Shown here piece by piece: positions 1 to 64,000 of a stretch of 64,000 nt of DNA. Under the pieces are notes generated by a model, which ran no database searches, was not told the DNA's origin, and worked only from the letters and a program-made list of their open reading frames with translations. Every line of letters begins with the position of its first letter. The stretch's first letter is position 1. Where the stretch lies: NCBI RefSeq assembly GCF_027625475.1, contig NZ_CP115174.1, positions 4,365,510 to 4,429,509 of the forward strand, read 5' to 3'. The DNA is from Sphingomonas abietis (GTDB lineage Bacteria; Pseudomonadota; Alphaproteobacteria; Sphingomonadales; Sphingomonadaceae). The translations under genes and the position numbers were made by a program.

Positions 1-1
1 G

Positions 2-628
2 GGCGCGCTGCTGTTCCGATTGCTCGAAAAACTCGGCCAGATCGATACCGTGATCGCGATCACCTATGTCGTCATGCTGGGATCGATCGGCGGCCTGATG
101 GCGCACGAATCGATCTCGACCATCCTCGCCCAGCGCCGGGGTGAAAAACCGCACCGGGCGCAGCGCCGGCACCATCCGCTGATCGCCGCGCTGCCGTTCC
201 GCTGGCGCTTCTATCGCTCGGGCCTGTACATCTCGCCGCTGGCGCCGTTCCTGCTCGGCATGTTGACCGGCGTCATGACGGTGAGCCTGGGCGTCGGTGG
301 CGGCTTCATCATGGTGCCGGCGATGATCTACCTGCTCGGCATGGCCGCGCAGGTGGTGGTCGGCACGTCGCTGTTCCAGATCCTGTTCGTCACCGCCGCG
401 ACCACCATGATCCACGCCACCACCACCAAGGCGGTCGACATCGTGCTGGCGCTGCTGCTGCTGATCGGATCGGCGATCGGCGCGCAGATCGGCAGCCGGT
501 TCGCGATGAGGATCAAGCCCGAATACCTGCGCCTGATGCTGGCGCTGCTCGTGCTCGCGGTGGCGGTGCGCATGGCGGTCGGCCTCACCTGGCGCCCCGG
601 CGAACTCTACAGCGTGGAATTGGGATGA
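2..628 (+). CDS. Sulfite exporter TauE/SafE family membrane protein (5' end outside window)
   Basis: The frame is open to the left edge of the window, so this is the C-terminal part of a longer protein; the TTG at 20 is only an internal leucine codon. The translation has several hydrophobic membrane segments. A glycine-rich segment near residue 95 (SLGVGGGFIMVPA) resembles the repeated motif of TauE/SafE (DUF81) transporters, which move small organic or sulfur anions across the inner membrane. It overlaps the next gene by an ATGA junction, so the two are probably co-transcribed and may work together. The substrate cannot be told from the sequence. Confidence 0.8.
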   Translation, partial: GALLFRLLEKLGQIDTVIAITYVVMLGSIGGLMAHESISTILAQRRGEKPHRAQRRHHPLIAALPFRWRFYRSGLYISPLAPFLLGMLTGVMTVSLGVGGGFIMVPAMIYLLGMAAQVVVGTSLFQILFVTAATTMIHATTTKAVDIVLALLLLIGSAIGAQIGSRFAMRIKPEYLRLMLALLVLAVAVRMAVGLTWRPGELYSVELG

Positions 629-1377
629 CGCGCGCCGCGATCGCATTGGCGTCGCTGGCCTGCATCGGCGCTTCGAAGCCGGTGCTGGTGCCCGATGTCT
701 CGGACCGGCAAGTCCAGATCATCTACAGCTTCACCGGCGCCGACCTGCTGCTGTTCGGCGCGATCCTCTATCCACAGGGCCGCGCCCCCGATCATCCGGC
801 CGATATCGCCGTGGTCCTGAAAGGGCCGACCCAATCAGTGGTGGTGCGCGAGAAGCAGAAGGTGGCGGGGATGTGGATCAATGCCGACAGCGAACGCTTC
901 CGCTCCGCCCCCGCTTTCTACGCCATCGCCAGTTCGCGCCCGCTCGCCGCGCTGATCGATCAGCGCACCGCCGCAATCTACGAACTGGGGCTGGACAGTC
1001 TCCAGATGTCCCCGGCCTCCGGCTCCCCGCCCGATGAGCAGGCGCGCTTCGTGGACGGCCTGGTCGATCTCAAGCGCCGCGCCGGGCTCTACGTGCAGGA
1101 TGCGCGCGGCGTGGCGATCAGCGACGGCGTGCTCTACCGCGCCCACATCGCCATCCCCGCGCGCGTGCCGGTCGGTCGCTACATCGCCGAGACCTTCCTG
1201 ATCCAGGACGGCCGGGTGGTGGCCGGCGCGGTGCGCGAGGTGGACATCGGCAAATCCGGCTTCGAGCGATTCGTCACGCTCGCCGCCAATCGCTGGCCTG
1301 TCACCTACGGGCTGGCGGCGGTCGCGATATCGCTGCTGATCGGCTGGGGGGCGGGCCTGCTGTTCCGCAGGAACTGA
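625..1377 (+). CDS. TIGR02186 family membrane-anchored protein
   Basis: This is a 250-residue protein with an N-terminal export signal (through about residue 17), a soluble extracytoplasmic body, and one C-terminal membrane helix (about residues 222-247, ending in a short arginine-rich tail). It resembles the TIGR02186 family, alphaproteobacterial proteins of unknown biochemical role that commonly sit beside TauE/SafE transporters. The start ATG overlaps the stop of the upstream TauE gene, which fits a two-gene unit. A role as an accessory or assembly partner of the transporter is inference. No catalytic motif was recognised. Confidence 0.75.
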   Translation: MTRAAIALASLACIGASKPVLVPDVSDRQVQIIYSFTGADLLLFGAILYPQGRAPDHPADIAVVLKGPTQSVVVREKQKVAGMWINADSERFRSAPAFYAIASSRPLAALIDQRTAAIYELGLDSLQMSPASGSPPDEQARFVDGLVDLKRRAGLYVQDARGVAISDGVLYRAHIAIPARVPVGRYIAETFLIQDGRVVAGAVREVDIGKSGFERFVTLAANRWPVTYGLAAVAISLLIGWGAGLLFRRN

Positions 1378-1445
1378 CGCCGTTCGAGCGATTTATTTAC
1401 CGTTCGCGTCCTAACGTCGCCGGCTCAGGGGACGGGAGTATAAGC

Positions 1446-3119
1446 GTGGACGGACTGGCCTGGCGCGGATTTGCCGACGATGACGGCGTGGCGCCACAGG
1501 GGGAAGCCTCCCTCACCGCGCCGCCGGAGATCGGCCGCGTCGTCGAGGTCGGCGGCGGCACCGCGCGAATCACGCTCGACGGCCCCAGCATCCAGCGCCT
1601 GCATGGCGCCAGCGGCGCTGAGGGCATCGCGCTGGCCGGCGAGGTGGGCAGCCAGGTCAAGATGCGCTGCGGCGATTTCTGGCTGGTCGCCAACATCCGC
1701 TCGCTGCGGCTCGACAGCCATGACGGCGACATGATCGTCGCCGAGATCGATTTCCTGGGCGAAGGCCGCCCCTGCGCGACCACCGGACGGCTGCTCGATT
1801 TCCGACGCGGCGTCACCCGCTATCCAATGCCCGGCACGCGGGTCTGCCCGGCCGGCCATGCCGACATGATGCAGATCTTCGCCGCCGAGGATCGCCCGCA
1901 TATCGAGATCGGCACGGTCTATCCGACCGCCGACGTGCGCGGTTCGCTCTACATCGATTCGCTGCTCGGCCGGCATTTCGCGCTGGTCGGCTCCACCGGC
2001 ACCGGCAAATCGACCAGCCTCGCCCTCATCCTCCATCGCATCTGCGAAATGGCGCCACAGGGCCATATCGTGATGATCGATCCGCATGGCGAATATCCCG
2101 CCGCGTTCGAGGGCTATGGCGAGCTGTTCGACGTCGACAATCTGGCGCTGCCCTACTGGCTGCTGACCTTTGAAGAACATGCCGAGGTGATGATCAACTC
2201 GGCCGGTGCCGAGCGCCAGCGCGACATGGATCTGCTGGCGAAATGCCTGCTCGCCGCCCGCCAGAAAAGCCGGGCCGCGGAAGGCATCTCCAAGCTGACC
2301 TGCGACAGCCCGATCCCCTATCTGCTGTCCGATCTGCTCGCTTTCATCGTCACCGACATGGGCAAGCTCGATCGCGCCGGCGACACCAGCTCGCACATGC
2401 GGCTCAAGACCAAGATCGAGGAGCTGCGCACCGATCCGCGCTACAGCTTCATGTTCTCGGGGATGCTGGTCGCCGACACCATGGCGGCGACGATCGCCCG
2501 CCTGTTCCGCCTGCCGACTGGCGGCAAGCCGATCTCGATCGTCGACGTGTCCGGCGTGCCGTCCGAGATCACCTCGGTGGTGGTCGCTTTGCTGTCCCGC
2601 CTCGTCTTCGACTATGCGATCTGGTCGCGTCACGAAACGCCGCGCCCGATCCTGCTGATCTGCGAGGAGGCGCACCGCTACATCCCGTCCGATCGCGTGC
2701 CCGGCCAATCCGCCGTGCGCCGCGTGCTCGAGCGGATCGCCAAGGAAGGCCGCAAATATGGCGTGTCGCTGGGTCTGATCACGCAGCGCCCGTCCGATCT
2801 CGCCGAGGGCGTGCTCTCGCAATGCGGCACGATCATCGCGATGCGCCTCAACAACGAGCGCGATCAGGCCCATGTGAAGGCGGCGATGCCCGAGGGCGCG
2901 CGCGGCTTCATGGAAACCATCCCGGCGCTGCGCAACCGCGAATGCGTGGTCTGCGGCGAAGGCGCCTCGATCCCGATGCGGATCGCGTTCGACAATCTGG
3001 AAGAGAATAAGCGCCCGGCGTCCGGCGATCCCCTGTTCTCGGTGCTGTGGAAGAATCAGGGCGGCGAGGCCGAGATGATCAACCGCGTGATCGGCCGCTG
3101 GCGGCGACAGGGCCGATAA
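1446..3119 (+). CDS. HerA-like DUF87 ATPase
   Basis: This is a 557-residue P-loop ATPase of the HerA/FtsK superfamily. An N-terminal beta-barrel-like region (about residues 30-130, HAS-barrel type) is followed by a DUF87 ATPase core. Walker A GSTGTGKS lies near residue 182, and a Walker B ILLICEEAHR near residue 402. The C-terminal half contains the KEGRKYGVS and ITQRPSDL motifs typical of HerA. The GTG start is supported by GGGAG seven bases upstream. HerA proteins are DNA-translocating hexamers that often pair with the nuclease NurA, but no nurA-like gene is adjacent. The neighbour downstream is a SUV3-like helicase. The substrate is unknown. Confidence 0.85.
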   Translation: MDGLAWRGFADDDGVAPQGEASLTAPPEIGRVVEVGGGTARITLDGPSIQRLHGASGAEGIALAGEVGSQVKMRCGDFWLVANIRSLRLDSHDGDMIVAEIDFLGEGRPCATTGRLLDFRRGVTRYPMPGTRVCPAGHADMMQIFAAEDRPHIEIGTVYPTADVRGSLYIDSLLGRHFALVGSTGTGKSTSLALILHRICEMAPQGHIVMIDPHGEYPAAFEGYGELFDVDNLALPYWLLTFEEHAEVMINSAGAERQRDMDLLAKCLLAARQKSRAAEGISKLTCDSPIPYLLSDLLAFIVTDMGKLDRAGDTSSHMRLKTKIEELRTDPRYSFMFSGMLVADTMAATIARLFRLPTGGKPISIVDVSGVPSEITSVVVALLSRLVFDYAIWSRHETPRPILLICEEAHRYIPSDRVPGQSAVRRVLERIAKEGRKYGVSLGLITQRPSDLAEGVLSQCGTIIAMRLNNERDQAHVKAAMPEGARGFMETIPALRNRECVVCGEGASIPMRIAFDNLEENKRPASGDPLFSVLWKNQGGEAEMINRVIGRWRRQGR

Positions 3120-3266
3120 AGCGAGCGCCGAGCGGCCACGCGCCGCCGCCGTCGATTCCAAGCCGGATTCTGCGCCGGACGATTCTCCGAACGCGACGAA
3201 GCGAATCGGAAACGCGCCCGGCGACTCTTGCCTTCGCGCGCGCGAAACCCCACCTTCCTCAGTAGG

Positions 3267-5846
3267 ATGGGTGGCGTGATCAACGATCGGCTTGTCGCGA
3301 TGTTGGGCCCGACGAATACGGGCAAGACGCACTATGCGATCGAGCGGATGTGCGCCCACTCCTCCGGCCTGATGGGCTTCCCCCTGCGCCTGCTCGCCCG
3401 CGAGGTCTATGATCGGGTCGTCGCGATCAAGGGCAAGGATGCGGTCGCACTGCTCACCGGCGAGGAGAAGATCCTGCCGCCCAAGGCGCGCTATTTCCTC
3501 TGCACCGCCGAGAGTATGCCCATCGGCGAAGGCCGGCAGGCCGGAGGCCGTGCCGGCGGCGATCGCGATTTCGCCTTCGTCGCGCTCGATGAAGCGCAGC
3601 TCGCCGCCGACTCCGAACGTGGCCATGTCTTCACCGATCGGCTGCTGCGCGCGCGCGGCCGCGAGGAGACGCTGATCCTCGGCTCCGAGACGCTGCGCCC
3701 GATGCTGCGCGCGTTGACCCCGGATGCCGAGATCATCGGCCGACCGCGCTTCTCGACGCTCACTTACGCCGGCCCGCGCAAGCTCTCGCGCCTGCCCAAG
3801 CGCTCGGTGGTCGTCGCCTTCTCGGCCGAGGAGGTCTATGCCGTCGCCGAGATGCTGCGGCGCCTGCGCGGCGGCGCGGCGGTGGTGATGGGCGCGCTCA
3901 GCCCGCGCACCCGCAACGCCCAGGTGCAGATGTACCAGGCCGGCGAGGTCGATTATCTGGTCGCCACCGATGCCGTCGGCATGGGCCTCAACATGGATGT
4001 CGCCCATGTCGCCTTCGCGTCGCTGCGCAAGTTCGACGGCAAGCGCGCCCGCCGCCTGGCCATCCCCGAAATGGCGCAGATCGCCGGCCGCGCCGGCCGC
4101 CACCAGCGCGACGGCACCTTCGGCACGCTGGGATCGGAAGGATCGGGCGCCAGCTTCGATCCCGAGGAGGTGGCGGCGATCGAGGGCCATCATTTCAAGC
4201 CGCTCGACCATCTCTACTGGCGCTGCGGCACGCCGGATTTCGCCAGTGTCGACCGACTGATCGCCAGCCTGGAGGCGAAGCCCGATCACCGGGTGCTGCG
4301 CGCCGCGCCCGAGGCGATCGACCTCACCGTGCTCAAGCGCCTCGCTGGCGAGCCGGACGTCGCCCACCGCGCCCGCGGCCAGGCGATGACCGAGCGGCTG
4401 TGGGCGGCCTGCGGCCTGCCCGATTTCCGCAAGACCGGCGCCGAGCATCATGGCCGCCTGGTCGGCCGCATCTTCCAGCATCTGTCCGAAGGCGACCGGC
4501 GCATCCCGGCGCACTGGTTCGCCGACGAGATCCAGCGGCTCGACACCGTGCAGGGCGACGTCGAGACGATCGCCGGCCGGATCGCGGCGGCGCGGACCTG
4601 GGCCTATATCGCCCACCGGGCCGACTGGCTGGCCGAACCCGCCCACTGGGCCGAGCGGACCCGCCAGCTCGAGGAAAAGCTCTCCGATGCGCTGCACGAG
4701 CGGCTGACCCAGCGCTTCGTCGATCGCCGCACCTCGGTGCTGCTGCGCGATCTCGACAAGCGCGGCGCCGAACTGCTGCCGGTCACCATCGCCGACGATG
4801 GCCAGGTCAGCGTGTCGGACGAGCCGATCGGCCATCTCACCGGCTTCCGCTTCGTCGCCGACGCCAATGCCCGCCACGCCGACATGAAGCGGCTGATGGC
4901 CGCAGCCGAGCGCCGGCTCGGTGCCGAACTGGCCCGCCGCGCCAAGGCGCTCGCCGCCGATCCGGACGGCGCCTTCACGCTGGCCACCGACATCGGCCGC
5001 CCGGTCGCGATCTTCTGGCGCGGCGATGTCGTCGCGCGGCTGGGCAAGGGCCGGTCGCTCACCGAACCGCGGCTGACCCTGCACCGCACGCTCGATCCGC
5101 TCGTCACCGAGGATCGCGCCGGCGTGATCGAACGGCTGGAACACTGGCTGCAAGGGTCGATCGCCCGCCACCTGGCGCCGCTCGCCGCGATCTCGGCCGC
5201 CGCGCGCGACAAGGCGACCGCGCCGGTGCTGCGCGGGCTGCTCGCCCCGGTGGCGGAAGCGGGCGGCATCGTCTCGCGCGACGCGGTCGCCGCCGCCCTG
5301 CCCGTCCTCGATCGCGACCAGCGCCGCGCGGCCGCCCATCTCGGCCTCAAGATCGGCACGCTCGATCTGTTCGTCGGCGCGCTGCTCAAGCCCGAGCCGA
5401 TGCGCTGGCGCCTCGCTTTGCTGGCGGCGCGCGCCGCAGCGACGATGCCGCCGCTGCCGACGCCCGGCACCGCGATGCTCGACGATCCCGATCCGTTGTT
5501 GCGCGCAGCTGCGATGCGGGCCGGGTTCCGCGATCTCGGCGACCAGATGCTGCGCGTCGATCTGGTCGAACGCCTCGCCCGGCAGGCGCATGATGCGCGC
5601 GAGGGCCAGCGGCCCTTCGTTCCCGATCCTTCGCTGTCCACCTCGCTGGGCCTCAAGCCTCCTGCCGTCGCACGGCTGATGCGGACGCTGGGATTTGCGC
5701 GGCGGGATAGCGCCGGGGGGCCGGTCGCCTGGCTGTGGCGCGGCCGCCGCCCCGATCGCGTCGATGCGCCCCGCCCCCGGCCGGGCAATGCATTCGGCGC
5801 GCTCGCCCGTCTTCTTCCACCCCAGGCTCAAGGTGCGCATGGCTGA
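3267..5846 (+). CDS. SUV3-like DEAD/DEAH-type RNA helicase
   Basis: This protein of about 859 residues begins almost directly with the helicase core: Walker A GPTNTGKT near residue 14, a DEAQ box (ALDEAQ) near 107, and motif VI QIAGRAGR near 270. This arrangement, with DEAQ and a short N-terminus, matches bacterial relatives of mitochondrial SUV3, an ATP-dependent RNA helicase linked to RNA turnover. The C-terminal 550 residues are alanine- and arginine-rich and probably helical. The start chosen is the ATG at 3267; the frame is open to a TTG at 3228 and there is also a GTG at 3276. The gene overlaps the following S4-domain gene by 8 bases, suggesting a shared RNA-related role. Confidence 0.85.
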   Translation: MGGVINDRLVAMLGPTNTGKTHYAIERMCAHSSGLMGFPLRLLAREVYDRVVAIKGKDAVALLTGEEKILPPKARYFLCTAESMPIGEGRQAGGRAGGDRDFAFVALDEAQLAADSERGHVFTDRLLRARGREETLILGSETLRPMLRALTPDAEIIGRPRFSTLTYAGPRKLSRLPKRSVVVAFSAEEVYAVAEMLRRLRGGAAVVMGALSPRTRNAQVQMYQAGEVDYLVATDAVGMGLNMDVAHVAFASLRKFDGKRARRLAIPEMAQIAGRAGRHQRDGTFGTLGSEGSGASFDPEEVAAIEGHHFKPLDHLYWRCGTPDFASVDRLIASLEAKPDHRVLRAAPEAIDLTVLKRLAGEPDVAHRARGQAMTERLWAACGLPDFRKTGAEHHGRLVGRIFQHLSEGDRRIPAHWFADEIQRLDTVQGDVETIAGRIAAARTWAYIAHRADWLAEPAHWAERTRQLEEKLSDALHERLTQRFVDRRTSVLLRDLDKRGAELLPVTIADDGQVSVSDEPIGHLTGFRFVADANARHADMKRLMAAAERRLGAELARRAKALAADPDGAFTLATDIGRPVAIFWRGDVVARLGKGRSLTEPRLTLHRTLDPLVTEDRAGVIERLEHWLQGSIARHLAPLAAISAAARDKATAPVLRGLLAPVAEAGGIVSRDAVAAALPVLDRDQRRAAAHLGLKIGTLDLFVGALLKPEPMRWRLALLAARAAATMPPLPTPGTAMLDDPDPLLRAAAMRAGFRDLGDQMLRVDLVERLARQAHDAREGQRPFVPDPSLSTSLGLKPPAVARLMRTLGFARRDSAGGPVAWLWRGRRPDRVDAPRPRPGNAFGALARLLPPQAQGAHG

Positions 5847-6102
5847 TACGACCCTCAGGATCGATCAATTCCTCTGCCTCGCCCGCTTCGCCAAGACGCG
5901 AAGTGTCGCGAAGGCCCTCGTCGGCGAGGGCCATATCCGCCTCGACGGGCGGACCATCCACAAATCCTCCGCCCAGGTGCGGGTCGGCTCGGTGCTGGGG
6001 CTGCCGGTCGGCGGGCTGGTCCGGGTGGTGCGGATCGAGGCCCTGCCCGACCGGCGGGGGCCGGCACCGGAAGCCCGCGCCTGCTATATCGATCTGGTCT
6101 GA
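5839..6102 (+). CDS. S4 RNA-binding domain protein (Hsp15-like)
   Basis: This is a small 87-residue protein made almost entirely of an S4 RNA-binding fold: the start (RIDQFLCLARFAKTRS) and the V/I-R-L-D-G-R segment are characteristic. Hsp15-type S4 proteins bind stalled 50S subunits carrying peptidyl-tRNA; whether this one does so is inferred from size and fold. The longer open frame begins at 5695, but family similarity starts at the ATG at 5839, inside the end of the helicase gene. The overlap implies translational coupling with the helicase. Confidence 0.85.
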   Translation: MADTTLRIDQFLCLARFAKTRSVAKALVGEGHIRLDGRTIHKSSAQVRVGSVLGLPVGGLVRVVRIEALPDRRGPAPEARACYIDLV

Positions 6103-6125
6103 TAGACGTTCGCAAAGACGGGCGG

Positions 6126-6154
6126 TTGACGAACGGCAGGGGCCGCGCCTAGCA
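6126..6154 (+). promoter_or_regulatory. Candidate sigma70-type promoter for fdxA
   Basis: TTGACG (6126-6131) is separated by 17 bases from CTAGCA (6149-6154). This fits an alphaproteobacterial housekeeping promoter with a good -35 and a weak -10. It would start transcription about 30 bases upstream of the fdxA ATG. Seen by eye only. Confidence 0.45.
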
Positions 6155-6192
6155 GGGCGCGTTTCATCCTGCCCTTCGAGAGTTTCCAGACA

Positions 6193-6531
6193 ATGACCTA
6201 CGTCGTCACCGATGCCTGCATCCGCTGCAAGTATATGGATTGCGTGGAAGTCTGTCCGGTCGACTGCTTCTACGAGGGCGACAACATGCTCGTCATCAAT
6301 CCGAACGAGTGCATCGATTGCGGCGTGTGCGAGCCGGAATGCCCGGCCGAGGCGATCCTGCCCGACACCGAGAGCGGCCTGGAAAAGTGGCAGGAGCTGA
6401 ACAACAGCTTCTCCGCCCAGTGGCCCAACATCACCCGCAAGCGCGACGCGCCGGCCGATGCCGACGCGTTCAAGGGTGTCGAGGGAAAATACGACAAGTA
6501 TTTCTCGGCGGAACCCGGCCAGGGCGACTGA
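6193..6531 (+). CDS. fdxA: 7Fe ferredoxin FdxA
   Basis: This is a 112-residue seven-iron ferredoxin. The N-terminal half has C9, C17 and C21 in the spacing expected for a [3Fe-4S] cluster, and the [12 protein letters not shown] segment (about residues 40-51) supplies the [4Fe-4S] ligands. The C-terminal extension after residue 60 is the usual FdxA tail. It is a cytoplasmic one-electron carrier; its partner reductase is not in the window. It has its own promoter-like sequence and stands alone between the S4 gene and carD. Confidence 0.95.
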
Positions 6532-6618
6532 TCCCCGCCGCTCGCCGCAAGAGCGGGCCGAATCCCTACCAATTATGAGAAAACTATGTTAGAAGCCGCT
6601 TCCGTGGGGGGCGACTTG

Positions 6619-6634
6619 TGATCGCGCGCGATCA
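6619..6634. promoter_or_regulatory. Perfect 16-base palindrome upstream of carD
   Basis: TGATCGCGCGCGATCA is a perfect inverted repeat about 125 bases before the carD start, in the 226-base gap after fdxA. It could be a protein-binding site in the carD promoter region, or simply a GATC/CGCG-rich chance palindrome in GC-rich DNA. No regulator is identified. Confidence 0.3.
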
Positions 6635-6757
6635 TGGGATTCGTCCCCGCATTCTTGAATGGTGGATCATCGGATCGCCTGCGGCGGCAGAACTTAGGGG
6701 TGGGGTGCTGCGGACCGCATGGGCCGAGAGATCGGAACTTTACCGGAAAGGTATCAA

Positions 6758-7276
6758 ATGGCTGCGAAGGCGCTGAGCTTCGACGTCGGCGACTATGTCG
6801 TCTATCCCAAGCATGGCGTAGGCCGCGTGATCGAGTTGCAGAGCCAGGAGATTGCTGGCGCCAAGCTCGAATTGTACGTGCTGCGTTTCGAGAAGGAGCG
6901 GATGACCCTCCGCGTGCCGACCAACAAGGCCGAATCCGTCGGGATGCGCAAATTGTCCTCGTCGATCACGCTCAAGGAAGCGATGGAGACGCTCAAGGGC
7001 AAGCCGCGGGTCAAGCGGACCATGTGGTCGCGTCGCGCGCAGGAATATGAAGCCAAGATCAATTCCGGTGAAATCTGCTCGATCGCGGAAGTGGTGCGCG
7101 ATCTGTTCCGTGCCGACGACCAGCCCGAGCAGAGCTATTCGGAGCGCCAGATCTTCGAGGCGGCGACCAGCCGCCTCGCCCGCGAACTGGCGGCGATGGA
7201 AGAGACCGACGAGCCCCGCGCACAGGAGAAGATCCTCGAGATTCTCCGCGAGGCTGCCGTGGTCCATGCCAAATAA
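6758..7276 (+). CDS. carD: CarD/CdnL family RNA polymerase-binding regulator
   Basis: This is a 172-residue protein with an N-terminal CarD/CdnL/TRCF Tudor-like domain (about residues 5-65, containing FDVGDYVVYPKHGVG) that in this family binds the RNA polymerase beta subunit. A helical C-terminal domain (about 70-170) contacts promoter DNA near the -10 element. In Caulobacter and mycobacteria such proteins stabilise open complexes at rRNA and other growth genes. The start at 6758 is preferred to the upstream in-frame ATG (6719) because GGAAAGG lies just before it and the family begins here. The gene is followed by a strong terminator and appears monocistronic. Confidence 0.93.
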   Translation: MAAKALSFDVGDYVVYPKHGVGRVIELQSQEIAGAKLELYVLRFEKERMTLRVPTNKAESVGMRKLSSSITLKEAMETLKGKPRVKRTMWSRRAQEYEAKINSGEICSIAEVVRDLFRADDQPEQSYSERQIFEAATSRLARELAAMEETDEPRAQEKILEILREAAVVHAK

Positions 7277-7313
7277 GGCGCACGCTGAGTAAGGCGTTTG
7301 CCGAACGGATAAG

Positions 7314-7341
7314 AAAAGGCGGCTTCGGCCGCCTTTTTTTT
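7314..7341 (+). terminator. Rho-independent terminator after carD
   Basis: The stem AAAAGGCGGC pairs with GCCGCCTTTT around a TTCG tetraloop and runs directly into a T-tract. It lies about 40 bases after the carD stop. This is one of the clearest intrinsic terminators in the window. Confidence 0.9.
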
Positions 7342-7444
7342 CGTTGCCTTTCGCCGGATCGCGATCGGCCCTGCTCGCCGCCGGTCTTGCCAATCCTCGA
7401 TCGCCCGGACAGATTGATCCCTGGGGGTTTGGGGGCTTGCCGTC

Positions 7445-9412
7445 ATGACGAATCTGTTGCGCTTCGCATCCTTGTGCGCGTTGCTGTTCACGCCGATCGC
7501 CGTGGAAGCCGCGCCCCCCGGAAGCCGCCAGGCGGTCTACGACACCGCCCAGGCTGCGTTCGACCGGGATGACTGGAACGGCGCGATCGCCGGCTTCACC
7601 TCGCTATTGCCCAAGGAGCATGGCCGGCCGCTCCAGACATCGGAGGCGGTGATCGCCACCCGGCTCGCCAATGCGCTGTTCCAGGTCGGTCGTTATGGCG
7701 AGGCCCGCGCCACGGCGGCCCGTGCGCTGGCGGCCTTGCCCGATTTCCAGGCTGCCAGCCGGATCGAAGCCTTGCGGACATCGGCGTCCGCCGCCCGTTA
7801 TGCGTTCGATTATGCCGATGCCGCAGCTGGGTATCGCCGCGCTTATGCGGCCGCCGAGAAAGCCGGCGACACGGGAAGCATGATCGACACCACGGCCGGC
7901 TTCGCCATCGCCGCGATGACGATCGATCCGGTCGCCGTCGGCCATGATCTCGATGCCCTGCTCAACGACAAGACGATGCTGGCGAGCATCGGCAAGGCCG
8001 ACCTGCCGACGATCGAGGATCTGCGCGCCCGCGCCGCGATCAACGCCGGCGACAGCGAGACCGCCCTCAAATGGATCGACCGTGCGATCGACCATAGCGG
8101 CGGCCTCACCACCCAGATCAACACATCCCAGGCCACCATCCGCAACGATGCGGCCATCGTCTCCAGCCTCCGCAAGGATGACGAGAGCGCGCGCAAATAT
8201 CTCACCTACACCGGCGCCGGGCACCTGAAGGACATGCGGTGGATCGGCCGGTACGACGGCGAATTGCCGGTGTGCAGCACATTCACCGATGTCCGCCCGA
8301 GCGACAATGTCGTGGTGCAGTTCACGATCGCCGACGACGGCCATGTCGCGACCGCATTGCCGGTCTATGCCAGTCGCACCGGCACGCTCGGCGAGACCTT
8401 CGCGCGCGCCGTCGGCAGCTGGCGCTGGAACCCCGACCTGCTGAAAGGCGTGAACGGCTTCTGGCGAGCGACGCTGGTGCTGCAATTGCGCTGCCAGTCC
8501 CGCCCCCGGCCGGACGGGCTCGACAAGCCGATCTGGGCCGCCTTCACGCGATGGCTGCAGGCCCATGACGTCGATGCCGGCGCCGACGATTCCGACTCCT
8601 TCGTCGCCACCAACGATCCCCGCCTCCAGCAGGACGATATCGCGGCGCTCCCGGCCCTGTTCGGGCGCTTCGGACAGAACCACACGTCCGATCCCGACAT
8701 CGCCGCCAGACTGCAGCGCGTGCTGGCGGCCAATGCCGCGCCCGCGAGCGGCTATGCGCTGATGATCTCCATCGATGCGGATAATCGGGCGTGGGCGGCG
8801 GAGGGCGTGCGGCTGGCGGCGCGTGCCCGTGCCAGCGCGCTGGCGGCGGCCGTGCCAGCCTTCCGCGCTCGTTACCCCGATGACATCGCGACGGCATGGC
8901 TCGACCTGCAATGGGCGCTGGCATTGGAGGACAGCGGCGACTTCAAGGGCGCGCAACCGCTTCTCGAGAGCGTGCAGGCAACGTCCTTGTCCCAGCTCCC
9001 GGAGGATGCCCCGATCAGACGGGTCGCCATGCTCCATGCCGCCCTGTCCGCCGGCAAGCTGGGCGATGCCGCAGCAGCACAGACCCACCTCGCGGCATCG
9101 GGGCTGAACGCAGACCAATGCTCGCTGTTCGATACCCACCCGATCCCGTCGAGCGTGGCGATCAGCAGTTCGCAATTCCCCAACGAGGCGCTGCGCTGGA
9201 GGTTCGAAGGCTATGTTCGGGAGGCGTTCGACATCGCCGACGACGGTCGCGTCACCAACGTCCGCACGATCGTCTCCTATCCGCCTTTCGTCTTCGGGCC
9301 GAGCACCGAGCAGGCGGTACGGGGTTTCCGCTACGTACCCCCCACGATCGGCGGCCAAAGCGTCGGCTGCTCCGGCGAGACGCAATCGGTCAACTACCGG
9401 ATTCCGGGATGA
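7445..9412 (+). CDS. Exported protein with two TonB C-terminal-like domains
   Basis: This is a 655-residue protein with an N-terminal signal peptide (cleavage probably after VEA, about residue 21). The N-terminal third is helical and TPR-like. A first TonB_C-like segment (about residues 280-350) has the FTIADDGHVATA and SWRWNP pattern of the family; a second (about 580-650) has FDIADDGRVTN and GFRYVPP. There is no membrane anchor and no proline-rich spacer, so it does not look like a classical energy transducer. Similar proteins are usually annotated as energy transducer TonB or hypothetical. It is probably a periplasmic scaffold or sensor, but the function is unknown. Downstream are two exported GIN-domain proteins. 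Confidence 0.65.
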   Translation: MTNLLRFASLCALLFTPIAVEAAPPGSRQAVYDTAQAAFDRDDWNGAIAGFTSLLPKEHGRPLQTSEAVIATRLANALFQVGRYGEARATAARALAALPDFQAASRIEALRTSASAARYAFDYADAAAGYRRAYAAAEKAGDTGSMIDTTAGFAIAAMTIDPVAVGHDLDALLNDKTMLASIGKADLPTIEDLRARAAINAGDSETALKWIDRAIDHSGGLTTQINTSQATIRNDAAIVSSLRKDDESARKYLTYTGAGHLKDMRWIGRYDGELPVCSTFTDVRPSDNVVVQFTIADDGHVATALPVYASRTGTLGETFARAVGSWRWNPDLLKGVNGFWRATLVLQLRCQSRPRPDGLDKPIWAAFTRWLQAHDVDAGADDSDSFVATNDPRLQQDDIAALPALFGRFGQNHTSDPDIAARLQRVLAANAAPASGYALMISIDADNRAWAAEGVRLAARARASALAAAVPAFRARYPDDIATAWLDLQWALALEDSGDFKGAQPLLESVQATSLSQLPEDAPIRRVAMLHAALSAGKLGDAAAAQTHLAASGLNADQCSLFDTHPIPSSVAISSSQFPNEALRWRFEGYVREAFDIADDGRVTNVRTIVSYPPFVFGPSTEQAVRGFRYVPPTIGGQSVGCSGETQSVNYRIPG

Positions 9413-9514
9413 TCGGCCGTCCGACCATGAGCCGGGACCGGACCTCCCCGCTTTTTCCTTGCGCCGTCACCCCCTTGCCGTATTAGCAGGGCAATACAGC
9501 TGAAGGATCCTGTG

Positions 9515-10210
9515 ATGCGCCCATTGCCGATTCTGCTCATCGCGACTCTGTCGGTCATGCCGATGAGCGCCGCGACGGCGGCCACGGGGGCGACGCGCGA
9601 TTTCTCCGCTCAGGGGTTCGACACGGTCGAGCTGAACTCCGCCGCCCAGGTGACGATCACCGCCGGCCCGCGCTTCTCCGTCCATGCCGATGGCGATCCC
9701 CGCCTGCTCCAGCGGCTCACTGCGGAGGTGCATGGCAATCGGCTCCTGATCGGCTGGATGAGCGGATCGGTGGAGGTCGCCAATCGGCATATCCATGTCA
9801 CGATCACGATGCCGCGCGTGGCCGGCGCCGCCATCTCGGGTGCCGGATCGATCGCGATCGACAGGGTGGACGCGCCGGCCTTCTCCGCCGATGTCGGCGG
9901 CGCCGGGACGATCCGCATCGCCAGCCTTCGCGCCCAGCGGACCACGCTCACCATGGGTGGAACCGGCGAGATCGTCGTCGCCGGCCGCACCGCGCGACTG
10001 CAATCCTCAATGTCGGGGGTCGGCACCGTCGACGCCGCCAATCTCGCCGCCGATGCCGGGCAGCTGAACATGTCGGGGACCGGCCGCATCCGGGCACGGG
10101 TGGACGGCCCGGCGGATGTGAACCTGTCCGGCATGGGCAATATCGTCGTGACCGGCAATCCCCAGTGCTCGATTCACAAGAGCGGGCTCGGTAATGTCCG
10201 CTGCGGCTGA
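9515..10210 (+). CDS. Head-GIN domain (DUF2807) exported protein, copy 1
   Basis: This protein of about 231 residues has a signal peptide (cleavage near SAATA, about residue 21) and a body rich in short Gly/Ser-Gly repeats such as ISGAGSI, GGAGTI and GTGEIV. They form the right-handed beta-helix typical of the head GIN domain (DUF2807), a putative autotransporter-like adhesin fold. The ATG at 9515 has AAGGA seven bases upstream; a GTG lies just before it at 9512. It is followed by a second protein of the same family. The molecular role is unknown; an exported or surface location is inferred. Confidence 0.75.
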   Translation: MRPLPILLIATLSVMPMSAATAATGATRDFSAQGFDTVELNSAAQVTITAGPRFSVHADGDPRLLQRLTAEVHGNRLLIGWMSGSVEVANRHIHVTITMPRVAGAAISGAGSIAIDRVDAPAFSADVGGAGTIRIASLRAQRTTLTMGGTGEIVVAGRTARLQSSMSGVGTVDAANLAADAGQLNMSGTGRIRARVDGPADVNLSGMGNIVVTGNPQCSIHKSGLGNVRCG

Positions 10211-10252
10211 TTCGTCGGGCCGCGGCACCGCCGCTGCCCCTGCAAGGAGACC

Positions 10253-10975
10253 ATGATGTCGCGCCTTCCCACCCTGATGCTGGCCGTGCTGGTGCCGCTC
10301 GTCGCCTGCTCCTCTCCGGCATGGGCGGCGACGCGCAGCTACAATGTCACGAGTTTCGGCAAGATGCGGATCGCCGGGCCGTTCGAGGTCCATGTCCGTG
10401 TCGGGGGATCGCCCTCCGCCCGCGCCACCGGGCCTCAGGATGCGCTCGATCGGCTCTCGATCGAACAGAATGACGATACGCTGGTGGTCAAGCCGCTGCC
10501 CGGCGGCTGGGGCGGCTGGCCGAGCGGATCGCGCGGCAATGTCGTGATCGAGATCGGCGCACCGCAACTCAACGCCGTCGCGATCGCCGGATCGGGCGAC
10601 GTCACGGTCGACAAGGTGCGCGGCGACAGGCTCGATCTGATGCTGTCGGGCTCGGGATCGCTCGCCGTCGGCGCGGTCGATGTCGGCGCCCTGTCCGCGG
10701 TCATGACCGGATCGGGCGACCTCAGCGTCGCCGGCAAGGCCCGTGCCGCCAAGGCGACGCTCACCGGATCGGGTGACCTCAAGGCGGCGGGGCTGGCCGC
10801 CGACGATGCCCAGGCCAGTCTGGTCGGTTCCGGCAATCTCACCATCGGCGCGCGCCACACCGCCAAGGTCAATCTCGCCGGATCGGGCGATCTCACCGTC
10901 GCCGGGCCGGCTGCCTGCACGATCAGCCGCTCGGGATCGGGCGACGTCCATTGCGATCATCTCGCGAAAGACTGA
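10253..10975 (+). CDS. Head-GIN domain (DUF2807) exported protein, copy 2
   Basis: This 240-residue protein has a signal peptide (cleavage near PAWA, about residue 24). The GIN-domain repeats here are very regular, with many copies of a G-S-G-D/S-L-x-V/A unit (for example AGSGDVTVD, TGSGDLSVA, AGSGDLTVA). AAGGAG precedes the tandem ATGs at 10253 and 10256; the second has the better spacing. Only 42 bases separate it from the first GIN gene, so the two probably arose by tandem duplication and are co-transcribed. Function unknown. Confidence 0.75.
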   Translation: MMSRLPTLMLAVLVPLVACSSPAWAATRSYNVTSFGKMRIAGPFEVHVRVGGSPSARATGPQDALDRLSIEQNDDTLVVKPLPGGWGGWPSGSRGNVVIEIGAPQLNAVAIAGSGDVTVDKVRGDRLDLMLSGSGSLAVGAVDVGALSAVMTGSGDLSVAGKARAAKATLTGSGDLKAAGLAADDAQASLVGSGNLTIGARHTAKVNLAGSGDLTVAGPAACTISRSGSGDVHCDHLAKD

Positions 10976-10979
10976 CGCC

Positions 10980-11387
10980 TCAGATCAGAGCCAGTGCCGC
11001 CAGCTCGGCGGCCATCGCACCGGGGAGCGAGGCCATGCCTTCGGCCTCGTCGCCGCCCAGATCGGGCGGCGCATCGAGGCCGGCGAGATACCGCCAGCCC
11101 TGATGGGCGCGCTTGGGATGGGCGCGAACCGGGCGCAGTTCGGCCGACAGGAGAATACGGCAGCGCTTGCCGTCGGGATCGTCGGCGAAACCGAGAATCT
11201 CCTGCCGCGCGACCAGCCGGTGCTTGATGATCCAGTAGACCGAGCCGCCGATCAGTTCGCTTTCGCGCTTCGGCCGGAAGCGGGTGACCAGGTAGGTTTC
11301 GCCAGCCTCCGCCCGCGCATCCATGCGTTCGCGCAGCGTGTCGATCTCGGCGCAGCCGACCGCGACCTTGGTGATATGAAGCGTCAT
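10980..11387 (-). CDS. DUF1489 family protein
   Basis: This is a 135-residue soluble protein matching the DUF1489 family, which is widespread in alphaproteobacteria and lacks a known function. Recognisable segments are the N-terminal HITKVAVGC, the central YWIIKHRLVARQEILGF and an R-P-V-R-A-H-P-K-R-A-H-Q-G-W-R-Y stretch. It converges with the second GIN gene (4-base gap) and lies just downstream of mgtE on the same strand (40-base gap), so it may be transcribed with mgtE. Confidence 0.8.
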   Translation of the reverse strand: MTLHITKVAVGCAEIDTLRERMDARAEAGETYLVTRFRPKRESELIGGSVYWIIKHRLVARQEILGFADDPDGKRCRILLSAELRPVRAHPKRAHQGWRYLAGLDAPPDLGGDEAEGMASLPGAMAAELAALALI

Positions 11388-11427
11388 CTGCCGCCCGATA
11401 TGGGAAGGCCCGCGACGGGCGACAATA

Positions 11428-12855
11428 TCACTGCACGTTGAAGAGCGTGGCGAGCCCCAGCAGGGCGAAGAAGCCCATGCAATCGGTCATCGTCGTCACG
11501 AACACGGTGGAGGTCACCGCCGGATCGACCTTGAGTTTCTCCAGCCCGAGCGGGATCAGCACGCCGGCCAATCCGGCGTTGATGCTGTTGATGATCATTG
11601 CCGCAAGCAGGATCATCGAAAGGCCGATATCGTGATAGTAAAGCTGGCAGCCGATCGTCATCAGCGCGCCAAGCCCGACGCCATTGGCCAGAGCGATCCA
11701 CCATTCGCGGCCAATCATGCGCCAGGTGTTGGACGAGGTGAGCTGGTTGGTCGCGAGCGCCCGCACCGTCACCGCCATCGTCTGTGTCGCGGCGTTGCCA
11801 CCCATGCCGGACACGATCGTCATCAACGCCGACAGCGCCACGAGCTTCTCGATCGCGCCGGAGAAGACGCCGATCACCGAAGCCGCGAGCATCGCGGTGG
11901 CGAGATTGATCAGCAGCCAGATCATCCGCGACCGGATGGTGCGCGGCAGCGGCTCGTTGATGTCGCCATCACCGGCGCCCGACATGGCGAGGATATCCTC
12001 GCCGGCTTCCTGCTGGATGATGTGGACGATATCGTCGACCGTGACCATGCCGACCAGCCGGCCGGCCGAATCGATCACGGCGGCCGAAATCAGCGCGTAT
12101 TTCTGGAAGCGGAGGGCGACCTCCTCCTGGTCCATGTCGACCGGGATCAGGGTCTGCTCGCGCTGCATGACGTCGGCGATGGCAACGTCGCGCGGCGTGC
12201 GCAGCACCCAGCTGAGCTTGCAGGTGCCGATCGGGTGGTGCGCGTGATCGACGACGTAGATTTCCCAGAAATCGGTGGTCAGATCCTCGTTGCGGCGCAG
12301 ATAGTCGAGAACGCCGCCCACGGTCCAATGCTCGGGCACCGCGATCAAGTCGCGCTGCATCAGGCGGCCGGCGGATTCCTCGGGATAGCTCAGCGCCTCC
12401 TCGATCGCGGCGCGATCGTCGGGATCGAGCGCGCGGAGCACCTCTCGCTGGTCCTCGAGGTCCATGTCCTCGATGATCGCAACGGCGTCGTCGGTATCGA
12501 GCTCGGTGGCGAGCGCCGCGACCTGCCGCGCGTCGAGCGCGCGGAGCACCTCGTCGCGCACCCAGTCGTTCATCTCGGCGAGCACGTCGCCGTCGAGCAG
12601 TTCCGCCAGCGCACTGGCCAGCGGCGCACGCGCATCGGCAGGCGCCAGCTCGAACAGATCGGCGACATCGGCGGGGTGGAGCGGACGGACCAGCGCGCGC
12701 GCCTCGTCGGCATCACCCGCCTCGACATGATCGACGACGGTATCGACGAAGTCGCGGGTCAGCCGGTTCTCATTGTCATGGCTGGGCTCGGCGATCTCGG
12801 CGTCAGCGGTGGACGCCCCGTGAATCTCCGGAGCCTCGAGGTCGGTGTCGCTCAT
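11428..12855 (-). CDS. mgtE: Magnesium transporter MgtE
   Basis: This is a 475-residue MgtE channel. The order is an N-terminal helical MgtE_N domain (about residues 55-155), two CBS domains (about 160-285) and a C-terminal membrane domain of about five helices (from about 310) with the GMGGNAATQT motif conserved in the pore region. MgtE conducts Mg2+ into the cell and closes when the cytoplasmic domains bind Mg2+. The first 40 residues are a poorly conserved acidic extension. The gene faces away from the cyclophilin gene; the 246 bases between them must hold both promoters. Confidence 0.93.
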   Translation of the reverse strand: MSDTDLEAPEIHGASTADAEIAEPSHDNENRLTRDFVDTVVDHVEAGDADEARALVRPLHPADVADLFELAPADARAPLASALAELLDGDVLAEMNDWVRDEVLRALDARQVAALATELDTDDAVAIIEDMDLEDQREVLRALDPDDRAAIEEALSYPEESAGRLMQRDLIAVPEHWTVGGVLDYLRRNEDLTTDFWEIYVVDHAHHPIGTCKLSWVLRTPRDVAIADVMQREQTLIPVDMDQEEVALRFQKYALISAAVIDSAGRLVGMVTVDDIVHIIQQEAGEDILAMSGAGDGDINEPLPRTIRSRMIWLLINLATAMLAASVIGVFSGAIEKLVALSALMTIVSGMGGNAATQTMAVTVRALATNQLTSSNTWRMIGREWWIALANGVGLGALMTIGCQLYYHDIGLSMILLAAMIINSINAGLAGVLIPLGLEKLKVDPAVTSTVFVTTMTDCMGFFALLGLATLFNVQ

Positions 12856-13101
12856 CGGCCGCCTCCTTGTCGCGCAGAACCACCCTTGCGCCCTTAGACG
12901 GGGAAGTTCGGCCTGTCAGCCCTTTCATCCGGGCATCCCGATACTAGATGGGGCTGCATGTCGCATCCCATCGCCCGTCCATGCTCGACCCCGCCGCGCG
13001 ACAGGGCCGTTGCACTGGGTCGCTTGCGATATGGACTGGCGAGCGCAGTCGCCTCCGCCTAGAGGCTCCCCATCCACCGACCATTTCATAGTAGGAGAGA
13101 C
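12856..13101. other. Divergent intergenic region mgtE / cyclophilin
   Basis: These 246 bases separate two divergent genes and should carry both promoters. AGGAGA just before 13102 serves as the cyclophilin ribosome-binding site. No convincing operator, small gene or known Mg2+ riboswitch was recognised. Confidence 0.5.
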
Positions 13102-13584
13102 ATGATGGCCGATGCCGAGAACACCCTGACCCTCACCCTCGATGCCGGCGACGGCAAGGGCGGCGATGTCGTCATCAAGCTGCGCCCCGATCTGGCACCC
13201 GGCCATGTCGAGCGGATCAAGGAGCTCGCGAGCGAAGGTTTCTACGATGGCGTCGTGTTCCATCGCGTGATCCCCGGCTTCATGGCGCAGGGCGGCGATC
13301 CGACCGGCACCGGCATGGGCGGCTCCAAGAAGCCCGACATCAAGGCCGAGTTCAGCCGCGAGCCGCATGTCCGTGGCGTCTGCTCGATGGCGCGCTCGTC
13401 CAACCCGAACTCGGCCAACAGCCAGTTCTTCATCTGCTTCGACGATGCCCGCTTCCTCGACAACCAGTATACCGTGTGGGGCGAAGTGATCGAAGGCATG
13501 GAGCATGTCGACGCGCTGCCCAAGGGCGAGCCGCCGCGCAGCCCCGGCAAGATCGTCACCGCCAAGCTTGGTGCCGACGCCTGA
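13102..13584 (+). CDS. ppiB: Peptidyl-prolyl cis-trans isomerase (cyclophilin type)
   Basis: This is a 160-residue single-domain cyclophilin with no signal peptide, so cytoplasmic. The catalytic and core motifs are present: FHRVIPGFMAQGGDPTGTG around residues 53-71, a central SMARSSNPNSANSQFFI and the V-W-G-E-V region. It catalyses proline isomerisation during protein folding. Two adjacent ATGs (13102, 13105) follow a GTAGGAGAGA ribosome-binding site and either may be used. It converges on a LysR gene across a 56-base gap holding a hairpin. Confidence 0.93.
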   Translation: MMADAENTLTLTLDAGDGKGGDVVIKLRPDLAPGHVERIKELASEGFYDGVVFHRVIPGFMAQGGDPTGTGMGGSKKPDIKAEFSREPHVRGVCSMARSSNPNSANSQFFICFDDARFLDNQYTVWGEVIEGMEHVDALPKGEPPRSPGKIVTAKLGADA

Positions 13585-13602
13585 TCCGGCGATAGCCCGA
13601 AA

Positions 13603-13637
13603 CCCGATCCGTCCTGGCTACGCCCGGATGGATCGGG
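13603..13637. terminator. Hairpin between convergent ppiB and lysR genes
   Basis: CCCGATCCGTCC (13603-13614) pairs with GGATGGATCGGG (13626-13637), leaving one G-T pair and an 11-base loop. It sits between two convergent stop codons, where a bidirectional terminator would be expected. There is no clear T-tract, so termination strength is uncertain. Confidence 0.4.
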
Positions 13638-13640
13638 ACT

Positions 13641-14522
13641 TCAGCCTTGCACGCTGCCGACCAGCCAGTCGTGGAACAGCCTGACCGGCCGGCGCGACAG
13701 CGCGGCGCGGCGGCAGACGAACCAATATTGCGATTCGGCCTCCGCCTCTTCGGCGAACAGCTTGACCAGCCGCGGGTCGCTCGCGCCTTCCAGATGAAAA
13801 TCGAGCATGAAGGCGACGCCCAGCCCCTCGGCCGCCGATTCGAGGATCAGCTGGCCCGAATCGAACATGTCGATCGCCGCCGGCTCCAGTTGCGGCATGC
13901 CGATCGCCTGACGCCACAGCATGAAATTATCCTGCATGTCGCGATGAAGCAGGATCGTGGTGCGCGCCAGATCGGCCGGCACCTTGAAGGCATTCGGCCC
14001 TTCCTGCGTCGCGCGGTTGCCGATCGCGACGATGCGGTTACGCCCGAGCCGGCGCCCGTACAGCGGCGGCTCGATCTCGCGGGCCAGCACGATCGCCGCA
14101 TCCAGCCCATCGCCAAGCCGCGCCAGCGCGTGGGCGCCGGTATCGATATCGATGTGGAGATGCGGATAATGCGCGCGCAGATCGGGCAGGCGGTGGATCA
14201 GCTGGCGCGAGGCGTAGAGCGGCAGCACGCCGAGCTTCAGGCGCATGATCTCGGCCTCGCCGGTCACCTGCTCGATCGCCTCGCCCAGCGCGTCGAGCGC
14301 CGGCGCGATCCGTGACAGCAGCATCTCGCCATCGCCGTTGAGCAGCATCGCCTGGTGTCGGCGGGCGAACAGGGGGCGGCCGATGAAGCGCTCCATTGCC
14401 TGCACCCGGCGGCTGAGCGCGGGAGAGGACAATGCCAGTTCCTCGGCAGCGGCTTTCACCGAGCCCAGGCGCGCGACCTGCACAAAAGCCTCAACGGCGG
14501 TCAGCGGTGGCAATCGTCGCAT
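13641..14522 (-). CDS. LysR-type transcriptional regulator
   Basis: This is a 293-residue LTTR. The N-terminal winged helix-turn-helix (about residues 4-63) includes AFVQVARLGSVKAAAEELALSS and ALSRRVQAME. The C-terminal two-lobed effector domain runs from about residue 90. The N-terminus (RRLPPLTAVEAF) resembles the GcvA/AmpR branch. The open frame extends to 14720, but family similarity starts at the ATG at 14522. It is divergent from the CDC48-like gene, with TGCA-rich repeats resembling LTTR sites between them. The effector is unknown. Confidence 0.88.
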   Translation of the reverse strand: MRRLPPLTAVEAFVQVARLGSVKAAAEELALSSPALSRRVQAMERFIGRPLFARRHQAMLLNGDGEMLLSRIAPALDALGEAIEQVTGEAEIMRLKLGVLPLYASRQLIHRLPDLRAHYPHLHIDIDTGAHALARLGDGLDAAIVLAREIEPPLYGRRLGRNRIVAIGNRATQEGPNAFKVPADLARTTILLHRDMQDNFMLWRQAIGMPQLEPAAIDMFDSGQLILESAAEGLGVAFMLDFHLEGASDPRLVKLFAEEAEAESQYWFVCRRAALSRRPVRLFHDWLVGSVQG

Positions 14523-14635
14523 CGGCGGCCTCGCTCCGGATGTTCCACCGGTGCTTGTTGTGCATTGCAAATAAGCCAGAAATTTTATCCGTGCAACGGC
14601 ATGCCCGGTTTCTCTGGTTCGTTCAGCGCTGCTGA

Positions 14636-14650
14636 TTGCATAAATTGCAA
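14636..14650. promoter_or_regulatory. Candidate LysR-type binding site
   Basis: TTGCATAAATTGCAA is an inverted repeat (TTGCA, five-base spacer, TGCAA) that contains a T-N11-A LTTR core. Related TTGCA/TGCAA elements recur nearby at about 14563-14570, 14591-14596 and 14673-14678. It lies 114 bases upstream of the lysR start, in the divergent gap. Confidence 0.35.
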
Positions 14651-14737
14651 CGCAAGTCCCGTGGTTTCGCACTTGCACAAAAACCCGGATCGCCGCACAA
14701 AGATCGGGCCTTTCAGGCATCCTCTCCTAAAACTTCA

Positions 14738-14764
14738 GGCCGTCCTTCGGGGCGGCCTTTTTTT
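14738..14764 (+). terminator. Orphan intrinsic terminator upstream of the CDC48-like gene
   Basis: GGCCGTCC (14738-14745) pairs with GGGCGGCC (14750-14757), with one G-T pair, around a TTCG tetraloop. Seven T follow. It reads on the plus strand, 78 bases before the CDC48-like start, although no plus-strand gene precedes it. It should end a short transcript or attenuate the ATPase gene. Confidence 0.8.
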
Positions 14765-14841
14765 ATTGATGCCCCTGCCTCTCGCAGCCGGCCGGTGCGT
14801 TGCCTATCTCTCCCCCGCCTCCAAACGATGACGGAGCAGGA

Positions 14842-17151
14842 ATGATGGCCGACGCCGACACTCTCGATCAGACCCGCAGCGCGCGGCTGCAAGTCGCCAA
14901 TGCGCGCCCCGATGACAGCGGGCACGGGCTGGCGCGCCTGCCGCGCCGTGCGATGCAGATGCTCGGCGTGGTCGACGGCGATGTCGTGGAGATCGTCGGC
15001 AAGCGCACGACTCCGGCTCGCGCCGTGCAGCCCTATCCGGAGGATGAAGGCCTCGATATCCTGCGCCTCGATGGCCTCCAGCGGGCCAATGCCGGGGTCG
15101 GATCGGGGGACTTCATCGAGGTTCGCAAGGCCGACAGCAAGCCCGCCCAGCGGGTCGTGTTCGCACCTGCACAAGAAAATCTCCGTCTCCAAGGGTCGGG
15201 CGCGGCGTTGAAGCGCAGCTTCCAGATGAAGCCGCTGACCGCCGGCGATGTCGTCGCCACCACCGGCCAGCAGCGAGTGACGCAGGACGACCTGCCGCCC
15301 CAGCTGCGCCAGATGCTCAACCGGCCGGCCTATTCGCTCCAGGAAATCCGCCTCGTCGTGGTTTCGACCACGCCCAAGGGCATCGTCCATATCGACCAGA
15401 CCACCGAGGTGGAGCTGCGCGCCGAATATGAGGAGCCCAAGGAGGCGCGGCGCGCCGACGTGACCTATGACGATCTTGGCGGTCTCGGCGACACGATCGA
15501 CCAGATCCGCGAGATGGTCGAGCTGCCGCTGCGCTACCCCGAACTGTTCGAGCGGCTCGGCGTCGAGCCGCCCAAGGGCGTGCTGCTCCACGGCCCGCCC
15601 GGCACCGGCAAGACCCGGCTCGCCCGCGCCGTCGCCAATGAGAGCGATGCCGAGTTCTTCCATATCGCCGGCCCCGAGATCATGGGATCGGCCTATGGCG
15701 AGAGCGAGAAGCGCCTGCGCGACGTGTTCGAGGCGGCCACCAAGGCGGCACCGTCGATCGTCTTCATCGACGAGATCGATTCGATCGCGCCCAAGCGGGG
15801 CCAGGTGACCGGCGAGGCCGAGAAGCGTCTCGTCGCGCAGTTGCTCACGCTGATGGACGGGCTGGAGAAACGCACCAACCTGGTCGTCATCGCCGCCACC
15901 AATCGCCCCGAGGCGATCGACGAGGCACTGCGCCGGCCCGGCCGCTTCGATCGCGAGATCGTGATCGGCGTGCCCGACGAGCGCGGCCGCCGCGAGATCC
16001 TCGGCATCCACACGCGCGGCATGCCGCTTGGCGACACGGTCGACCTCAAGGAGTTGGCCCGCACCACCTACGGATTCGTCGGCGCCGATCTCGCCGCGCT
16101 GTGCCGCGAGGCGGCGATCGAGGCGGTGCGGCGGATCATGCCCAAGCTCGACCTCGAGGAACGCACGATCCCGCCCGAGGTGCTGGACGAGCTGTCGGTG
16201 ACCCGCGAGGATTTTCTCGGCGCCCTGAAACGCGTGCAGCCCTCGGCGATGCGCGAGGTGATGGTGCAGGCGCCCAATGTGGGCTGGGACGATATTGGCG
16301 GCCTTGATGCCGCACGCGAGAAGCTGCGTGAGGGCGTCGAACTGCCGCTGAAGCATCCCGATGCCTTCCGCCGCATGGGGATCCGCGCCGCCAAGGGCTT
16401 CCTGCTCTATGGGCCGCCCGGCACCGGCAAGACCCTGCTCGCCAAGGCGGTCGCGCGCGAGGCGCAGGCCAATTTCATCGCCACCAAGTCGAGCGACCTG
16501 CTCAGCAAATGGTATGGCGAGAGCGAGCAGCAGATCAGCCGGCTGTTCGCCCGCGCCCGCCAGGTCGCGCCGACGGTGATCTTCATCGACGAGCTCGATT
16601 CGCTGGTGCCGGCGCGGGGCGGCGGGCTGGGGGAGCCGGCGGTGACGGAGCGGGTGGTCAACACCATCCTCGCCGAGATGGACGGGCTGGAGGAATTGCA
16701 GTCGGTCGTCGTTATCGGCGCGACCAACCGGCCCAACCTGATCGACCCGGCATTGCTCCGGCCGGGCCGCTTCGACGAACTGGTCTATGTCTCCGTGCCC
16801 GACGAGGGCGGCCGGCGGCGCATCCTCGGCATCCACGTCGGCAAGATGCCGCTGGCCGACGATGTCGATCTCGACGTGCTGGCGCGCCGCACCGATCGCT
16901 TCACCGGCGCGGACCTGGAGGATCTGGTACGCCGCGCTGGGCTGATGGCGCTGCGCGATTCGCTCGACGCGCAGACCGTGACGATGGCCCACTTCACCCA
17001 TGCGCTCGAAGAGACCCGCGCCTCGGTCACCCCCGAGATGGAGCGCGAATATGAGCAGATGGCGTCTCGCCTGAAACAGGATGCGATGGCGATCGAGCCG
17101 ATCGGCTTCGTTTCCCCCGGCATGTTCAAGCCGGCCGACAAGAGCGCCTAG
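14842..17151 (+). CDS. CDC48/VCP-like double AAA+ ATPase
   Basis: This is a 769-residue homologue of archaeal/eukaryotic CDC48/p97. It has an N-terminal substrate-binding region (about residues 5-195) with the double-psi barrel style seen in CDC48, then two AAA+ modules. D1 has Walker A GPPGTGKT near residue 252 and FIDEIDSIAP near 307. D2 has Walker A GPPGTGKT near 524 and FIDELDSLVP near 579. Both carry arginine-finger segments (RRPGRFDRE, LRPGRFDEL). It is probably a cytoplasmic hexameric unfoldase. The ATG at 14842 follows GGAGCAGGA; the frame is open to 14800. No adaptor or protease gene is adjacent. Its stop overlaps the convergent gene's stop in a shared CTAG. Confidence 0.93.
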   Translation: MMADADTLDQTRSARLQVANARPDDSGHGLARLPRRAMQMLGVVDGDVVEIVGKRTTPARAVQPYPEDEGLDILRLDGLQRANAGVGSGDFIEVRKADSKPAQRVVFAPAQENLRLQGSGAALKRSFQMKPLTAGDVVATTGQQRVTQDDLPPQLRQMLNRPAYSLQEIRLVVVSTTPKGIVHIDQTTEVELRAEYEEPKEARRADVTYDDLGGLGDTIDQIREMVELPLRYPELFERLGVEPPKGVLLHGPPGTGKTRLARAVANESDAEFFHIAGPEIMGSAYGESEKRLRDVFEAATKAAPSIVFIDEIDSIAPKRGQVTGEAEKRLVAQLLTLMDGLEKRTNLVVIAATNRPEAIDEALRRPGRFDREIVIGVPDERGRREILGIHTRGMPLGDTVDLKELARTTYGFVGADLAALCREAAIEAVRRIMPKLDLEERTIPPEVLDELSVTREDFLGALKRVQPSAMREVMVQAPNVGWDDIGGLDAAREKLREGVELPLKHPDAFRRMGIRAAKGFLLYGPPGTGKTLLAKAVAREAQANFIATKSSDLLSKWYGESEQQISRLFARARQVAPTVIFIDELDSLVPARGGGLGEPAVTERVVNTILAEMDGLEELQSVVVIGATNRPNLIDPALLRPGRFDELVYVSVPDEGGRRRILGIHVGKMPLADDVDLDVLARRTDRFTGADLEDLVRRAGLMALRDSLDAQTVTMAHFTHALEETRASVTPEMEREYEQMASRLKQDAMAIEPIGFVSPGMFKPADKSA

Positions 17152-17492
17152 TCCCGCTCGCGTCCGGCGGTCGGCCGCGCCCATTCATAGGCGCGGTCGA
17201 CGGTCGTGACGATCACGCGATACCAGTCGTACCAGACCGCGCGGCCATGGTCGCGGATGCGGGCATGATCGGGATCGTCGCGCCAGGCGAGCGCCGACGC
17301 CCCGTCCCGCCACCAGCTGATCGTGATGCCGACGCCCTTGTCGTCCCGCGTCGAGTCGATGCCGAGATAACCATCGCGCGATGCCGCCGCCCGCTCCATC
17401 GCGGCGGCGGCTTCGCCATAGCCTTCGGGGTCGGCCGCGGTACGGCCGGACAGGAAGATCACCGCGATCGCGCCGGGCGGAGGAATCAGCAT
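17148..17492 (-). CDS. Antibiotic biosynthesis monooxygenase (ABM) domain protein
   Basis: This is a 114-residue small alpha/beta dimeric-barrel protein. The pattern IAVIFLSGR ... GYLGIDSTRDDKGVGITISWW ... RIRDHGRAVWYDWYRV is typical of the ABM family, whose members oxidise small aromatics or degrade haem, though many have no assigned substrate. It lies alone on the minus strand between the CDC48-like gene (convergent, overlapping stops) and the lipid methyltransferase (divergent). Function beyond the fold is unknown. Confidence 0.75.
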   Translation of the reverse strand: MLIPPPGAIAVIFLSGRTAADPEGYGEAAAAMERAAASRDGYLGIDSTRDDKGVGITISWWRDGASALAWRDDPDHARIRDHGRAVWYDWYRVIVTTVDRAYEWARPTAGRERD

Positions 17493-17668
17493 CGGCCGGC
17501 GGGATAGACCGAGGCCACCCCACGACGAAGCGGAAAAAGACGAGTCGCCACGCCTTGCCGGACACGGCCCTGAAATCGCATAGTCGCGCCACGATCACGA
17601 TGGACGCTTGCCTTCGCGGCCCGGGCTTGCCAACGCTGACACCGGGCAAGGCCCAGAGTGGAGAAAAC

Positions 17669-18283
17669 ATGACCGGTTTTTCTGCGGAACAGGCCGCAAA
17701 TCGAAAACGTGCGAAGGCGGCCCCCGGGCCCATGGCGATGTTCTTTCGCGGCTTTCTCAAGCATCCCGTCATGGTCGGCTCGATCATCCCGTCGTCCAAG
17801 GCGGTGATCAATCGCATGCTGGCGCCGGTCGATTGGGCCAACACCAAGCTGTTCGTCGAATATGGCCCCGGCGTCGGCACCTTCACCCGGCCGATCCTGG
17901 AGCGCCTGGCGCCCGACGCGACGCTGGTCGCGATCGATACCAATCCGGATTTCTGCGAATATCTGAAGATCTCGATTCCCGATTCGCGGTTGCAGATCGT
18001 CAACGGGTCGGCGGTCGACGTGAACGAGATTCTCGAGCAGCTGGGCTTCGGCCAGGCCGATTATGCCTGCTCCGGCCTGCCCTTCTCGACGCTGCCGCCC
18101 GGCATCGGCCCCGCCATCGCCGATGCGACCTCGGCCGCGCTGCGCCCCGGCGGCGCCTTCCTCGTCTACCAGTTCAATCCCAAGGTGCGCGATATCGTCG
18201 CGCCCTCGTTCAAGCATGTCGATCATGCCTTCGAATTCTGGAACGTGCCGCCGGCCCAGCTCTGGTGGTTCCGCAACGACTAA
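17669..18283 (+). CDS. pmtA: Phospholipid N-methyltransferase PmtA-like
   Basis: This is a 204-residue class I SAM-dependent methyltransferase. Motif I EYGPGVGTFT lies near residue 69, followed by an acidic residue in VAIDTNPDF (near 90). An amphipathic basic N-terminus with MAMFFRGFLKHPVMVGSIIPSS is typical of Rhodobacter-type PmtA, which methylates phosphatidylethanolamine toward phosphatidylcholine at the inner membrane. The ATG at 17669 matches the family N-terminus; the frame is open much further upstream. Its stop overlaps that of the convergent cardiolipin synthase gene, so two lipid enzymes lie tail to tail. Confidence 0.82.
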   Translation: MTGFSAEQAANRKRAKAAPGPMAMFFRGFLKHPVMVGSIIPSSKAVINRMLAPVDWANTKLFVEYGPGVGTFTRPILERLAPDATLVAIDTNPDFCEYLKISIPDSRLQIVNGSAVDVNEILEQLGFGQADYACSGLPFSTLPPGIGPAIADATSAALRPGGAFLVYQFNPKVRDIVAPSFKHVDHAFEFWNVPPAQLWWFRND

Positions 18284-19452
18284 CCGATGTCGGCCCCCGG
18301 CGTGCGGAAATTGAGGCGGCGGGTGACGGTGTAGTCGACCACCGCCACCACGAAATAGGCCAGCCGCCACTTCGTCCGCATCCACCAGCCGGCACGCTCG
18401 CGGATCAGCGCGAGGCTCGCCTCGCGCGAGGCTTCGACCTCCTGCTCGAAATATCCGCGGAGGCGCTCGGCAAGCGGGGCATGGTCGATCCGCAGCATGA
18501 TCTCGCAATTGATGTAGAGGCTGCGCATGTCGAAATTGGCCGAGCCGATATAGCTCACATCGTCCGCGACGAAGAGCTTGGTGTGGAGCTTCTGCGGCTG
18601 ATATTCCCATATCCGCCCGCCCCGCCGGAGCAGCCGGACATAGCAGTGGCGCGCCGCCGAGATCGTCATCGTGTTGTCGGATTTCGCCGCCGAGATGATC
18701 CGCAGCGTGCCGCGCCGGGCCAGCCGGCCGATCCGCCGCAACATCCCGGGATTGGGCGCGAAATAAGCGGCGATCACGTCGAGCCGCCGGCTCCGGCCGA
18801 TATCGGCCTTGAGCGCGCGCGCCCAGGGGCTGAGCCGCTGGGTCGGCCCGCCGAACAGCCAGCGCAGCTGCCCGCTCTTCTGGCTCTTGCGAATGAGGCA
18901 GCGGTTGAGCGTGCGGATCCTCGCCTTCGGATCCTGCGCCCAGGCCTGGATATGATCGAAATAGCCGTGGAGATGCGCCGCCGCCGGGCCCTCCACCAGA
19001 AGACCGAGATCGCGCCAATCCTCTTCGCCGGTGCCGAAATAGCCCTGCGCGACGTTGAACCCGCCGACCAGCGCGCGCCCTTGGTCGGCGAGCGCCAGCT
19101 TCTGGTGATTCCGCAGCAGATACCGACGGCCGAAGCGCGGCAGGAAGCGGCAGACCGCCGCCCCGGCCTCGCGCAGCGGCGCGAAGAAGCCGTCGCTGGC
19201 CCGTTCGCTGCCGAACCCGTCGACCAGCAGGGACACCGTCACGCCGCGCGCACAGGCCGCCATCAGCGCGTCGCGCACGCGGATGCCGACCGGATCGTCC
19301 CAGAAGATATAATAAAGCAGCCGCAGATGATGCTCGGCGCCGTCGATCAGCGCGATCAGCGCCTCCAGCCGTGCGTCGGGATCGATCAGGAGGTGGAGCC
19401 GGTTGCCGTCGACCTCGAAGCGGTCGCGGCTGTCGGCATCGAGGATGGCCAT
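18280..19452 (-). CDS. Cardiolipin synthase / phospholipase D family protein
   Basis: This is a 390-residue PLD-superfamily enzyme with two HKD motifs: NHQKLALAD in the first half and [10 protein letters not shown] with GSANFDMRS in the second. This pattern, with no N-terminal membrane helices and a length near 400, resembles ClsB-type cardiolipin synthases, which join phosphatidylglycerol or PE molecules at the membrane. The ATG at 19452 has GGAAGGG just upstream; the frame is open to 19518. It is divergent from rpoZ and convergent with pmtA. Confidence 0.85.
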
Positions 19453-19517
19453 GGCCCTTCCATGCCGCCCCGCCCACCCGAAAGGCAAGCATCGCCGGGC
19501 CGGGACGGCCGCTTTCA

Positions 19518-19570
19518 TTGACAGAAACGCTCCGCCTCGCTACCTGCCACCGTTCATCCGACAGTCTGTC
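19518..19570 (+). promoter_or_regulatory. Candidate rpoZ promoter with downstream palindrome
   Basis: A consensus TTGACA (19518-19523) lies 17 bases from TACCTG (19541-19546), giving a plausible start near 19553. Immediately downstream, GACAGTCTGTC (19560-19570) is a perfect palindrome that could be an operator or a leader hairpin. It lies upstream of the rpoZ ATG at 19590. Confidence 0.45.
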
Positions 19571-19589
19571 ATTATATTACGGAGCCAGC

Positions 19590-19931
19590 ATGGCGCGCGT
19601 CACCGTCGAGGATTGCGTCGACAAGGTCCCCAACCGCTTCGATCTCGTGCTGCTCGCGGCTCACCGCGCGCGCCAGATCTCGGGCGGGGCGGAGCTGACC
19701 ATCGATCGCGATCGGGACAAAAATCCGGTCGTCGCCCTGCGCGAGATCGCAGACGAAACGGTTACTCCGAATCATCTCTCCGAATCGGCGATCACGGGCC
19801 TTCAGCGCGTGCAGGTCGATGAGGATGATGCGGTGGACGAGATGGGTTCGCTCGCCCAGTCGGCGGAGGCCCTGCGCCTCACCGCCGCGGCTCCGGCGCG
19901 CAACCAGAATGTCGGCCCCGACTACGAATGA
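19590..19931 (+). CDS. rpoZ: RNA polymerase omega subunit
   Basis: This 113-residue omega subunit begins [31 protein letters not shown], strongly conserved in alphaproteobacteria; residues 20-85 form the fold that wraps the beta-prime C-terminus. Omega assists RNA polymerase assembly and helps form a ppGpp site. The ATG at 19590 is preceded by GGAG, while the frame is open upstream. In many alphaproteobacteria rpoZ is followed directly by the ppGpp synthetase gene; here an HxlR gene on the other strand lies between. Confidence 0.95.
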
Positions 19932-19938
19932 TCGAGCC

Positions 19939-20445
19939 TCAGCCGGCCGCGGCGACGCGGCCGGCCATCGGACGCTCGGCGGCGACCTCCTCGTCCTGAT
20001 CGAGAACGATCCAGCGCAGCTCGTTCATGTCGAGCTTGCGCCCGTCGGCGGCGAAGATCGACATTTCCTGCACCGGAAGGCCGTCGCGCGCATCCACCAA
20101 CCGGGAGCTGGTCGGGCCGCACGCCGCCCACTTGGCGCCCCACTGCCTGAGCGACACCAGCGCCGGCAACAGCGCCGCCCCCTTCTCGGTCAGCAGATAT
20201 TCCACCTTGCGCTTGTCGTCGGTGCAGGGGCAGCGTTCGAGCAGGCCGTGCGCCACCAGCCGCGAAAGCCGGTTGGCGAGAATGTTGCGCGCGATGCCCA
20301 GCGTCGACTGGAACTGCTCGAAATGCTCCAGCCCGTTGAACGCGCCGCGCAGGATCAGGAACGACCAGCGCTCCCCCACGACCTCCAGTGCGGCTGTCAA
20401 ACTGCAGCCGGTCACGATCCGGCGAACGACGTCGCTGTCTTCCAC
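19939..20445 (-). CDS. HxlR-type winged helix transcriptional regulator
   Basis: This is a 168-residue regulator with an HxlR winged helix over about residues 10-105: C-S-L-x-x-A-L-E-V-V-G-E-R-W-S-F-L-I-L-R near the start and RNILANRLSRLVAHGLLE in the recognition region. The C-terminal 60 residues are an extension seen in longer HxlR proteins. Cys14 near the N-terminus sits where redox-sensing HxlR proteins carry a cysteine. It is divergent from rel, so it may control rel, itself, or a distant gene. Confidence 0.85.
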   Translation of the reverse strand: MEDSDVVRRIVTGCSLTAALEVVGERWSFLILRGAFNGLEHFEQFQSTLGIARNILANRLSRLVAHGLLERCPCTDDKRKVEYLLTEKGAALLPALVSLRQWGAKWAACGPTSSRLVDARDGLPVQEMSIFAADGRKLDMNELRWIVLDQDEEVAAERPMAGRVAAAG

Positions 20446-20591
20446 GGGCCTCTCCTCTTTGTCCTAAGATAGAGGCTGTTACCGAAAAACCCAAATGCCG
20501 ACGCGGGCGGGCAACACTGTCGTTGAAAAAGCGCGATCTTCGGCGATTTGCGGGCTTGTGCTGGACCACCTGACAACCACATCATGCGTCC

Positions 20592-22721
20592 GTGCTCAGA
20601 CAATATGAACTCGTCGAGCGGGTACGCCGCTATGATCCCGATGCAGACGAGGATCTGATCAATCGCGCCTATGTCTTTTCGATGCAGGCGCATGGTTCGC
20701 AGAAGCGCGCGTCCGGCGATCCCTATTTCAGCCACCCGATCGAGGTGGCCGGCATCCTGACCGATCTCCATCTCGACGACGAGACGATCGCCACCGCGAT
20801 CCTGCACGACACGATCGAGGATACGGTCGCCACGCCGGAGCAGATCGAGAAGCTGTTCGGTCCCAATATCGCCCGGCTGGTCGATGGCGTCACCAAGCTC
20901 TCGAAGATCGAGGCGCAGTCCGAGAATGAGCGGGCGGCGGAGAATCTCCGCAAGTTCCTGCTCGCCATGTCCGACGATATTCGCGTGCTGTTGGTGAAGC
21001 TGGCCGATCGGCTGCACAATATGCGCACGCTCCACCATATCCCGCGCGAGGCGAAACGTCGCCGCATCGCCAGGGAGACGATGGACATCTACGCGCCGCT
21101 CGCCGAGCGCGTCGGCATGTACGAGTTCATGAAGGAAATGCAGACGCTCGCCTTCCAGATCCTCGAACCCGAAGCCTATGAGTCGATCACCAAGCGGCTG
21201 GAGCAGCTCAAGGAAGGCGGCGGCGACAGGATCGCGCGCATCGCCTCGGGCCTCACCATGATGCTGCGCCGCCATGGCATCCAGGCCGAGGTATCGGGCC
21301 GCGAGAAGCATCCCTATTCGATCTGGCGCAAGATGACCGAGCGCCACATCAGCTTCGAGCAGCTGTCCGACGTGATGGCGTTCCGCGTGGTCGTGGCGGA
21401 TACCGAGCAATGCTATCGCGCGCTGGGGTTCATCCACGAGCGCTGGCCGATGGTGCCGGGCCGCTTCAAGGATTATGTCTCGACCCCCAAGCGCAACGGC
21501 TATCGCTCGCTCCACACCTCGGTGATCCACAACGAGAAGGTGCGGATCGAGGTGCAGATCCGCTCCGAGGCGATGCACGCCCAGGCCGAATATGGCTATG
21601 CCGCGCACTGGGCGTACAAGCAGGGCACCGCGGCCGATGTCGGCGGCACCAAGGTCAGCTGGATCCGCGATCTGGTCGAGATCCTCGACCATGCCGACAG
21701 CCCCGAGGAGCTGCTCGAGCATACCCGCATGGCGATGTATCAGGATCGCATCTTCGCCTTCACCCCCAATGGCGAGCTGATCCAGTTGCCCAAGGGATCG
21801 ACCCCGATCGATTTCGCCTATGCCGTCCACACCGATCTCGGCAACCAGGCGGTCGGGGCGAAGGTGAACGGCCGGCTGGTGCCGCTGCGCACGCCGATCC
21901 AGAATGGCGATCAGGTGCAGGTGCTGAAGTCCGCCGCGCAGAAGCCGCAGCCCGAATGGATGAACTTCGTCGTCACCGGCAAGGCCAAGGCGACGCTGCG
22001 CCGCTTCGTCCGCCAGAAGGAGCGCGAGGAGATGATCGCGCTCGGCCGGAAATTCTACGACGAGATCGTCTCGCGGCTACCGGCGCCGCTGAAGCCCGAT
22101 GCGCTGGCGCAGGCGGTCAAGCGCCTCCATGTCGGCGACGAGAATGCGCTGATGGAGGCGATCGCCCGCCGCACGATCGACGATGCCGCCGTCGCCGAGG
22201 CGCTGATGCCGGGCGCGGATGCCGAGGCCAGCGCGCGGCCGGTGCCGCATCGCGACGCGGTGTCGATCCGCGGGCTCACCCCCGGCGTCGCCTTCCAGCT
22301 CGCCGAATGCTGCCATCCCGTACCCGGCGACCGGATCGTCGGCCTGCGCAAGCCCGATGCGCCGGTGGAGGTCCATGCGATCGACTGCCCGACCCTGGCG
22401 GCCGGGCCGGAAGAGGCCGATTGGGTCGATCTCGCCTGGGGCGACAAGTCCGACGGCGGCACCGCGCGGCTCTCGGTGATCTTGCGCAACGAGCCGGGAT
22501 CGCTGGGCGCGATGGCGGGCATCCTCGGCGCGCACGCCGCCAACATCCTCAACCTATCGCTGGTCCATCGCGACACCAGCTTCCACACCTTCCAGGTCGA
22601 TCTGGAGGTGCATGACCTCGCCCATCTGATGCGCATCCTCGCCGCGCTGCGCGCCGCCGACGCGGTGAGCCAGGCCGAGCGCATCCGGCTCGGCGACGAG
22701 GAGCGCTGGGAGGCAGCCTGA
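20592..22721 (+). CDS. rsh: Bifunctional (p)ppGpp synthetase/hydrolase Rel/SpoT
   Basis: This 709-residue enzyme sets the stringent-response alarmone level. The N-terminal HD hydrolase domain has FSHPIEVA and LHDTIEDT (near residues 48 and 71). The synthetase domain (about 230-345) has GREKHPYSIWRKM and an RFKD motif (near 290) of the RXKD type found in bifunctional enzymes rather than the EXDD of monofunctional RelA. A TGS domain (about 390-450) and a C-terminal ACT domain (about 625-705) follow. The only plausible start is the GTG at 20592, with no strong ribosome-binding site. It lies near rpoZ. Confidence 0.95.
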   Translation: MLRQYELVERVRRYDPDADEDLINRAYVFSMQAHGSQKRASGDPYFSHPIEVAGILTDLHLDDETIATAILHDTIEDTVATPEQIEKLFGPNIARLVDGVTKLSKIEAQSENERAAENLRKFLLAMSDDIRVLLVKLADRLHNMRTLHHIPREAKRRRIARETMDIYAPLAERVGMYEFMKEMQTLAFQILEPEAYESITKRLEQLKEGGGDRIARIASGLTMMLRRHGIQAEVSGREKHPYSIWRKMTERHISFEQLSDVMAFRVVVADTEQCYRALGFIHERWPMVPGRFKDYVSTPKRNGYRSLHTSVIHNEKVRIEVQIRSEAMHAQAEYGYAAHWAYKQGTAADVGGTKVSWIRDLVEILDHADSPEELLEHTRMAMYQDRIFAFTPNGELIQLPKGSTPIDFAYAVHTDLGNQAVGAKVNGRLVPLRTPIQNGDQVQVLKSAAQKPQPEWMNFVVTGKAKATLRRFVRQKEREEMIALGRKFYDEIVSRLPAPLKPDALAQAVKRLHVGDENALMEAIARRTIDDAAVAEALMPGADAEASARPVPHRDAVSIRGLTPGVAFQLAECCHPVPGDRIVGLRKPDAPVEVHAIDCPTLAAGPEEADWVDLAWGDKSDGGTARLSVILRNEPGSLGAMAGILGAHAANILNLSLVHRDTSFHTFQVDLEVHDLAHLMRILAALRAADAVSQAERIRLGDEERWEAA

Positions 22722-22752
22722 GCGATCTCGCCGGAGATCGCGCGGGCGGACG

Positions 22753-23061
22753 TCAATCTTCGGGAATGGCCCGCGCGTCGGTCACCGCATCGAGCGGAAT
22801 GGTGCCGTAGACATGCGGGAAGAGCTGGCCGCCGCGCGACGGCTCCCACACCACGGCGTCGCCCAGTTGCACCAGATCGACCTCGGCCAGCACCAGATCG
22901 TGCAGCCCCTCGAAATGCTTGGCGTGGGTCTCCGCCACCTGCGCGGCGGTGGAGAGGTGGATATAGCCATCCTCGATGTCGATCGGTGCGCCGCTGAACT
23001 CGCCGCGATCCTGCCAGCCCGCCCACTGACCCGCAGTCAGAATCTTATAAGCCTTGGTCAT
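22753..23061 (-). CDS. DUF952 family protein
   Basis: This is a 102-residue soluble protein of the DUF952 family, a small fold related to ADP-ribosyltransferase-like proteins with no established reaction. The conserved pattern YKILTAGQW ... GYIHLSTAAQVAETHAKHF ... LFPHVYGTIPL is intact. It lies 10 bases downstream of the cation exporter gene on the same strand, so the two are probably co-transcribed. No link in function is evident. Confidence 0.85.
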   Translation of the reverse strand: MTKAYKILTAGQWAGWQDRGEFSGAPIDIEDGYIHLSTAAQVAETHAKHFEGLHDLVLAEVDLVQLGDAVVWEPSRGGQLFPHVYGTIPLDAVTDARAIPED

Positions 23062-23071
23062 GTCCGCCTGA

Positions 23072-24103
23072 TTATGGATGGAGATGCCCTGCCTCGCAAC
23101 ATGGCCCCTGTTCGAGCTGGAGCGTCACGTGCCGCACCGAGAAGCGTTCGTCGAGCATCCGGATCAAGGCGACCCGCACCCCTTCGGGCTCCGCCGCGTC
23201 CGCCAGCTCGACATGCGCGGTGAGGCTGGCATCGTCGCCGGCCAGCGACCAGAGGTGAAGATCGTGGACGCCGCCGACGCCCTCCGCCCCGGCGATCGCC
23301 GCGCGGACCTCGTTGAGCGACAGCCGCGACGGCACGCCTTCGAGCAGGATCTGGGTCGTGTCGCGCAGCAGGCTCCACGTCCGCGGCAACACCCAGAGCG
23401 CGATGCCGATGCCGATCAGCGGATCGATCCACTGGAAATGGGTGAACCAGATCGCGGCGGCCCCGACGATCACGGCGAGCGAGCCGAGCGCATCGGCCAT
23501 CACCTCCAGATAGGCGCCCTTGACCGCCATCGAGTGGCCCCGGCCGCCGGACAATACCGCCATCGCGATCACATTGGCGACGAGGCCCAGGGCCGCGACC
23601 GCCATCATGCCCAGCGACGCGACCGGCACCGGATCGAAGAAGCGCCGCACGCCCTCGACCAGCACGACGCCCCCGACGATGAACAGCAGCACCGCGTTGA
23701 AGGCGGCGGCGAGAATCTCGAAGCGGCGATAGCCGAAGCTGCGCTGATCGTCGGCCGGCCGCTTGGCGATCGCCAGCGCCGCCAGGGCAATGGCGAGCGC
23801 CGCCGCATCGGTGAACATGTGCGCGGCGTCGGACAGCAAGGCGAGGCTGCCGAACCACCATGCGCCCGCCAGTTCGGCGCCCAGCACCGACAGGTTCAGG
23901 CAGAGCGCGATCCCGATGCGATTGGCGCTGGCGCCGGCGGCATGGTCGTGATGCCCGCCGGGGCCATGGCTGTGCCCATGATGGCCATGGTCGTGATGAC
24001 CATGACTATGACCGTGATCATGCTGATGGCCGTGGTCGCGATGGGGGCGACCATGGTCATGGTCATGGTCATGGTCATGGTCATGTGAGGAGGCGTTCAT
24101 CAT
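23072..24103 (-). CDS. Cation diffusion facilitator (zinc/cobalt exporter), His-rich
   Basis: This 343-residue CDF antiporter has six predicted membrane helices (about residues 62-255) and a cytoplasmic C-terminal domain. Metal-site residues are in LLSDAAHMFTDAAA (helix II, HxxxD) and EVMADALGSLAV (helix V, DxxxD variant). The first 55 residues are extremely His/Asp-rich with a (His-Asp)5 run and are a likely metal buffer. It resembles ZitB/CzcD exporters that use the proton gradient to expel Zn2+, Co2+ or Cd2+. Two adjacent ATGs open the gene. The C-terminal CCEAGHLHP tail may also bind metal. Confidence 0.88.
   Translation of the reverse strand: MMNASSHDHDHDHDHDHGRPHRDHGHQHDHGHSHGHHDHGHHGHSHGPGGHHDHAAGASANRIGIALCLNLSVLGAELAGAWWFGSLALLSDAAHMFTDAAALAIALAALAIAKRPADDQRSFGYRRFEILAAAFNAVLLFIVGGVVLVEGVRRFFDPVPVASLGMMAVAALGLVANVIAMAVLSGGRGHSMAVKGAYLEVMADALGSLAVIVGAAAIWFTHFQWIDPLIGIGIALWVLPRTWSLLRDTTQILLEGVPSRLSLNEVRAAIAGAEGVGGVHDLHLWSLAGDDASLTAHVELADAAEPEGVRVALIRMLDERFSVRHVTLQLEQGPCCEAGHLHP
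24055..24084. repeat. Five perfect hexanucleotide repeats encoding (His-Asp)n
   Basis: Five uninterrupted copies of GGTCAT occupy this segment, with degenerate copies continuing below 24055. They encode the His-Asp run at the N-terminus of the cation exporter. Because the unit is two codons, slippage would change the length of the metal-binding run without shifting the frame. Confidence 0.9.
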
Positions 24104-24174
24104 CGACCCTTAGCGCAAACCGCCATGCCGCGTCATTACAACGCGGTCAGGAGCGGGCGGCGATGAACGCTCGC

Positions 24175-26004
24175 TCAGACGAACGCATCCATCGCCGCGA
24201 GCATCGCCGATCCGCCCTTTTCGGCCTCGTCGGCGCCGTGGCGCATGAATGCGAACAGCTCGCGCCCGGTGCCGATCGGGGGCAGCGGCGCATCCGCCAT
24301 CTGCCGGGACTCCCATTCGTCGAAATCGACCAGGGCCTCCAGCGAGCCCTCCTCGGCGGACAGGCGGATGATGTCGCCGTCGCGGACCCGGCCGAGCAGG
24401 CCGCCGCCCAGCGCTTCGGGGGAAACGTGGATCGCCGCCGGCACCTTGCCCGACGCGCCCGACATCCGCCCATCGGTGACGAGGGCGACGCGGAAACCGC
24501 GATCCTGCAACACGCCGAGCGGCGTCGTCAGTTTGTGCAGCTCGGGCATACCGGTGGCGCGCGGCCCCTGGAAACGGACGACGACGATCACGTCGCGCTC
24601 CAGCTCGCCCGCCTTGAACGCGGCGAGCACGTCATTCTGGTCGGAGAAGACGCGCGCCGGCGCCTCGATCGTCCAGCGCGACGGATCGACGGCGCTGGTC
24701 TTGAAGGTGCCGCGCCCGATATTGCCCTTCACCAGACGCATCCCGCCATCGGGCTGGAAGGGGTTGGAGGCGGGGCGCACCATCGTGTCGTCGAGCGGCT
24801 CGGCGGGGGCAGGCTCCCACACCAGGGCGTCGTCGATCAGGCGTGGATCGCTCTTGTAATCGGCGAAGCCGCCCTTCGCGATGGTCAGGATATCGCCATG
24901 CAGCAGGCCATGCTCCAGCAGCGTCGAGATCACGTAGGAGAGGCCGCCGGCGGCCTGGAAATGGTTCACGTCGCCCGATCCGTTCGGATAGACGCGCGTC
25001 ACCAGCGGGATCACTGCCGAGAGCCGATCGATATCCTCCCAGTCGATGATGATCCCCGCCGCGCGCGCCATCGCCGGGATATGGATCGCATGGTTGGTCG
25101 ACCCGCCGGTGGCGAGCAGGCCGATCACCGCGTTGACGATCGCCTTTTCGTCCACGACCTTGCCGAGCGGGCGGTAATCGTCGCCGCTCCAGCCAATCTC
25201 GGCGAGGCGATGGACGGCGGCGCGGGTCAGTTCCTGGCGCAGCTTGGTGCCCGGGTTGATGAAGGCGGCGTTGGGGATGTGCAGCCCCATCATCTCCATC
25301 ATCATCTGGTTGCTGTTGGCGGTGCCGTAGAAGGTGCAGGTGCCGGCGCCATGATAGGAGGCGCTCTCGGCCTCCAGCAGCTCCTCGCGCCCGCATTTGC
25401 CTTCCGCATAGAGCTGGCGGACGCGCTGCTTCTCCTTGTTGGCAAGGCCGGACGGCATTGGCCCGGCCGGGATCAGGATCGCCGGCAGATGGCCGAAGCG
25501 CAGCGCCCCGATCAGCAGGCCCGGCACGATCTTGTCGCAGATGCCGAGCAGGGTCGTGCCCTCGAACATGCCGTGGCTGAGCCCGATCACGGTCGACATC
25601 GCGATCGTGTCGCGGCTGAACAGCGACAGGTCCATGCCCGGCAGACCCTGGGTCACGCCGTCGCACATCGCCGGCACGCCGCCCGCCACCTGCGCGGTCG
25701 CGCCGACCTCACGCGCCCAGAGCTTCATCTGCTCGGAATAGCGATAATAAGGCTGATGGGCCGACAGCATGTCGTTGTAGGCGGTGACGATACCGATGTT
25801 CATCGCCCCGCCGGCGCGGATCTGCGCCTTGTCCTCGCCCGAGGCGGCGAAGCCATGGGCGAGATTGCCGCAGCCCATGCGGGACCGATCCACCCCCGCG
25901 TCCCGCTGCCGCTCGATCAGATCGAGATAGCGGGCGCGCATCGGGCGAGACCGCTCGATGATCCGCTGGGTGACGGCGTGGACGGTGGGGTGGAGATGGG
26001 TCAT
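24175..26004 (-). CDS. edd: Phosphogluconate dehydratase
   Basis: This 609-residue Fe-S dehydratase of the IlvD/Edd family converts 6-phosphogluconate to 2-keto-3-deoxy-6-phosphogluconate, the signature step of the Entner-Doudoroff pathway. Cluster ligand motifs are present: AMCDGVTQG, GICDK and CTFYGTANSNQM, with KTSAVDPSRW and DGRMSGASGKVPAA in the C-terminal half. The ATG at 26004 overlaps the pgl stop as ATGA; the open frame begins at 26067. It is the last gene of the zwf-pgl-edd operon. No eda gene is within the window. Confidence 0.96.
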   Translation of the reverse strand: MTHLHPTVHAVTQRIIERSRPMRARYLDLIERQRDAGVDRSRMGCGNLAHGFAASGEDKAQIRAGGAMNIGIVTAYNDMLSAHQPYYRYSEQMKLWAREVGATAQVAGGVPAMCDGVTQGLPGMDLSLFSRDTIAMSTVIGLSHGMFEGTTLLGICDKIVPGLLIGALRFGHLPAILIPAGPMPSGLANKEKQRVRQLYAEGKCGREELLEAESASYHGAGTCTFYGTANSNQMMMEMMGLHIPNAAFINPGTKLRQELTRAAVHRLAEIGWSGDDYRPLGKVVDEKAIVNAVIGLLATGGSTNHAIHIPAMARAAGIIIDWEDIDRLSAVIPLVTRVYPNGSGDVNHFQAAGGLSYVISTLLEHGLLHGDILTIAKGGFADYKSDPRLIDDALVWEPAPAEPLDDTMVRPASNPFQPDGGMRLVKGNIGRGTFKTSAVDPSRWTIEAPARVFSDQNDVLAAFKAGELERDVIVVVRFQGPRATGMPELHKLTTPLGVLQDRGFRVALVTDGRMSGASGKVPAAIHVSPEALGGGLLGRVRDGDIIRLSAEEGSLEALVDFDEWESRQMADAPLPPIGTGRELFAFMRHGADEAEKGGSAMLAAMDAFV

Positions 26005-26699
26005 TTCTGTCGCCAGTGAATATCGATGGACTGTTCGGCGCCGGCCAGCACGCGGCCGATCGGCCATTCGGAGGCCTCGCCCTGCTCGAGCGCCTCTTCG
26101 AGCACCCGCTTCTTCTCGTCGCCATCGATGGTGATGACGATCGAACGGGCGGACAGGATCGCCGAACGGGTGAGCGTCACCCGCGCGACCGGTGCTTCCG
26201 GCGGCAGGGGATCGGGGGTGAGGCCGATCGCCTTCTTCTTGGACGACAGCGCCTCGTCATAATCCGGGCCGTGGAAGATCGACGCGGTATGGCCGTTGGT
26301 GCCCATGCCGAGCCAGACCAGATCCGGCGGCCACTTCAGATCGGACAGTCGCACGTCCGCCGCATCGCCGGCCTGGCGCACGCCGAGATTGGCGGACGCG
26401 ATCGGCAGCACCCGCGCGCCCAGCGGCAGGAAGTTCTTGGCAAGCAGATTGGCGTTGCTCAGCGGATCGGTGACATCGACCAGCCGATCGTCGCCGGGCA
26501 CGATCGTCACGCGCTTCCACGGGAATTTCTGCGCCTTCAGTTTCTCGAACACCGGGATCGGCGACTTGCCGCCCGGCAGCACGAGCAGGCACTCGTTGCG
26601 CGCGTCGATCGCGCTTTCGATGATGAATCCGATATCACCGGCAAGCTGTTCGGCCAGCGCGTCGGCATCCTCGTAATCCCACCATTCGGCCTCAATCAT
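26001..26699 (-). CDS. pgl: 6-phosphogluconolactonase
   Basis: This 232-residue protein of the DevB/SOL family hydrolyses 6-phosphogluconolactone to 6-phosphogluconate in the cytoplasm. The family motifs LPGGKSP (near residue 46), VPGDDRLV, LVWLGMGTNGHTASIF and the C-terminal GEASEWPIGRVL are present. The ATG at 26699 is inside the last codons of zwf (8-base overlap) and matches the family N-terminus; the longer open frame (to 26804) is not conserved. It is translationally coupled to both neighbours. Confidence 0.93.
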   Translation of the reverse strand: MIEAEWWDYEDADALAEQLAGDIGFIIESAIDARNECLLVLPGGKSPIPVFEKLKAQKFPWKRVTIVPGDDRLVDVTDPLSNANLLAKNFLPLGARVLPIASANLGVRQAGDAADVRLSDLKWPPDLVWLGMGTNGHTASIFHGPDYDEALSSKKKAIGLTPDPLPPEAPVARVTLTRSAILSARSIVITIDGDEKKRVLEEALEQGEASEWPIGRVLAGAEQSIDIHWRQK

Positions 26700-28185
26700 T
26701 CCAATGCACTCCATCGCGTTCGGTGAGGGCGATCGCGGCGGATGGCCCCCATGTCCCCGCTCCATAGGGACGCGGCGTGACATTGGCAGCCTCCCATCCG
26801 TCACGAATCGCGTCGATCCATTCCCACTGCGCCTCCACCTCGTCGCGGCGAACGAACAATGTGGGATCGCCCTCGATCAGATCGAGCAGCAGGCGTTCAT
26901 AGGCGATGCGGCGGCGGAAGCCGGCGAAGGCGGTGGTGAGCGAGAGATCGAGCGGCACTTCGCGCAGGCGGATGCCCTCGCGATCGAGGCCCGGTTCCTT
27001 GGCCATCATCGTCAGCCGAATATTCTCCTCGGGCTGCAGGCGAATGACCAGCTTGTTCGATTGCAGCACCGCGCCGCGCCCGGCGAAGATCGAGTGCGGC
27101 ACCTCGCGGAACTGGATCACGATCTCGCTATGGCGGTGCGGCAGGCGCTTGCCGGTGCGCAGGTAGAAGGGCACGCCATGCCAGCGCCAATTGTCGACAT
27201 GTGCCTTCACCGCCACGAACGTCTCGGTCGTCGAGGGCTGCTGGAGCTCGTCGATATAGCCGGGCACGGACTTTCCGGCGACCGCGCCTTCGCTATATTG
27301 GCCGGTGACGGTGTGGGTCGCCGCGGTGGCGCGATCGATCGGGCGCAGCGATCGCAGCACCTTGACCTTCTCGTCGCGCACCGAGCGCGGGCCGAAGCGG
27401 GCAGGGGGCTCCATCGCCACCAGCGCAAGCAGCTGGAGCATATGGTTCTGCACCATGTCGCGCAGCGCGCCGACGCCGTCATAATAAGATACGCGGCCCT
27501 CGAGGCCGACCGTCTCGGACACCGTGATCTGGACATGCTCGATATTCTCGGCATTCCACAGCGGCTCGAACAGGCGGTTGCCGAAGCGCAGCGCGAGCAG
27601 ATTCTGCACCGTCTCCTTGCCGAGATAATGATCGATCCGGAAGGTCTGCCCCTCGGAATAGGCATCGGCGACGGCATCGTTGATCACGGCGGACGAGGCG
27701 AGATCGTGGCCGAGCGGCTTTTCGAGGCCGATGCGGACATTGGGGCCATCGAGGCCCGCCAGCTTGAGCCCGGCGATGGTCGATCCGAACAGCGACGGCG
27801 CGGTCGAGAGATAGATGGCGGTGTGCTGGTTATATTCGCTGCCCATCACCTCGCTGAGCGCCGAGAAGCTCTCGGGCTTGGAGGCATCGAGAGGCACGTA
27901 ATGCAGCCGATCGAGGAAGGACGGAATCGCCTCGGGCTTGCGCGCATCGGCGGAAAGGAACTTTTCGAGCGCCTCGGCCGCGACCGCGCGGAAGCCCTCA
28001 TCGTCCAGATCGGAGCGCGCCGTACCGATGATCTTGAGATCCGGCGCGATCAATTCCTCGGCGTGGAGCGAGAAGAGCGACGGCAGCAGCATCCGCTGCG
28101 ACAGATCGCCCGTCGCACCGAACAGCAACAGTCGGGTGGCGGACTGGAGGGACGAGGGCGGGGTCCGGGAGAAACTTTCGATCAT
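26692..28185 (-). CDS. zwf: Glucose-6-phosphate 1-dehydrogenase
   Basis: This 497-residue NADP-linked dehydrogenase oxidises glucose-6-phosphate to the lactone. The Rossmann motif LLLFGATGDLSQR lies near residue 20, and the catalytic signature RIDHYLGKETVQN near 186. The ATG at 28185 is supported by GGAG five bases upstream; an in-frame ATG at 28224 is less likely. It is the first gene of the zwf-pgl-edd operon, which supplies the Entner-Doudoroff pathway and NADPH. The 182 bases upstream hold no recognised operator. Confidence 0.96.
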   Translation of the reverse strand: MIESFSRTPPSSLQSATRLLLFGATGDLSQRMLLPSLFSLHAEELIAPDLKIIGTARSDLDDEGFRAVAAEALEKFLSADARKPEAIPSFLDRLHYVPLDASKPESFSALSEVMGSEYNQHTAIYLSTAPSLFGSTIAGLKLAGLDGPNVRIGLEKPLGHDLASSAVINDAVADAYSEGQTFRIDHYLGKETVQNLLALRFGNRLFEPLWNAENIEHVQITVSETVGLEGRVSYYDGVGALRDMVQNHMLQLLALVAMEPPARFGPRSVRDEKVKVLRSLRPIDRATAATHTVTGQYSEGAVAGKSVPGYIDELQQPSTTETFVAVKAHVDNWRWHGVPFYLRTGKRLPHRHSEIVIQFREVPHSIFAGRGAVLQSNKLVIRLQPEENIRLTMMAKEPGLDREGIRLREVPLDLSLTTAFAGFRRRIAYERLLLDLIEGDPTLFVRRDEVEAQWEWIDAIRDGWEAANVTPRPYGAGTWGPSAAIALTERDGVHWND

Positions 28186-28330
28186 GCAGGCTCCATCGGC
28201 TGCGGCTTCTGACGAGCGTTGCACTCCTTTGGAGCAGGTGGCTAGAAAAGGCTAGATGGCAGCGCTGTCGTTTTGCGCCCTCGATATGGAGATCGGCTTG
28301 CCCCGGGGAAAGCCCCGCCATGCCGCAATC

Positions 28331-28359
28331 CCCGTGCCCCCACCTGCGGGGAGCACGGG
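28331..28359 (-). terminator. Hairpin downstream of the M28 peptidase gene
   Basis: CCCGTGCCCC (28331-28340) can pair with GGGGAGCACGGG (28348-28359) with one bulged base. It sits just past the stop of the minus-strand M28/S10 unit. It lacks a T-tract on either strand, so it is a weak terminator candidate. Confidence 0.3.
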
Positions 28360-28367
28360 TCGGCCGG

Positions 28368-30017
28368 TCAGCGCCGTTCGGCGGCCGTCTTCTCGCGCAG
28401 CGCCTTGAATTCCGAATCGGCGTTCCAGCTCGGCCATTCGCGCGACCAGGCGAGTCGCCGGCCAAGCGCATAGAGCAGGTTCACATCCTGCGCCGCGCCG
28501 CGCAGATCCCAGTCCGCCGACCAGGTGTCGCAGGTCTGATGATAGCAATGCGCGGTATAGTCGGTGACCCATTTGTCGCCGGCTGCCCGGCCGCCGGCGA
28601 CGAGATCTGCGCCGCCGCCGGCGCCCATCATCAGCAAGGTCGGCACGCCGCGCTTGGCGAGCGAGAAATGGTCGGCGCGGTAGAACAGGCCACGCTCCGG
28701 CTTGCTGTCCGGCGTGATCGTGCGGCCCTGCCCCTGGGCGACGTCGGCCAGATCATGGTCGAGGCTGTCCTGCCCGGCGCCGATCAGCACGACATCCCTG
28801 GCGGGGCCTGCGGTCTGGAGGATGTCGATGGTCAGCACGCCCACCGTCTTGGCGACCGGGAAGACCGGATTCTGGGCGTAATATTCAGAACCGAGCAGGC
28901 CACGCTCCTCGGCCGTCCACAGGCCGAAGACGAGGGTGCGCTGTGGCGCCGGCCCCGCCTTGAACGCCTTGGCGAGCGCCAGCACGCCGGCGACGCCGAG
29001 CCCATCGTCATTCGCGCCCGGGCGGATCGTCCGGCCCTGCGCGTCGGCCGCGCCGACGCCATAGGCATCCCAATGCGCCCCGAACATCACCGTCTCTTGC
29101 GGATGCTCGGTGCCCGGAATCTGCGCCAGCACATTGTGGCTCTCGATCCTGTCCGACTTGACCGGCATATCGATCGACAGTGCCGCACCCTTCAACGCGA
29201 TCGGATGGAAGTCCGCCTGCCGCGCCTGCTGCTTGAGCGTCGCCAGATCGAGGCCGGCCGCGCGGAACAGCTTTTCGGCGAAGGGCCGCGCGATCCAGCT
29301 CTGCATCGCGACGGGCTGGGGGTGGCCCGCCGCCGCCGGCAGCGCATAGGTGCCGCCGACGCTGTTGCCGGCGACGTTCCAGCCATAGCCGGCAGGCCCA
29401 TCCTCATGGACGATCAGAGCGCCGATCGCGCCGCGCCGCGCCGCTTCCTCATATTTGTAGGTCCAGCGGCCATAATAGGTCATCGCCTTGCCGCCGAACT
29501 TGCCATAGGCGCCGTCACCCGGTTGCGCCTCGAAATCGGGATCGTTGACCAGGAAGACGGCGATCTTGCCGTGCAGATCGACGCCCTTGAAATCGTCCCA
29601 GCCGCGTTCCGGCGCGGAGACGCCATAGCCGACGAACACCAGAGGCGCGTCGGCGATCTGGACGCGATCGGTGGCGCGCGTCGTACCCGGCGCGATGTCG
29701 GTGCCGACCACTGGCGCGAGATCGGTGCCGCCGACGGTCAGCGCCAGGCTGGACGGCTTGCCCGCGACATCGTGGATCATCGGCACGGCCTGGGTCCATT
29801 GGCCGCCCGGGCCAGCCGGCTTCAGACCCAACGCCTTCAGCCGGCCGACCAGATACGCGATCGTCTTCGCCTCGCCCGGCGTGCCCGGTGCGCGGCCCTG
29901 ATAGGGATCGGAGGCGATCTCCTGCACGGTCGCCGACAGTTCGGCCGGCGTCACAGGGGCGGGTGCCGCCGCGACCAGCAGCGGCAGAGCGAGCGCGGAA
30001 AGCAGCGCGGCCTTCAT
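28368..30017 (-). CDS. Exported M28 family metallopeptidase
   Basis: This is a 549-residue protein with a signal peptide (cleavage near AAAPA, about residue 20) and a protease-associated domain inserted at about residues 120-270. The zinc aminopeptidase core has the ligands in FGAHWDAYG, NDDGLGVAG, TAEERGLLGSEYY and TIDILQ. M28 enzymes remove N-terminal amino acids from peptides outside the cytoplasm. The ATG at 30017 overlaps the stop of the S10 gene as TGATG, so two exported peptidases form one unit. The longer frame to 30287 is not conserved. Confidence 0.9.
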   Translation of the reverse strand: MKAALLSALALPLLVAAAPAPVTPAELSATVQEIASDPYQGRAPGTPGEAKTIAYLVGRLKALGLKPAGPGGQWTQAVPMIHDVAGKPSSLALTVGGTDLAPVVGTDIAPGTTRATDRVQIADAPLVFVGYGVSAPERGWDDFKGVDLHGKIAVFLVNDPDFEAQPGDGAYGKFGGKAMTYYGRWTYKYEEAARRGAIGALIVHEDGPAGYGWNVAGNSVGGTYALPAAAGHPQPVAMQSWIARPFAEKLFRAAGLDLATLKQQARQADFHPIALKGAALSIDMPVKSDRIESHNVLAQIPGTEHPQETVMFGAHWDAYGVGAADAQGRTIRPGANDDGLGVAGVLALAKAFKAGPAPQRTLVFGLWTAEERGLLGSEYYAQNPVFPVAKTVGVLTIDILQTAGPARDVVLIGAGQDSLDHDLADVAQGQGRTITPDSKPERGLFYRADHFSLAKRGVPTLLMMGAGGGADLVAGGRAAGDKWVTDYTAHCYHQTCDTWSADWDLRGAAQDVNLLYALGRRLAWSREWPSWNADSEFKALREKTAAERR

Positions 30018-31531
30018 CACATCGCCCCGTAGGAGGCCATGATATCCTTGCGCAGCGCCGCCCCGCTGTCCGCCCGCGCGTAGAACATGTGGCCGCCCGG
30101 ATACATGTGCAGCTTCACCCGCTCGGCGACGCCGTAGCTCGGCATCTGGGCGACGATCAGCCGCGAACCGAAGTAAGGGCAGGACAGATCGTTCCAACCG
30201 TGGACGATGTTGACCACCATCTTCGGATCGATCGCGATCGCCTTGCGCAGATCGGTGACCGGGCTGTCCGAATCGTCGCGATCCCAATCCTTGTTCACCT
30301 CGAAGGACAGCGTGTTGTAGCGCGCCTCGACCTTCCAGCCGACCTGGTTGGTGACGAAATCGACCATCGCCGAGGTGGTCGGCGCGATCAGCGTGGTCAG
30401 CAGCGGATCATTATATTTGGCGTCGGCGCTGCCGGGGAAGGGATCGTAGGAGGTGTAGTTGGAATCATAGACCGATCCGATCAGCCCCTGCGAGCGCCGG
30501 ATCTCGCGCAGATAGGTGCCGATATCGACCCGCCCGTTCATGCGGCGGACCAGTGCGGGATCGAGCCCGGTCAACTCCGCGACCTTGGCGGAGAGACGAT
30601 CCGTCGCCGCCTTGTCGGACGGGCCGGCGAGCAGATCCTGCACATATTGGGTGCGGTCATAAAGTTCGACCGGGCCCATGGTGGTCTCGTCGAGCGGCTT
30701 GCCCTGGCGCTCGAAATTGCCGGCTGCCATCGCGGTCAGGTTGATCATCCACGGCAGCGGCGAGAGCGCGTCGTCCTCGCCGATCGCCGGCGGATCGAGA
30801 TAGGGCGACACCATCGTCATGCCCGAGATACCGACGCCGAGTTCGGTCTGGAGATAATAAGCCAGGCGCGGCACGCGATAGCCGCCATAGCTTTCGCCGG
30901 TGAGATATTTCCGGCTGGTCATCCGGTTGTTCTGGAGCAGCCAGTCATAGACGACGCGGCTGAGATAATGGATGTCGGTATCGGCGGTGAAGAAGGCCTT
31001 CTTGGTCGCCTCCTTGTCAACGCGGGTGCGCGAGAAGCCGGTTCCGATCGGATCGATGAACACGAGATCGGTGAAATCGAGCCAGCTATTGGCATTGTCA
31101 TGCAGGATCGCGGGATCGGACGGGGCATCGCCCGCCGCGCCGAACTGCACCTTCTTCGGCCCGATCGCGCCGAGGTTGAGGAACACCGAGGCCGCGCCGG
31201 GGCCGCCGTTGAAGGCGAAGGTGACGGGCCGCGCGGCGCCGCGACCGGGCACGGTATAGGCCGTGTAGACCACCTCGCCGATCGTCTTGCCCTTGTCGTC
31301 CTTGACCGGGATCGACCCGACCGTCGCGACATAATCGACGCGCTTGCCGCCGATCACCGCCGACTGCTTGATCGATTTGGCGGCCGGGAAGGGCGTGAGA
31401 TCGCTATCGGGCTTCGCCGCGTCCTTCGCCGCCGCCTTGGCATCGCCCTGATCGGGCTTGTCCGCCGCCAGGGCCGGAGCACCCAGCGCCACGAGAAGGG
31501 AAACGCAGGATGCGAGCGAGACGATACGCAT
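30017..31531 (-). CDS. Exported S10 family serine carboxypeptidase-like protein
   Basis: This 504-residue protein has a signal peptide (cleavage after ALAA, about residue 23) and a low-complexity Ala/Lys/Asp linker, then an alpha/beta-hydrolase peptidase domain. The nucleophile elbow is GESYGG (about residue 219); FNGGPGAAS forms the oxyanion region, and the histidine is in PGGHMFY near the C-terminus. The family releases C-terminal residues from peptides. Coupled to the M28 aminopeptidase, it suggests combined C- and N-terminal trimming of peptides in the periplasm. The ATG at 31531 fits the signal peptide. Confidence 0.9.
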   Translation of the reverse strand: MRIVSLASCVSLLVALGAPALAADKPDQGDAKAAAKDAAKPDSDLTPFPAAKSIKQSAVIGGKRVDYVATVGSIPVKDDKGKTIGEVVYTAYTVPGRGAARPVTFAFNGGPGAASVFLNLGAIGPKKVQFGAAGDAPSDPAILHDNANSWLDFTDLVFIDPIGTGFSRTRVDKEATKKAFFTADTDIHYLSRVVYDWLLQNNRMTSRKYLTGESYGGYRVPRLAYYLQTELGVGISGMTMVSPYLDPPAIGEDDALSPLPWMINLTAMAAGNFERQGKPLDETTMGPVELYDRTQYVQDLLAGPSDKAATDRLSAKVAELTGLDPALVRRMNGRVDIGTYLREIRRSQGLIGSVYDSNYTSYDPFPGSADAKYNDPLLTTLIAPTTSAMVDFVTNQVGWKVEARYNTLSFEVNKDWDRDDSDSPVTDLRKAIAIDPKMVVNIVHGWNDLSCPYFGSRLIVAQMPSYGVAERVKLHMYPGGHMFYARADSGAALRKDIMASYGAM

Positions 31532-31700
31532 AGACAGAAAGCCCCTTGGCCGACGACCCTTTATGGGCCTGCAAGGGGGTGTCTTAGACCATGGCTGCAC
31601 ACCGGCCGCAAGCCGATCCCAGGGGATATGGGTATGCGTTATACAGAAATGTCGCGGATCAGCCGCGCAGCGCGCGGACGGTCCCGGCCAGCACGACCGT

Positions 31701-32396
31701 TCAATGCTTCAGAACGAACGGCATCCTGACCTGACCCTGCACCATCACCGGCTGACCATTACGCACGATCGGCGCCCAGCGCCACTTGCGGACGGCCGCC
31801 AGCGCCGCCTGATCGAGGCGATCCGATCCGCTGCTCTGGGCAATCGAGATGCCGGCGACCTGCCCTTCCGCCGACAGCAGCACGGCGAGAACCACGGTGC
31901 CCTCCTCATGCAGGCGGCGCGACTCGATCGGATAGCTCGGTGGTTTGGCGAATATCATCTTCGACGACAGGTCGCCGCCGTCGGCCGGCGTCGCCGGCGG
32001 TGCCGCGCTGACCACGGGCGCAGCGGGCGCTGCCGGCGCGACGATGACGCGCGGCGGCGTGGGAACGGGAGCGGTCGCGACCGGGCTGGGCGGCGCCGGC
32101 ACGGTCACGACCGGTGGCGGTGCGACGATCGCCGGTTGCAGCGGCTTGACCGTCACCTGCTTTTGCAGGGGCGCGGGCGGCTGCTTGGGCGGCGGCGGCG
32201 GCGTGATCGCCAGCGAGATCGTCAGCAGATCGTGCTTCGCGATCCGGTTCGGGGTGACGTTCAGCCACAGGAAGCCGGACAGCAACCCGGCGACCATCAG
32301 CAGCGAGGCCAGCGCCGGACCAATCTGGAAACGGCGGGATGCCTGATAGGCCGATCGCTCCCACGCCACGGGCAAGACCCGTTCGGCAACCGCCAT
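31701..32396 (-). CDS. tonB: Energy transducer TonB
   Basis: This 231-residue TonB has a single N-terminal membrane anchor (about residues 20-45), then a periplasmic proline-rich spacer (about 60-135, with PPPPPK and repeated VP/AP steps) and a C-terminal TonB domain (about 150-231) with SYPIESRRLHEEGTVVL and the W-R-W-A-P motif. It transmits proton-motive force to outer-membrane receptors. The ATG at 32396 matches the anchor; the open frame extends to 32663. A Fur-like site lies about 115 bases upstream. No exbB or exbD is in the window. Confidence 0.92.
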   Translation of the reverse strand: MAVAERVLPVAWERSAYQASRRFQIGPALASLLMVAGLLSGFLWLNVTPNRIAKHDLLTISLAITPPPPPKQPPAPLQKQVTVKPLQPAIVAPPPVVTVPAPPSPVATAPVPTPPRVIVAPAAPAAPVVSAAPPATPADGGDLSSKMIFAKPPSYPIESRRLHEEGTVVLAVLLSAEGQVAGISIAQSSGSDRLDQAALAAVRKWRWAPIVRNGQPVMVQGQVRMPFVLKH

Positions 32397-32509
32397 CGAA
32401 GACGATGCCGGCGTCCGGACGTCCTCGCCATCACAGGCGATCGAGGCGGACCTGGTGTCGAAAATCGGACTATCTCCCAAGAGCCAGCCGCGAGACGCCG
32501 CCGAGGCTA

Positions 32510-32526
32510 ATGCGACACGTTCGCAT
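32510..32526. promoter_or_regulatory. Fur-box-like palindrome upstream of tonB
   Basis: ATGCGACACGTTCGCAT has six-base inverted arms (ATGCGA/TCGCAT) around a five-base centre. It shares the GCTAATGCGA start with the site at 38967 and a TGCGA half-site with the site at 35805. It lies between the SEL1 stop and the tonB gene. Confidence 0.45.
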
Positions 32527-32539
32527 AACCCATCCGGAC

Positions 32540-33274
32540 TCACAGGTCGAGGCCTAGTTCGTTCGCCAGCGCGCACAGCCGCGGATCGCTCTGGCGCGCC
32601 AGCCAGGCGCACATCTGCGCCATGAAACGGGGCGTGGCGCTTTCCGGCACGCGGCGCAGCCACCCAAGGGCGTCATCCACCTCGCCGCCTTCGATCAACA
32701 GGCGAGCATGATTGAAGCGACCGCGAAAATCCCCGCCCTCAGCCGCACGGCGATAATGGACGGCCGCCGCGGCGCGGTCCTGCGTCACCGCCCAGCCGTC
32801 TTCGTAAAAGCTGCCGACCATATTGATCGACTTGGCGTGGCCGAGCGCCGCCGCCTTCGCGAACAGGCCGAGCGCGCGCGCCGGATCCTTTTCCACGCCG
32901 TCGCCAAGCGACAGCAGGGTCGCGAGATTATAAAACCCCCAGTCGAGGCCATGATCCGCCGCCGCGCGATACCAGTCCGCAGCACGCGCCGTGTCGATCG
33001 CCGTGCCCCAGCCATGCTCGAGGCAGCGCCCGACCATGTTCATGCCCATCGGGTGCCCGGCCTTGGCGGCCATGCCGAACCAGCGCAGCGCGTCGACGGG
33101 CGAGGGCGGTACGCCATGGCCATCCAGCGCCATCTGGCCGAGGCGGAGCTGCGCCTCGACCGCGCCGCCTTCGGCCGCGACGCGCAACAGCCGCGCCACC
33201 TCTGCCGGTGGGCCTGAAAATGCGTCGCGCAGGGCTTCCGCATTCATGTCGTTGAGGGAAGCAAGGTCGGTCAT
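32540..33274 (-). CDS. SEL1-repeat (TPR-like) protein
   Basis: This 244-residue soluble protein is built of SEL1-type repeats (about residues 25-190): A-x-L-R-L-G-x-M-x-x-x-G-x-G-V, then ALRWFGMAAKAGHP, ARAADWYRAAADHG, ALGLFAKAAALGHA and AAVHYRRAAEGGD. Each has the A-x-x-W/Y/L-x-x-x-A-A-x-x-G signature. No signal peptide is evident. SEL1 proteins are adaptor scaffolds. Members of this kind are often found next to catecholate receptors (with PiuC-like dioxygenases in other bacteria). Here it directly follows the receptor gene, 56 bases away, and is probably co-transcribed with it. Confidence 0.8.
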   Translation of the reverse strand: MTDLASLNDMNAEALRDAFSGPPAEVARLLRVAAEGGAVEAQLRLGQMALDGHGVPPSPVDALRWFGMAAKAGHPMGMNMVGRCLEHGWGTAIDTARAADWYRAAADHGLDWGFYNLATLLSLGDGVEKDPARALGLFAKAAALGHAKSINMVGSFYEDGWAVTQDRAAAAVHYRRAAEGGDFRGRFNHARLLIEGGEVDDALGWLRRVPESATPRFMAQMCAWLARQSDPRLCALANELGLDL

Positions 33275-33330
33275 CGATCGTCCCGGCCCGCGGGCGACAC
33301 GCCTGTCGGCATGCCGCCCGCAGTCGAGCC

Positions 33331-35793
33331 TCAATAGCGGACGCTGATCGTGCCGAGCACGGTGCGGCCCGCCGCCTGGTTGGCGTAGTGCGCGGCATAG
33401 GCCTTGTCGAAATAGCGCTTGTTGCCGACGTTCAGCGCGTTGATCTGCAGCTTGACCATGTCGGTCAACTGGTAGGACGCATTGGCGTCGAAGCGCCAGT
33501 AGCTCGGCACGTAGGTGGCGCGGGTCTTGGTGATCACCACCGCGCCATTCTGGACCGCGCGGGTATCCGAATAGCCACCATAGACCTTCGACATGTAGAT
33601 CGCGCCGCCGCCCAGCGTCAGCTTCGGCGTGATCTTGTAGTTGGTGAAGGTGGTGAAGCTGTTCTTCGGCGTGTTCGGGAAGGCCCTGCCGATGCCGGCC
33701 GACGGCGCCGAGATGCCGCCCGTCACGGTCTGCCCGGAATCGAGGATCTTGGACGGCATGTAGGTGTAGCCGCCGAAGACATTCCACTTGTCGGTGATGT
33801 TGCCGTTGTAGCTGAGCTCGACACCGCGAATGCGGCGCGTGCCGACATAGAGCGCGAGGCCGTTGGCATCGGTCGTGCGGGCGTTGACCGTCTTGGTCTG
33901 GAACAGCGCCAATGACAGGTTGAGATTATTGTCGAGCAGGTTCCACTTCGTACCGACTTCGTAGGAGGTCGTCTTCTGGACCTTGAGCGCGTCGATATCG
34001 ACGGTGGTCTGGCCGCGGCCCGGGGTCAGGCCGTTATCCTCCGCACCCTGGCCGAGGAACGAGCCCGGCGGGACCGCCGCCTTGGACGTGGAGAAGTAGA
34101 TGCTGCCATTGTCCTTGGGCTTCAGCACGACGCCGGCCTGGTAGGTCCAGATATTGTTCTTCTTGGTGCCCCATGTGCGCGCGGCGGTGGAGGTGGCGGC
34201 GAGGCCGGCACTCACGCTGGTCGAATAATGATCGTAGCGACCGCCGAGGTTGACGAGCAGCCAGTCGGTCAGCGTGATCGTGTCGAACAACGACGCGGCA
34301 TAGGTGGTCGAATGCGATAGCGTCTGCGTGATCGGCAGGCTCTTCTGGATCGCGGCGGCGGTGCTGCCGAGATCGCTCGTGGTGCTGACCCAGGGATCGT
34401 TCGGATTCGGATTGCCGACCGGGGTGCAATAGTAAGCCGCGATCGCGGCGGCGGTGCAGCGTGGCGTCAGCGTCGCGCCGCTGGAAAGCGCCGTGCCGGT
34501 CTGCGCGTTCGACACGAAGGTGCCGAATGCCGACTGGAGATGGCTATATTCGAGGCCGCCCGCGATGCTGTGCTTGACGCTGCCGGTGTCGAACTTGCCG
34601 GTCAGGTCGGTCTGGTTGATCAGGCCTTCCGAATAGCCGTAGCGGGTATTGGCGCGCCGCCAGACATAACCGCCCGCGTTCGCCGCAGTGCCCGTGGCAT
34701 TGCCATATACGTCGCCCTGCTGGTCGTCCGGCTGGGACACGATATAGTCCTGCTCGGTGTGCGAGTAGCGCGACGTGTTGCGGATCATGAACCCGTTGTC
34801 GAACTCATGCTGCGCGCGGATGGTGAAATCGTTCACGTTGGTATGGCGGAAGTCGCGATCCTTGAGCCCGTAGAAGGCGCCGCGCGGCACATCGATCTCC
34901 TGCCCACCGAGCGTGGTGTAATGGCTGACCGGAGCCGTCTCCGTGACACCCGCCGGCGCGTTGGCCAGCGTGTAGGTATAAGGCGTGCCCGCATCCGGCA
35001 GTTCGTTGGTATGCAGGTGGTAATAGCTGACGGTCAGGCTGGTCGGCCCGGTCAGCCCGATCTTCACCGACGGTGCGACGCCCCAGCGCTTCTGGAAGAT
35101 CGCATCGCGACCGGCGACGTTCTGGTCGTGATACATCGCGTTCAGGCGGACGCCGACAAATTCGTTGATGGGCTGGTTGATGTCGATCGTGCCGCGCTTG
35201 TAGTCGGCGCTGCCGTAAGTCCCCTCTGCTTCGATGAACCGTTCCGACGTCGGCAGCTTGCTGACGAGGTTGATCGATCCGCCGGCATTGCCGCTGCCGT
35301 TGGTGACGCTGTCCGACCCCTTGACGACCTCGATCGAATCGACGTCGAAGGTCTCGCGGGTCTGCGCGCCGATGTCGCGGACGCCGTCGAGATAGGTCGA
35401 GTTCTGGCTGTCGAAGCCGCGGATGAACGGACGGTCGCCGAGCGGATTGCCGCCTTCGCCGGCGCCCATCGTGATGCCCGGCACGGTGCGCAGCGCCTCG
35501 GCGAGCGTCGCCGACGCGGTATCCTTGATCACCTGCGAGCCGATGACGGTGATCGAGCGCGGGGTATCGATCAGCGGCGCGGTGTATTTCGGCGAATCAA
35601 GCTTATCGGTCTTGTAGCTGCCTTCGGTGATCGCAGTGTCGGTCACCGTCACGCCGCCCAGATTGGTCGATGGCGTGTCGGCCTGGGCCGGCGTCGCCTG
35701 CGCATAGGCCGGGAATGCCGACGAGATCGCTCCGACGCAGCCAAGTGCGAGGAAACTGGAACCGGACATGCGTGTGCGCTGCGATGATAACAT
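33331..35793 (-). CDS. TonB-dependent siderophore receptor (Fiu-like)
   Basis: This 820-residue outer-membrane receptor has a signal peptide (cleavage near AYAQA, about residue 34), a plug domain (about 60-190; RPFIRGFDSQNSTYLDGVRD and the VVKGSDSVTNGSGNAGGSIN motif) and a 22-strand barrel ending in aromatic tyrosine (SVRY). Its length and plug motifs resemble catecholate receptors of the Fiu type. The ATG at 35793 is chosen because AAAGGGG lies five bases upstream; the frame is open to 35841. A Fur-box-like site ends just before the ribosome-binding site, and an 11-base inverted repeat follows it. The siderophore is not known. Confidence 0.92.
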   Translation of the reverse strand: MLSSQRTRMSGSSFLALGCVGAISSAFPAYAQATPAQADTPSTNLGGVTVTDTAITEGSYKTDKLDSPKYTAPLIDTPRSITVIGSQVIKDTASATLAEALRTVPGITMGAGEGGNPLGDRPFIRGFDSQNSTYLDGVRDIGAQTRETFDVDSIEVVKGSDSVTNGSGNAGGSINLVSKLPTSERFIEAEGTYGSADYKRGTIDINQPINEFVGVRLNAMYHDQNVAGRDAIFQKRWGVAPSVKIGLTGPTSLTVSYYHLHTNELPDAGTPYTYTLANAPAGVTETAPVSHYTTLGGQEIDVPRGAFYGLKDRDFRHTNVNDFTIRAQHEFDNGFMIRNTSRYSHTEQDYIVSQPDDQQGDVYGNATGTAANAGGYVWRRANTRYGYSEGLINQTDLTGKFDTGSVKHSIAGGLEYSHLQSAFGTFVSNAQTGTALSSGATLTPRCTAAAIAAYYCTPVGNPNPNDPWVSTTSDLGSTAAAIQKSLPITQTLSHSTTYAASLFDTITLTDWLLVNLGGRYDHYSTSVSAGLAATSTAARTWGTKKNNIWTYQAGVVLKPKDNGSIYFSTSKAAVPPGSFLGQGAEDNGLTPGRGQTTVDIDALKVQKTTSYEVGTKWNLLDNNLNLSLALFQTKTVNARTTDANGLALYVGTRRIRGVELSYNGNITDKWNVFGGYTYMPSKILDSGQTVTGGISAPSAGIGRAFPNTPKNSFTTFTNYKITPKLTLGGGAIYMSKVYGGYSDTRAVQNGAVVITKTRATYVPSYWRFDANASYQLTDMVKLQINALNVGNKRYFDKAYAAHYANQAAGRTVLGTISVRY

Positions 35794-35804
35794 TTGGACC
35801 CCTT

Positions 35805-35819
35805 TGATAGTCATTCGCA
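35805..35819. promoter_or_regulatory. Fur-box-like site upstream of the siderophore receptor
   Basis: TGATAGTCATTCGCA fits the 7-1-7 Fur pattern TGATAAT-N-ATTATCA at 11 of 14 arm positions. It lies 12 bases upstream of the receptor ATG, overlapping where polymerase or ribosome would bind. Fur with Fe2+ would repress here if the site is real. Confidence 0.5.
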
Positions 35820-35855
35820 ATATTGAGACGGCCAATTGCAACTGCGTCTCAATAT
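35820..35855. repeat. Perfect 11-base inverted repeat between apbE and the receptor gene
   Basis: ATATTGAGACG (35820-35830) and CGTCTCAATAT (35845-35855) are perfect inverted repeats with a 14-base spacer. The repeat lies about 30 bases past the apbE stop and next to the Fur-like site. It could be a terminator for the apbE unit (no T-tract follows) or a two-site operator for a receptor activator. Confidence 0.75.
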
Positions 35856-35887
35856 GTCAAGACTCGTTGCTGGGGCGTATCAGATGC

Positions 35888-36859
35888 TCAGTCTGCCAGC
35901 ATCGCCGCCAGCGCCGGGCTCATGCTCTCCTCGGCGACGCCCCCGGCCAACCTCACGATACGCGCCGCGATGCCGTGAGTGGCGGCCATCGCCAGCGCGT
36001 TTTCGGTGTCGAGAACGGTGAGCGCCGTCGCCCAGGCATCAGCGTCCAGCGCGCGGTCGTGGATCACGCTGACCGACAGCGTGTCGATCGTCGGCAGGCC
36101 GGTGCGTGGTTCGATCGTGTGATCGCCGCGCCGGTAATTGCCGGACGTGGCGACCGCGAGGCCATGCAGGGCGATCCGGAGCGGCGGCAGAGCGGCGCCG
36201 GGCGGGTTTTCGAGATCGACCCACCAGGGATCGCCATCCGGCCGCACCCCGCGCCCTGCCAGCTCGCCGCCGATCTCGACCAGATGATGCCGGATGCCGG
36301 ATGCGCTCAGCAGCTCGGAGACGGCATCGACGGCATGGCCCTTGCCGATGCCCGAGAAATCGAGCGCCAGCCCGCCCGGCTGGCGCAGCCGCGGACCAGC
36401 CGGATCGAAGACGAGGCGGTGCCAGCCTGCGCTGGCCAGCGCCGCAGCGACACGATCGGCGGCGGGCGGCCGGGCAGCCGGCACCGGCCCAAATCCCCAC
36501 AGATTGACGATATCGCCGATGGTCGGATCGAAGGCTCCGCCGGACGCCCTGGCGATGGTTAGGCCATGGGCCACGACATGGGCGAAATCCCGTGGAAGCG
36601 TCAGCCATGTTCCCGCCGCCGCCCGGTTGAAGCGCGACAGGTGCGAGTCTTCGACCCACTGGCTCAACTGCGCCACCAGATCGTCCAGCCGCGCCACGAT
36701 CGATGCCCGAAGGGCAGCGGGATCGGCGATCGGGGGCCGGACATAATGGACGGACCAGCCGGTGCCCATCGTCTCGCCGCCGATCGTCTCCACCGTCGCC
36801 GACGCATCGCGATCGGCAAAGGCGGCGATCGATATCGTCGGCGGCAGGGCGATCCTCAT
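35888..36859 (-). CDS. apbE: FAD:protein FMN transferase ApbE
   Basis: This 323-residue ApbE enzyme attaches FMN from FAD to a threonine in target proteins. Family motifs are MGTGWSVHY (near residue 31), VEDSHLSRFNR, the Mg2+/FAD-binding FSGIGKGHAVD (near 168), EIGGEL, and DHTIEPRTG (near 245) with a DADAWATAL segment. No obvious signal peptide is present, so the site of action is uncertain; ApbE is usually periplasmic. It is the last gene of the PepSY-DUF2271-DUF4198-apbE unit, whose DUF2271 protein carries a matching flavinylation motif. Confidence 0.93.
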   Translation of the reverse strand: MRIALPPTISIAAFADRDASATVETIGGETMGTGWSVHYVRPPIADPAALRASIVARLDDLVAQLSQWVEDSHLSRFNRAAAGTWLTLPRDFAHVVAHGLTIARASGGAFDPTIGDIVNLWGFGPVPAARPPAADRVAAALASAGWHRLVFDPAGPRLRQPGGLALDFSGIGKGHAVDAVSELLSASGIRHHLVEIGGELAGRGVRPDGDPWWVDLENPPGAALPPLRIALHGLAVATSGNYRRGDHTIEPRTGLPTIDTLSVSVIHDRALDADAWATALTVLDTENALAMAATHGIAARIVRLAGGVAEESMSPALAAMLAD

Positions 36860-36869
36860 GACGGCGGGC

Positions 36870-37751
36870 TTACGGCGTCATCACTTCGAGCGTGGTGACG
36901 TAGCTCATCCGGCGCTCGGTGGCGTGCGGCGTGCTGGTCCTGTCGTCGGTCGCGGTGGCGTTCAGCCAATACATGCCGGCGCCGGGCCAGGTGACGGTCA
37001 GCACGCCGCCCGCATCGGTGGTCAGATCGATCGCACCCTCGTCGTTGCGATAGCGCTTGCCGCCGGGGATCACCGTCACCTTCAGGCCGGGCGCCGGCTT
37101 GCCGTCGATCAGGAAGCGGAAGCGCGCCGCCTCGCCCGCGACGAGCTCGTCCGGGTGGGTGATCGGATCGAGTTCGAGGCCCTTGCCGTTCGGCTGGAAC
37201 ACCGTTCTGGTCGGCGCACCGGCGGTGACGAAGATCTCGTTGCGGTTGACCATCTCGGTCAGCTTCACGCCGGTCGCGTTGGCCGGGATGTCCGCGACGG
37301 TCAGCGGCGCGGCGGCGGGGGCGCCTCCCTGCTGCTGCGGCGGCGAGCCGCGACGACCGATCCGCTTCTCCACGCCGTCAACGGTGAAGCTGCCCATCAC
37401 GCTGGACGTCTCCGTCCCGATCTTCCACGTGCCCGGTTTGTCGAGCTCGACGTCGAACACCGACCGATAGCGCTCCTTGGCGGCATTCTGGATCGCACCC
37501 GGCGAACCATCCGGCGCCCACACCTTGATCCCGTCGGTCGGGAGCGGGAAATGATCGGCATAGAACAGGTCGTTCGAAACGGCCGCGTCCACCGAAACCC
37601 AGCTGTCAGATCCCGAAAACACCGTGCCGGAGGGCAGCAGCCACATCCTATGGGCAGAGGCGAGGCTCGGCTGCGCGGCCAGCGCGGCGACGACGAGCAG
37701 GCGTGGGCCAAGCAGGCGGGAAACGAGCGGGCGGAGGCGACGCATCTTCAT
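36870..37751 (-). CDS. DUF4198 exported protein
   Basis: This 293-residue protein has a signal peptide (cleavage after LASA, about residue 33; mature start HRMWLLPSG) and an immunoglobulin-like beta-sandwich body. The DUF4198 family is periplasmic and often found with metal or electron-transfer genes; some members are NikM-like. A Gln/Pro/Gly-rich stretch lies near residue 135. The start at 37751 has AAGGA seven bases upstream; the longer frame (to 38117) is not conserved. It sits between the DUF2271 and apbE genes with 11- and 10-base gaps, so it is in one operon. It may scaffold or bind metal; function unproven. Confidence 0.85.
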   Translation of the reverse strand: MKMRRLRPLVSRLLGPRLLVVAALAAQPSLASAHRMWLLPSGTVFSGSDSWVSVDAAVSNDLFYADHFPLPTDGIKVWAPDGSPGAIQNAAKERYRSVFDVELDKPGTWKIGTETSSVMGSFTVDGVEKRIGRRGSPPQQQGGAPAAAPLTVADIPANATGVKLTEMVNRNEIFVTAGAPTRTVFQPNGKGLELDPITHPDELVAGEAARFRFLIDGKPAPGLKVTVIPGGKRYRNDEGAIDLTTDAGGVLTVTWPGAGMYWLNATATDDRTSTPHATERRMSYVTTLEVMTP

Positions 37752-37762
37752 CGGCCGATCCT

Positions 37763-38254
37763 TCAACGGGCGGAGAGGGTGACGGCACCCAGTTCGGTCT
37801 TGCCGGAGGCATGGGCGGCGCCGGCGGGGATCGTGATCGGCACGGTCACGAGCTCGCGCCCGCCAGTTTCGCGGGCCGCCTCGACGTTGAGGACATAATG
37901 GCCTGCCGGTAACGTCGGCAGCGCGATGGTATGCGGACCCGGCGCCTGAGTCGCGCCGCTGATGCCGTTGGCCGGCAGAGTCAGGCTGCGGCCGCCCTTG
38001 CGCCACCAGGCGCGAAGCTCGGACAGCCATTTGGTGCCGGGTTCGTTGCCCGCTTTGTGGACATCGTACCAGACTGCCAGCGTCTGCGCCGTGCCGCCAC
38101 CGGCCGGCTCCAGCCATATCGCGACATAGGGGCGATGATATTCGGCGACGCTCAGTTGCGGGATGGTGACCGTCACGGTGCCGGCCCCGGTGCCGGCGGC
38201 AACGGCCGGCGCGGCGATCAGGGCGCCCAGCGGCAACAGAGATTTCGAACGCAT
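37763..38254 (-). CDS. DUF2271 protein with ApbE flavinylation motif
   Basis: This 163-residue exported protein has a signal peptide (cleavage near AVAAG, about residue 20) and a beta-rich DUF2271 domain. Residues 96-102 read NGISGAT, close to the ApbE target motif D-x-x-S/T-G-A-T; Thr102 would be the FMN attachment site. The pattern Y-x-x-V-H-K-A-G-N precedes it. It lies 10 bases after the PepSY gene and 11 bases before the DUF4198 gene. It is probably the periplasmic electron carrier of this operon. The flavinylation is inferred from the motif and the adjacent apbE, not shown. Confidence 0.85.
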   Translation of the reverse strand: MRSKSLLPLGALIAAPAVAAGTGAGTVTVTIPQLSVAEYHRPYVAIWLEPAGGGTAQTLAVWYDVHKAGNEPGTKWLSELRAWWRKGGRSLTLPANGISGATQAPGPHTIALPTLPAGHYVLNVEAARETGGRELVTVPITIPAGAAHASGKTELGAVTLSAR

Positions 38255-38264
38255 GGTCTTCCCC

Positions 38265-38921
38265 TCAATGGATGAACAGGATGGCGAGAATGACGGGCAG
38301 CGCGAGCCCTGCGGCGACGATCGGCCAGGTCGCACGCCGGTGCCGGGCGTGCATCTGGAGCAGCAGCAGCCCGGTCAGCGTGAACAAGATGCAGGCGCCG
38401 GCGAACACATCGATGAACCAGAACCAGACGCGCCCGGCGTTGCGGCCCTTGTGGAGATCGTTGAGGTAGGAGATCCAGCCGCGATCGGTGGTCTCTGCGC
38501 TGATCTTGCCGTTCGCCCGCCCGATGCTGACCCAGGCATCGCCGCCGGGCCGCGGCATCGCGACATAGGCCTCGTCATCCGACCATTCGACCGGTCGTCC
38601 GCCCGGATCGAGCCCGACCGCCTGTTTCACCGCCCGCGCGACGGCGGGCGGGAGCGCTGCATCGGCCGTGGCAGGATGCGCCAGTTGGGCGCGAAGCGGC
38701 ACCGTCAATTGCCCCGTCCTGTCGATGACGACCGGCTTGGCGGAAATCGATTCCGCATGGTTGAGGGTGATGCCGGTGATCGCAAACAGCAGCATCAGGA
38801 CGAGCGACAGCGCGGCGCTCATCCAGTGCCAGGTGTGCAGCTGCTTCAGCCACCAACTGCGCCAGCGGCGTCTGGGCTTCGGCCTGGTCTGAGAGGGAGG
38901 GGAAGGAGGCAATGCGTTCAC
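38265..38921 (-). CDS. PepSY-associated transmembrane protein (PiuB-like)
   Basis: This 218-residue inner-membrane protein has an Arg/Lys/Trp-rich N-terminus, a helix at about residues 35-53 (HTWHWMSAALSLVL start), a periplasmic PepSY-like domain (about 60-160) and two C-terminal helices (about 165-185 and 197-216). Histidines at helix ends (HTWHW, NH, NDLHKG) may bind haem. PepSY proteins such as PiuB, FoxB or FecR-linked reductases pass electrons to periplasmic ferric siderophores. The start is a GTG at 38921 with no strong ribosome-binding site. It opens the operon; a Fur-box-like site lies 46 bases upstream. Confidence 0.82.
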   Translation of the reverse strand: MNALPPSPPSQTRPKPRRRWRSWWLKQLHTWHWMSAALSLVLMLLFAITGITLNHAESISAKPVVIDRTGQLTVPLRAQLAHPATADAALPPAVARAVKQAVGLDPGGRPVEWSDDEAYVAMPRPGGDAWVSIGRANGKISAETTDRGWISYLNDLHKGRNAGRVWFWFIDVFAGACILFTLTGLLLLQMHARHRRATWPIVAAGLALPVILAILFIH

Positions 38922-38966
38922 GATAGCGTTTGCCTAGGATGCGCGATCCGTTCCGGCAATAGCTAA

Positions 38967-38981
38967 TGCGAATCGTTTTCC
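38967..38981. promoter_or_regulatory. Fur-box-like site upstream of the PepSY-apbE operon
   Basis: TGCGAATCGTTTTCC shares the TGCGAAT half-site with the receptor site (where it appears on the minus strand) and the preceding GCTAA with the tonB site. It matches the Fur consensus at 9 of 14 arm positions, weaker than the receptor site. The PepSY gene start is 46 bases away. Confidence 0.4.
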
Positions 38982-39043
38982 TTTGCTGATGGCGATGGCG
39001 ATGATTTCGTCCCGGACAGCTTCCGTCGATGGAAGGGCGATGC

Positions 39044-39979
39044 CTAAGCCGCCAATCGCGCCAGCGCTGCGCGATATTCCTCGCCGAGCCGGGCGATCAG
39101 TGCCGCCGCCGGCACCACCGCGTGGATCGCGCCGATGCCCTGGCCGCAGCCCCAGATGTCGCGCCATGCCTTCTTGCCCGCCGCGAGATCGCCGAAGTTC
39201 ATATGGGAGGGATCGGAGGTCTCCAGCGCGTCCGGGTCCAGCCCCGCCGCGACGATGCTGGGCTTGAGATAATTGCCATGCACCCCGGTGAAGAGGTTCG
39301 AATAGACGATGTCCTCGCCGACCGAATCGACGATCATCTGCTTGTAGGCGGGCACCGCCATCGCCTCCTCGGTCGCGATGAAGGCGGAGCCGATATAGCC
39401 CAGGTCCGCGCCGAGCGCGCGCGCCGCCGCCACCGCCGCGCCGTTCGCAATGGCACCCGACAGCGCCAGCGGCCCGTCGAACCATTCGCGAATCTCCTGC
39501 ACCAGCGCGAAGGGCGACAGAGTGCCGGCATGGCCGCCGGCGCCGGCCGCCACCGCGATCAGCCCGTCCGCGCCCTTCTCGATCGCCTTCTTCGCGAACA
39601 TGTTGTTGATGACGTCGTGGAAGACGATGCCGCCATAGCTGTGGATCGCGGCATTGATGTCGGGCCGGGCACCGAGCGAGGTGATGACCACCGGCACCTT
39701 ATACTTCACGCACAGCGCGACATCCTCCTCCAGCCGATCGTTGGTGCGGTGGACGATGAGGTTGACGGCGAACGGCGCATCCTTGTCGGTCAGTTCGCTG
39801 GTCAGCCGCTGGAGCCATTGCTCGAACACCCCGGAAGGCCGCGCGTTGAGCGACGGGAACGACCCGACCACGCCGGCGCGGCATTGCGCCAGCACCAGGT
39901 CGGGCTGCGAGATGATGAACATCGGCGAGGCGATTACGGGGATCGACAAACGGTTCTGGAACAGCGCGGGCATGGTCAT
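39044..39979 (-). CDS. Nitronate monooxygenase (2-nitropropane dioxygenase type)
   Basis: This 311-residue TIM-barrel flavoenzyme oxidises alkyl nitronates or related acids using FMN and O2. Typical motifs are VIASPMFIIS at the N-terminus, ITSLGARPDIN, GLIAVAAGAGGHAG (FMN-phosphate region with the catalytic His) and LGADLGYIGSAFIAT. The gene is separate from the PepSY operon. A palindrome about 75 bases upstream of its ATG matches that before the tetR gene, so the TetR protein probably controls it. The substrate is not known. Confidence 0.9.
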   Translation of the reverse strand: MTMPALFQNRLSIPVIASPMFIISQPDLVLAQCRAGVVGSFPSLNARPSGVFEQWLQRLTSELTDKDAPFAVNLIVHRTNDRLEEDVALCVKYKVPVVITSLGARPDINAAIHSYGGIVFHDVINNMFAKKAIEKGADGLIAVAAGAGGHAGTLSPFALVQEIREWFDGPLALSGAIANGAAVAAARALGADLGYIGSAFIATEEAMAVPAYKQMIVDSVGEDIVYSNLFTGVHGNYLKPSIVAAGLDPDALETSDPSHMNFGDLAAGKKAWRDIWGCGQGIGAIHAVVPAAALIARLGEEYRAALARLAA

Positions 39980-40050
39980 CGGGACGATCCTCTCCTCGAC
40001 ATGATGCGCCCCGGCTTCGCGCGACGCTCATTCTTGTCCGCTTCAAACCA

Positions 40051-40068
40051 TAGATAATGGCGTTATGC
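40051..40068. promoter_or_regulatory. Candidate TetR operator upstream of nitronate monooxygenase
   Basis: TAGATAATGGCGTTATGC is almost the same as the palindrome just upstream of the tetR gene (TAGATAACGCCGTTATCC). The inner arms ATAA-TGG-CGTTAT are near-symmetric. It lies about 72 bases before the nitronate monooxygenase start, between it and the tetR stop. Confidence 0.55.
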
Positions 40069-40091
40069 ACGCAAAAACTGGCGGCATCCGA

Positions 40092-40694
40092 TCAGGCTTT
40101 GCGGATGCCGTGGACGATGCGGCGCACCATCTCGTGGCGAATCGTCTCGAAGTCCGGCCCGTCACGATCGAGATGGCCGACCATCTGCAACGAGATCAGC
40201 CCGTGCAGCTGCGCCCAGAAGATATGCGCCAGCAAAGTGGGATCGGCATCGAGATCGCCCGCCGCGACCATCTCCTCGGCATAGCCGGTCATGCTCCGCC
40301 GCGCCCGCGCCGCCGCGGTGGCCAGTTCGGGATAGAGGGTGATGTCGGGCTGCGAGAGCGCGAAGATCAGGCGGTAGGTATCCGGCCGCTCGAAGGCGAA
40401 ATCGACATAGGCGCCGCCGATCGCGCGGGAGCGTTCCCAGATGTCGCCCGGCCCGGCCATCACCGCCTCCAGCGTTTCGGACAATTGGTCGAGCGCGGCG
40501 GTGCGGGTGGCGGCGAGGATCGCCTCCTTATTCTCGTAATAGCGATAGAGCGCGGTCGCCGACCAGCCGAGCGCCTGCGCGATCGAGTGCATCGACACCC
40601 GCTCGATCCCGCGTTCGACCGCCTGGCGTTCGGCGACGCGGCGGATCCGTTCGCGCCCTTGCGCGACCTGGTCTTCGGTAAGCAATATCGGCAT
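40092..40694 (-). CDS. TetR family transcriptional regulator
   Basis: This 200-residue TetR protein has an N-terminal helix-turn-helix (about residues 12-60: AVERGIERVSMHSIAQALGWSATALYRYYENKEAIL) and a variable ligand-binding domain. The ATG at 40694 is preferred to 40766. A perfect palindrome 14 bases upstream is a probable autoregulatory operator; a second copy precedes the neighbouring nitronate monooxygenase. It is therefore likely a local repressor of that flavoenzyme, responding to its substrate or a related compound. It is divergent from cysD. Confidence 0.88.
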   Translation of the reverse strand: MPILLTEDQVAQGRERIRRVAERQAVERGIERVSMHSIAQALGWSATALYRYYENKEAILAATRTAALDQLSETLEAVMAGPGDIWERSRAIGGAYVDFAFERPDTYRLIFALSQPDITLYPELATAAARARRSMTGYAEEMVAAGDLDADPTLLAHIFWAQLHGLISLQMVGHLDRDGPDFETIRHEMVRRIVHGIRKA

Positions 40695-40705
40695 CGGCCG
40701 GAGAA

Positions 40706-40723
40706 TAGATAACGCCGTTATCC
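40706..40723. promoter_or_regulatory. Candidate TetR autoregulatory operator
   Basis: TAGATAACGCCGTTATCC contains the perfect 15-base palindrome GATAACG-C-CGTTATC (40708-40722) just upstream of the tetR start. It matches the site at 40051 and has the size and symmetry of a TetR-dimer operator. Confidence 0.6.
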
Positions 40724-40777
40724 GAGTCCAAGCGAAACCGGCCCGCCGGCCACCGTCGAGCGGCATACGGGCGCCAT

Positions 40778-40790
40778 CAAGAAATTCTTG
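40778..40790. promoter_or_regulatory. Palindrome in the tetR/cysD divergent region
   Basis: CAAGAAATTCTTG is a perfect 13-base palindrome; a further ATTCTTGG half-site lies at 40827-40834. These are 80 and 36 bases upstream of the cysD start and could bind a CysB-like regulator. No regulator of that type is in the window. Confidence 0.3.
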
Positions 40791-40869
40791 GCCGCCGGGC
40801 CGGGGACATATCGGCTAGGCGACATTATTCTTGGAACAGCGGGCCAACGGGGCCGACGATAAGGATCGG

Positions 40870-41838
40870 ATGGGAATGACGGACGGGATCGGGGCGGACC
40901 TTGCGGCGAGGGCATCGGCCCCGGCACGCCTGACCCACCTCCAGCGGCTCGAGGCGGAATCGATCCACATCCTGCGCGAGGTGGTGTCGGAGGCCGAGCG
41001 CCCGGTGATGCTCTACAGCGTCGGCAAGGATTCGGCGGTGATGCTGCATCTCGCCAAGAAGGCCTTCTATCCGTCGCCGCCGCCCTTCCCGCTGCTCCAT
41101 GTCGATACGACGTGGAAGTTCCAGGCGATGTACGCGCTGCGCGAAAAGGCGGCGCGCGAGGCCGGCATGGAGCTGCTCGTCCACCATAATCCCGAGGCGA
41201 TGGCGCGCGGCATCAATCCGTTCGACCATGGCGCGCTCCACACCGACATGTGGAAGACCGAGGGGCTGAAGCAGGCGCTCGACCAATATGGCTTCGACGC
41301 GGCGTTCGGCGGCGCGCGCCGCGACGAGGAGAAAAGCCGCGCCAAGGAGCGCATCTTCTCCTTCCGATCCGCCTCGCACCGCTGGGATCCCAAGAACCAG
41401 CGGCCCGAGCTGTGGAATCTCTACAATGCCAAGAAGGCGCCCAGAAATCAGGGAGGAGGGGAGAGCATCCGCGTCTTCCCGATCTCCAACTGGACCGAGT
41501 TGGACATCTGGCAATATATCCAGCTCGAGAAGATCGAGATCGTGCCGCTCTATTTCTCCGCCCCGCGCCCGACCGTCGAGCGCGACGGGATGCTGCTGAT
41601 GGTCGATGACGAGCGCTTCCGGCTGAAGCCCGGCGAGGAGCCGGTGATGCGCTCCATCCGCTTCCGCACGCTCGGCTGCTACCCGCTGACCGGCGCCGTC
41701 GAGAGCGAGGCGGCGACGCTGAGCGCCGTGATCCAGGAGATGCTGCTCACCACCACCTCCGAGCGGCAGGGCCGCGCGATCGACAAGGACGAAGGCGGCG
41801 CCGGCATGGAGAAGAAGAAGCAGGAGGGCTATTTCTGA
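40870..41838 (+). CDS. cysD: Sulfate adenylyltransferase subunit 2
   Basis: This 322-residue ATP-pyrophosphatase-type catalytic subunit makes APS from ATP and sulfate, driven by the CysN GTPase. The PP-loop [13 protein letters not shown] (near residue 50), [30 protein letters not shown] and the C-terminal [11 protein letters not shown] are all typical. The ATG at 40870 follows AAGGA; another ATG lies at 40876, and the frame is open to a TTG at 40831. It overlaps cysNC as TGATG. It is the first gene of cysD-cysNC-cysQ. Confidence 0.97.
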
Positions 41839-43769
41839 TGACCCGGCAGGATTCCTCCTACCAGACCGACGCGCTGATCGCCGAGGACATCGACGCCTAT
41901 CTGGCGCAGCACCAGCATAAGAGCCTGCTGCGCTTCATCACCTGCGGATCGGTGGACGACGGAAAGTCGACCCTGATCGGGCGGCTGCTTTATGACTCGA
42001 AGATGATCTTCGAGGATCAGCTGGCGGCGCTCGAGGCGGATTCGAGGCGCGTCGGCACCCAGGGCCAGAATATCGATTTCGCGCTGCTGGTCGACGGCCT
42101 CGCCGCCGAGCGCGAGCAGGGCATCACCATCGACGTCGCCTATCGCTTCTTCTCCACCGAGAAGCGCAAGTTCATCGTCGCCGACACCCCCGGCCACGAA
42201 CAATATACCCGCAACATGGTGACCGGCGCCTCCACCGCCGACCTCGCCGTGATCCTGATCGACGCGCGCAAGGGCGTGCTGACCCAGACCCGCCGCCATT
42301 CCTACCTCGCCCATCTGATCGGGGTGCGGCATCTGGTGCTGGCGGTGAACAAGATGGATCTGGTCGGCTACGATCAGGCCACCTACGATGCGATCGTCGC
42401 CGACTATCGCGCCTTCGCCGACAGCATCGGGATCGCACGCTTCGTGCCGATGCCGATCTCCGGCTTCATGGGCGACAACATCACCACCCGAAGCGCGAAC
42501 ACGCCCTGGTATGACGGCCCGACCCTGATCGCGCATCTCGAGACGGTCGAGGTCGATCAGGATGCGACCGCGGCACAGCCCTTCCGCATGCCGGTGCAGT
42601 GGGTCAACCGGCCCAATCTCGATTTCCGCGGCTTTGCCGGGTTGATCGCCGCCGGCACGGTGAAGCCGGGCGATCCGGTGCGGCTACTGCCGTCGGGCAA
42701 GACCTCGACCATCGCGCGCATCGTCACGATGGACGGCGATCTGGAGCAAGCGGTCGCCGGCCAGTCGGTGACGCTGACGCTGGCCGACGAGGTCGATTGC
42801 TCGCGCGGCGACGTGATCGCCGCTGCCGCTGCCCCGCCGCAGGCGGCCGACCAGTTCGAGGCGACGATCGTGTGGATGGCGGAGGAGGCGATGCTGCCCG
42901 GCCGCTCCTACTGGCTGAAGCTCGCCACCCAGACGGTGACGGCGCAGGTACAGGCGCCCAAATACCAGATCAACGTCAACAGCATGGAGAAGCTCGCGGC
43001 GAAGACGCTGGAGCTGAACGCGATCGGCGTCGCCAATCTCTCCACCGACAAGCCGCTCGTCTACGAGCCTTATGCGGACGATCGCGCGGGGCTGAACAAG
43101 ACATTGGGCGGCTTCATCCTGATCGACAAGATCACCAATGCCACGGTGGCGGCCGGCATGATCCATTTCGCGCTGCGCCGGGCCGAGAATGTCCACTGGC
43201 AGGCGATGGATGTCGCGCGCGAGCGCCGCTCCGCGCTCAAGAACCAGAAGCCGGCGGTGGTGTGGCTGACCGGGCTTTCGGGCGCCGGCAAGTCGACCAT
43301 CGCCAATCTGGTCGATCGCAAGCTCACCCGGATGAACCGCCACAGCTTCCTGCTCGATGGCGACAATGTCCGCCACGGCCTCAACCGCGATCTCGGCTTC
43401 ACCGATGCCGATCGGGTGGAGAATATCCGCCGCGTCGGCGAGGTCGCGCGGTTGATGGCCGATTCGGGCCTGATCGTGCTCACCGCCTTCATCTCGCCGT
43501 TCCGCGCCGAGCGCGAGATGGTGCGCAAGATGATGGCGGATGGCGAGTTCATCGAGGTCCATATCGACACCACGCTCGCCGATGCCGAGGCGCGCGACGT
43601 GAAGGGCCTCTATGCCAAGGCGCGGGCCGGGCAGCTCAAGAACTTCACCGGCATCGACAGCCCCTATGAGGCACCGGCAACGCCGGAGATCCGCATCGAT
43701 ACCAGCGCGATGACGGCGGATGCCGCCGCCGATCTGATCGTCGAGCATCTGCTGGCGCTCGAACGATGA
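41838..43769 (+). CDS. cysNC: Bifunctional sulfate adenylyltransferase subunit 1 / APS kinase
   Basis: This 643-residue fusion has an N-terminal EF-Tu-like GTPase (about residues 30-440: [26 protein letters not shown]) that drives APS formation with CysD. The C-terminal APS kinase (about 455-643) has Walker A GLSGAGKS near residue 479, [10 protein letters not shown] and the [10 protein letters not shown] segment, and converts APS to PAPS. The fusion is common in proteobacteria. It overlaps both cysD and cysQ, so the three are translationally coupled. No APS/PAPS reductase is in the window. Confidence 0.97.
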
Positions 43770-44509
43770 GCGCGCCGGGGACGGAAAGCGATACCGCGCT
43801 GGCACGGCGCGTCGCCGAGACCGCGGGCGAGCTGCTGCTCACCCTCCAGCGCTCCGGCCTGTTCGCAGGCAAGGCGCTGGGCAAGGCCGGCGATCGCACC
43901 GCCAACGCCTTCATCATGGAGGCGCTGGCCCATGCCCGGCCCGACGACGCCGTCCTCTCCGAGGAGGAGAAGGACAGCGCGGCCCGGCTCGCCACCCGCC
44001 GGGTGTGGATCGTCGATCCGCTCGACGGCACCCGCGAATATGGCGAGGGCAGGGTCGATTGGGCGGTGCATGTCGCGCTGACCGTCGACGGCGCGCCGGT
44101 GGCCGGCGCGGTCGCGTTGCCGGGCATTCCGCTGACGCTCTGCACCGGACGCTGCCCGCCAGCACCGGTGCCGGCCGACACGCTCAGGATGCTGGTCAGC
44201 CGTACCCGACCGGCCGCCGAGGCGGTGGCGGTCGCCGATGCGCTCGGCGCCCAACTGGTGCCGATGGGCTCGGCCGGTGCCAAGGCGATGGCGGTGGTGC
44301 GCGGCGAAGCGGACATCTACCTGCACACCGGCGGCCAGTTCGAGTGGGACAGCTGCGCGCCCGTCGCGGTCGCCATCGCCGCCGGCCTCCATGTCAGCCG
44401 CGTCGATGGCTCGCCGATGGCCTATAACCGCGCCGACCCTTATCTGCCCGATCTGCTGATCTGCCGGCCCGAACTCGCCGAGCGCATCCTCGGCCTGACG
44501 CGGGGCTAA
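43766..44509 (+). CDS. cysQ: 3'(2'),5'-bisphosphate nucleotidase CysQ
   Basis: This 247-residue Mg2+-dependent phosphatase of the inositol monophosphatase superfamily hydrolyses 3'-phosphoadenosine 5'-phosphate, the by-product of PAPS use. Metal-site motifs are LSEEEKD (near residue 70), [15 protein letters not shown] (near 82) and the C-terminal [13 protein letters not shown]. The start overlaps the end of cysNC (ATGA). It completes the sulfate-activation operon by removing the toxic nucleotide by-product. It converges with an FMN reductase gene, 3 bases away. Confidence 0.93.
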
Positions 44510-44512
44510 GGC

Positions 44513-45118
44513 TCAGCCCTCTTCGCGCGGCCCGGTCGCGGTCGCAGACGGCAGCCGCGTGCGCAGGCGCGCGAACTCGACGACCTGCTTGCCGACCAGC
44601 TCGAGCTGGCTGGCGGAACCCGGATCGGTGCATTGCCCGTTCTGGAACAGGCCGCTCGAGGATTTGATCGCGGCGCCGAGCGGCGTCGGCCAGCCGCGCA
44701 GCGCGTGGACGATCGAGCGCATCGTCGCCAGCGTCGATCCGGTCGCCTGCCAGCCATAAGCGGTGACGATCAGCCCGACCGGCAGCCCGTCGAGATAGAC
44801 GCGCGCGTCCTTCGCCGTCTCCTCGATGAAGTCGACCGCATTCTTGACCAGGCCCGAGATCGATCCGTGATAGCCGGGGCTGGCGATGATCAGCCCGTCC
44901 GCCTTGCGGATCGCCTCGACCAGCGCGCGTCCGCCTTCCGAGCCCTCCACCGCGCCAAAGGCATAATGCGGCAGTTCGGCGATCGCGGCGCCGCCGAACA
45001 GTTGGACCCGCGCGCCTTCCGCCTCGGCCGCCGCCAGCGCCAGCTGGAGCGCCTGCTCGGTCGACGATCCCGGCGAGGTCGTGCCGCCGATGCCGACGAT
45101 GAAAGGCGTGCTGCTCAC
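44513..45118 (-). CDS. NADPH-dependent FMN reductase family protein
   Basis: This 201-residue flavodoxin-fold protein has the FMN-binding signature SPGYHGSISGLVKNAVDF (near residue 85) and an N-terminal GIGGTTSPGSSTE phosphate loop. The family reduces FMN or acts as quinone/azo reductase. The GTG at 45118 has GGAG six bases upstream and is preferred to the longer frame (to 45172). The C-terminal 40 residues, with QNGQCTDPGS, are an extension. It converges with cysQ; a role in sulfur metabolism (for example flavin supply to a desulfonation enzyme) is possible but unproven. Confidence 0.85.
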   Translation of the reverse strand: MSSTPFIVGIGGTTSPGSSTEQALQLALAAAEAEGARVQLFGGAAIAELPHYAFGAVEGSEGGRALVEAIRKADGLIIASPGYHGSISGLVKNAVDFIEETAKDARVYLDGLPVGLIVTAYGWQATGSTLATMRSIVHALRGWPTPLGAAIKSSSGLFQNGQCTDPGSASQLELVGKQVVEFARLRTRLPSATATGPREEG

Positions 45119-45235
45119 TGCTGTCTCCAAGGCCACCGATCCGGGCCAGCCGATCTGGCCCTGCCTCCCCATATCGACAAGAGCCGCGAAGTCACCCCCT
45201 CGACACCCCGACGGCCCGCTCTCCGCGAACGGGAT

Positions 45236-46111
45236 TCAGAGGAAATCGGTCAACGCGGCCATGAAGGCATCGAATTGATCATGATGCAGCCAATGGCCGG
45301 CATCGAAACTCGGCGCGCGCGCATCCCGGATCAGCGCGGTGCCGGCGATGGCGAAGGGATTGCCGGCCCAGCTCCGCGTCCCCCAGGGCAGCAACACCGG
45401 GCAATCGATCCGCGTCCACAGCGCCTGGCGATCCTCGTCGCGGATGTCGACCGGCGCGGGATGACGGACATAGGGATCGAACTTCCAGCTCCAGCTGCCA
45501 TCCTCGTTGCGGGTGACGGCATGGTGGGTGAGGTGGATGATCTGCGCCTCGCTCAGGCTGGCATTGGCCGCGCGCATCCGGGCCACGGCATCGTCCAGCG
45601 TCGCATAGCGCCTGGGAGCATGGCCGCTGACCTGCCGGCGCTCGTCGATCCAGTCCCGCCATTTCTCGGCCACGGGGCGGGTGGCCCGCTTCGCGAAGAC
45701 AGGCGGCATCGCCCCGATGCCCTCGATCGCCACCAGCTTGCGGACCTTTTCGGGGAACAGCCCGGTGTAGCGCAGCGCGATCCCGGCGCCGAGCGAATGC
45801 GCCACGATCGTCACCGGGATGCTGGAGAGCTGCTGCACGAACTGCGCGAAATCGTAGAGATAGGCGGCGAAATTATAGCTGCCGTCGCTCGACCATTCGC
45901 TGTCGCCATGGCCGCGCAGATCGGGCGCCACGACATGCCAATCGCGCCGCAGCGCCCGTGCCACCCCATCCCAGCTGCGGCTATGATCCTGCCCGCCATG
46001 GAGCAGCACCAGCAGCGGCGCGCCGGGATTGCCCCAATCGACATAATGGAGCCGCAACCGCTGGGACAGGAAGATATGGGATGTCGGGCCGATCAGATCC
46101 GCGTCGTGCAT
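45236..46111 (-). CDS. Alpha/beta hydrolase
   Basis: This 291-residue alpha/beta hydrolase has no signal peptide. It shows the oxyanion HGGQDHSRSW, the nucleophile elbow AHSLGAG (near residue 112), DLRGHGDSEW and a C-terminal His in DAGHWLHHDQ. These suit an esterase, lactonase or haloalkane-dehalogenase-like enzyme; the substrate is unknown. The ATG at 46111 follows GAGGAG. It is divergent from the SDR gene across 154 bases. Confidence 0.85.
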   Translation of the reverse strand: MHDADLIGPTSHIFLSQRLRLHYVDWGNPGAPLLVLLHGGQDHSRSWDGVARALRRDWHVVAPDLRGHGDSEWSSDGSYNFAAYLYDFAQFVQQLSSIPVTIVAHSLGAGIALRYTGLFPEKVRKLVAIEGIGAMPPVFAKRATRPVAEKWRDWIDERRQVSGHAPRRYATLDDAVARMRAANASLSEAQIIHLTHHAVTRNEDGSWSWKFDPYVRHPAPVDIRDEDRQALWTRIDCPVLLPWGTRSWAGNPFAIAGTALIRDARAPSFDAGHWLHHDQFDAFMAALTDFL

Positions 46112-46265
46112 GTCCACTCCTCGTTCGCGCCGTGACCTGCGGCATCGCCATAACCGTTGGGCGCCGTGCCGCAATCACGGGCCGCAACCACGGGCCATGC
46201 AGCCATATCCCGGCCGGATCCGTTATGCGATGCATGCGGCCCTTCATCCCGGAGACAGCATCATC

Positions 46266-47168
46266 ATGACGACCTTCGACAGCCGGACGACCGCCGACGA
46301 GGTGCTCGACGGGCTCGACCTGTCCGGCCACCATATTCTGCTGACCGGCTGCGCGTCGGGCATCGGGCTGGAGACGATGCGGGCGCTCGCCGCCCGTGGC
46401 GCCCATGTCGTCGGCACCGCGCGAGACGAAGGTCGCGCGGCGGGCGCCTGCGCCAAGGTTGCCGGACGGACCACGCCGATCGCCTGCGATCAGGACGACT
46501 TCGCGTCGGTCGCCAAGGCCGCCGCGCATATCCGCACGCTCGGCCTGCGCTTCGATGCGATCATCGCCAATGCCGGCATCATGGCGCCGCCCGAGCCCAA
46601 GCCGAAATATGGCGTGGAGCAGCAGCTGCGGGTGAATCACCTGGCGCATATGCTGCTCGTCACCCGGATCGCCGATCTGCTGAAGGACGGCAGCGGCCGG
46701 CTGGTGATGGTGTCGAGCAGCGCGGCGAAACGCTGGGCGCCGCCCGAGGGCGTGGATTTCGGCAACCTGGACGGACAGGCCGGCTATAAGCCCTTTCCCT
46801 TCTACGGCCAGTCCAAGCTCGCCAACACCGGCTTCGCCTGGACGATGGCGGAACGGCTCGCCGCGCGCGGCATAACCGCCAATGCGATTCACCCCGGCGT
46901 GATCGCCAGCACCGATCTGCCGCGATCGCTGCCGGGCTGGATGCAATTGCTGCTGCCCGTCGCGCGGCTGTTCGGCAAATCGATCCCGCAGGGTGCTGCG
47001 ACCCAATGCTATGCGGCGGTGCATCCCGACATGGCCGGCGTCACCGGCCAGTTCTACGCGGACTGCCGGCCGGCGCAGACCCACGCGCGCGCCAGCGATC
47101 CGGCATTTCGGGCGAAGCTCTGGACGGTATCGGAGGAGATCATCGCGCGCCACGCGCCGGCCGCCTGA
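46266..47168 (+). CDS. Short-chain dehydrogenase/reductase
   Basis: This 300-residue SDR has the NAD(P) motif TGCASGIG (near residue 28), NAGIM (near 103), the active-site Ser in VSSSAA and the YGQSK catalytic pair. Its length and the retinol-dehydrogenase-like IHPGVIASTDLPRS fit the extended WWOX/RDH group of reductases. The chosen ATG (46266) matches the conserved N-terminus; a GGAG lies 11 bases upstream and an in-frame ATG at 46230 is possible. Substrate unknown. Confidence 0.85.
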   Translation: MTTFDSRTTADEVLDGLDLSGHHILLTGCASGIGLETMRALAARGAHVVGTARDEGRAAGACAKVAGRTTPIACDQDDFASVAKAAAHIRTLGLRFDAIIANAGIMAPPEPKPKYGVEQQLRVNHLAHMLLVTRIADLLKDGSGRLVMVSSSAAKRWAPPEGVDFGNLDGQAGYKPFPFYGQSKLANTGFAWTMAERLAARGITANAIHPGVIASTDLPRSLPGWMQLLLPVARLFGKSIPQGAATQCYAAVHPDMAGVTGQFYADCRPAQTHARASDPAFRAKLWTVSEEIIARHAPAA

Positions 47169-47233
47169 CAAGGCGGCGACAGGGCGTCGCCTGAGCGGCC
47201 CGACCCATTGAAAACTTCTGGAGGTGGAAGTCC

Positions 47234-47282
47234 GGCCGTCCGATCGACGGCCATTCAGGGTTTTCCGTACATTCGGAAAACC
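47234..47282 (-). terminator. Tandem hairpins 3' of tRNA-Gly
   Basis: Immediately after the tRNA on the minus strand, GGTTTTCCG (47259-47267) pairs perfectly with CGGAAAACC (47274-47282); a second stem GGCCGTC/GACGGCC lies at 47234-47252. They probably end the tRNA transcript, although neither has a clear T-tract. The 70 bases below hold nothing else recognised. Confidence 0.45.
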
Positions 47283-47284
47283 GC

Positions 47285-47359
47285 TGGAGCGGGCGAAGGG
47301 ATTCGAACCCTCGACCCCAACCTTGGCAAGGTTGTGCTCTACCCCTGAGCTACGCCCGC
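47285..47359 (-). tRNA. tRNA-Gly (anticodon GCC)
   Basis: The minus strand folds as a complete tRNA: acceptor arms GCGGGCG/CGCCCGC, a D-arm, an anticodon arm CAACC-loop-GGTTG with anticodon GCC, a TTCGAATC T-loop and an encoded CCA end, with a U discriminator as usual for glycine. It reads GGC/GGT glycine codons. It is a single gene between the SDR gene and the thioredoxin gene. A possible -35 TTGCCG (47425-47430) precedes it. Confidence 0.97.
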
Positions 47360-47517
47360 TCTGGCGTTCAGCAGCAGGGCAACCCCGCTGCGGAGGCCGG
47401 CCCACTAGCAAAGGGTTGGGGGGTCGGCAAGTCGATTCGTCGCAATTTTTCGCAGGGCTTGGCAGCAGGCCGCCCGCGACCACATAAGGCGGCTCGAAAG
47501 ACGGCAGGAGTGACGAC

Positions 47518-48432
47518 GTGGCGACCTTGGGAATGAGCGCAGCCGATCGCGAGGCGGTGGAGGTGTTCCGGCGCGATGTCGTCGATCCCTCGATGACCCA
47601 GCTGGTCGTCGTCGATTTCTGGGCGGAATGGTGCGGCCCCTGCAAGCAGCTCGGCCCGGTGATCGAGAAGGTCTGCTCCGATTATGCGCCCAAGGGCGTG
47701 AAGCTGGTGAAGATCGATGTCGACAAGGACAAGTTCATCGCCGCCCAGTTCCAGATCCGCTCGATCCCCACGGTCTATGCGATCTTCCAGGGCCAGCCGG
47801 TCGCCGACCTGACCAGCGCGCGCACCGAATCGCAGCTCACCCGGATGCTCGACCAGTTGCTGACCCAGCTGCCGGTGCAGGCCGGCGACGTCGATCCGCA
47901 GGCGGCCGACATCGAGCAGTTCGTGGCGATGGGTGAAGAACTGCTGGAGGCCGGCGATGCCGAGCGCGCGCTCTCCGTCTTCGCGCAGGTCGCCGAGATC
48001 GCACCCGATCATGTCGCCGGTGCCGCCGGCCATGCCCGCGCGCTGCTGGCGCTCGGCCATGTCGACGAGGCCGAGGCGCTGATCGCAGCGCTGCCCGAGG
48101 ACAAGGCGGCGGACCCGGCCTTCGCGCAGGTGAAGGCGGCGCTGGCGCTGTCGAAGCAGGCGGTGCCGGTCGACGATCTGGCCGCGCTCAAGGCGGCGGT
48201 CGATGCCGATCCGGCGAATCTCGACACGCGCTACGCGCTGGCCGGCGGGCTGATGGCGGTGGGCGATCGCGATGGCGCGGCCGACCAGCTGCTCGCCTCG
48301 ATTGCGCAGGACAAGGCGCATAATGAGGGGGAGGCCCGCGAGCGCCTGCTGACCCTGTTCGCCGCCGTCGGCCTCGAAGATTCGTGGGTGAGCGCGCAGC
48401 GGCGGCGGCTCTCCGCCATCCTGTTCGGCTGA
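47518..48432 (+). CDS. cnoX: CnoX-like thioredoxin/TPR co-chaperone
   Basis: This 304-residue protein has a thioredoxin domain (about residues 10-115, with WAEWCGPCKQ at 37 and a cis-Pro IRSIPTVY) followed by TPR-like repeats (about 135-300). The architecture matches CnoX/YbbN, which protects chaperonin substrates; a CXXC redox site, as here, is kept in alphaproteobacterial forms. The GTG start is at 47518. It is 4 bases from the next gene, so the two form an operon with Trm112. Confidence 0.9.
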   Translation: MATLGMSAADREAVEVFRRDVVDPSMTQLVVVDFWAEWCGPCKQLGPVIEKVCSDYAPKGVKLVKIDVDKDKFIAAQFQIRSIPTVYAIFQGQPVADLTSARTESQLTRMLDQLLTQLPVQAGDVDPQAADIEQFVAMGEELLEAGDAERALSVFAQVAEIAPDHVAGAAGHARALLALGHVDEAEALIAALPEDKAADPAFAQVKAALALSKQAVPVDDLAALKAAVDADPANLDTRYALAGGLMAVGDRDGAADQLLASIAQDKAHNEGEARERLLTLFAAVGLEDSWVSAQRRRLSAILFG

Positions 48433-48436
48433 TCGG

Positions 48437-49066
48437 GTGGCGCGCCTCTCGATCTTTCCGCTCGCCGGCGCGCTGCTCTTCCCGCGGGCGCTGCTGCCGC
48501 TCCACATTTTCGAGCCGCGCTATCGGGCGATGATCTCCGACGCGATGGCGCGCGATCGGCGCATCGGCATGATCCAGCCGCGCGACGAAACGGCCAAGAA
48601 GCCGGCGCTGTTCGAGGTCGGCTGCGTCGGCCGCATCGCCGAGTTCGAGGCGCTGGAGGATGGCCGCTACAATCTGGTGCTGGAAGGGCTGACCCGCTTC
48701 CGGCTGGTGAGCGAGCTCGACGTCACCACCGCCTTCCGCCAGATCGAGGCGGACGTCAGCGATTTCGTCCGCGATGGTGACGATCCCGATCCGCTCGGCA
48801 TCGCGCTGCGCGCCGATCTGGAGCGCGAGGCGCGGCGCTACGCCGATGCCAAGGGCTATGCGATCGACTGGGAGGCGGTGGAGCGGCTCGACGACGAGGG
48901 GCTGGTCAACGGCGTCGCCCAGGTCGCGCCGTTCGACATCGCCACCAAACAGGCGCTGCTGGAAGCCCCCGACATGGCGACCCGTGCCGATCTGGTCGTC
49001 CAGTTCCTGCGCTTCTTCCGCCATGACGACAGCGACGAGGACGATGACGGGGCGACCCTGCAATGA
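48437..49066 (+). CDS. LON peptidase substrate-binding domain protein
   Basis: This 209-residue protein consists of a Lon N-terminal (substrate-binding) domain with no protease or ATPase part. Patterns [30 protein letters not shown] and [29 protein letters not shown] are typical. Such standalone LonN proteins probably bind substrates or modulate proteolysis; the role is unproven. It starts with GTG, 4 bases after cnoX, and overlaps the Trm112 gene. Confidence 0.88.
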
Positions 49067-49242
49067 GCGGGGCAGGGGGAATCGACCCGGATTTGCTGGC
49101 GATACTGGTCTGCCCGATGACGCGCACGCCGCTGCGCCAGAAGGGCGAGGAGCTGATCTCCGACGAGGCCGGCCTGGCCTATCCGATCCGCCAGGGCGTG
49201 CCGGTGCTGCTGGTGGAAGCGGCGCGACGGATCAGCGCATGA
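49063..49242 (+). CDS. Trm112 family small zinc-ribbon-like protein
   Basis: This 59-residue protein has [38 protein letters not shown], the signature of the Trm112/UPF0434 (YcaR) family. Only one of the usual zinc cysteine pairs is visible (C16), so the metal site appears reduced. It starts with ATG inside the previous gene's end (ATGA overlap). Eukaryotic Trm112 activates methyltransferases; bacterial members have no firm role. A terminator follows directly. Confidence 0.82.
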
Positions 49243-49246
49243 CAGG

Positions 49247-49276
49247 AATCCTCCGCCGCCAGGGGGAGGATTTTTA
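49247..49276 (+). terminator. Rho-independent terminator after the cnoX-LonN-Trm112 operon
   Basis: AATCCTCC (49247-49254) pairs perfectly with GGAGGATT (49265-49272) around a ten-base loop, followed by TTT. It overlaps the stop codon of the convergent hydroxylase gene (49274-49276), so the two transcription units end at the same place. Confidence 0.75.
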
Positions 49277-50494
49277 GATCGGCTGCCCGGTCAGCAGCTT
49301 GGGCATCGCGCCGCTTTCGCCCCGCGCCTCGGCCATGAAGAAATCCTTGAGCGGCGGGATGCGCTCGACCAGGCCGATGCCGAAGCGGCGGATGCGGCTC
49401 GCCGGCCGGCCAGGCAGGCCAAACAGGCGGGTGAGGCTGTCGGTCGCCGCCGCCACCAGGAAGGTGTCCAGCCCGCGCCAGCGCTCGTAGCGCGCGAGCA
49501 GCTGGGCATCGCCCGGATCGAGCCCGAGCCGGGCGCCGTCGATCAGCACCTCGGCCAGCGCTGCGGCATCGCGGAAGCCGAGATTGAGGCCCTGCCCGGC
49601 GATCGGGTGGATGCCATGGCCGGCATCGCCGACCAGCGCCAGCCGCTCGGCGGTGATCCGGGTGGTGTGGTGGAAGCCGAGTGGATAGCTCGCCAGCGGC
49701 GCGGCCAGCGTCAGCTCGCCGAGCATCCCGCCCATCCGCTTCTGCGCCTCGGCCACGAAGGCGCGCGGCGACAGCGAGAGCATCGCCGGCGCGTCCGTAT
49801 CGGACACCGTCCACACCAAGGCCGAGCGATGGCCGCCCTGCATCGGCAGCAGCGCGAACGGGCCGGCGGTGTAGAACAGCTCGTGCGCGACATTGCGGTG
49901 ATCGACGGTGTGATCGAGCATCCCGACGATGGCGACATGGTGATAGTCCCAGCGTGCCACCGTGATCCCGGCGGCATCGCGGGTCGGCGAGCGGCGACCC
50001 TCGGCGCCGACCAGCAGCGCGGCGCGCAAGGTCCGGCCATCCTCCAGCACCACCCGCACGCCGGCGGCATCGCGCTCCACATCGGCGGCGCGGCTCGCCA
50101 TCAGCACGGTGACGCCGTCCGCCGCCTCCGCCGCCTCGCGCAGCCCGATCCGGAGATAGCGATTCTCGACCATCTGGCCGAGCGGCCCGTCATTCGCCAG
50201 ATCGGGCTGGAAGGCGAGCAGGCCGCGCGCGCCCTGTTCGCCGACCTCGATGCGGTCGATCGGATTGGCGTAGCGGGCGAAATGATCGGTGACGCCGATC
50301 GCCTCCATCATCCGCCACGACGAGGACGACACCGCCGAGGCGCGGCCATCGGCATGGGTATCGCGAATCGCCTGGGCGGGCGCGGGATCGACCAGCGTGC
50401 TGGTCACGCCGCCCCTCGCCAGCGCCACGGCCAGGGCACAGCCGACCAGGCCGGCACCGAGAATGATCACATCGCTGCGCAGGGTATCGCTCAT
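49274..50494 (-). CDS. UbiH/UbiF/COQ6 family FAD-dependent hydroxylase
   Basis: This 406-residue flavoprotein monooxygenase has an N-terminal Rossmann motif ILGAGLVGCALAVALAR (near residue 10), the DG motif region SAVSSSSWRM, and the second FAD motif GDAGHGIHPIAGQGLNLGFRD (near 290) typical of ubiquinone-biosynthesis hydroxylases. It hydroxylates the aromatic ring of a ubiquinone precursor at the inner membrane; which position is not clear. The ATG at 50494 matches the family. It is divergent from ftsK. Confidence 0.93.
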   Translation of the reverse strand: MSDTLRSDVIILGAGLVGCALAVALARGGVTSTLVDPAPAQAIRDTHADGRASAVSSSSWRMMEAIGVTDHFARYANPIDRIEVGEQGARGLLAFQPDLANDGPLGQMVENRYLRIGLREAAEAADGVTVLMASRAADVERDAAGVRVVLEDGRTLRAALLVGAEGRRSPTRDAAGITVARWDYHHVAIVGMLDHTVDHRNVAHELFYTAGPFALLPMQGGHRSALVWTVSDTDAPAMLSLSPRAFVAEAQKRMGGMLGELTLAAPLASYPLGFHHTTRITAERLALVGDAGHGIHPIAGQGLNLGFRDAAALAEVLIDGARLGLDPGDAQLLARYERWRGLDTFLVAAATDSLTRLFGLPGRPASRIRRFGIGLVERIPPLKDFFMAEARGESGAMPKLLTGQPI

Positions 50495-50539
50495 CGGACT
50501 CGCTCTAGCGGCTGCGCGCCTCGACCGGAAGCGGTGGCG

Positions 50540-50568
50540 TTGACTTGTAGGATTCGAGAGGACAGTGT
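50540..50568 (+). promoter_or_regulatory. Candidate ftsK promoter
   Basis: TTGACT (50540-50545) is 17 bases from CAGTGT (50563-50568). The -35 is good and the -10 weak. It would initiate roughly 20 bases before the first ftsK ATG. Confidence 0.35.
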
Positions 50569-50595
50569 GGAAAAACGGAACATTTAGGGCACAAG

Positions 50596-52968
50596 ATGCC
50601 CGCCGGGGAGCAAGACGACATGGCAGGCAGTGTGGCAGTGCGGGCGGCGCCCTGGCGCGAGAAGGTCGTGCGGGTGCTCGCGCGCTCCAGCGGCGTGATC
50701 GCGGGCGTCGCGCTGGTGGCCGTGGCGCTGCTGCTGGCGGTCGCACTGGCGAGCTATCACCGCAGCGATTCGGCGATCAACACCGTATCCGGCGGCCTGA
50801 CCCTGAACTGGATCGGGCCGATCGGCGCATGGGCCGCCGACGCGCTGCTGATGCTGTTCGGGCCGATCGCGGTGGCATGGATCCCGATCGTGATGGTGCC
50901 TGGCATCCGGCTGGTGCGCGGCCGCGATTCGGGTCACTGGGGCAAGGCGGGGCTGCTCACCCTGCTGGCGCTGGTCGTCGCCGGCACCGCGCTCGCGCTG
51001 TTCCACGAAGGGGCCAGCCTGCAATTGCCGGCCGGCTGGGGCGGTGCGTTCGGCATCGCCGGCGCCGCCGCGATCGACGCCGGCATCGGCCTGATTCCCG
51101 CATCCGGTTTCGCGACCCCACTGCGCTATGCGCTGGAGCTGGTCGGCGTGGTGCTCGGCCTCTGGCTGTGGATCAAGGCGATCGGCCTCGAGGCCGACGA
51201 GCGCGCCTGGCTGATCCGCACCGGCCGATCGACCGCCAAGCCGGTCGCCCGTGCCGCTCGTCCCCGCGCGCCACGGCGCGACGCTCCGGCGATCGACGAT
51301 CGGGATGCGTTCGACGACGATGACGATTTCGCGGACATGCCGCCGGCGGCCGCATCCGAGCCGCGCGCGCCATCGCGCCCGATCATCGCCGATCGCCAGG
51401 CCGCGCCGAAGAAGCCGGAAGGCAAGCAGCGCCAGACCTCGCTCGATCTGCGCGACGAATATGTGCTGCCCTCGATCGATCTGCTCTCCCCGGTGCCGCC
51501 GGGCAGCGGGCAGGCGATCGACAAGGCCGCGCTGGAACGCAATGCCCGCCTGCTCGAGACCGTGCTCGACGATTTCCACGTCAAGGGTCGCATCACCCAG
51601 GTCCGCCCCGGCCCGGTCGTCACCATGTACGAGCTGGAGCCCGAATCGGGGATCAAGGCGAGCCGGGTGATCGCGCTGGCCGACGACGTCGCCCGCAATA
51701 TGTCGGCGCTGTCGGCACGCATCGCCACCATCCCCGGCCGCACCGTGATCGGCATCGAGCTGCCCAACGCCAAGCGCGAGCCGGTGGTCTTCTCCGAGAT
51801 GGTCGCCTGTTCGCAGTTCGAGGACGGCACCGCGCAGCTGCCGATCATCCTCGGCAAGAACATCGCCGGCGATCCGGTGGTCGCCGATCTCGCGCCGATG
51901 CCGCACCTGCTCGTCGCCGGCACCACCGGATCGGGCAAGTCGGTCGGCCTCAACTGCATGATCATGTCGCTGCTCTACCGGCTGACCCCCAAGCAGTGCC
52001 GGATGATCATGATCGATCCCAAGATGCTCGAACTCAGCATCTACGACGACATCCCCCATCTGCTCTCGCCGGTCGTCACCGAGCCGGCCAAGGCGGTGCG
52101 CGCGCTCAAATGGGCGGTCGAGCAGATGGAGGAGCGCTATCGCATGATGTCGTCGGTCGGCGTGCGCAGTCTCGCCTCGTTCAACGAGAAGGTGAAGGTC
52201 GCCAAGTCGAAGGGCCAGCGCCTCGGCCGCCGCGTGCAGACCGGCTACGATGCCGATTCGGGCCATCCGCTCTACGAGGAGGAGCAGCTCGATTACGAGG
52301 TGCTGCCGCAGATCGTGGTGATCGTCGACGAGCTCGCCGATCTGATGATGACCGCCGGCAAGGAGGTCGAGTTCCTGATCCAGCGGCTCGCGCAGAAGGC
52401 GCGCGCCGCCGGCATCCATCTGATCATGGCGACGCAGCGCCCCTCGGTCGACGTCATCACCGGCGTGATCAAGGCGAACCTGCCGACCCGGATCAGCTTC
52501 TCGGTCACCAGCAAGATCGATTCGCGCACCATCCTGGGCGAGCAGGGCGCCGAGCAGCTGCTCGGCAAGGGCGACATGCTCTACATGCCCGGCGGCAAGC
52601 AGATCGCGCGCGTCCACGGCCCGTTCGTGTCCGACGAGGAGGTGCGGGCGGTCGCCGACCACTGGCGTTCGCAGGGTACGCCCGATTATATTTCGTCCGT
52701 CACCGAGGAGCCGGAGGATGGCGGCTTCGCGCTCGACGGCCAGCCCGCCGACGACGATTCGCCCGACGCCGCGCTCTATCGCAAGGCCGTGCAGGTCGTC
52801 GCCGAATCGCAGAAGGCCTCGACCAGCTACGTCCAGCGCCAGCTCCGCATCGGCTACAACAGCGCCGCGCGGCTGATCGAGCGGATGGAGAAGGAGGGCA
52901 AGGTCGGCGCGCCCGATCATGTCGGCCGCCGCGAGGTGCTGATCGATCGCGACGGGCAGCCGGTGTGA
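50596..52968 (+). CDS. ftsK: DNA translocase FtsK
   Basis: This 790-residue FtsK/SpoIIIE translocase has four predicted N-terminal membrane helices (about residues 35-195), a linker rich in Ala/Arg/Asp (about 205-285) and a RecA-type motor (about 300-690: Walker A AGTTGSGKS near 443, VIVDELADLM near 577, TQRPSVDVITG) with a C-terminal gamma winged helix (about 725-785) that reads KOPS sequences. It pumps DNA at the division septum. Two starts are plausible: ATG 50596, or ATG 50620 after GGGGAG. Confidence 0.95.
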   Translation: MPAGEQDDMAGSVAVRAAPWREKVVRVLARSSGVIAGVALVAVALLLAVALASYHRSDSAINTVSGGLTLNWIGPIGAWAADALLMLFGPIAVAWIPIVMVPGIRLVRGRDSGHWGKAGLLTLLALVVAGTALALFHEGASLQLPAGWGGAFGIAGAAAIDAGIGLIPASGFATPLRYALELVGVVLGLWLWIKAIGLEADERAWLIRTGRSTAKPVARAARPRAPRRDAPAIDDRDAFDDDDDFADMPPAAASEPRAPSRPIIADRQAAPKKPEGKQRQTSLDLRDEYVLPSIDLLSPVPPGSGQAIDKAALERNARLLETVLDDFHVKGRITQVRPGPVVTMYELEPESGIKASRVIALADDVARNMSALSARIATIPGRTVIGIELPNAKREPVVFSEMVACSQFEDGTAQLPIILGKNIAGDPVVADLAPMPHLLVAGTTGSGKSVGLNCMIMSLLYRLTPKQCRMIMIDPKMLELSIYDDIPHLLSPVVTEPAKAVRALKWAVEQMEERYRMMSSVGVRSLASFNEKVKVAKSKGQRLGRRVQTGYDADSGHPLYEEEQLDYEVLPQIVVIVDELADLMMTAGKEVEFLIQRLAQKARAAGIHLIMATQRPSVDVITGVIKANLPTRISFSVTSKIDSRTILGEQGAEQLLGKGDMLYMPGGKQIARVHGPFVSDEEVRAVADHWRSQGTPDYISSVTEEPEDGGFALDGQPADDDSPDAALYRKAVQVVAESQKASTSYVQRQLRIGYNSAARLIERMEKEGKVGAPDHVGRREVLIDRDGQPV

Positions 52969-53083
52969 TGGCGTCAGCGATCCTCGTCGGAACTGCCGCC
53001 TGCGCGGGTCATTGAGGACTGGCGATCCGGCAGCCGACGGGTTCACTACGCATTCAACGGTTTGCCGCTAGACGGCGACCATC

Positions 53084-53710
53084 ATGATCCGGAGCTTTCT
53101 CATGCGTTTTCCGCTCGCCGCCGTCGCCCTGGCGGCGCCTGTCCTGCTCGCCGCCGCGCCGGCCCCGTCGCCCGATCTCGCCGCCGTGCAGGCGTCGCTG
53201 AAGGGCGTGCAGACGATGACCGCCGATTTCACCCAGACCGACGCTCGCGGCCAGGTGCTGACCGGCACCCTCCAGCTCAAGAAGCCGGGCAAGATCCGGT
53301 TCCAATATCAGAAGGGCGTGCCGCTGCTCGTCGTCGGCGATGGCCATGCCCTCACCATGATCGACTATTCGGTGAAGCAGGTGTCGCGCTGGCCGATCGG
53401 CAGCACGCCGCTCGCGCTGCTGATCGATCCCGACAAGGACGTCACGCGCTATGCCAGGATCGCCCCGAGCGGCAGCCCGGATACCGTCCTGCTGGCGGGG
53501 CAGGACGCCAAGCATCGCGAATATGGCAGCATCACCGTCGCCTTCCAGCGATCCGCCAGTGCGCCGGGGGGGCTGTCGCTCGAAGGCTGGACCGTCCTCG
53601 ACGCCCAGAACAACCGCACGACGGTGCGGCTCACCAACCCGCGCTTCAACGTGCCGATCGACGATTCCGCCTTCCGCTGGACCGATCCGCGCCCGGCCGG
53701 CCGCCATTGA
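53084..53710 (+). CDS. lolA: Outer-membrane lipoprotein carrier protein LolA
   Basis: This 208-residue periplasmic chaperone has a signal peptide (cleavage near LAAAPA, about residue 26) and a LolA fold with MTADFTQTDARGQVLTGTLQLKKPGKIRFQY. It takes lipoproteins from LolCDE across the periplasm. It is 115 bases after ftsK on the same strand, as in many proteobacteria. An ATG at 53084 fits the signal peptide; an internal ATG at 53102 is also possible. No lolB lies in the window. Confidence 0.92.
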   Translation: MIRSFLMRFPLAAVALAAPVLLAAAPAPSPDLAAVQASLKGVQTMTADFTQTDARGQVLTGTLQLKKPGKIRFQYQKGVPLLVVGDGHALTMIDYSVKQVSRWPIGSTPLALLIDPDKDVTRYARIAPSGSPDTVLLAGQDAKHREYGSITVAFQRSASAPGGLSLEGWTVLDAQNNRTTVRLTNPRFNVPIDDSAFRWTDPRPAGRH

Positions 53711-53825
53711 GCCGCGGGGGAGGGGGATATTGGGCGACCAAGCGCCCCCTCCGAGCGACGTGGCGTTACGATGACATAAGCTTAACCCTGCCGTTCATGC
53801 GGGCGACAGGATGCGGGGCCTAGAT

Positions 53826-53949
53826 CGGTTCTGCGGCCACGAGGCTGTACCGGAATTCCCCCTGTTGTCCGGTGCGCCGCCCTCGTGACCCGCCTGCGTG
53901 ACGAACGCAAGGTCGGCCCCCGTTCCATGCCCCCGGAACGGGGGCCTTT
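53826..53949 (+). ncRNA. Candidate structured small RNA between lolA and xthA
   Basis: The 302-base gap between lolA and xthA has no gene. Its middle can form a long hairpin: GCGG/CCGC (53833-53836 with 53890-53893), CACGAGG/CCTCGTG (53838-53844 with 53881-53887) and ACCGG/CCGGT (53849-53853 with 53869-53873), with a C-rich apical loop (AATTCCCCCTGTTGT). It ends in the terminator at 53915. The order hairpin, spacer, terminator suggests a small RNA of about 120 bases; no known family was recognised and no clear promoter was seen. Confidence 0.4.
53915..53949 (+). terminator. Intrinsic terminator upstream of xthA
   Basis: GGCCCCCGTTCC (53915-53926) pairs perfectly over 12 bases with GGAACGGGGGCC (53935-53946), loop of eight, followed by TTT. 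It may end the lolA transcript or the candidate small RNA. Confidence 0.75.
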
Positions 53950-54012
53950 CCGTCTCCGGAAGATGCGTTCCGGTCTCTGGCGTATGGGCCCGGGCTCGCC
54001 TACATCGCGACC

Positions 54013-54804
54013 ATGACGACCACCAAGATCGCCTCCTGGAACATCAACTCCGTCCGCGCCCGGATCGAGATCGTCGAGCGCTTCCTGCGCGACGAACAGC
54101 CGGACATCCTCTGCCTGCAGGAAACCAAGGTCGAGGACGGCACCTTTCCGCACGCGCCGTTCGAAAGGCTGGGCTATACCCATCGCCTGCTCGCCGGCCA
54201 GCGCATGCATCACGGCGTTGCCATCCTGAGCAGGATCCCGCTGGGCGAACATGGCCGCCATGATTGGCAGGATAATGGCGAGGCCCGCCACGTCGGCGCG
54301 CGCCTTCCCAACGGCGTGCGGCTCGAAAATGTCTATGTCCCGGCGGGTGGCGACATCCCCGATCCGGCGCTCAACCCCAAATTCGGCCAGAAGCTCGCCT
54401 TCGTCGAGCGGATGACCCGCTGGTCCGAGGATCTGCGCGAGCCCACCGTGATCGTCGGCGATTTCAACATCGCTCCGCTCGAATGCGATGTGTGGAGCCA
54501 CAAGCAGCTGCTCGACGTGGTCAGCCATACCCCGATCGAGGTCGAGGCGCTCGCCCGGCTCCAGGCCGCGCATGGCTGGGTCGATCTCGGCCGCCATTTC
54601 GTGCCGGCGCCGCAACGGCTGTTCACCTGGTGGAGCTACCGCGCCAAGGATCGCCTCGCCTCCGATCGCGGGCGGCGGCTCGATCATATGTGGGCGAGCC
54701 CGGACATCGCCAAGACCGCGACCGCGCATCGCGTGGTGGAGGATTGCCGCGACTGGCTCAAACCCTCCGACCATGTGCCGCTGGTCACCGAGTTCGACTG
54801 GTGA
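54013..54804 (+). CDS. xthA: Exodeoxyribonuclease III
   Basis: This 263-residue Mg2+-dependent nuclease repairs abasic and 3'-blocked DNA ends. The active-site motifs are KIASWNINSVRAR (near residue 5), LQETKVED (near 35), VIVGDFNIAP (near 150) and the C-terminal SDHVPLVTEF. Its length matches the exonuclease III family. Its stop overlaps the ribA start as GTGA, so the two are coupled despite unrelated functions. Confidence 0.94.
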   Translation: MTTTKIASWNINSVRARIEIVERFLRDEQPDILCLQETKVEDGTFPHAPFERLGYTHRLLAGQRMHHGVAILSRIPLGEHGRHDWQDNGEARHVGARLPNGVRLENVYVPAGGDIPDPALNPKFGQKLAFVERMTRWSEDLREPTVIVGDFNIAPLECDVWSHKQLLDVVSHTPIEVEALARLQAAHGWVDLGRHFVPAPQRLFTWWSYRAKDRLASDRGRRLDHMWASPDIAKTATAHRVVEDCRDWLKPSDHVPLVTEFDW

Positions 54805-55871
54805 GCGCCGCGGCTCGCGAGGTCGCGCGCGGGATCGACGCCTTGCGCCGCGGTTGGCCGATCGTGATCGGCGAGGGCGACGCGCGCGTGACCCTGCTCG
54901 CGATCGAGACCAGCGATACCGGGCGGCTCGCCACCTTCGCTCCCGATGGCCGGCATGACGTGCTGCTCTCCGGCGAGCGCGCGGCGACGCTGACGCTGGT
55001 CAACCAGCTGCCGGCGGCCGATGCCCGTGCCGGCGTCCGCATTGCGCAGGTGCCATGGCTCGACCTCGATACCGCGACCGCGCTGGCCGATCCGGCGCAG
55101 GATCTGTCGTCGCCGCTCAAGGGGCCGTTCCGCACCCTGCCGATCGCCAATCCGGCGCTGACCACCGCGGCGCTCAAGCTGGCACGGCTGGCCGGGCTGC
55201 TGCCCGCCTTCTTCCTTCGCGACGGCGCGACCGCGCGCGACGTGCCGACCATCGCGGCAGCCGATATCGACGATTACGATTCGCCGTCGCACCTGCGGAT
55301 CGCCTCGCGCGCGAAGCTTCCGGTGGCGGCGCTCGACGACACCGAGATCATTGCGTTTCGTTCCGCCGAAGAGGCGGTGGAGCATGTCGCGCTGGTGATC
55401 GGCGAGCCCAATGGCCATCCGCCGCTGGTCCGCCTGCACAGCGAGTGCCTGACCGGCGACGTGTTCGGATCGCTGAAGTGCGATTGCGGCCCGCAGCTCG
55501 ATGGCGCGCTCCGCCGGATCGCGGGCGAGGGATGGGGTATCCTGCTCTATCTGCGACAGGAGGGGCGGGGCATCGGCCTGATCAACAAGCTGCGCGCCTA
55601 CGCCTTGCAGGATCAGGGCTTCGACACCGTCGACGCCAATCTGCGTCTCGGCTTTGCGATCGATGCGCGCGATTTCGGCGTCGCCGCACGGATGCTCGCG
55701 CTGATCGGGCAACCCCGCATCCGGCTGCTCACCAATAACCCCGCCAAGGTCGCCGGACTGGAAGCGGCCGGGATCGAGGTGATCGAGCGGGTCGCCCACA
55801 AGATCGATCCCAATCCGCACAATGCCCATTATCTCGACGTGAAGCGGGACAAGACCGGGCACGCGCTGTGA
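54801..55871 (+). CDS. ribA: GTP cyclohydrolase II with degenerate RibB-like N-terminus
   Basis: This 356-residue protein has a C-terminal GTP cyclohydrolase II domain (about residues 160-350): zinc site HSECLTGDVFGSLKCDCGPQL (near 213), RQEGRGIGL and a TNNP motif. It makes the first pyrimidine of riboflavin synthesis from GTP. The N-terminal 150 residues resemble a DHBP synthase (RibB) domain in their opening (VARGIDALRRGWPIVI) but lack its acidic metal-site motif, so they are probably inactive. The GTG at 54801 overlaps the xthA stop. Confidence 0.92.
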   Translation: MSAAAREVARGIDALRRGWPIVIGEGDARVTLLAIETSDTGRLATFAPDGRHDVLLSGERAATLTLVNQLPAADARAGVRIAQVPWLDLDTATALADPAQDLSSPLKGPFRTLPIANPALTTAALKLARLAGLLPAFFLRDGATARDVPTIAAADIDDYDSPSHLRIASRAKLPVAALDDTEIIAFRSAEEAVEHVALVIGEPNGHPPLVRLHSECLTGDVFGSLKCDCGPQLDGALRRIAGEGWGILLYLRQEGRGIGLINKLRAYALQDQGFDTVDANLRLGFAIDARDFGVAARMLALIGQPRIRLLTNNPAKVAGLEAAGIEVIERVAHKIDPNPHNAHYLDVKRDKTGHAL

Positions 55872-56362
55872 CATCCTGGCGCGTCGAGGATGGCGTGCTC
55901 CATGGCGGACGATGGTCCGTCCCCTGTACGATCGGGCGGAACGGGCTGTGCGATGCGGCCGACAAGCGGGAGGGCGACGGCTGCACGCCGCGCGGCATCT
56001 GGCCGATCCGCGCCGCATTGCTGCGTCCCGATCATGGTCTCGTGCCGCCGTCCGGCCTGCCCTGGCGCTGGCTGCGACCGCAGGACGGCTGGTCCGACGA
56101 TCCGCGCGACCCCGCCTATAATCGGCCCGTCCGCCATCCGCATCCCTTCTCGGCCGAAGCGATGTGGCGCAGCGACGGCCTCTACGATGTGGTGATCGTG
56201 CTCGGCCATAACGACCATCCGCCAGTGCCCGGCGACGGCAGCGCGATCTTCTTCCACATGCGCGGCGACGCGCCGACCGAAGGCTGTGTCGCGATCGCCG
56301 ATGCGGACATGCGTGCCATCCTTTCCCGCCTCGCCGTCGGCGATAGCCTCGCGATTCGCTAG
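55868..56362 (+). CDS. L,D-transpeptidase (YkuD) family protein
   Basis: This 164-residue protein has a YkuD-like catalytic motif HMRGDAPTEGCVAI with Cys near residue 140. Members crosslink peptidoglycan or attach proteins to it; this one lacks an obvious signal peptide, so its location is uncertain. Several Pro/Trp-rich loops (RWLRPQDGWSDDP) suit the ErfK/YbiS-related form common in alphaproteobacteria. It starts with GTG overlapping the ribA stop. Confidence 0.85.
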   Translation: MTSWRVEDGVLHGGRWSVPCTIGRNGLCDAADKREGDGCTPRGIWPIRAALLRPDHGLVPPSGLPWRWLRPQDGWSDDPRDPAYNRPVRHPHPFSAEAMWRSDGLYDVVIVLGHNDHPPVPGDGSAIFFHMRGDAPTEGCVAIADADMRAILSRLAVGDSLAIR

Positions 56363-56428
56363 GTCATTGGCGGCGCACGCCATGTCGGCTAAGGCTGGCG
56401 CCCTTGAACATGCGCGGGGAGTGCGCCG

Positions 56429-56662
56429 GTGAAGGTCACGGTCGACATCGATTGCACGCCGGAAGAGGCACGCCGCTTCATGGGGCTGCCCGATCTTTCC
56501 AGCCTCCACGAGGCCTATCTCTCCAAGATGCGCACCGCCATCGAGCAGGGCGTCACGCCGGATACCATCCAGTCGATGATGCAGAGCTGGGGCCCGATGG
56601 GCGAGGCCGGCTTCAACCTGTGGCGGCAGATGCTGGATAATATGGGTGGATCGAGCAAATAA
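56429..56662 (+). CDS. DUF6489 family protein
   Basis: This 77-residue protein has the pattern KVTVDIDCTPEEARRFMGLPD and an amphipathic C-terminal helical part, matching DUF6489, a short family in alphaproteobacteria. It starts with GTG and overlaps mnmE by 17 bases. It may be translated from the same message. Function unknown. Confidence 0.75.
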   Translation: MKVTVDIDCTPEEARRFMGLPDLSSLHEAYLSKMRTAIEQGVTPDTIQSMMQSWGPMGEAGFNLWRQMLDNMGGSSK

Positions 56663-57929
56663 CACCGCCGCGACGGAGACGATCTTCGCGCTGTCGAGCG
56701 GCGCGCCGCCCGCCGCCATCGGCATCATCAGGATCAGCGGCCCGCTTGCCGGCGCGGTAGGGTCCGCTGTTGGCGGCGGCCTGCCCGAACCACGGCGCGC
56801 CTCGCTGAGGGCCTTGCGCAACCGCGCCGGCGACATCCTGGATCATGCGTTGCTGCTCTGGTTTCCCGGCCCGGCGACGGTCACGGGCGAGGATCTGTGC
56901 GAGTTGCACATCCATGGCGGGCGCGCCACCATCGATGCCGTGTTCGCGGAATTGCGGGCGCAGGGATGCCGGATGGCGGCGCCGGGCGAGTTCACCCGCC
57001 GCGCGCTGTTCAACGGCCGGATGGATCTGAGCGAGGTCGAGGGGCTCGCCGATCTGCTCGCCGCTGAGACCGAGAGCCAGCGCCGGGAGGCGCTGCGCCG
57101 CGCCGACGGCGCGCTTTCGCGCAAGCTCGGGGGGTGGCGCGATGCGCTGACGATCATCGCCGCGCGCATCGAGGCGGCGATCGACTATGATGGCGAAGAT
57201 GACGTGATCGCCGCGACCGACGGCATCGATATCGAGATCGCCGGCATTGGCCGCGAGATCGAGGCCGCATTGGCGGTGGCGCCGGCAGAACGGCTGCGCG
57301 AGGGCATCAAGGTCACGATCATCGGCCCGCCCAATGCCGGCAAGTCGACCCTGTTCAATGCGCTGGTCGGACGCGAGGCGGCGATCGTCTCCGACATCGC
57401 CGGCACCACCCGAGACCTGATCGAGCATTCGGTCGCCATCGCCGGGGTGCCATTCGTCTTCGTCGATACCGCCGGCATTCGCGACACCATCGATCCGGTC
57501 GAACGGATCGGCGTCGCGCGGGCCCGCCACGCCCGCGCGCTCACCGACATCATTCTCGATCTCGCCGGCGACGCGGAGGATGAGCGGAGCATCGCGATCG
57601 CGGCGATGGCCGACATCCTGCCAGCGCGGGCAGGTGCGCTGCCGGTGTCGGCCGTGACCGGGGAAGGGGTGGCCGCCCTGCAACTTCGGCTGTGCGCCTT
57701 AGCCCGATCCATGCTACCGGCCGAAACCGAGGTGGCGCTGGATCGCCGCTACAGGGATATGTTGATCGCTGTCGGCGGAGAACTCGCACAGGCCCGATCC
57801 GCTCCGGATATGCTGTTGATGGCCGAGCATGTCCGGATCGCGCTGGCGCAGTTCGATGGTATTCTCGGCGGCGATGCGGTTGAGGATATGCTCGACGCGC
57901 TGTTCGGACGCTTCTGCCTCGGCAAGTGA
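56646..57929 (+). CDS. mnmE: tRNA modification GTPase MnmE
   Basis: This 427-residue protein has an N-terminal tetrahydrofolate-binding domain (about residues 5-120), a helical region and a G domain (about 220-370; G1 GPPNAGKST near 228, DTAGIRDT), ending in the FCLGK motif with the catalytic Cys. With MnmG it installs carboxymethylaminomethyl at U34 of tRNAs. The GTG start lies inside DUF6489. The gap to mnmG is 27 bases and carries a parS site. Confidence 0.95.
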   Translation: MDRANNTAATETIFALSSGAPPAAIGIIRISGPLAGAVGSAVGGGLPEPRRASLRALRNRAGDILDHALLLWFPGPATVTGEDLCELHIHGGRATIDAVFAELRAQGCRMAAPGEFTRRALFNGRMDLSEVEGLADLLAAETESQRREALRRADGALSRKLGGWRDALTIIAARIEAAIDYDGEDDVIAATDGIDIEIAGIGREIEAALAVAPAERLREGIKVTIIGPPNAGKSTLFNALVGREAAIVSDIAGTTRDLIEHSVAIAGVPFVFVDTAGIRDTIDPVERIGVARARHARALTDIILDLAGDAEDERSIAIAAMADILPARAGALPVSAVTGEGVAALQLRLCALARSMLPAETEVALDRRYRDMLIAVGGELAQARSAPDMLLMAEHVRIALAQFDGILGGDAVEDMLDALFGRFCLGK

Positions 57930-57945
57930 TGTTCCACGTGAAACA
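57930..57945. promoter_or_regulatory. parS centromere site 1
   Basis: TGTTCCACGTGAAACA is a match to the bacterial parS consensus TGTTNCACGTGAAACA. It starts one base after the mnmE stop codon and lies 12 bases before the mnmG start. ParB, encoded 3 kb away, would load here. Confidence 0.95.
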
Positions 57946-57956
57946 TGAGATGAGCC

Positions 57957-59723
57957 ATGCTCGATCGCTATGAAGTCATTATCGCCGGGGGTGGGCACGC
58001 CGGCTGTGAAGCCGCGGCCGCCGCCGCGCGTTCCGGCGCCCATGTCCTACTGCTCGCGATCGACGCGCGCGCGATCGGATCGATGTCGTGCAATCCGGCG
58101 ATCGGTGGCGTCGGCAAGGGACATCTGGTCCGCGAAATCGATGTGTTCGGTGGAATCATTGCCGAGGCCGCCGACGACGCCGCGATTCACTACAGGATGC
58201 TCAACGCCAGCAAGGGCGCCGCCGTCCATGGCCCACGGGTGCAGGCCGATCGCGGCCTCTATCGCGCGTCGATCCAGCGCCGCCTGAGTGCCATCCCGGG
58301 CCTCGATATCGGGCAGGGCGAGGTGACCGAGATCCGCCTCGACGGCAGCAAGGTCGCAGGCGTCGTCATCGATGGCGAGCGCAGCATCTCAGCCGCGACG
58401 GTCATCCTCGCGTCCGGCACCTTCCTCGGGGGGCGCCTGTTCCGGGGTTGGGAACGCCTTGACGGCGGCCGCATCGATGAGCCCGGCGCCCATCGCCTCG
58501 CGCAGCAGATCCGCGACATCGGCATTCCGGTCTCGCGACTGAAGACCGGCACGCCGCCGCGCCTCGATGGCCGCACCATAAATTGGTCCGGCATCGCGCG
58601 GCAGGAATCGGACGCACAGCCCTGGACGATGGCAGCCGCGACGCAACGCCGCGCCAATCCACAGCTCTTCTGCGGCATCACCCGCACCAACCCCGCAACC
58701 CATGACCTGATCCGGTCGAACTTCGACCAGTCGCCTCTGTTCAGCGGCGATATTGGCGGGCGCGGGCCGCGCTATTGCCCATCGATCGAAGACAAGGTGC
58801 GCCGCTTCGCCGATCGCGACGGCCACCAGATTTTCCTCGAACCCGAAACGCGCGACGGCCACCATATCTACCCGAACGGCATTTCCACGTCGCTTCCCAC
58901 CGAAGTGCAGCAGCGGTTCCTTCGCACGATTGCGGGGCTGAGCGAGGTCGAGATCGTCGCGCCCGGCTATGCGGTGGAATATGATCATGTCGATCCACGG
59001 CGGCTCTCGACCCAGCTCGAATCGCGCGACATCGACGGTCTGTTCTTTGCCGGCCAGATCAACGGCACCACCGGCTATGAAGAGGCGGCCGCGCAGGGGC
59101 TGGTCGCCGGTCTCGCCGCCAGTGCCCGCGTGACGGGGAGGGTGCCGACCACCTTCGATCGGGCGTCCAGCTATATCGGCGTGATGATCGACGATCTCAC
59201 GCTCCAGGGCGTGACCGAGCCCTATCGGATGCTCACGGCGCGAGCCGAACATCGCCTCCATCTTCGTGCCGACAATGCGGAGGCACGGCTCGGCGCCGCT
59301 GCTCTCGCCACGACCGCCTTGACCGATGCCCAGCGGGCGGCCCTGTCGACCCGTGCCGAACATCGCGCCCGGGCGCATAGCGTGCTGGCGACCATGCCGC
59401 CCGCGACCCTTGCCATCGATGACGACGTCCTCACGCTCGATGCGTTGGAGGGCATTCCGATGGACATCCGATCGGAGATTTTGAGCGACTGGCGATACGC
59501 CCCTTATGTCCGCCGCCAGCGGGCCGATGTCGAGCGGATGAAGGCGACGACGATCACGCTCCCCGCCACCTTCGACTATGCCGCCGTGCGCGGCCTGTCG
59601 TCCGAAATGGTCGAGCGGCTTTCGGCCTCGCGACCCGATTCGCTCGCGCAGGCGTCCCGGTTGCGCGGTGTCACGCCCGCTGCGCTGACGGCGCTGCTCG
59701 TCGCGATCAGGACTGCCGCATGA
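57957..59723 (+). CDS. mnmG: tRNA uridine-5-carboxymethylaminomethyl enzyme MnmG (GidA)
   Basis: This 588-residue FAD protein partners MnmE. FAD motif YEVIIAGGGHAGCEAA (near residue 5), NPAIGGVGKGHLVREID and EYDHVDPR are typical. It is shorter than the usual 620-630 residues, mainly from a reduced C-terminus. The start ATG follows a parS site, and its stop overlaps the rsmG start (ATGA). Confidence 0.95.
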   Translation: MLDRYEVIIAGGGHAGCEAAAAAARSGAHVLLLAIDARAIGSMSCNPAIGGVGKGHLVREIDVFGGIIAEAADDAAIHYRMLNASKGAAVHGPRVQADRGLYRASIQRRLSAIPGLDIGQGEVTEIRLDGSKVAGVVIDGERSISAATVILASGTFLGGRLFRGWERLDGGRIDEPGAHRLAQQIRDIGIPVSRLKTGTPPRLDGRTINWSGIARQESDAQPWTMAAATQRRANPQLFCGITRTNPATHDLIRSNFDQSPLFSGDIGGRGPRYCPSIEDKVRRFADRDGHQIFLEPETRDGHHIYPNGISTSLPTEVQQRFLRTIAGLSEVEIVAPGYAVEYDHVDPRRLSTQLESRDIDGLFFAGQINGTTGYEEAAAQGLVAGLAASARVTGRVPTTFDRASSYIGVMIDDLTLQGVTEPYRMLTARAEHRLHLRADNAEARLGAAALATTALTDAQRAALSTRAEHRARAHSVLATMPPATLAIDDDVLTLDALEGIPMDIRSEILSDWRYAPYVRRQRADVERMKATTITLPATFDYAAVRGLSSEMVERLSASRPDSLAQASRLRGVTPAALTALLVAIRTAA

Positions 59724-60319
59724 CCATGCTCGCCGATGTTCCACGTGAAACACAGGAGCGTATCGCCGCGCTCAAGGCGCTGGTCGTCGAGGAGAATGGC
59801 CGGCAGAACCTAATCTCGGCGGCAACGATCGAGGCGTTCGAAGAACGCCACATCGCGGACTCGCTCCAGCTGCTCGCCCTTCTTCCGGGTGGCCCGATGC
59901 TCGACATCGGTTCCGGTGGCGGATTCCCCGGATTGGTTCTCGCCTGCACCAGCACGCGCGTCGTCCACCTGGTCGAGCCGCGCTCGAAGCGGGCGGCGTT
60001 CCTCCAGTCGGCAGCGGACGCGCTCGGCATCGCCGGCCATGTCCATGTCCACGCCAAGAAGGTGGAGCGGGTCGAACTTCCCCCGGTCGCTGCGATCACC
60101 GCGCGCGCCGTCGCCAATCTCGATACGCTGTTCACGATCGCGCTCCATTTGAGCGACGAAAATACGCGATGGGTGCTGCCAAAAGGCCAAAGTGCCGCTT
60201 CCGAACTGGCAGAGGCGCGGAGAACGTGGCAGGGTGAGTTTCGCCTGATTTCGAGCGTGACCGATGCCCAAGCGGCCATCGTCATCGCGGAAGGCGTTCG
60301 ACGGAGACGGGCTCGATGA
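59720..60319 (+). CDS. rsmG: 16S rRNA (guanine(527)-N7)-methyltransferase RsmG
   Basis: This 199-residue SAM-dependent methyltransferase methylates G527 of 16S rRNA. Motif I MLDIGSGGGFPGLVLA (near residue 56) and the VEPRSKRAAFL segment are typical, as is NLISAATIEAFEERHIADSLQL. Codons 6-11 (GAT GTT CCA CGT GAA ACA) contain the second parS. It overlaps mnmG and parA starts and stops, all in one unit. Confidence 0.95.
   Translation: MTMLADVPRETQERIAALKALVVEENGRQNLISAATIEAFEERHIADSLQLLALLPGGPMLDIGSGGGFPGLVLACTSTRVVHLVEPRSKRAAFLQSAADALGIAGHVHVHAKKVERVELPPVAAITARAVANLDTLFTIALHLSDENTRWVLPKGQSAASELAEARRTWQGEFRLISSVTDAQAAIVIAEGVRRRRAR
59737..59752. promoter_or_regulatory. parS centromere site 2, inside rsmG
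   Basis: TGTTCCACGTGAAACA is identical to the site at 57930 and falls within the fifth to eleventh codons of rsmG. The protein reads DVPRET there. It is 1.8 kb from the first site, as expected for a parS cluster. Confidence 0.95.
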
Positions 60320-61101
60320 TGCGTATCGCGGTAGCCAATCAAAAGGGCGGTGTCGGCAAGACGACGACGACGATCAACGTCGGCACGGCGCTCGCGGCGA
60401 GTGGCTGGAAGGTGCTGGTGGTCGACCTCGACCCGCAGGGCAATGCCTCGACCGGGCTGGGCGTCGATCGCGCCGATCGCACCCTGTCGAGCTATGACCT
60501 GCTGGTCGGCAGCGCGAGCGTCGCCGAGGCGGCGATCGCGACCCGCGTGCCGCGTCTCGATCTGGTCGCCTCGACGGTGGACCTGTCCGGTGCGGAGATC
60601 GAGCTGGTCGATCTCGAGCGGCGCGCACATCGCCTCGACATGGCGCTGTCCGAAGCCCCGCCGGGGCGCTGGGATGTCGTCATCATCGATTGTCCGCCAT
60701 CGCTGGGCCTGCTGACGATCAACGCGATGAGCGCGGCCGAATCGCTGCTCGTGCCGCTGCAATGCGAGTTCTTCGCGCTCGAAGGGTTGAGCCAGCTGCT
60801 CCAGACGATCGAGCGCGTCCGCGCCCGCTTTAATCCCGAACTCCAGATTCTCGGCGTTGCCCTCACCATGTACGACAAACGCAACCGCCTGTCCGAACAG
60901 GTCGCCCAGGATGTTCGCGCCTGCCTGGGCAAGCTGGTGTTCGACACCATCATCCCGCGCAACGTCCGCCTGTCCGAAGCACCGAGCCATGGCGTGCCGG
61001 CGCTGATCTACGATCACCGCTGTTCGGGATCCGAGGCCTATATCGGCCTGTCGCGTGAACTCATGGGCCGGCTGCCCCGGCGCGGGCAGGTGGCGGCGTG
61101 A
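60316..61101 (+). CDS. parA: Chromosome-partitioning ATPase ParA
   Basis: This 261-residue deviant Walker ATPase has the motif KGGVGKTTT near residue 11 and DLDPQGNAST near 40, typical of ParA/Soj. It has no N-terminal DNA-binding extension, as in chromosomal ParA. With ParB and parS it segregates the origin region. It overlaps rsmG (ATGATG) and parB (GTGA). Confidence 0.96.
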   Translation: MMRIAVANQKGGVGKTTTTINVGTALAASGWKVLVVDLDPQGNASTGLGVDRADRTLSSYDLLVGSASVAEAAIATRVPRLDLVASTVDLSGAEIELVDLERRAHRLDMALSEAPPGRWDVVIIDCPPSLGLLTINAMSAAESLLVPLQCEFFALEGLSQLLQTIERVRARFNPELQILGVALTMYDKRNRLSEQVAQDVRACLGKLVFDTIIPRNVRLSEAPSHGVPALIYDHRCSGSEAYIGLSRELMGRLPRRGQVAA

Positions 61102-61997
61102 GCGTCGAGCCGGTTCCCGCACGCCGCCGTCCGTCGGGGCTCGGGCGTGGCCTGTCCGCGCTGATGGGTGAGGTCGAGCGCGAGCAGCCGGTCGCCGGCG
61201 AGGCGCCGTCCGAGGGCGTGCGGATGGTGCCGGTCGGCGATATCCGGCCGCATCCCGATCAGCCGCGCCGCCATTTCGACGAGGAGAAGCTGGAGGAACT
61301 GGCCCAGTCGATCGCGACTCGCGGCGTGCTCCAGCCGATTGTGCTCCGCAGGATCGGCACCGGCTATCAGATCGTCGCCGGCGAGCGTCGCTGGCGGGCC
61401 GCCCAGCGCGCCCGGTTGCACGAGGTGCCGGCGCTGGTCCGCGATCTCAATGACACCGAAACGCTCGAAATCGCAATCATCGAGAATATCCAGCGCGCCG
61501 ATCTCAACGCGATCGAGGAGGCCGAAGCCTATCAGCGGCTGATCGCCGATTTCGGCCATAGCCAGGAAGCGCTCGGCAAGCTCGTTCAGAAATCGCGTAG
61601 CCATGTCGCCAACCTGTTGCGATTGCTCGATCTTCCTTCCGTGGTTCGGCAGGAAGTGGCGCATGGCCATCTCAGCATGGGCCATGCCCGCGCGCTGATC
61701 ACCGCCCCCGATCCCGAGAAACTCGCCGCCGACGTCATCCGCCGCGGCCTGTCGGTGCGCGATACCGAACGCCTTGCCCGCACGGTGAAGGATGGCGGCA
61801 CGCCCAAGGAGCGGATCGCCAAGGCGCCGCCGGCGCCCGATGCCGACATCGCCGCGCTCGAACGGCAGCTGGGTGACATGCTCGGCCTCGCCGTCCGCAT
61901 CGCGCATGCGGGGGAGGGCGGCACTGTCACGCTGTCCTATTCGAGCCTCGATCAGCTCGACATGATCTGCCAGCGGCTTAGCGGTGAGAAAATCTAG
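61098..61997 (+). CDS. parB: Chromosome-partitioning protein ParB
   Basis: This 299-residue ParB has an N-terminal RRRPSGLGRGLSALMGE (ParA-interaction) segment, a CTPase/partition domain (about residues 35-125; QIVAGERRWRAAQRA with the GERRxR motif), a helix-turn-helix (about 150-200) and a C-terminal dimerisation domain (about 250-299). It binds the two parS sites upstream. The GTG start overlaps the parA stop. Confidence 0.96.
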   Translation: MSVEPVPARRRPSGLGRGLSALMGEVEREQPVAGEAPSEGVRMVPVGDIRPHPDQPRRHFDEEKLEELAQSIATRGVLQPIVLRRIGTGYQIVAGERRWRAAQRARLHEVPALVRDLNDTETLEIAIIENIQRADLNAIEEAEAYQRLIADFGHSQEALGKLVQKSRSHVANLLRLLDLPSVVRQEVAHGHLSMGHARALITAPDPEKLAADVIRRGLSVRDTERLARTVKDGGTPKERIAKAPPAPDADIAALERQLGDMLGLAVRIAHAGEGGTVTLSYSSLDQLDMICQRLSGEKI

Positions 61998-62034
61998 GCG
62001 CATTCCGACGAGCGGACGTCAGTTTCGGGCTTGC

Positions 62035-62113
62035 CGTGCTCCTGCGTGGGCAGAAGCCCAGATTGGGAGCTGCAAGCTCGATGCCTTTAGGCTCCTGCCT
62101 ACGCAGGCGCACG
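62035..62113. repeat. Pair of inverted REP-like units
   Basis: Unit 1 (62035-62059) and the reverse complement of unit 2 (62089-62113) agree at 21 of 25 positions; each contains a CTCCTGC-type palindrome. They form an inverted pair in the 140-base gap between parB and holA (convergent). The layout is that of a REP pair; similar GC-rich CTCCTGC elements are common in sphingomonad genomes. They may also fold as a terminator. Confidence 0.55.
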
Positions 62114-62137
62114 AAAGGACGAGCACCTCGATTAAGG

Positions 62138-63160
62138 CTAGCGCCTGCGTGCCGCCTGGCGGGCGATGGTGAACAGCTCGGCTTCCACCGCGATCGGGCC
62201 GGGGCCGGTCGCCCGCATGATGTCGCGCCCCACGATCGAGACGCGCTCGATGGCTCGCGCGATCCGGGCGGACGGCCAGCGCGCGGCATAGCCCGCCATC
62301 TTCTCCTTCTGCTTCCAGAAGATCGCCCGGCCGGCCTTTTCCACGGCCTGCGACGGCGAGGCCCCACGATCGATCTCGGCGCGGATCGCGGCGAGCTGGA
62401 TCAGCTGGGGCAGCAAGGTGCGGACGAGGCCCACGCCCTCGCGTCCATCCTCGATCAGGCGGGCGATCTCGGTGTCGAGCACGGCTTCCTCGCCGCCCAG
62501 CACCGCATCCACGAAGCGGGTGACATCGGCCTCGCCCATGTCGGCGCCTATCGCGTCCAGCATCGCATGATCGGCCTCCCGCGGCTGCTCGGGGCTGGCA
62601 TCGGCATAGAGCGCCAGCTTGTCGATCTCGGAAGCCAGGATCGCGCGATCGCCACCCGTCGCGGCGGACAGCCGGCGGGCGACGTCGCGGCCGATCCGCA
62701 GGCCCTGCTCGCGGCCGAGTTCGATGGCGATCCGATCGATATCGGCCGCCTCGGGCGGCCAGCTGGCGAATTGCATCGCCGCCGGGTGATCGCTGGTGAG
62801 CTTGACCAGCTTCGAATCCTTGCGGAGCGCGCCGGCGATCAGCACCGCCGGATTGCCCGCCGCCGGCGCGTCCAGCAGCGCTTCCAGCGCCGCCAGGCAG
62901 CTGTCGGTCACGCCCTCGACGCGAATGTGGCGCGGCCCGCCGAACATCGACAGGGATGCCGCCTCGTCGGCCAGCAGGGCCGGGTCGGCGGCGATCCGCG
63001 CCGCCTCCAGATCGATCCGCTCGGCATCCGGCCCCATCGCCTTGGCGAGCCGGGCCGCCAGTGCCCGCGAGCCGGATTCGTCCGGCCCGTAGAGCAGGTA
63101 GCAACGGACGGCAGGATCGGCCCGATCCAGCGCGCGCTCGATGGCGGCGCTCTTGGCCAT
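62138..63160 (-). CDS. holA: DNA polymerase III subunit delta
   Basis: This 340-residue subunit of the clamp loader has the HolA pattern YLLYGPDESGSRALAARLAKAMG near the start, followed by a AAA+-like lobe, lid and helical C-terminal collar. It opens the beta sliding clamp. Its ATG overlaps the stop of lptE (TGATG), and the gene order leuS-lptE-holA is the usual one. Confidence 0.92.
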   Translation of the reverse strand: MAKSAAIERALDRADPAVRCYLLYGPDESGSRALAARLAKAMGPDAERIDLEAARIAADPALLADEAASLSMFGGPRHIRVEGVTDSCLAALEALLDAPAAGNPAVLIAGALRKDSKLVKLTSDHPAAMQFASWPPEAADIDRIAIELGREQGLRIGRDVARRLSAATGGDRAILASEIDKLALYADASPEQPREADHAMLDAIGADMGEADVTRFVDAVLGGEEAVLDTEIARLIEDGREGVGLVRTLLPQLIQLAAIRAEIDRGASPSQAVEKAGRAIFWKQKEKMAGYAARWPSARIARAIERVSIVGRDIMRATGPGPIAVEAELFTIARQAARRR

Positions 63161-63660
63161 CAGTGGCCCTTGCTGTTCCGCGCGAAGACGGCGACCCGCG
63201 TCACGATCTGGTCGGCGACGTCCTGCACCAGATTTTCCAGCGCGGTCTGCTCGGCCGCGACCGTGGCATAGTCCGAACTCACCACGTCGATACCGGCGTC
63301 TGAGCCGGCACTGGCATCCAGCAACGTCGTGCCCTGCGCATCATTGGTGACGAGGCGGAAACGGGCACGCAGCGCCCGGCGCTCGCGGGTGACGGTGTTG
63401 TCGGTGCGGATGCCCAGGCCGGTGATCTGATCACTGAGATCGACCACCAGTTTGTAGCGTGGCGTGTCATGCCCGTTCGCGCCGAGCCGATCGACCAGCG
63501 CGCCGCGCATCATCCAGCCGGCCTGCCCGCCGATCTCGCCGACCTCGATCTGCGCCAGCTTCTGCGACACCGGCCCATGGGTGCCACCGGCGTAAAGCGG
63601 GTGGAGGCCACAGCCCGTCAGGGCGAGCGGCAGGAGGAGGGCGGCCAGCCGCATCTTCAT
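63160..63660 (-). CDS. lptE: LPS-assembly lipoprotein LptE
   Basis: This 166-residue lipoprotein has a signal peptide with lipobox LTGC (Cys17), then a small alpha/beta domain (QKLAQIEVGEI, LRARFRLVTNDAQGTTLLDAS). LptE plugs LptD in the outer membrane to insert lipopolysaccharide. It lies between leuS and holA, overlapping both. Confidence 0.88.
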   Translation of the reverse strand: MKMRLAALLLPLALTGCGLHPLYAGGTHGPVSQKLAQIEVGEIGGQAGWMMRGALVDRLGANGHDTPRYKLVVDLSDQITGLGIRTDNTVTRERRALRARFRLVTNDAQGTTLLDASAGSDAGIDVVSSDYATVAAEQTALENLVQDVADQIVTRVAVFARNSKGH

Positions 63661-64000
63661 GCGACGAGGTTCACAAGCCGGTCGGGAACCACGATCACCT
63701 TCTTGGGCTCCTTGCCGTCGAGGAACGCGATGACCTTCTGCGAGCCGAGCGCCAGCGCCTCGAGCGCCGCCTTGTCCGAACCCTTGGCCACGGTCAGCGT
63801 GTCGCGCAGCTTGCCATTGACCTGGATCGCGATCGTCACCTCGTCATCGATCAGCAGCGCCGGATCGACCGCCGGCCAATCGGCCAATGCAATCAGCCCG
63901 TCATGACCGCGCGCGCTCCACGCTTCCTCGGCAAGGTGCGGGATCATCGGCGCGACGAGGCGCAGCATCGTGTCGATGCCTGCCGTGCGCGACGCGGACG
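63657..64000 (-). CDS. leuS: Leucine--tRNA ligase, C-terminal part (continues past window)
   Basis: The frame stays open to the right edge, so this is only the 3' part of leuS (about 113 residues). It includes the end of the anticodon-binding domain (MLRLVAPMIPHLAEEAW) and the C-terminal domain typical of bacterial LeuRS (IDDEVTIAIQVNGKLRDTL ... KKVIVVPDRLVNLV). It overlaps the lptE start (ATGA). Confidence 0.94.
   Translation of the reverse strand, partial: SASRTAGIDTMLRLVAPMIPHLAEEAWSARGHDGLIALADWPAVDPALLIDDEVTIAIQVNGKLRDTLTVAKGSDKAALEALALGSQKVIAFLDGKEPKKVIVVPDRLVNLVA

Follow-up and report, generated by a model that had tools for sequence, protein, structure and literature searches.

A four-gene operon of Sphingomonas abietis probably encodes a Fur-controlled flavinylation system of the PepSY type, which would carry electrons from the inner membrane to a periplasmic metal, with ferric iron as the most likely one. 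The operon lies in a stretch of 64,000 nucleotides of contig NZ_CP115174.1, referred to below as the window. The reading offered in the initial annotation is mostly in print already, and the operon represents one more genome of a published system; this prior publication, the lack of a clear signal in ApbE and the probable metal binding by DUF4198 were absent from that annotation. Here, we add the conservation of the flavin attachment site, counts of the co-occurrence with ApbE, Fur-like boxes, a histidine of DUF4198 and a group of DUF2271-linked ApbEs that lack a signal.

The operon and its published relatives

The genes for PepSY_TM, DUF2271, DUF4198 and ApbE span 38921-35888 on the minus strand with gaps of 10, 11 and 10 bases, and the Pfam scores of all four proteins are far above the family cut-offs. 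The features of the region are as follows:

38265..38921, minus strand: PepSY_TM_like_2 membrane protein, probable heme-binding electron carrier (PF16357, 1e-76; GTG start, 218 aa)
37763..38254, minus strand: DUF2271, exported flavin carrier with Thr102 as predicted FMN site (PF10029, 3.2e-39; 163 aa)
37949..37969, minus strand: codons of the NGISGAT flavinylation motif (residues 96-102 counted from the ATG at 38254)
36870..37751, minus strand: DUF4198, exported beta-sandwich protein whose predicted mature N-terminal His is protein residue 34 (PF10670, 1.4e-52; 293 aa)
35888..36859, minus strand: ApbE, FAD:protein FMN transferase lacking a clear signal peptide (PF02424, 4.5e-71; 323 aa)
33331..35793, minus strand: TonB-dependent siderophore-type receptor, downstream of the operon, start uncertain (35793 or 35841; PF00593, PF07715)
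38962..38980, no strand assigned: Fur-box-like site, 41 bases upstream of the PepSY start (14/19 against the E. coli consensus)
35806..35824, no strand assigned: second Fur-box-like site, upstream of the receptor (13/19 against the E. coli consensus)

The PepSY protein, whose gene is adjacent to that of DUF2271, also matches PF03929 (1.4e-8). The receptor flanks the operon on one side, and a nitronate-monooxygenase-like gene is located upstream, across the promoter. The tight spacing of four minus-strand genes reported initially is borne out by coordinates, Pfam assignments and recurrence: PepSY, DUF4198 and ApbE are all found within ~6.5 kb in 43 of 88 DUF2271 loci, a sample in which the window's own gene order is over-represented, and together in 14 of the 15 loci from the window's own family. 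The four-gene association is not due to chance. As the profiles used to recognize neighbours derive from proteins of the window itself, other types of PepSY and receptor are undercounted.

The PepSY-like flavinylation system was defined by Meheust in 2021, whose text demonstrates flavinylation of DUF2271, proposes a role in iron reduction and uptake, and counts 3220 PepSY-like clusters with the same four families as the window operon (DUF2271 in 2833, DUF4198 in 1500, a TonB receptor in 231) (PMC8238504). In line with the definition used there, PepSY (PF03929 or PF16357) is encoded no more than five genes away from DUF2271/ApbE, the cluster contains ApbE and a DUF2271 with [S/T]GA[S/T], and a signal peptide is predicted for at least one target, DUF2271, by our home-made score. 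The closest described counterpart is CC_3059-CC_3063 of Caulobacter crescentus, in which a PepSY-family protein, DUF2271, DUF4198 and ApbE follow in the same order and which is reported as Fur-regulated and iron-responsive; its fifth gene, CC_3063, encodes an NADPH sulfite-reductase-like flavoprotein that is absent beside the window operon (PMC3751524). Similarly, one of the 88 loci (L086) has a PepSY-flavodoxin-FNR-like gene, with domains read by eye, whereas the window operon was found to encode no cytoplasmic electron donor, which counts against the proposed mechanism.

The predicted flavin attachment site and its transferase

The NGISGAT motif described in the initial annotation is indeed located at residues 96-102 of DUF2271, with SGAT at 99-102, and ApbE is encoded two genes downstream. 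The attachment position is occupied by Thr or Ser in 88 of 88 DUF2271 loci, although the G and A of the motif vary: the published [S/T]GA[S/T] pattern (PMC8238504) is present in 51 of the 88, the rest retaining the final Thr/Ser. Among close homologues, [DNS]G[IV]SGAT occurs in 119 of 119 (first position D in 76, N in 42 and S in one), and N in place of D at this position is therefore normal for such proteins. Besides this conservation, the choice of Thr102 as the FMN site is supported by the published text on a DUF2271 homologue that was flavinylated by its cognate ApbE and lost the flavin in a Thr-to-Ala mutant (PMC8238504). It is very likely that the neighbouring ApbE, which resembles solved FAD:protein FMN transferases (5mgy, 5.3e-49, the best; 3pnd, 4.5e-43), would transfer FMN from FAD onto Thr102.

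A genome survey, proposed at the outset, agrees with this assignment. All 75 genomes whose DUF2271 exceeds the cut-off also have an ApbE, compared with 208 of the 322 that lack such a DUF2271 (Fisher 4.7e-13; related genomes are not independent, and our Fisher, Mann-Whitney and Wilcoxon values all ignore relatedness). In the 21 same-family genomes listed, ApbE is present in 8/8 with DUF2271 versus 0/13 without. The S. abietis genome itself has one DUF2271, one ApbE and one DUF4198, while a search for FMN_bind and NqrB/RnfD found none there. Natural fusions also occur among the 88 loci, seven of ApbE with DUF2271 and one of PepSY with DUF2271.

Proposed electron flow and the metal served

We infer both the electron flow and the role of the metal. 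Electrons would probably pass through PepSY, via heme ligated by its conserved histidines, and reach the DUF2271 flavin; reduced FMN-DUF2271 may well reduce Fe(III), free or siderophore-bound, with Fe(II) entering by a carrier such as FeoB; and there is perhaps an even chance that DUF4198 binds a metal ion through its mature N-terminal His and handles it at this step.

PepSY as the partner of DUF2271 is supported by natural fusions of the two, which make up 53 of the 120 matches listed for the one PepSY-DUF2271 fusion found among the 88 loci, query included. Across 62 PepSY sequences, His32 and His157 are invariant (62/62 each), followed by His55 (56/62), His218 (52/62) and His191 (43/62). Of these, His32, His157, His55 and His191 are candidate ligands that may pair to form two heme sites. 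Comparison with solved structures gave chance matches only for PepSY and likewise for DUF2271. A model of a PepSY-DUF2271 fusion (mean pLDDT 84, pTM 0.60, motif loop 270-278 below 50) leaves the relative placing of the two parts unsure, which also weighs against the mechanism, and a fold search with it, including the 7ABW comparison, returned nearly only DUF2271-half or chance rows among those listed; FoxB was absent from the lists, which speaks neither for nor against a shared fold. FoxB and HiuB are PepSY proteins with histidines for two hemes and links to siderophore receptors. The window protein differs from them in being a short PF16357 protein of 218 aa whose DUF2271 partner is encoded separately; HiuB supports ferrioxamine use, and the available text names no flavinylated partner for it, so that DUF2271 could be dispensable, a further point against the mechanism (PMC13001220).

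The link to iron rests on several observations. Fur-like boxes were scored over 19 bases against the E. coli consensus. When the 300 bases upstream were shuffled 1000 times with dinucleotides preserved, five shuffles reached the 14/19 of the operon box, and the mean best score upstream of PepSY in 62 regions was 12.24/19 compared with 10.26 in shuffles. A FeoB-type protein is present in the genome, and transposon mutants of the Caulobacter counterpart are described as weak under EDTA (PMC11870441). The initial interpretation of the operon as an electron-transfer system that reduces iron is supported as regards Thr102, ApbE co-occurrence, the PepSY partner and the iron link (the latter also from PMC3751524); siderophore iron delivered by the adjacent receptor is a candidate substrate only. 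This receptor has its own Fur-like box, one of four places with at least 13/19 in the 64-kb window, and is probably its own transcription unit. It passes TIGR01783 (228.7 vs 223.5), its best equivalog being Fiu at 437 bits, under the 686 cut-off. Such a receptor is an inconstant neighbour, near 47 of the 88 loci in either orientation.

DUF4198 bears on the identity of the metal. A His directly follows the predicted signal, with the cleavage site read by eye, in 66 of 66 aligned homologues, and the protein is probably an N-terminal-histidine metal-binding protein. This first-residue His matches that of the metalloprotein IsDUF4198 (9GCB), and His34 (45/62) and His166 (57/62) are candidates for the second His ligand, which is His18 in 9GCB. 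IsDUF4198 and Zcp (9MHI to 9MHO) share 15-17% identity with the window DUF4198; 9GCB was not listed by the DUF4198 sequence profile and was matched by fold only. IsDUF4198 is reported to bind nickel with a Kd of 18 nM (PMC12537917), and the Zcp structure entries carry zinc, copper and cobalt. None of these metals is iron, which counts against the iron reading, though the DUF4198 paper has 0 matches to "iron" in its main text, so that iron may simply not have been tried. Accessible text of the flavinylation papers gives DUF4198 no role. Alternatively, the operon might serve nickel, cobalt, copper or zinc, with DUF4198 as the specific carrier and the flavin chain keeping the metal or its site reduced. 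We consider this unlikely in view of the Fur-like boxes at both operon and receptor, the strong induction of the Caulobacter counterpart both when iron is limiting and when fur is mutated (PMC3751524), the absence from the genome of a urease alpha subunit (the only nickel enzyme looked for), and the fact that neither Ni(II) nor Zn(II) has to be reduced. With its conserved N-terminal His, DUF4198 points to a metal-handling partner of the operon.

Where the flavin is attached

Signals were called with a home-made N-terminal hydrophobicity score (line at 1.5), which is not SignalP and has misses; start offsets were below 20 for linked ApbEs, fusions and DUF2271 loci, and below 24 for the 40 controls and the sets of 119 homologues. 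The 57 stand-alone DUF2271-linked ApbEs cluster together on the tree, and 52 of them lack a signal-like N-terminus, which is present in 7/7 ApbE-DUF2271 fusions and in 39/40 control ApbEs, hand-picked among the matches listed with the highest scorers first (L134 being the single failure). The window ApbE is borderline at 1.64, and is one of five linked enzymes above the line (with L026, L027, L044 and L079). Its N-terminus, MRIALPPTISIAAFADRDASATVETIGG, has no Cys and hence no lipobox, and an earlier start codon that would add a signal was rejected, an upstream stop leaving only RRKPAV between. Close database homologues score below 1.5 in 108 of 119 cases, 11 passing, and their recurring start, of the kind MRIALPPxIDxAAFAARDPxA, contains charged residues. 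In 33 genomes including that of the window, the only ApbE found is of this linked stand-alone type; 30 of these 33 enzymes fall below the line, the window's being among the three just above.

By contrast, DUF2271 passes in 119/119 close homologues and in 78/88 loci. The eight lowest-scoring DUF2271s shown comprise L065, L090, L101 and five ApbE fusions, in which the signal sits far upstream. DUF4198 passes in 65 of 66, the window's own failing. In the 38 operons whose ApbE is linked and stand-alone (L044 excluded, the four other borderline enzymes retained), signal hydrophobicity was 2.06 for DUF2271 vs 2.64 for DUF4198 (p 1.3e-6), whereas in 19 others, with no stand-alone ApbE or with L044, it was 2.24 for both (p 0.87); this is one exploratory test on related genomes, with rows lacking an uncharged stretch dropped. 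The Tat route, which would pass a folded flavoprotein, was rejected, [ST]RR-x-hydrophobic occurring in 0/81 stretches preceding the domain.

An ApbE without a clear signal hints at flavin attachment before DUF2271 leaves the cytoplasm. On the sequence evidence, we give slightly less than an even chance to a cytoplasmic DUF2271-dedicated ApbE group that loads FMN on the DUF2271 precursor ahead of Sec export of the flavin-bearing chain, and prefer this reading to periplasmic attachment. The latter, as in textbook cases, would require export of ApbE by a signal that the score misses or by an unknown route. It finds support in a review that places ApbE as typically membrane-anchored and periplasmic (PMC12052999), in the score of the window enzyme, in the clear lipoprotein signal of L044 within the same tree group, and in the fusions and the 11 homologues that pass. 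It appears rather improbable against the 108 homologues with a charged start beside DUF2271s that all pass, the 52 failures set against 39 passing controls, and the stop upstream of the window ApbE; moreover, the third ApbE of Paracoccus, Pden_3291, linked to DUF2271 or not, is predicted to be cytoplasmic (PMC7660919).

Known ApbEs without a signal modify soluble fumarate reductases in the cytoplasm (PMC12052999), and the linked enzymes might likewise have a cytoplasmic substrate, with DUF2271 modified by nobody or incidentally. This is very unlikely, given that they group on the tree, that none of the 75 DUF2271 genomes is without ApbE, that the attachment residue is kept throughout the 88 loci, and that a cognate ApbE flavinylated a DUF2271 (PMC8238504). 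The text of that study does not discuss signal-less ApbEs beside an exported DUF2271; its supplementary tables hold signal predictions.

The mismatch of addresses between a signal-less ApbE and a signal-bearing DUF2271 is the part worth a bench test. If attachment before export is true, DUF2271 would represent a flavoprotein of the periplasm that receives its covalent cofactor ahead of Sec export; a cytoplasmic ApbE would imply that Sec is able to carry a covalently flavinylated chain, and this would explain how these bacteria manage without a supply of FAD to the periplasm.

Operon architecture and published counterparts

The four tightly spaced minus-strand genes proposed in the initial annotation, with gaps of about 10 bases, agree in position and Pfam domain with our analysis (E-values from 3.2e-39 to 1e-76; intergenic gaps of 10, 11, and 10 bases):

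38921-38265, minus strand, PepSY_TM_like_2 (Pfam)
38254-37763, minus strand, DUF2271 (Pfam), with NGISGAT at residues 96-102
37751-36870, minus strand, DUF4198 (Pfam)
36859-35888, minus strand, ApbE (Pfam)

The TonB-dependent receptor downstream of the operon exceeds the cut-off of the siderophore-receptor model TIGR01783 (228.7 vs. 223.5), and its closest model is Fiu, with a score below the Fiu cut-off. The Sel1-repeat and TonB genes beyond it (31701-33274, minus strand) are likely an outer-membrane uptake set. On the plus strand, an ordinary cysD gene and cysNC fusion (sulfate activation) occupy 40831-43769. Almost all species-named homologues come from Sphingomonas, and one from Rhizorhabdus, which points to a probable host of this kind.

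This operon belongs to the PepSY-like flavinylation systems and is a genuine but unremarkable example of them. The original description (Meheust et al. 2021, PMC8238504) reports thousands of clusters with DUF2271, DUF4198, and ApbE, shows flavinylation of a DUF2271 protein by its cognate ApbE that is abolished by a Thr-to-Ala change, and proposes that the systems reduce iron and free it from siderophores. The mechanism suggested at the outset, in which electrons pass through PepSY to flavinylated DUF2271 and then to periplasmic iron, is plausible and mostly already in print.

Motif conservation and co-occurrence with ApbE

DUF2271 was counted only above the profile cut-off in 397 genomes of the same phylum and was found in 75, all of which had ApbE, vs. 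208 of the remaining 322. Among the 21 listed genomes of the same family, ApbE was present in 8/8 with DUF2271 vs. 0/13 without. Partial weak matches below the cut-off (G004, G018, G416, G466, G238, G381, and other surveyed genomes), in open frames of approximately 197-349 aa, represent either a distant relative or another family and were excluded from every count. The locus set comprised 87 neighborhoods of over-cut-off matches plus the window (n = 88); within approximately 6.5 kb of DUF2271, this PepSY type was found in 62, DUF4198 in 66, ApbE in 64, and a receptor of the window type in 47.

Conservation of the motif Thr, whose absence had been named as a point of refutation, was checked: the final residue was Thr (69) or Ser (19) in all 88 loci, and SGAT was present in 119/119 close homologues. 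Strict [ST]GA[ST], by contrast, was kept in 51/88. The attachment residue is thus the fixed point of a motif looser than in print. Position 6 was Ala in 65 loci, Pro in 21, and Glu in 2. Loci that break the rule and hold ApbE include L028, L030, L031, L033, L034, L041, L053, L057, L063, L111, and others; their variants were SGPT, TGPT, TSPT, TQPT, SSAT, and SGET, with only the final Thr/Ser constant. A second architecture, with a DUF2271 motif ending in Ser (GAS), was observed at L086:6912-9119 and 17 other loci (L087-L100, L102, L103, L112); ApbE was present in 15 of these 18, and neither a short PepSY nor DUF4198 was found with profiles from the window proteins.

Electron path and iron control

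In 62 PepSY proteins, His32 and His157 are invariant, and His55, His218, and His191 occur in 56, 52, and 43, respectively. This pattern is consistent with heme sites on the two faces of the membrane, an arrangement that has been reported in FoxB and appears in a model of HiuB (PMC11334425, PMC13001220). PepSY-DUF2271 fusions account for 53 of the 120 listed matches to the protein of locus L070, itself included. No cytoplasmic electron donor is visible at the window operon; at L086, a 735-aa protein between DUF2271 and ApbE appears, judged by eye, to combine PepSY, flavodoxin, and FAD/NAD reductase domains.

We searched for the classical Fur 19-mer (E. coli consensus) in the 300-base stretch that precedes the PepSY domain. 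A Fur-like site at 38962-38980 scored 14/19, reached in 5/1000 shuffles; across 62 loci the mean best score was 12.24 vs. 10.26 in shuffles, and in 31/62 upstream regions the observed score was reached by at most 5% of 50 shuffles. A score of 13/19 was reached at only four places in the window, including 35806-35824, directly before the receptor. Having one site each, operon and receptor are probably separate transcription units of one regulon. The Caulobacter counterpart is iron-responsive and repressed by Fur (PMC3751524), its transposon mutants perform poorly in EDTA (PMC11870441), and DUF2271 and DUF4198 genes adjoin iron-responsive receptors in Alteromonas (PMC7190382). The genome also encodes a FeoB-type protein (713-aa frame, best match 198.6 bits).

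As a separate database matter, PDB 9mhi to 9mho are titled Zcp with bound metals and store the molecule name phosphoribosylglycinamide formyltransferase, which looks wrong.

ApbE proteins lacking a clear signal peptide

By a home-made N-terminal hydrophobicity score (pass line 1.5), only 5/57 stand-alone ApbEs linked to DUF2271 passed; the window ApbE was barely over the line (1.64), and the ApbE of locus L044 was the sole clear lipoprotein. All seven ApbE-DUF2271 fusions and 39/40 control ApbEs passed, as did 119/119 close DUF2271 homologues vs. 11/119 close ApbE homologues. An exploratory comparison set 38 operons whose linked ApbE stands alone against 19 others; DUF2271 signal peptides were less hydrophobic than DUF4198 ones of the same operon only in the former.

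In a maximum likelihood tree of 104 ApbEs (midpoint root only), the 57 linked proteins fell on one side of a branch (support 97/91) and the seven fused ones on another branch (100/100). In 33 surveyed genomes the linked ApbE was the sole one found, and 30 of these were under the signal line. The 24 loci without ApbE were spread over 23 genomes, and all 21 examined (G268 and G321 not included) had at least one signal-passing ApbE elsewhere.

The window ApbE (residues 1-30) and its 119 close homologues share a conserved, charged N-terminus (approximately MRIALPPxIDxAAFAARDPxA), which does not look like a signal peptide. The main alternative, that these ApbEs are exported by an unseen route, seems unlikely to us. 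Flavinylation before Sec export is the simplest reading, tentatively put at a little under an even chance. Signal-less ApbEs are described as serving cytoplasmic fumarate reductases (PMC12052999) and a Paracoccus ApbE is called predicted cytoplasmic (PMC7660919); the accessible parts of the literature searched contained no statement on a signal-less ApbE with an exported substrate. Specialists may find just one feature of this system surprising, namely its group of signal-less ApbEs.
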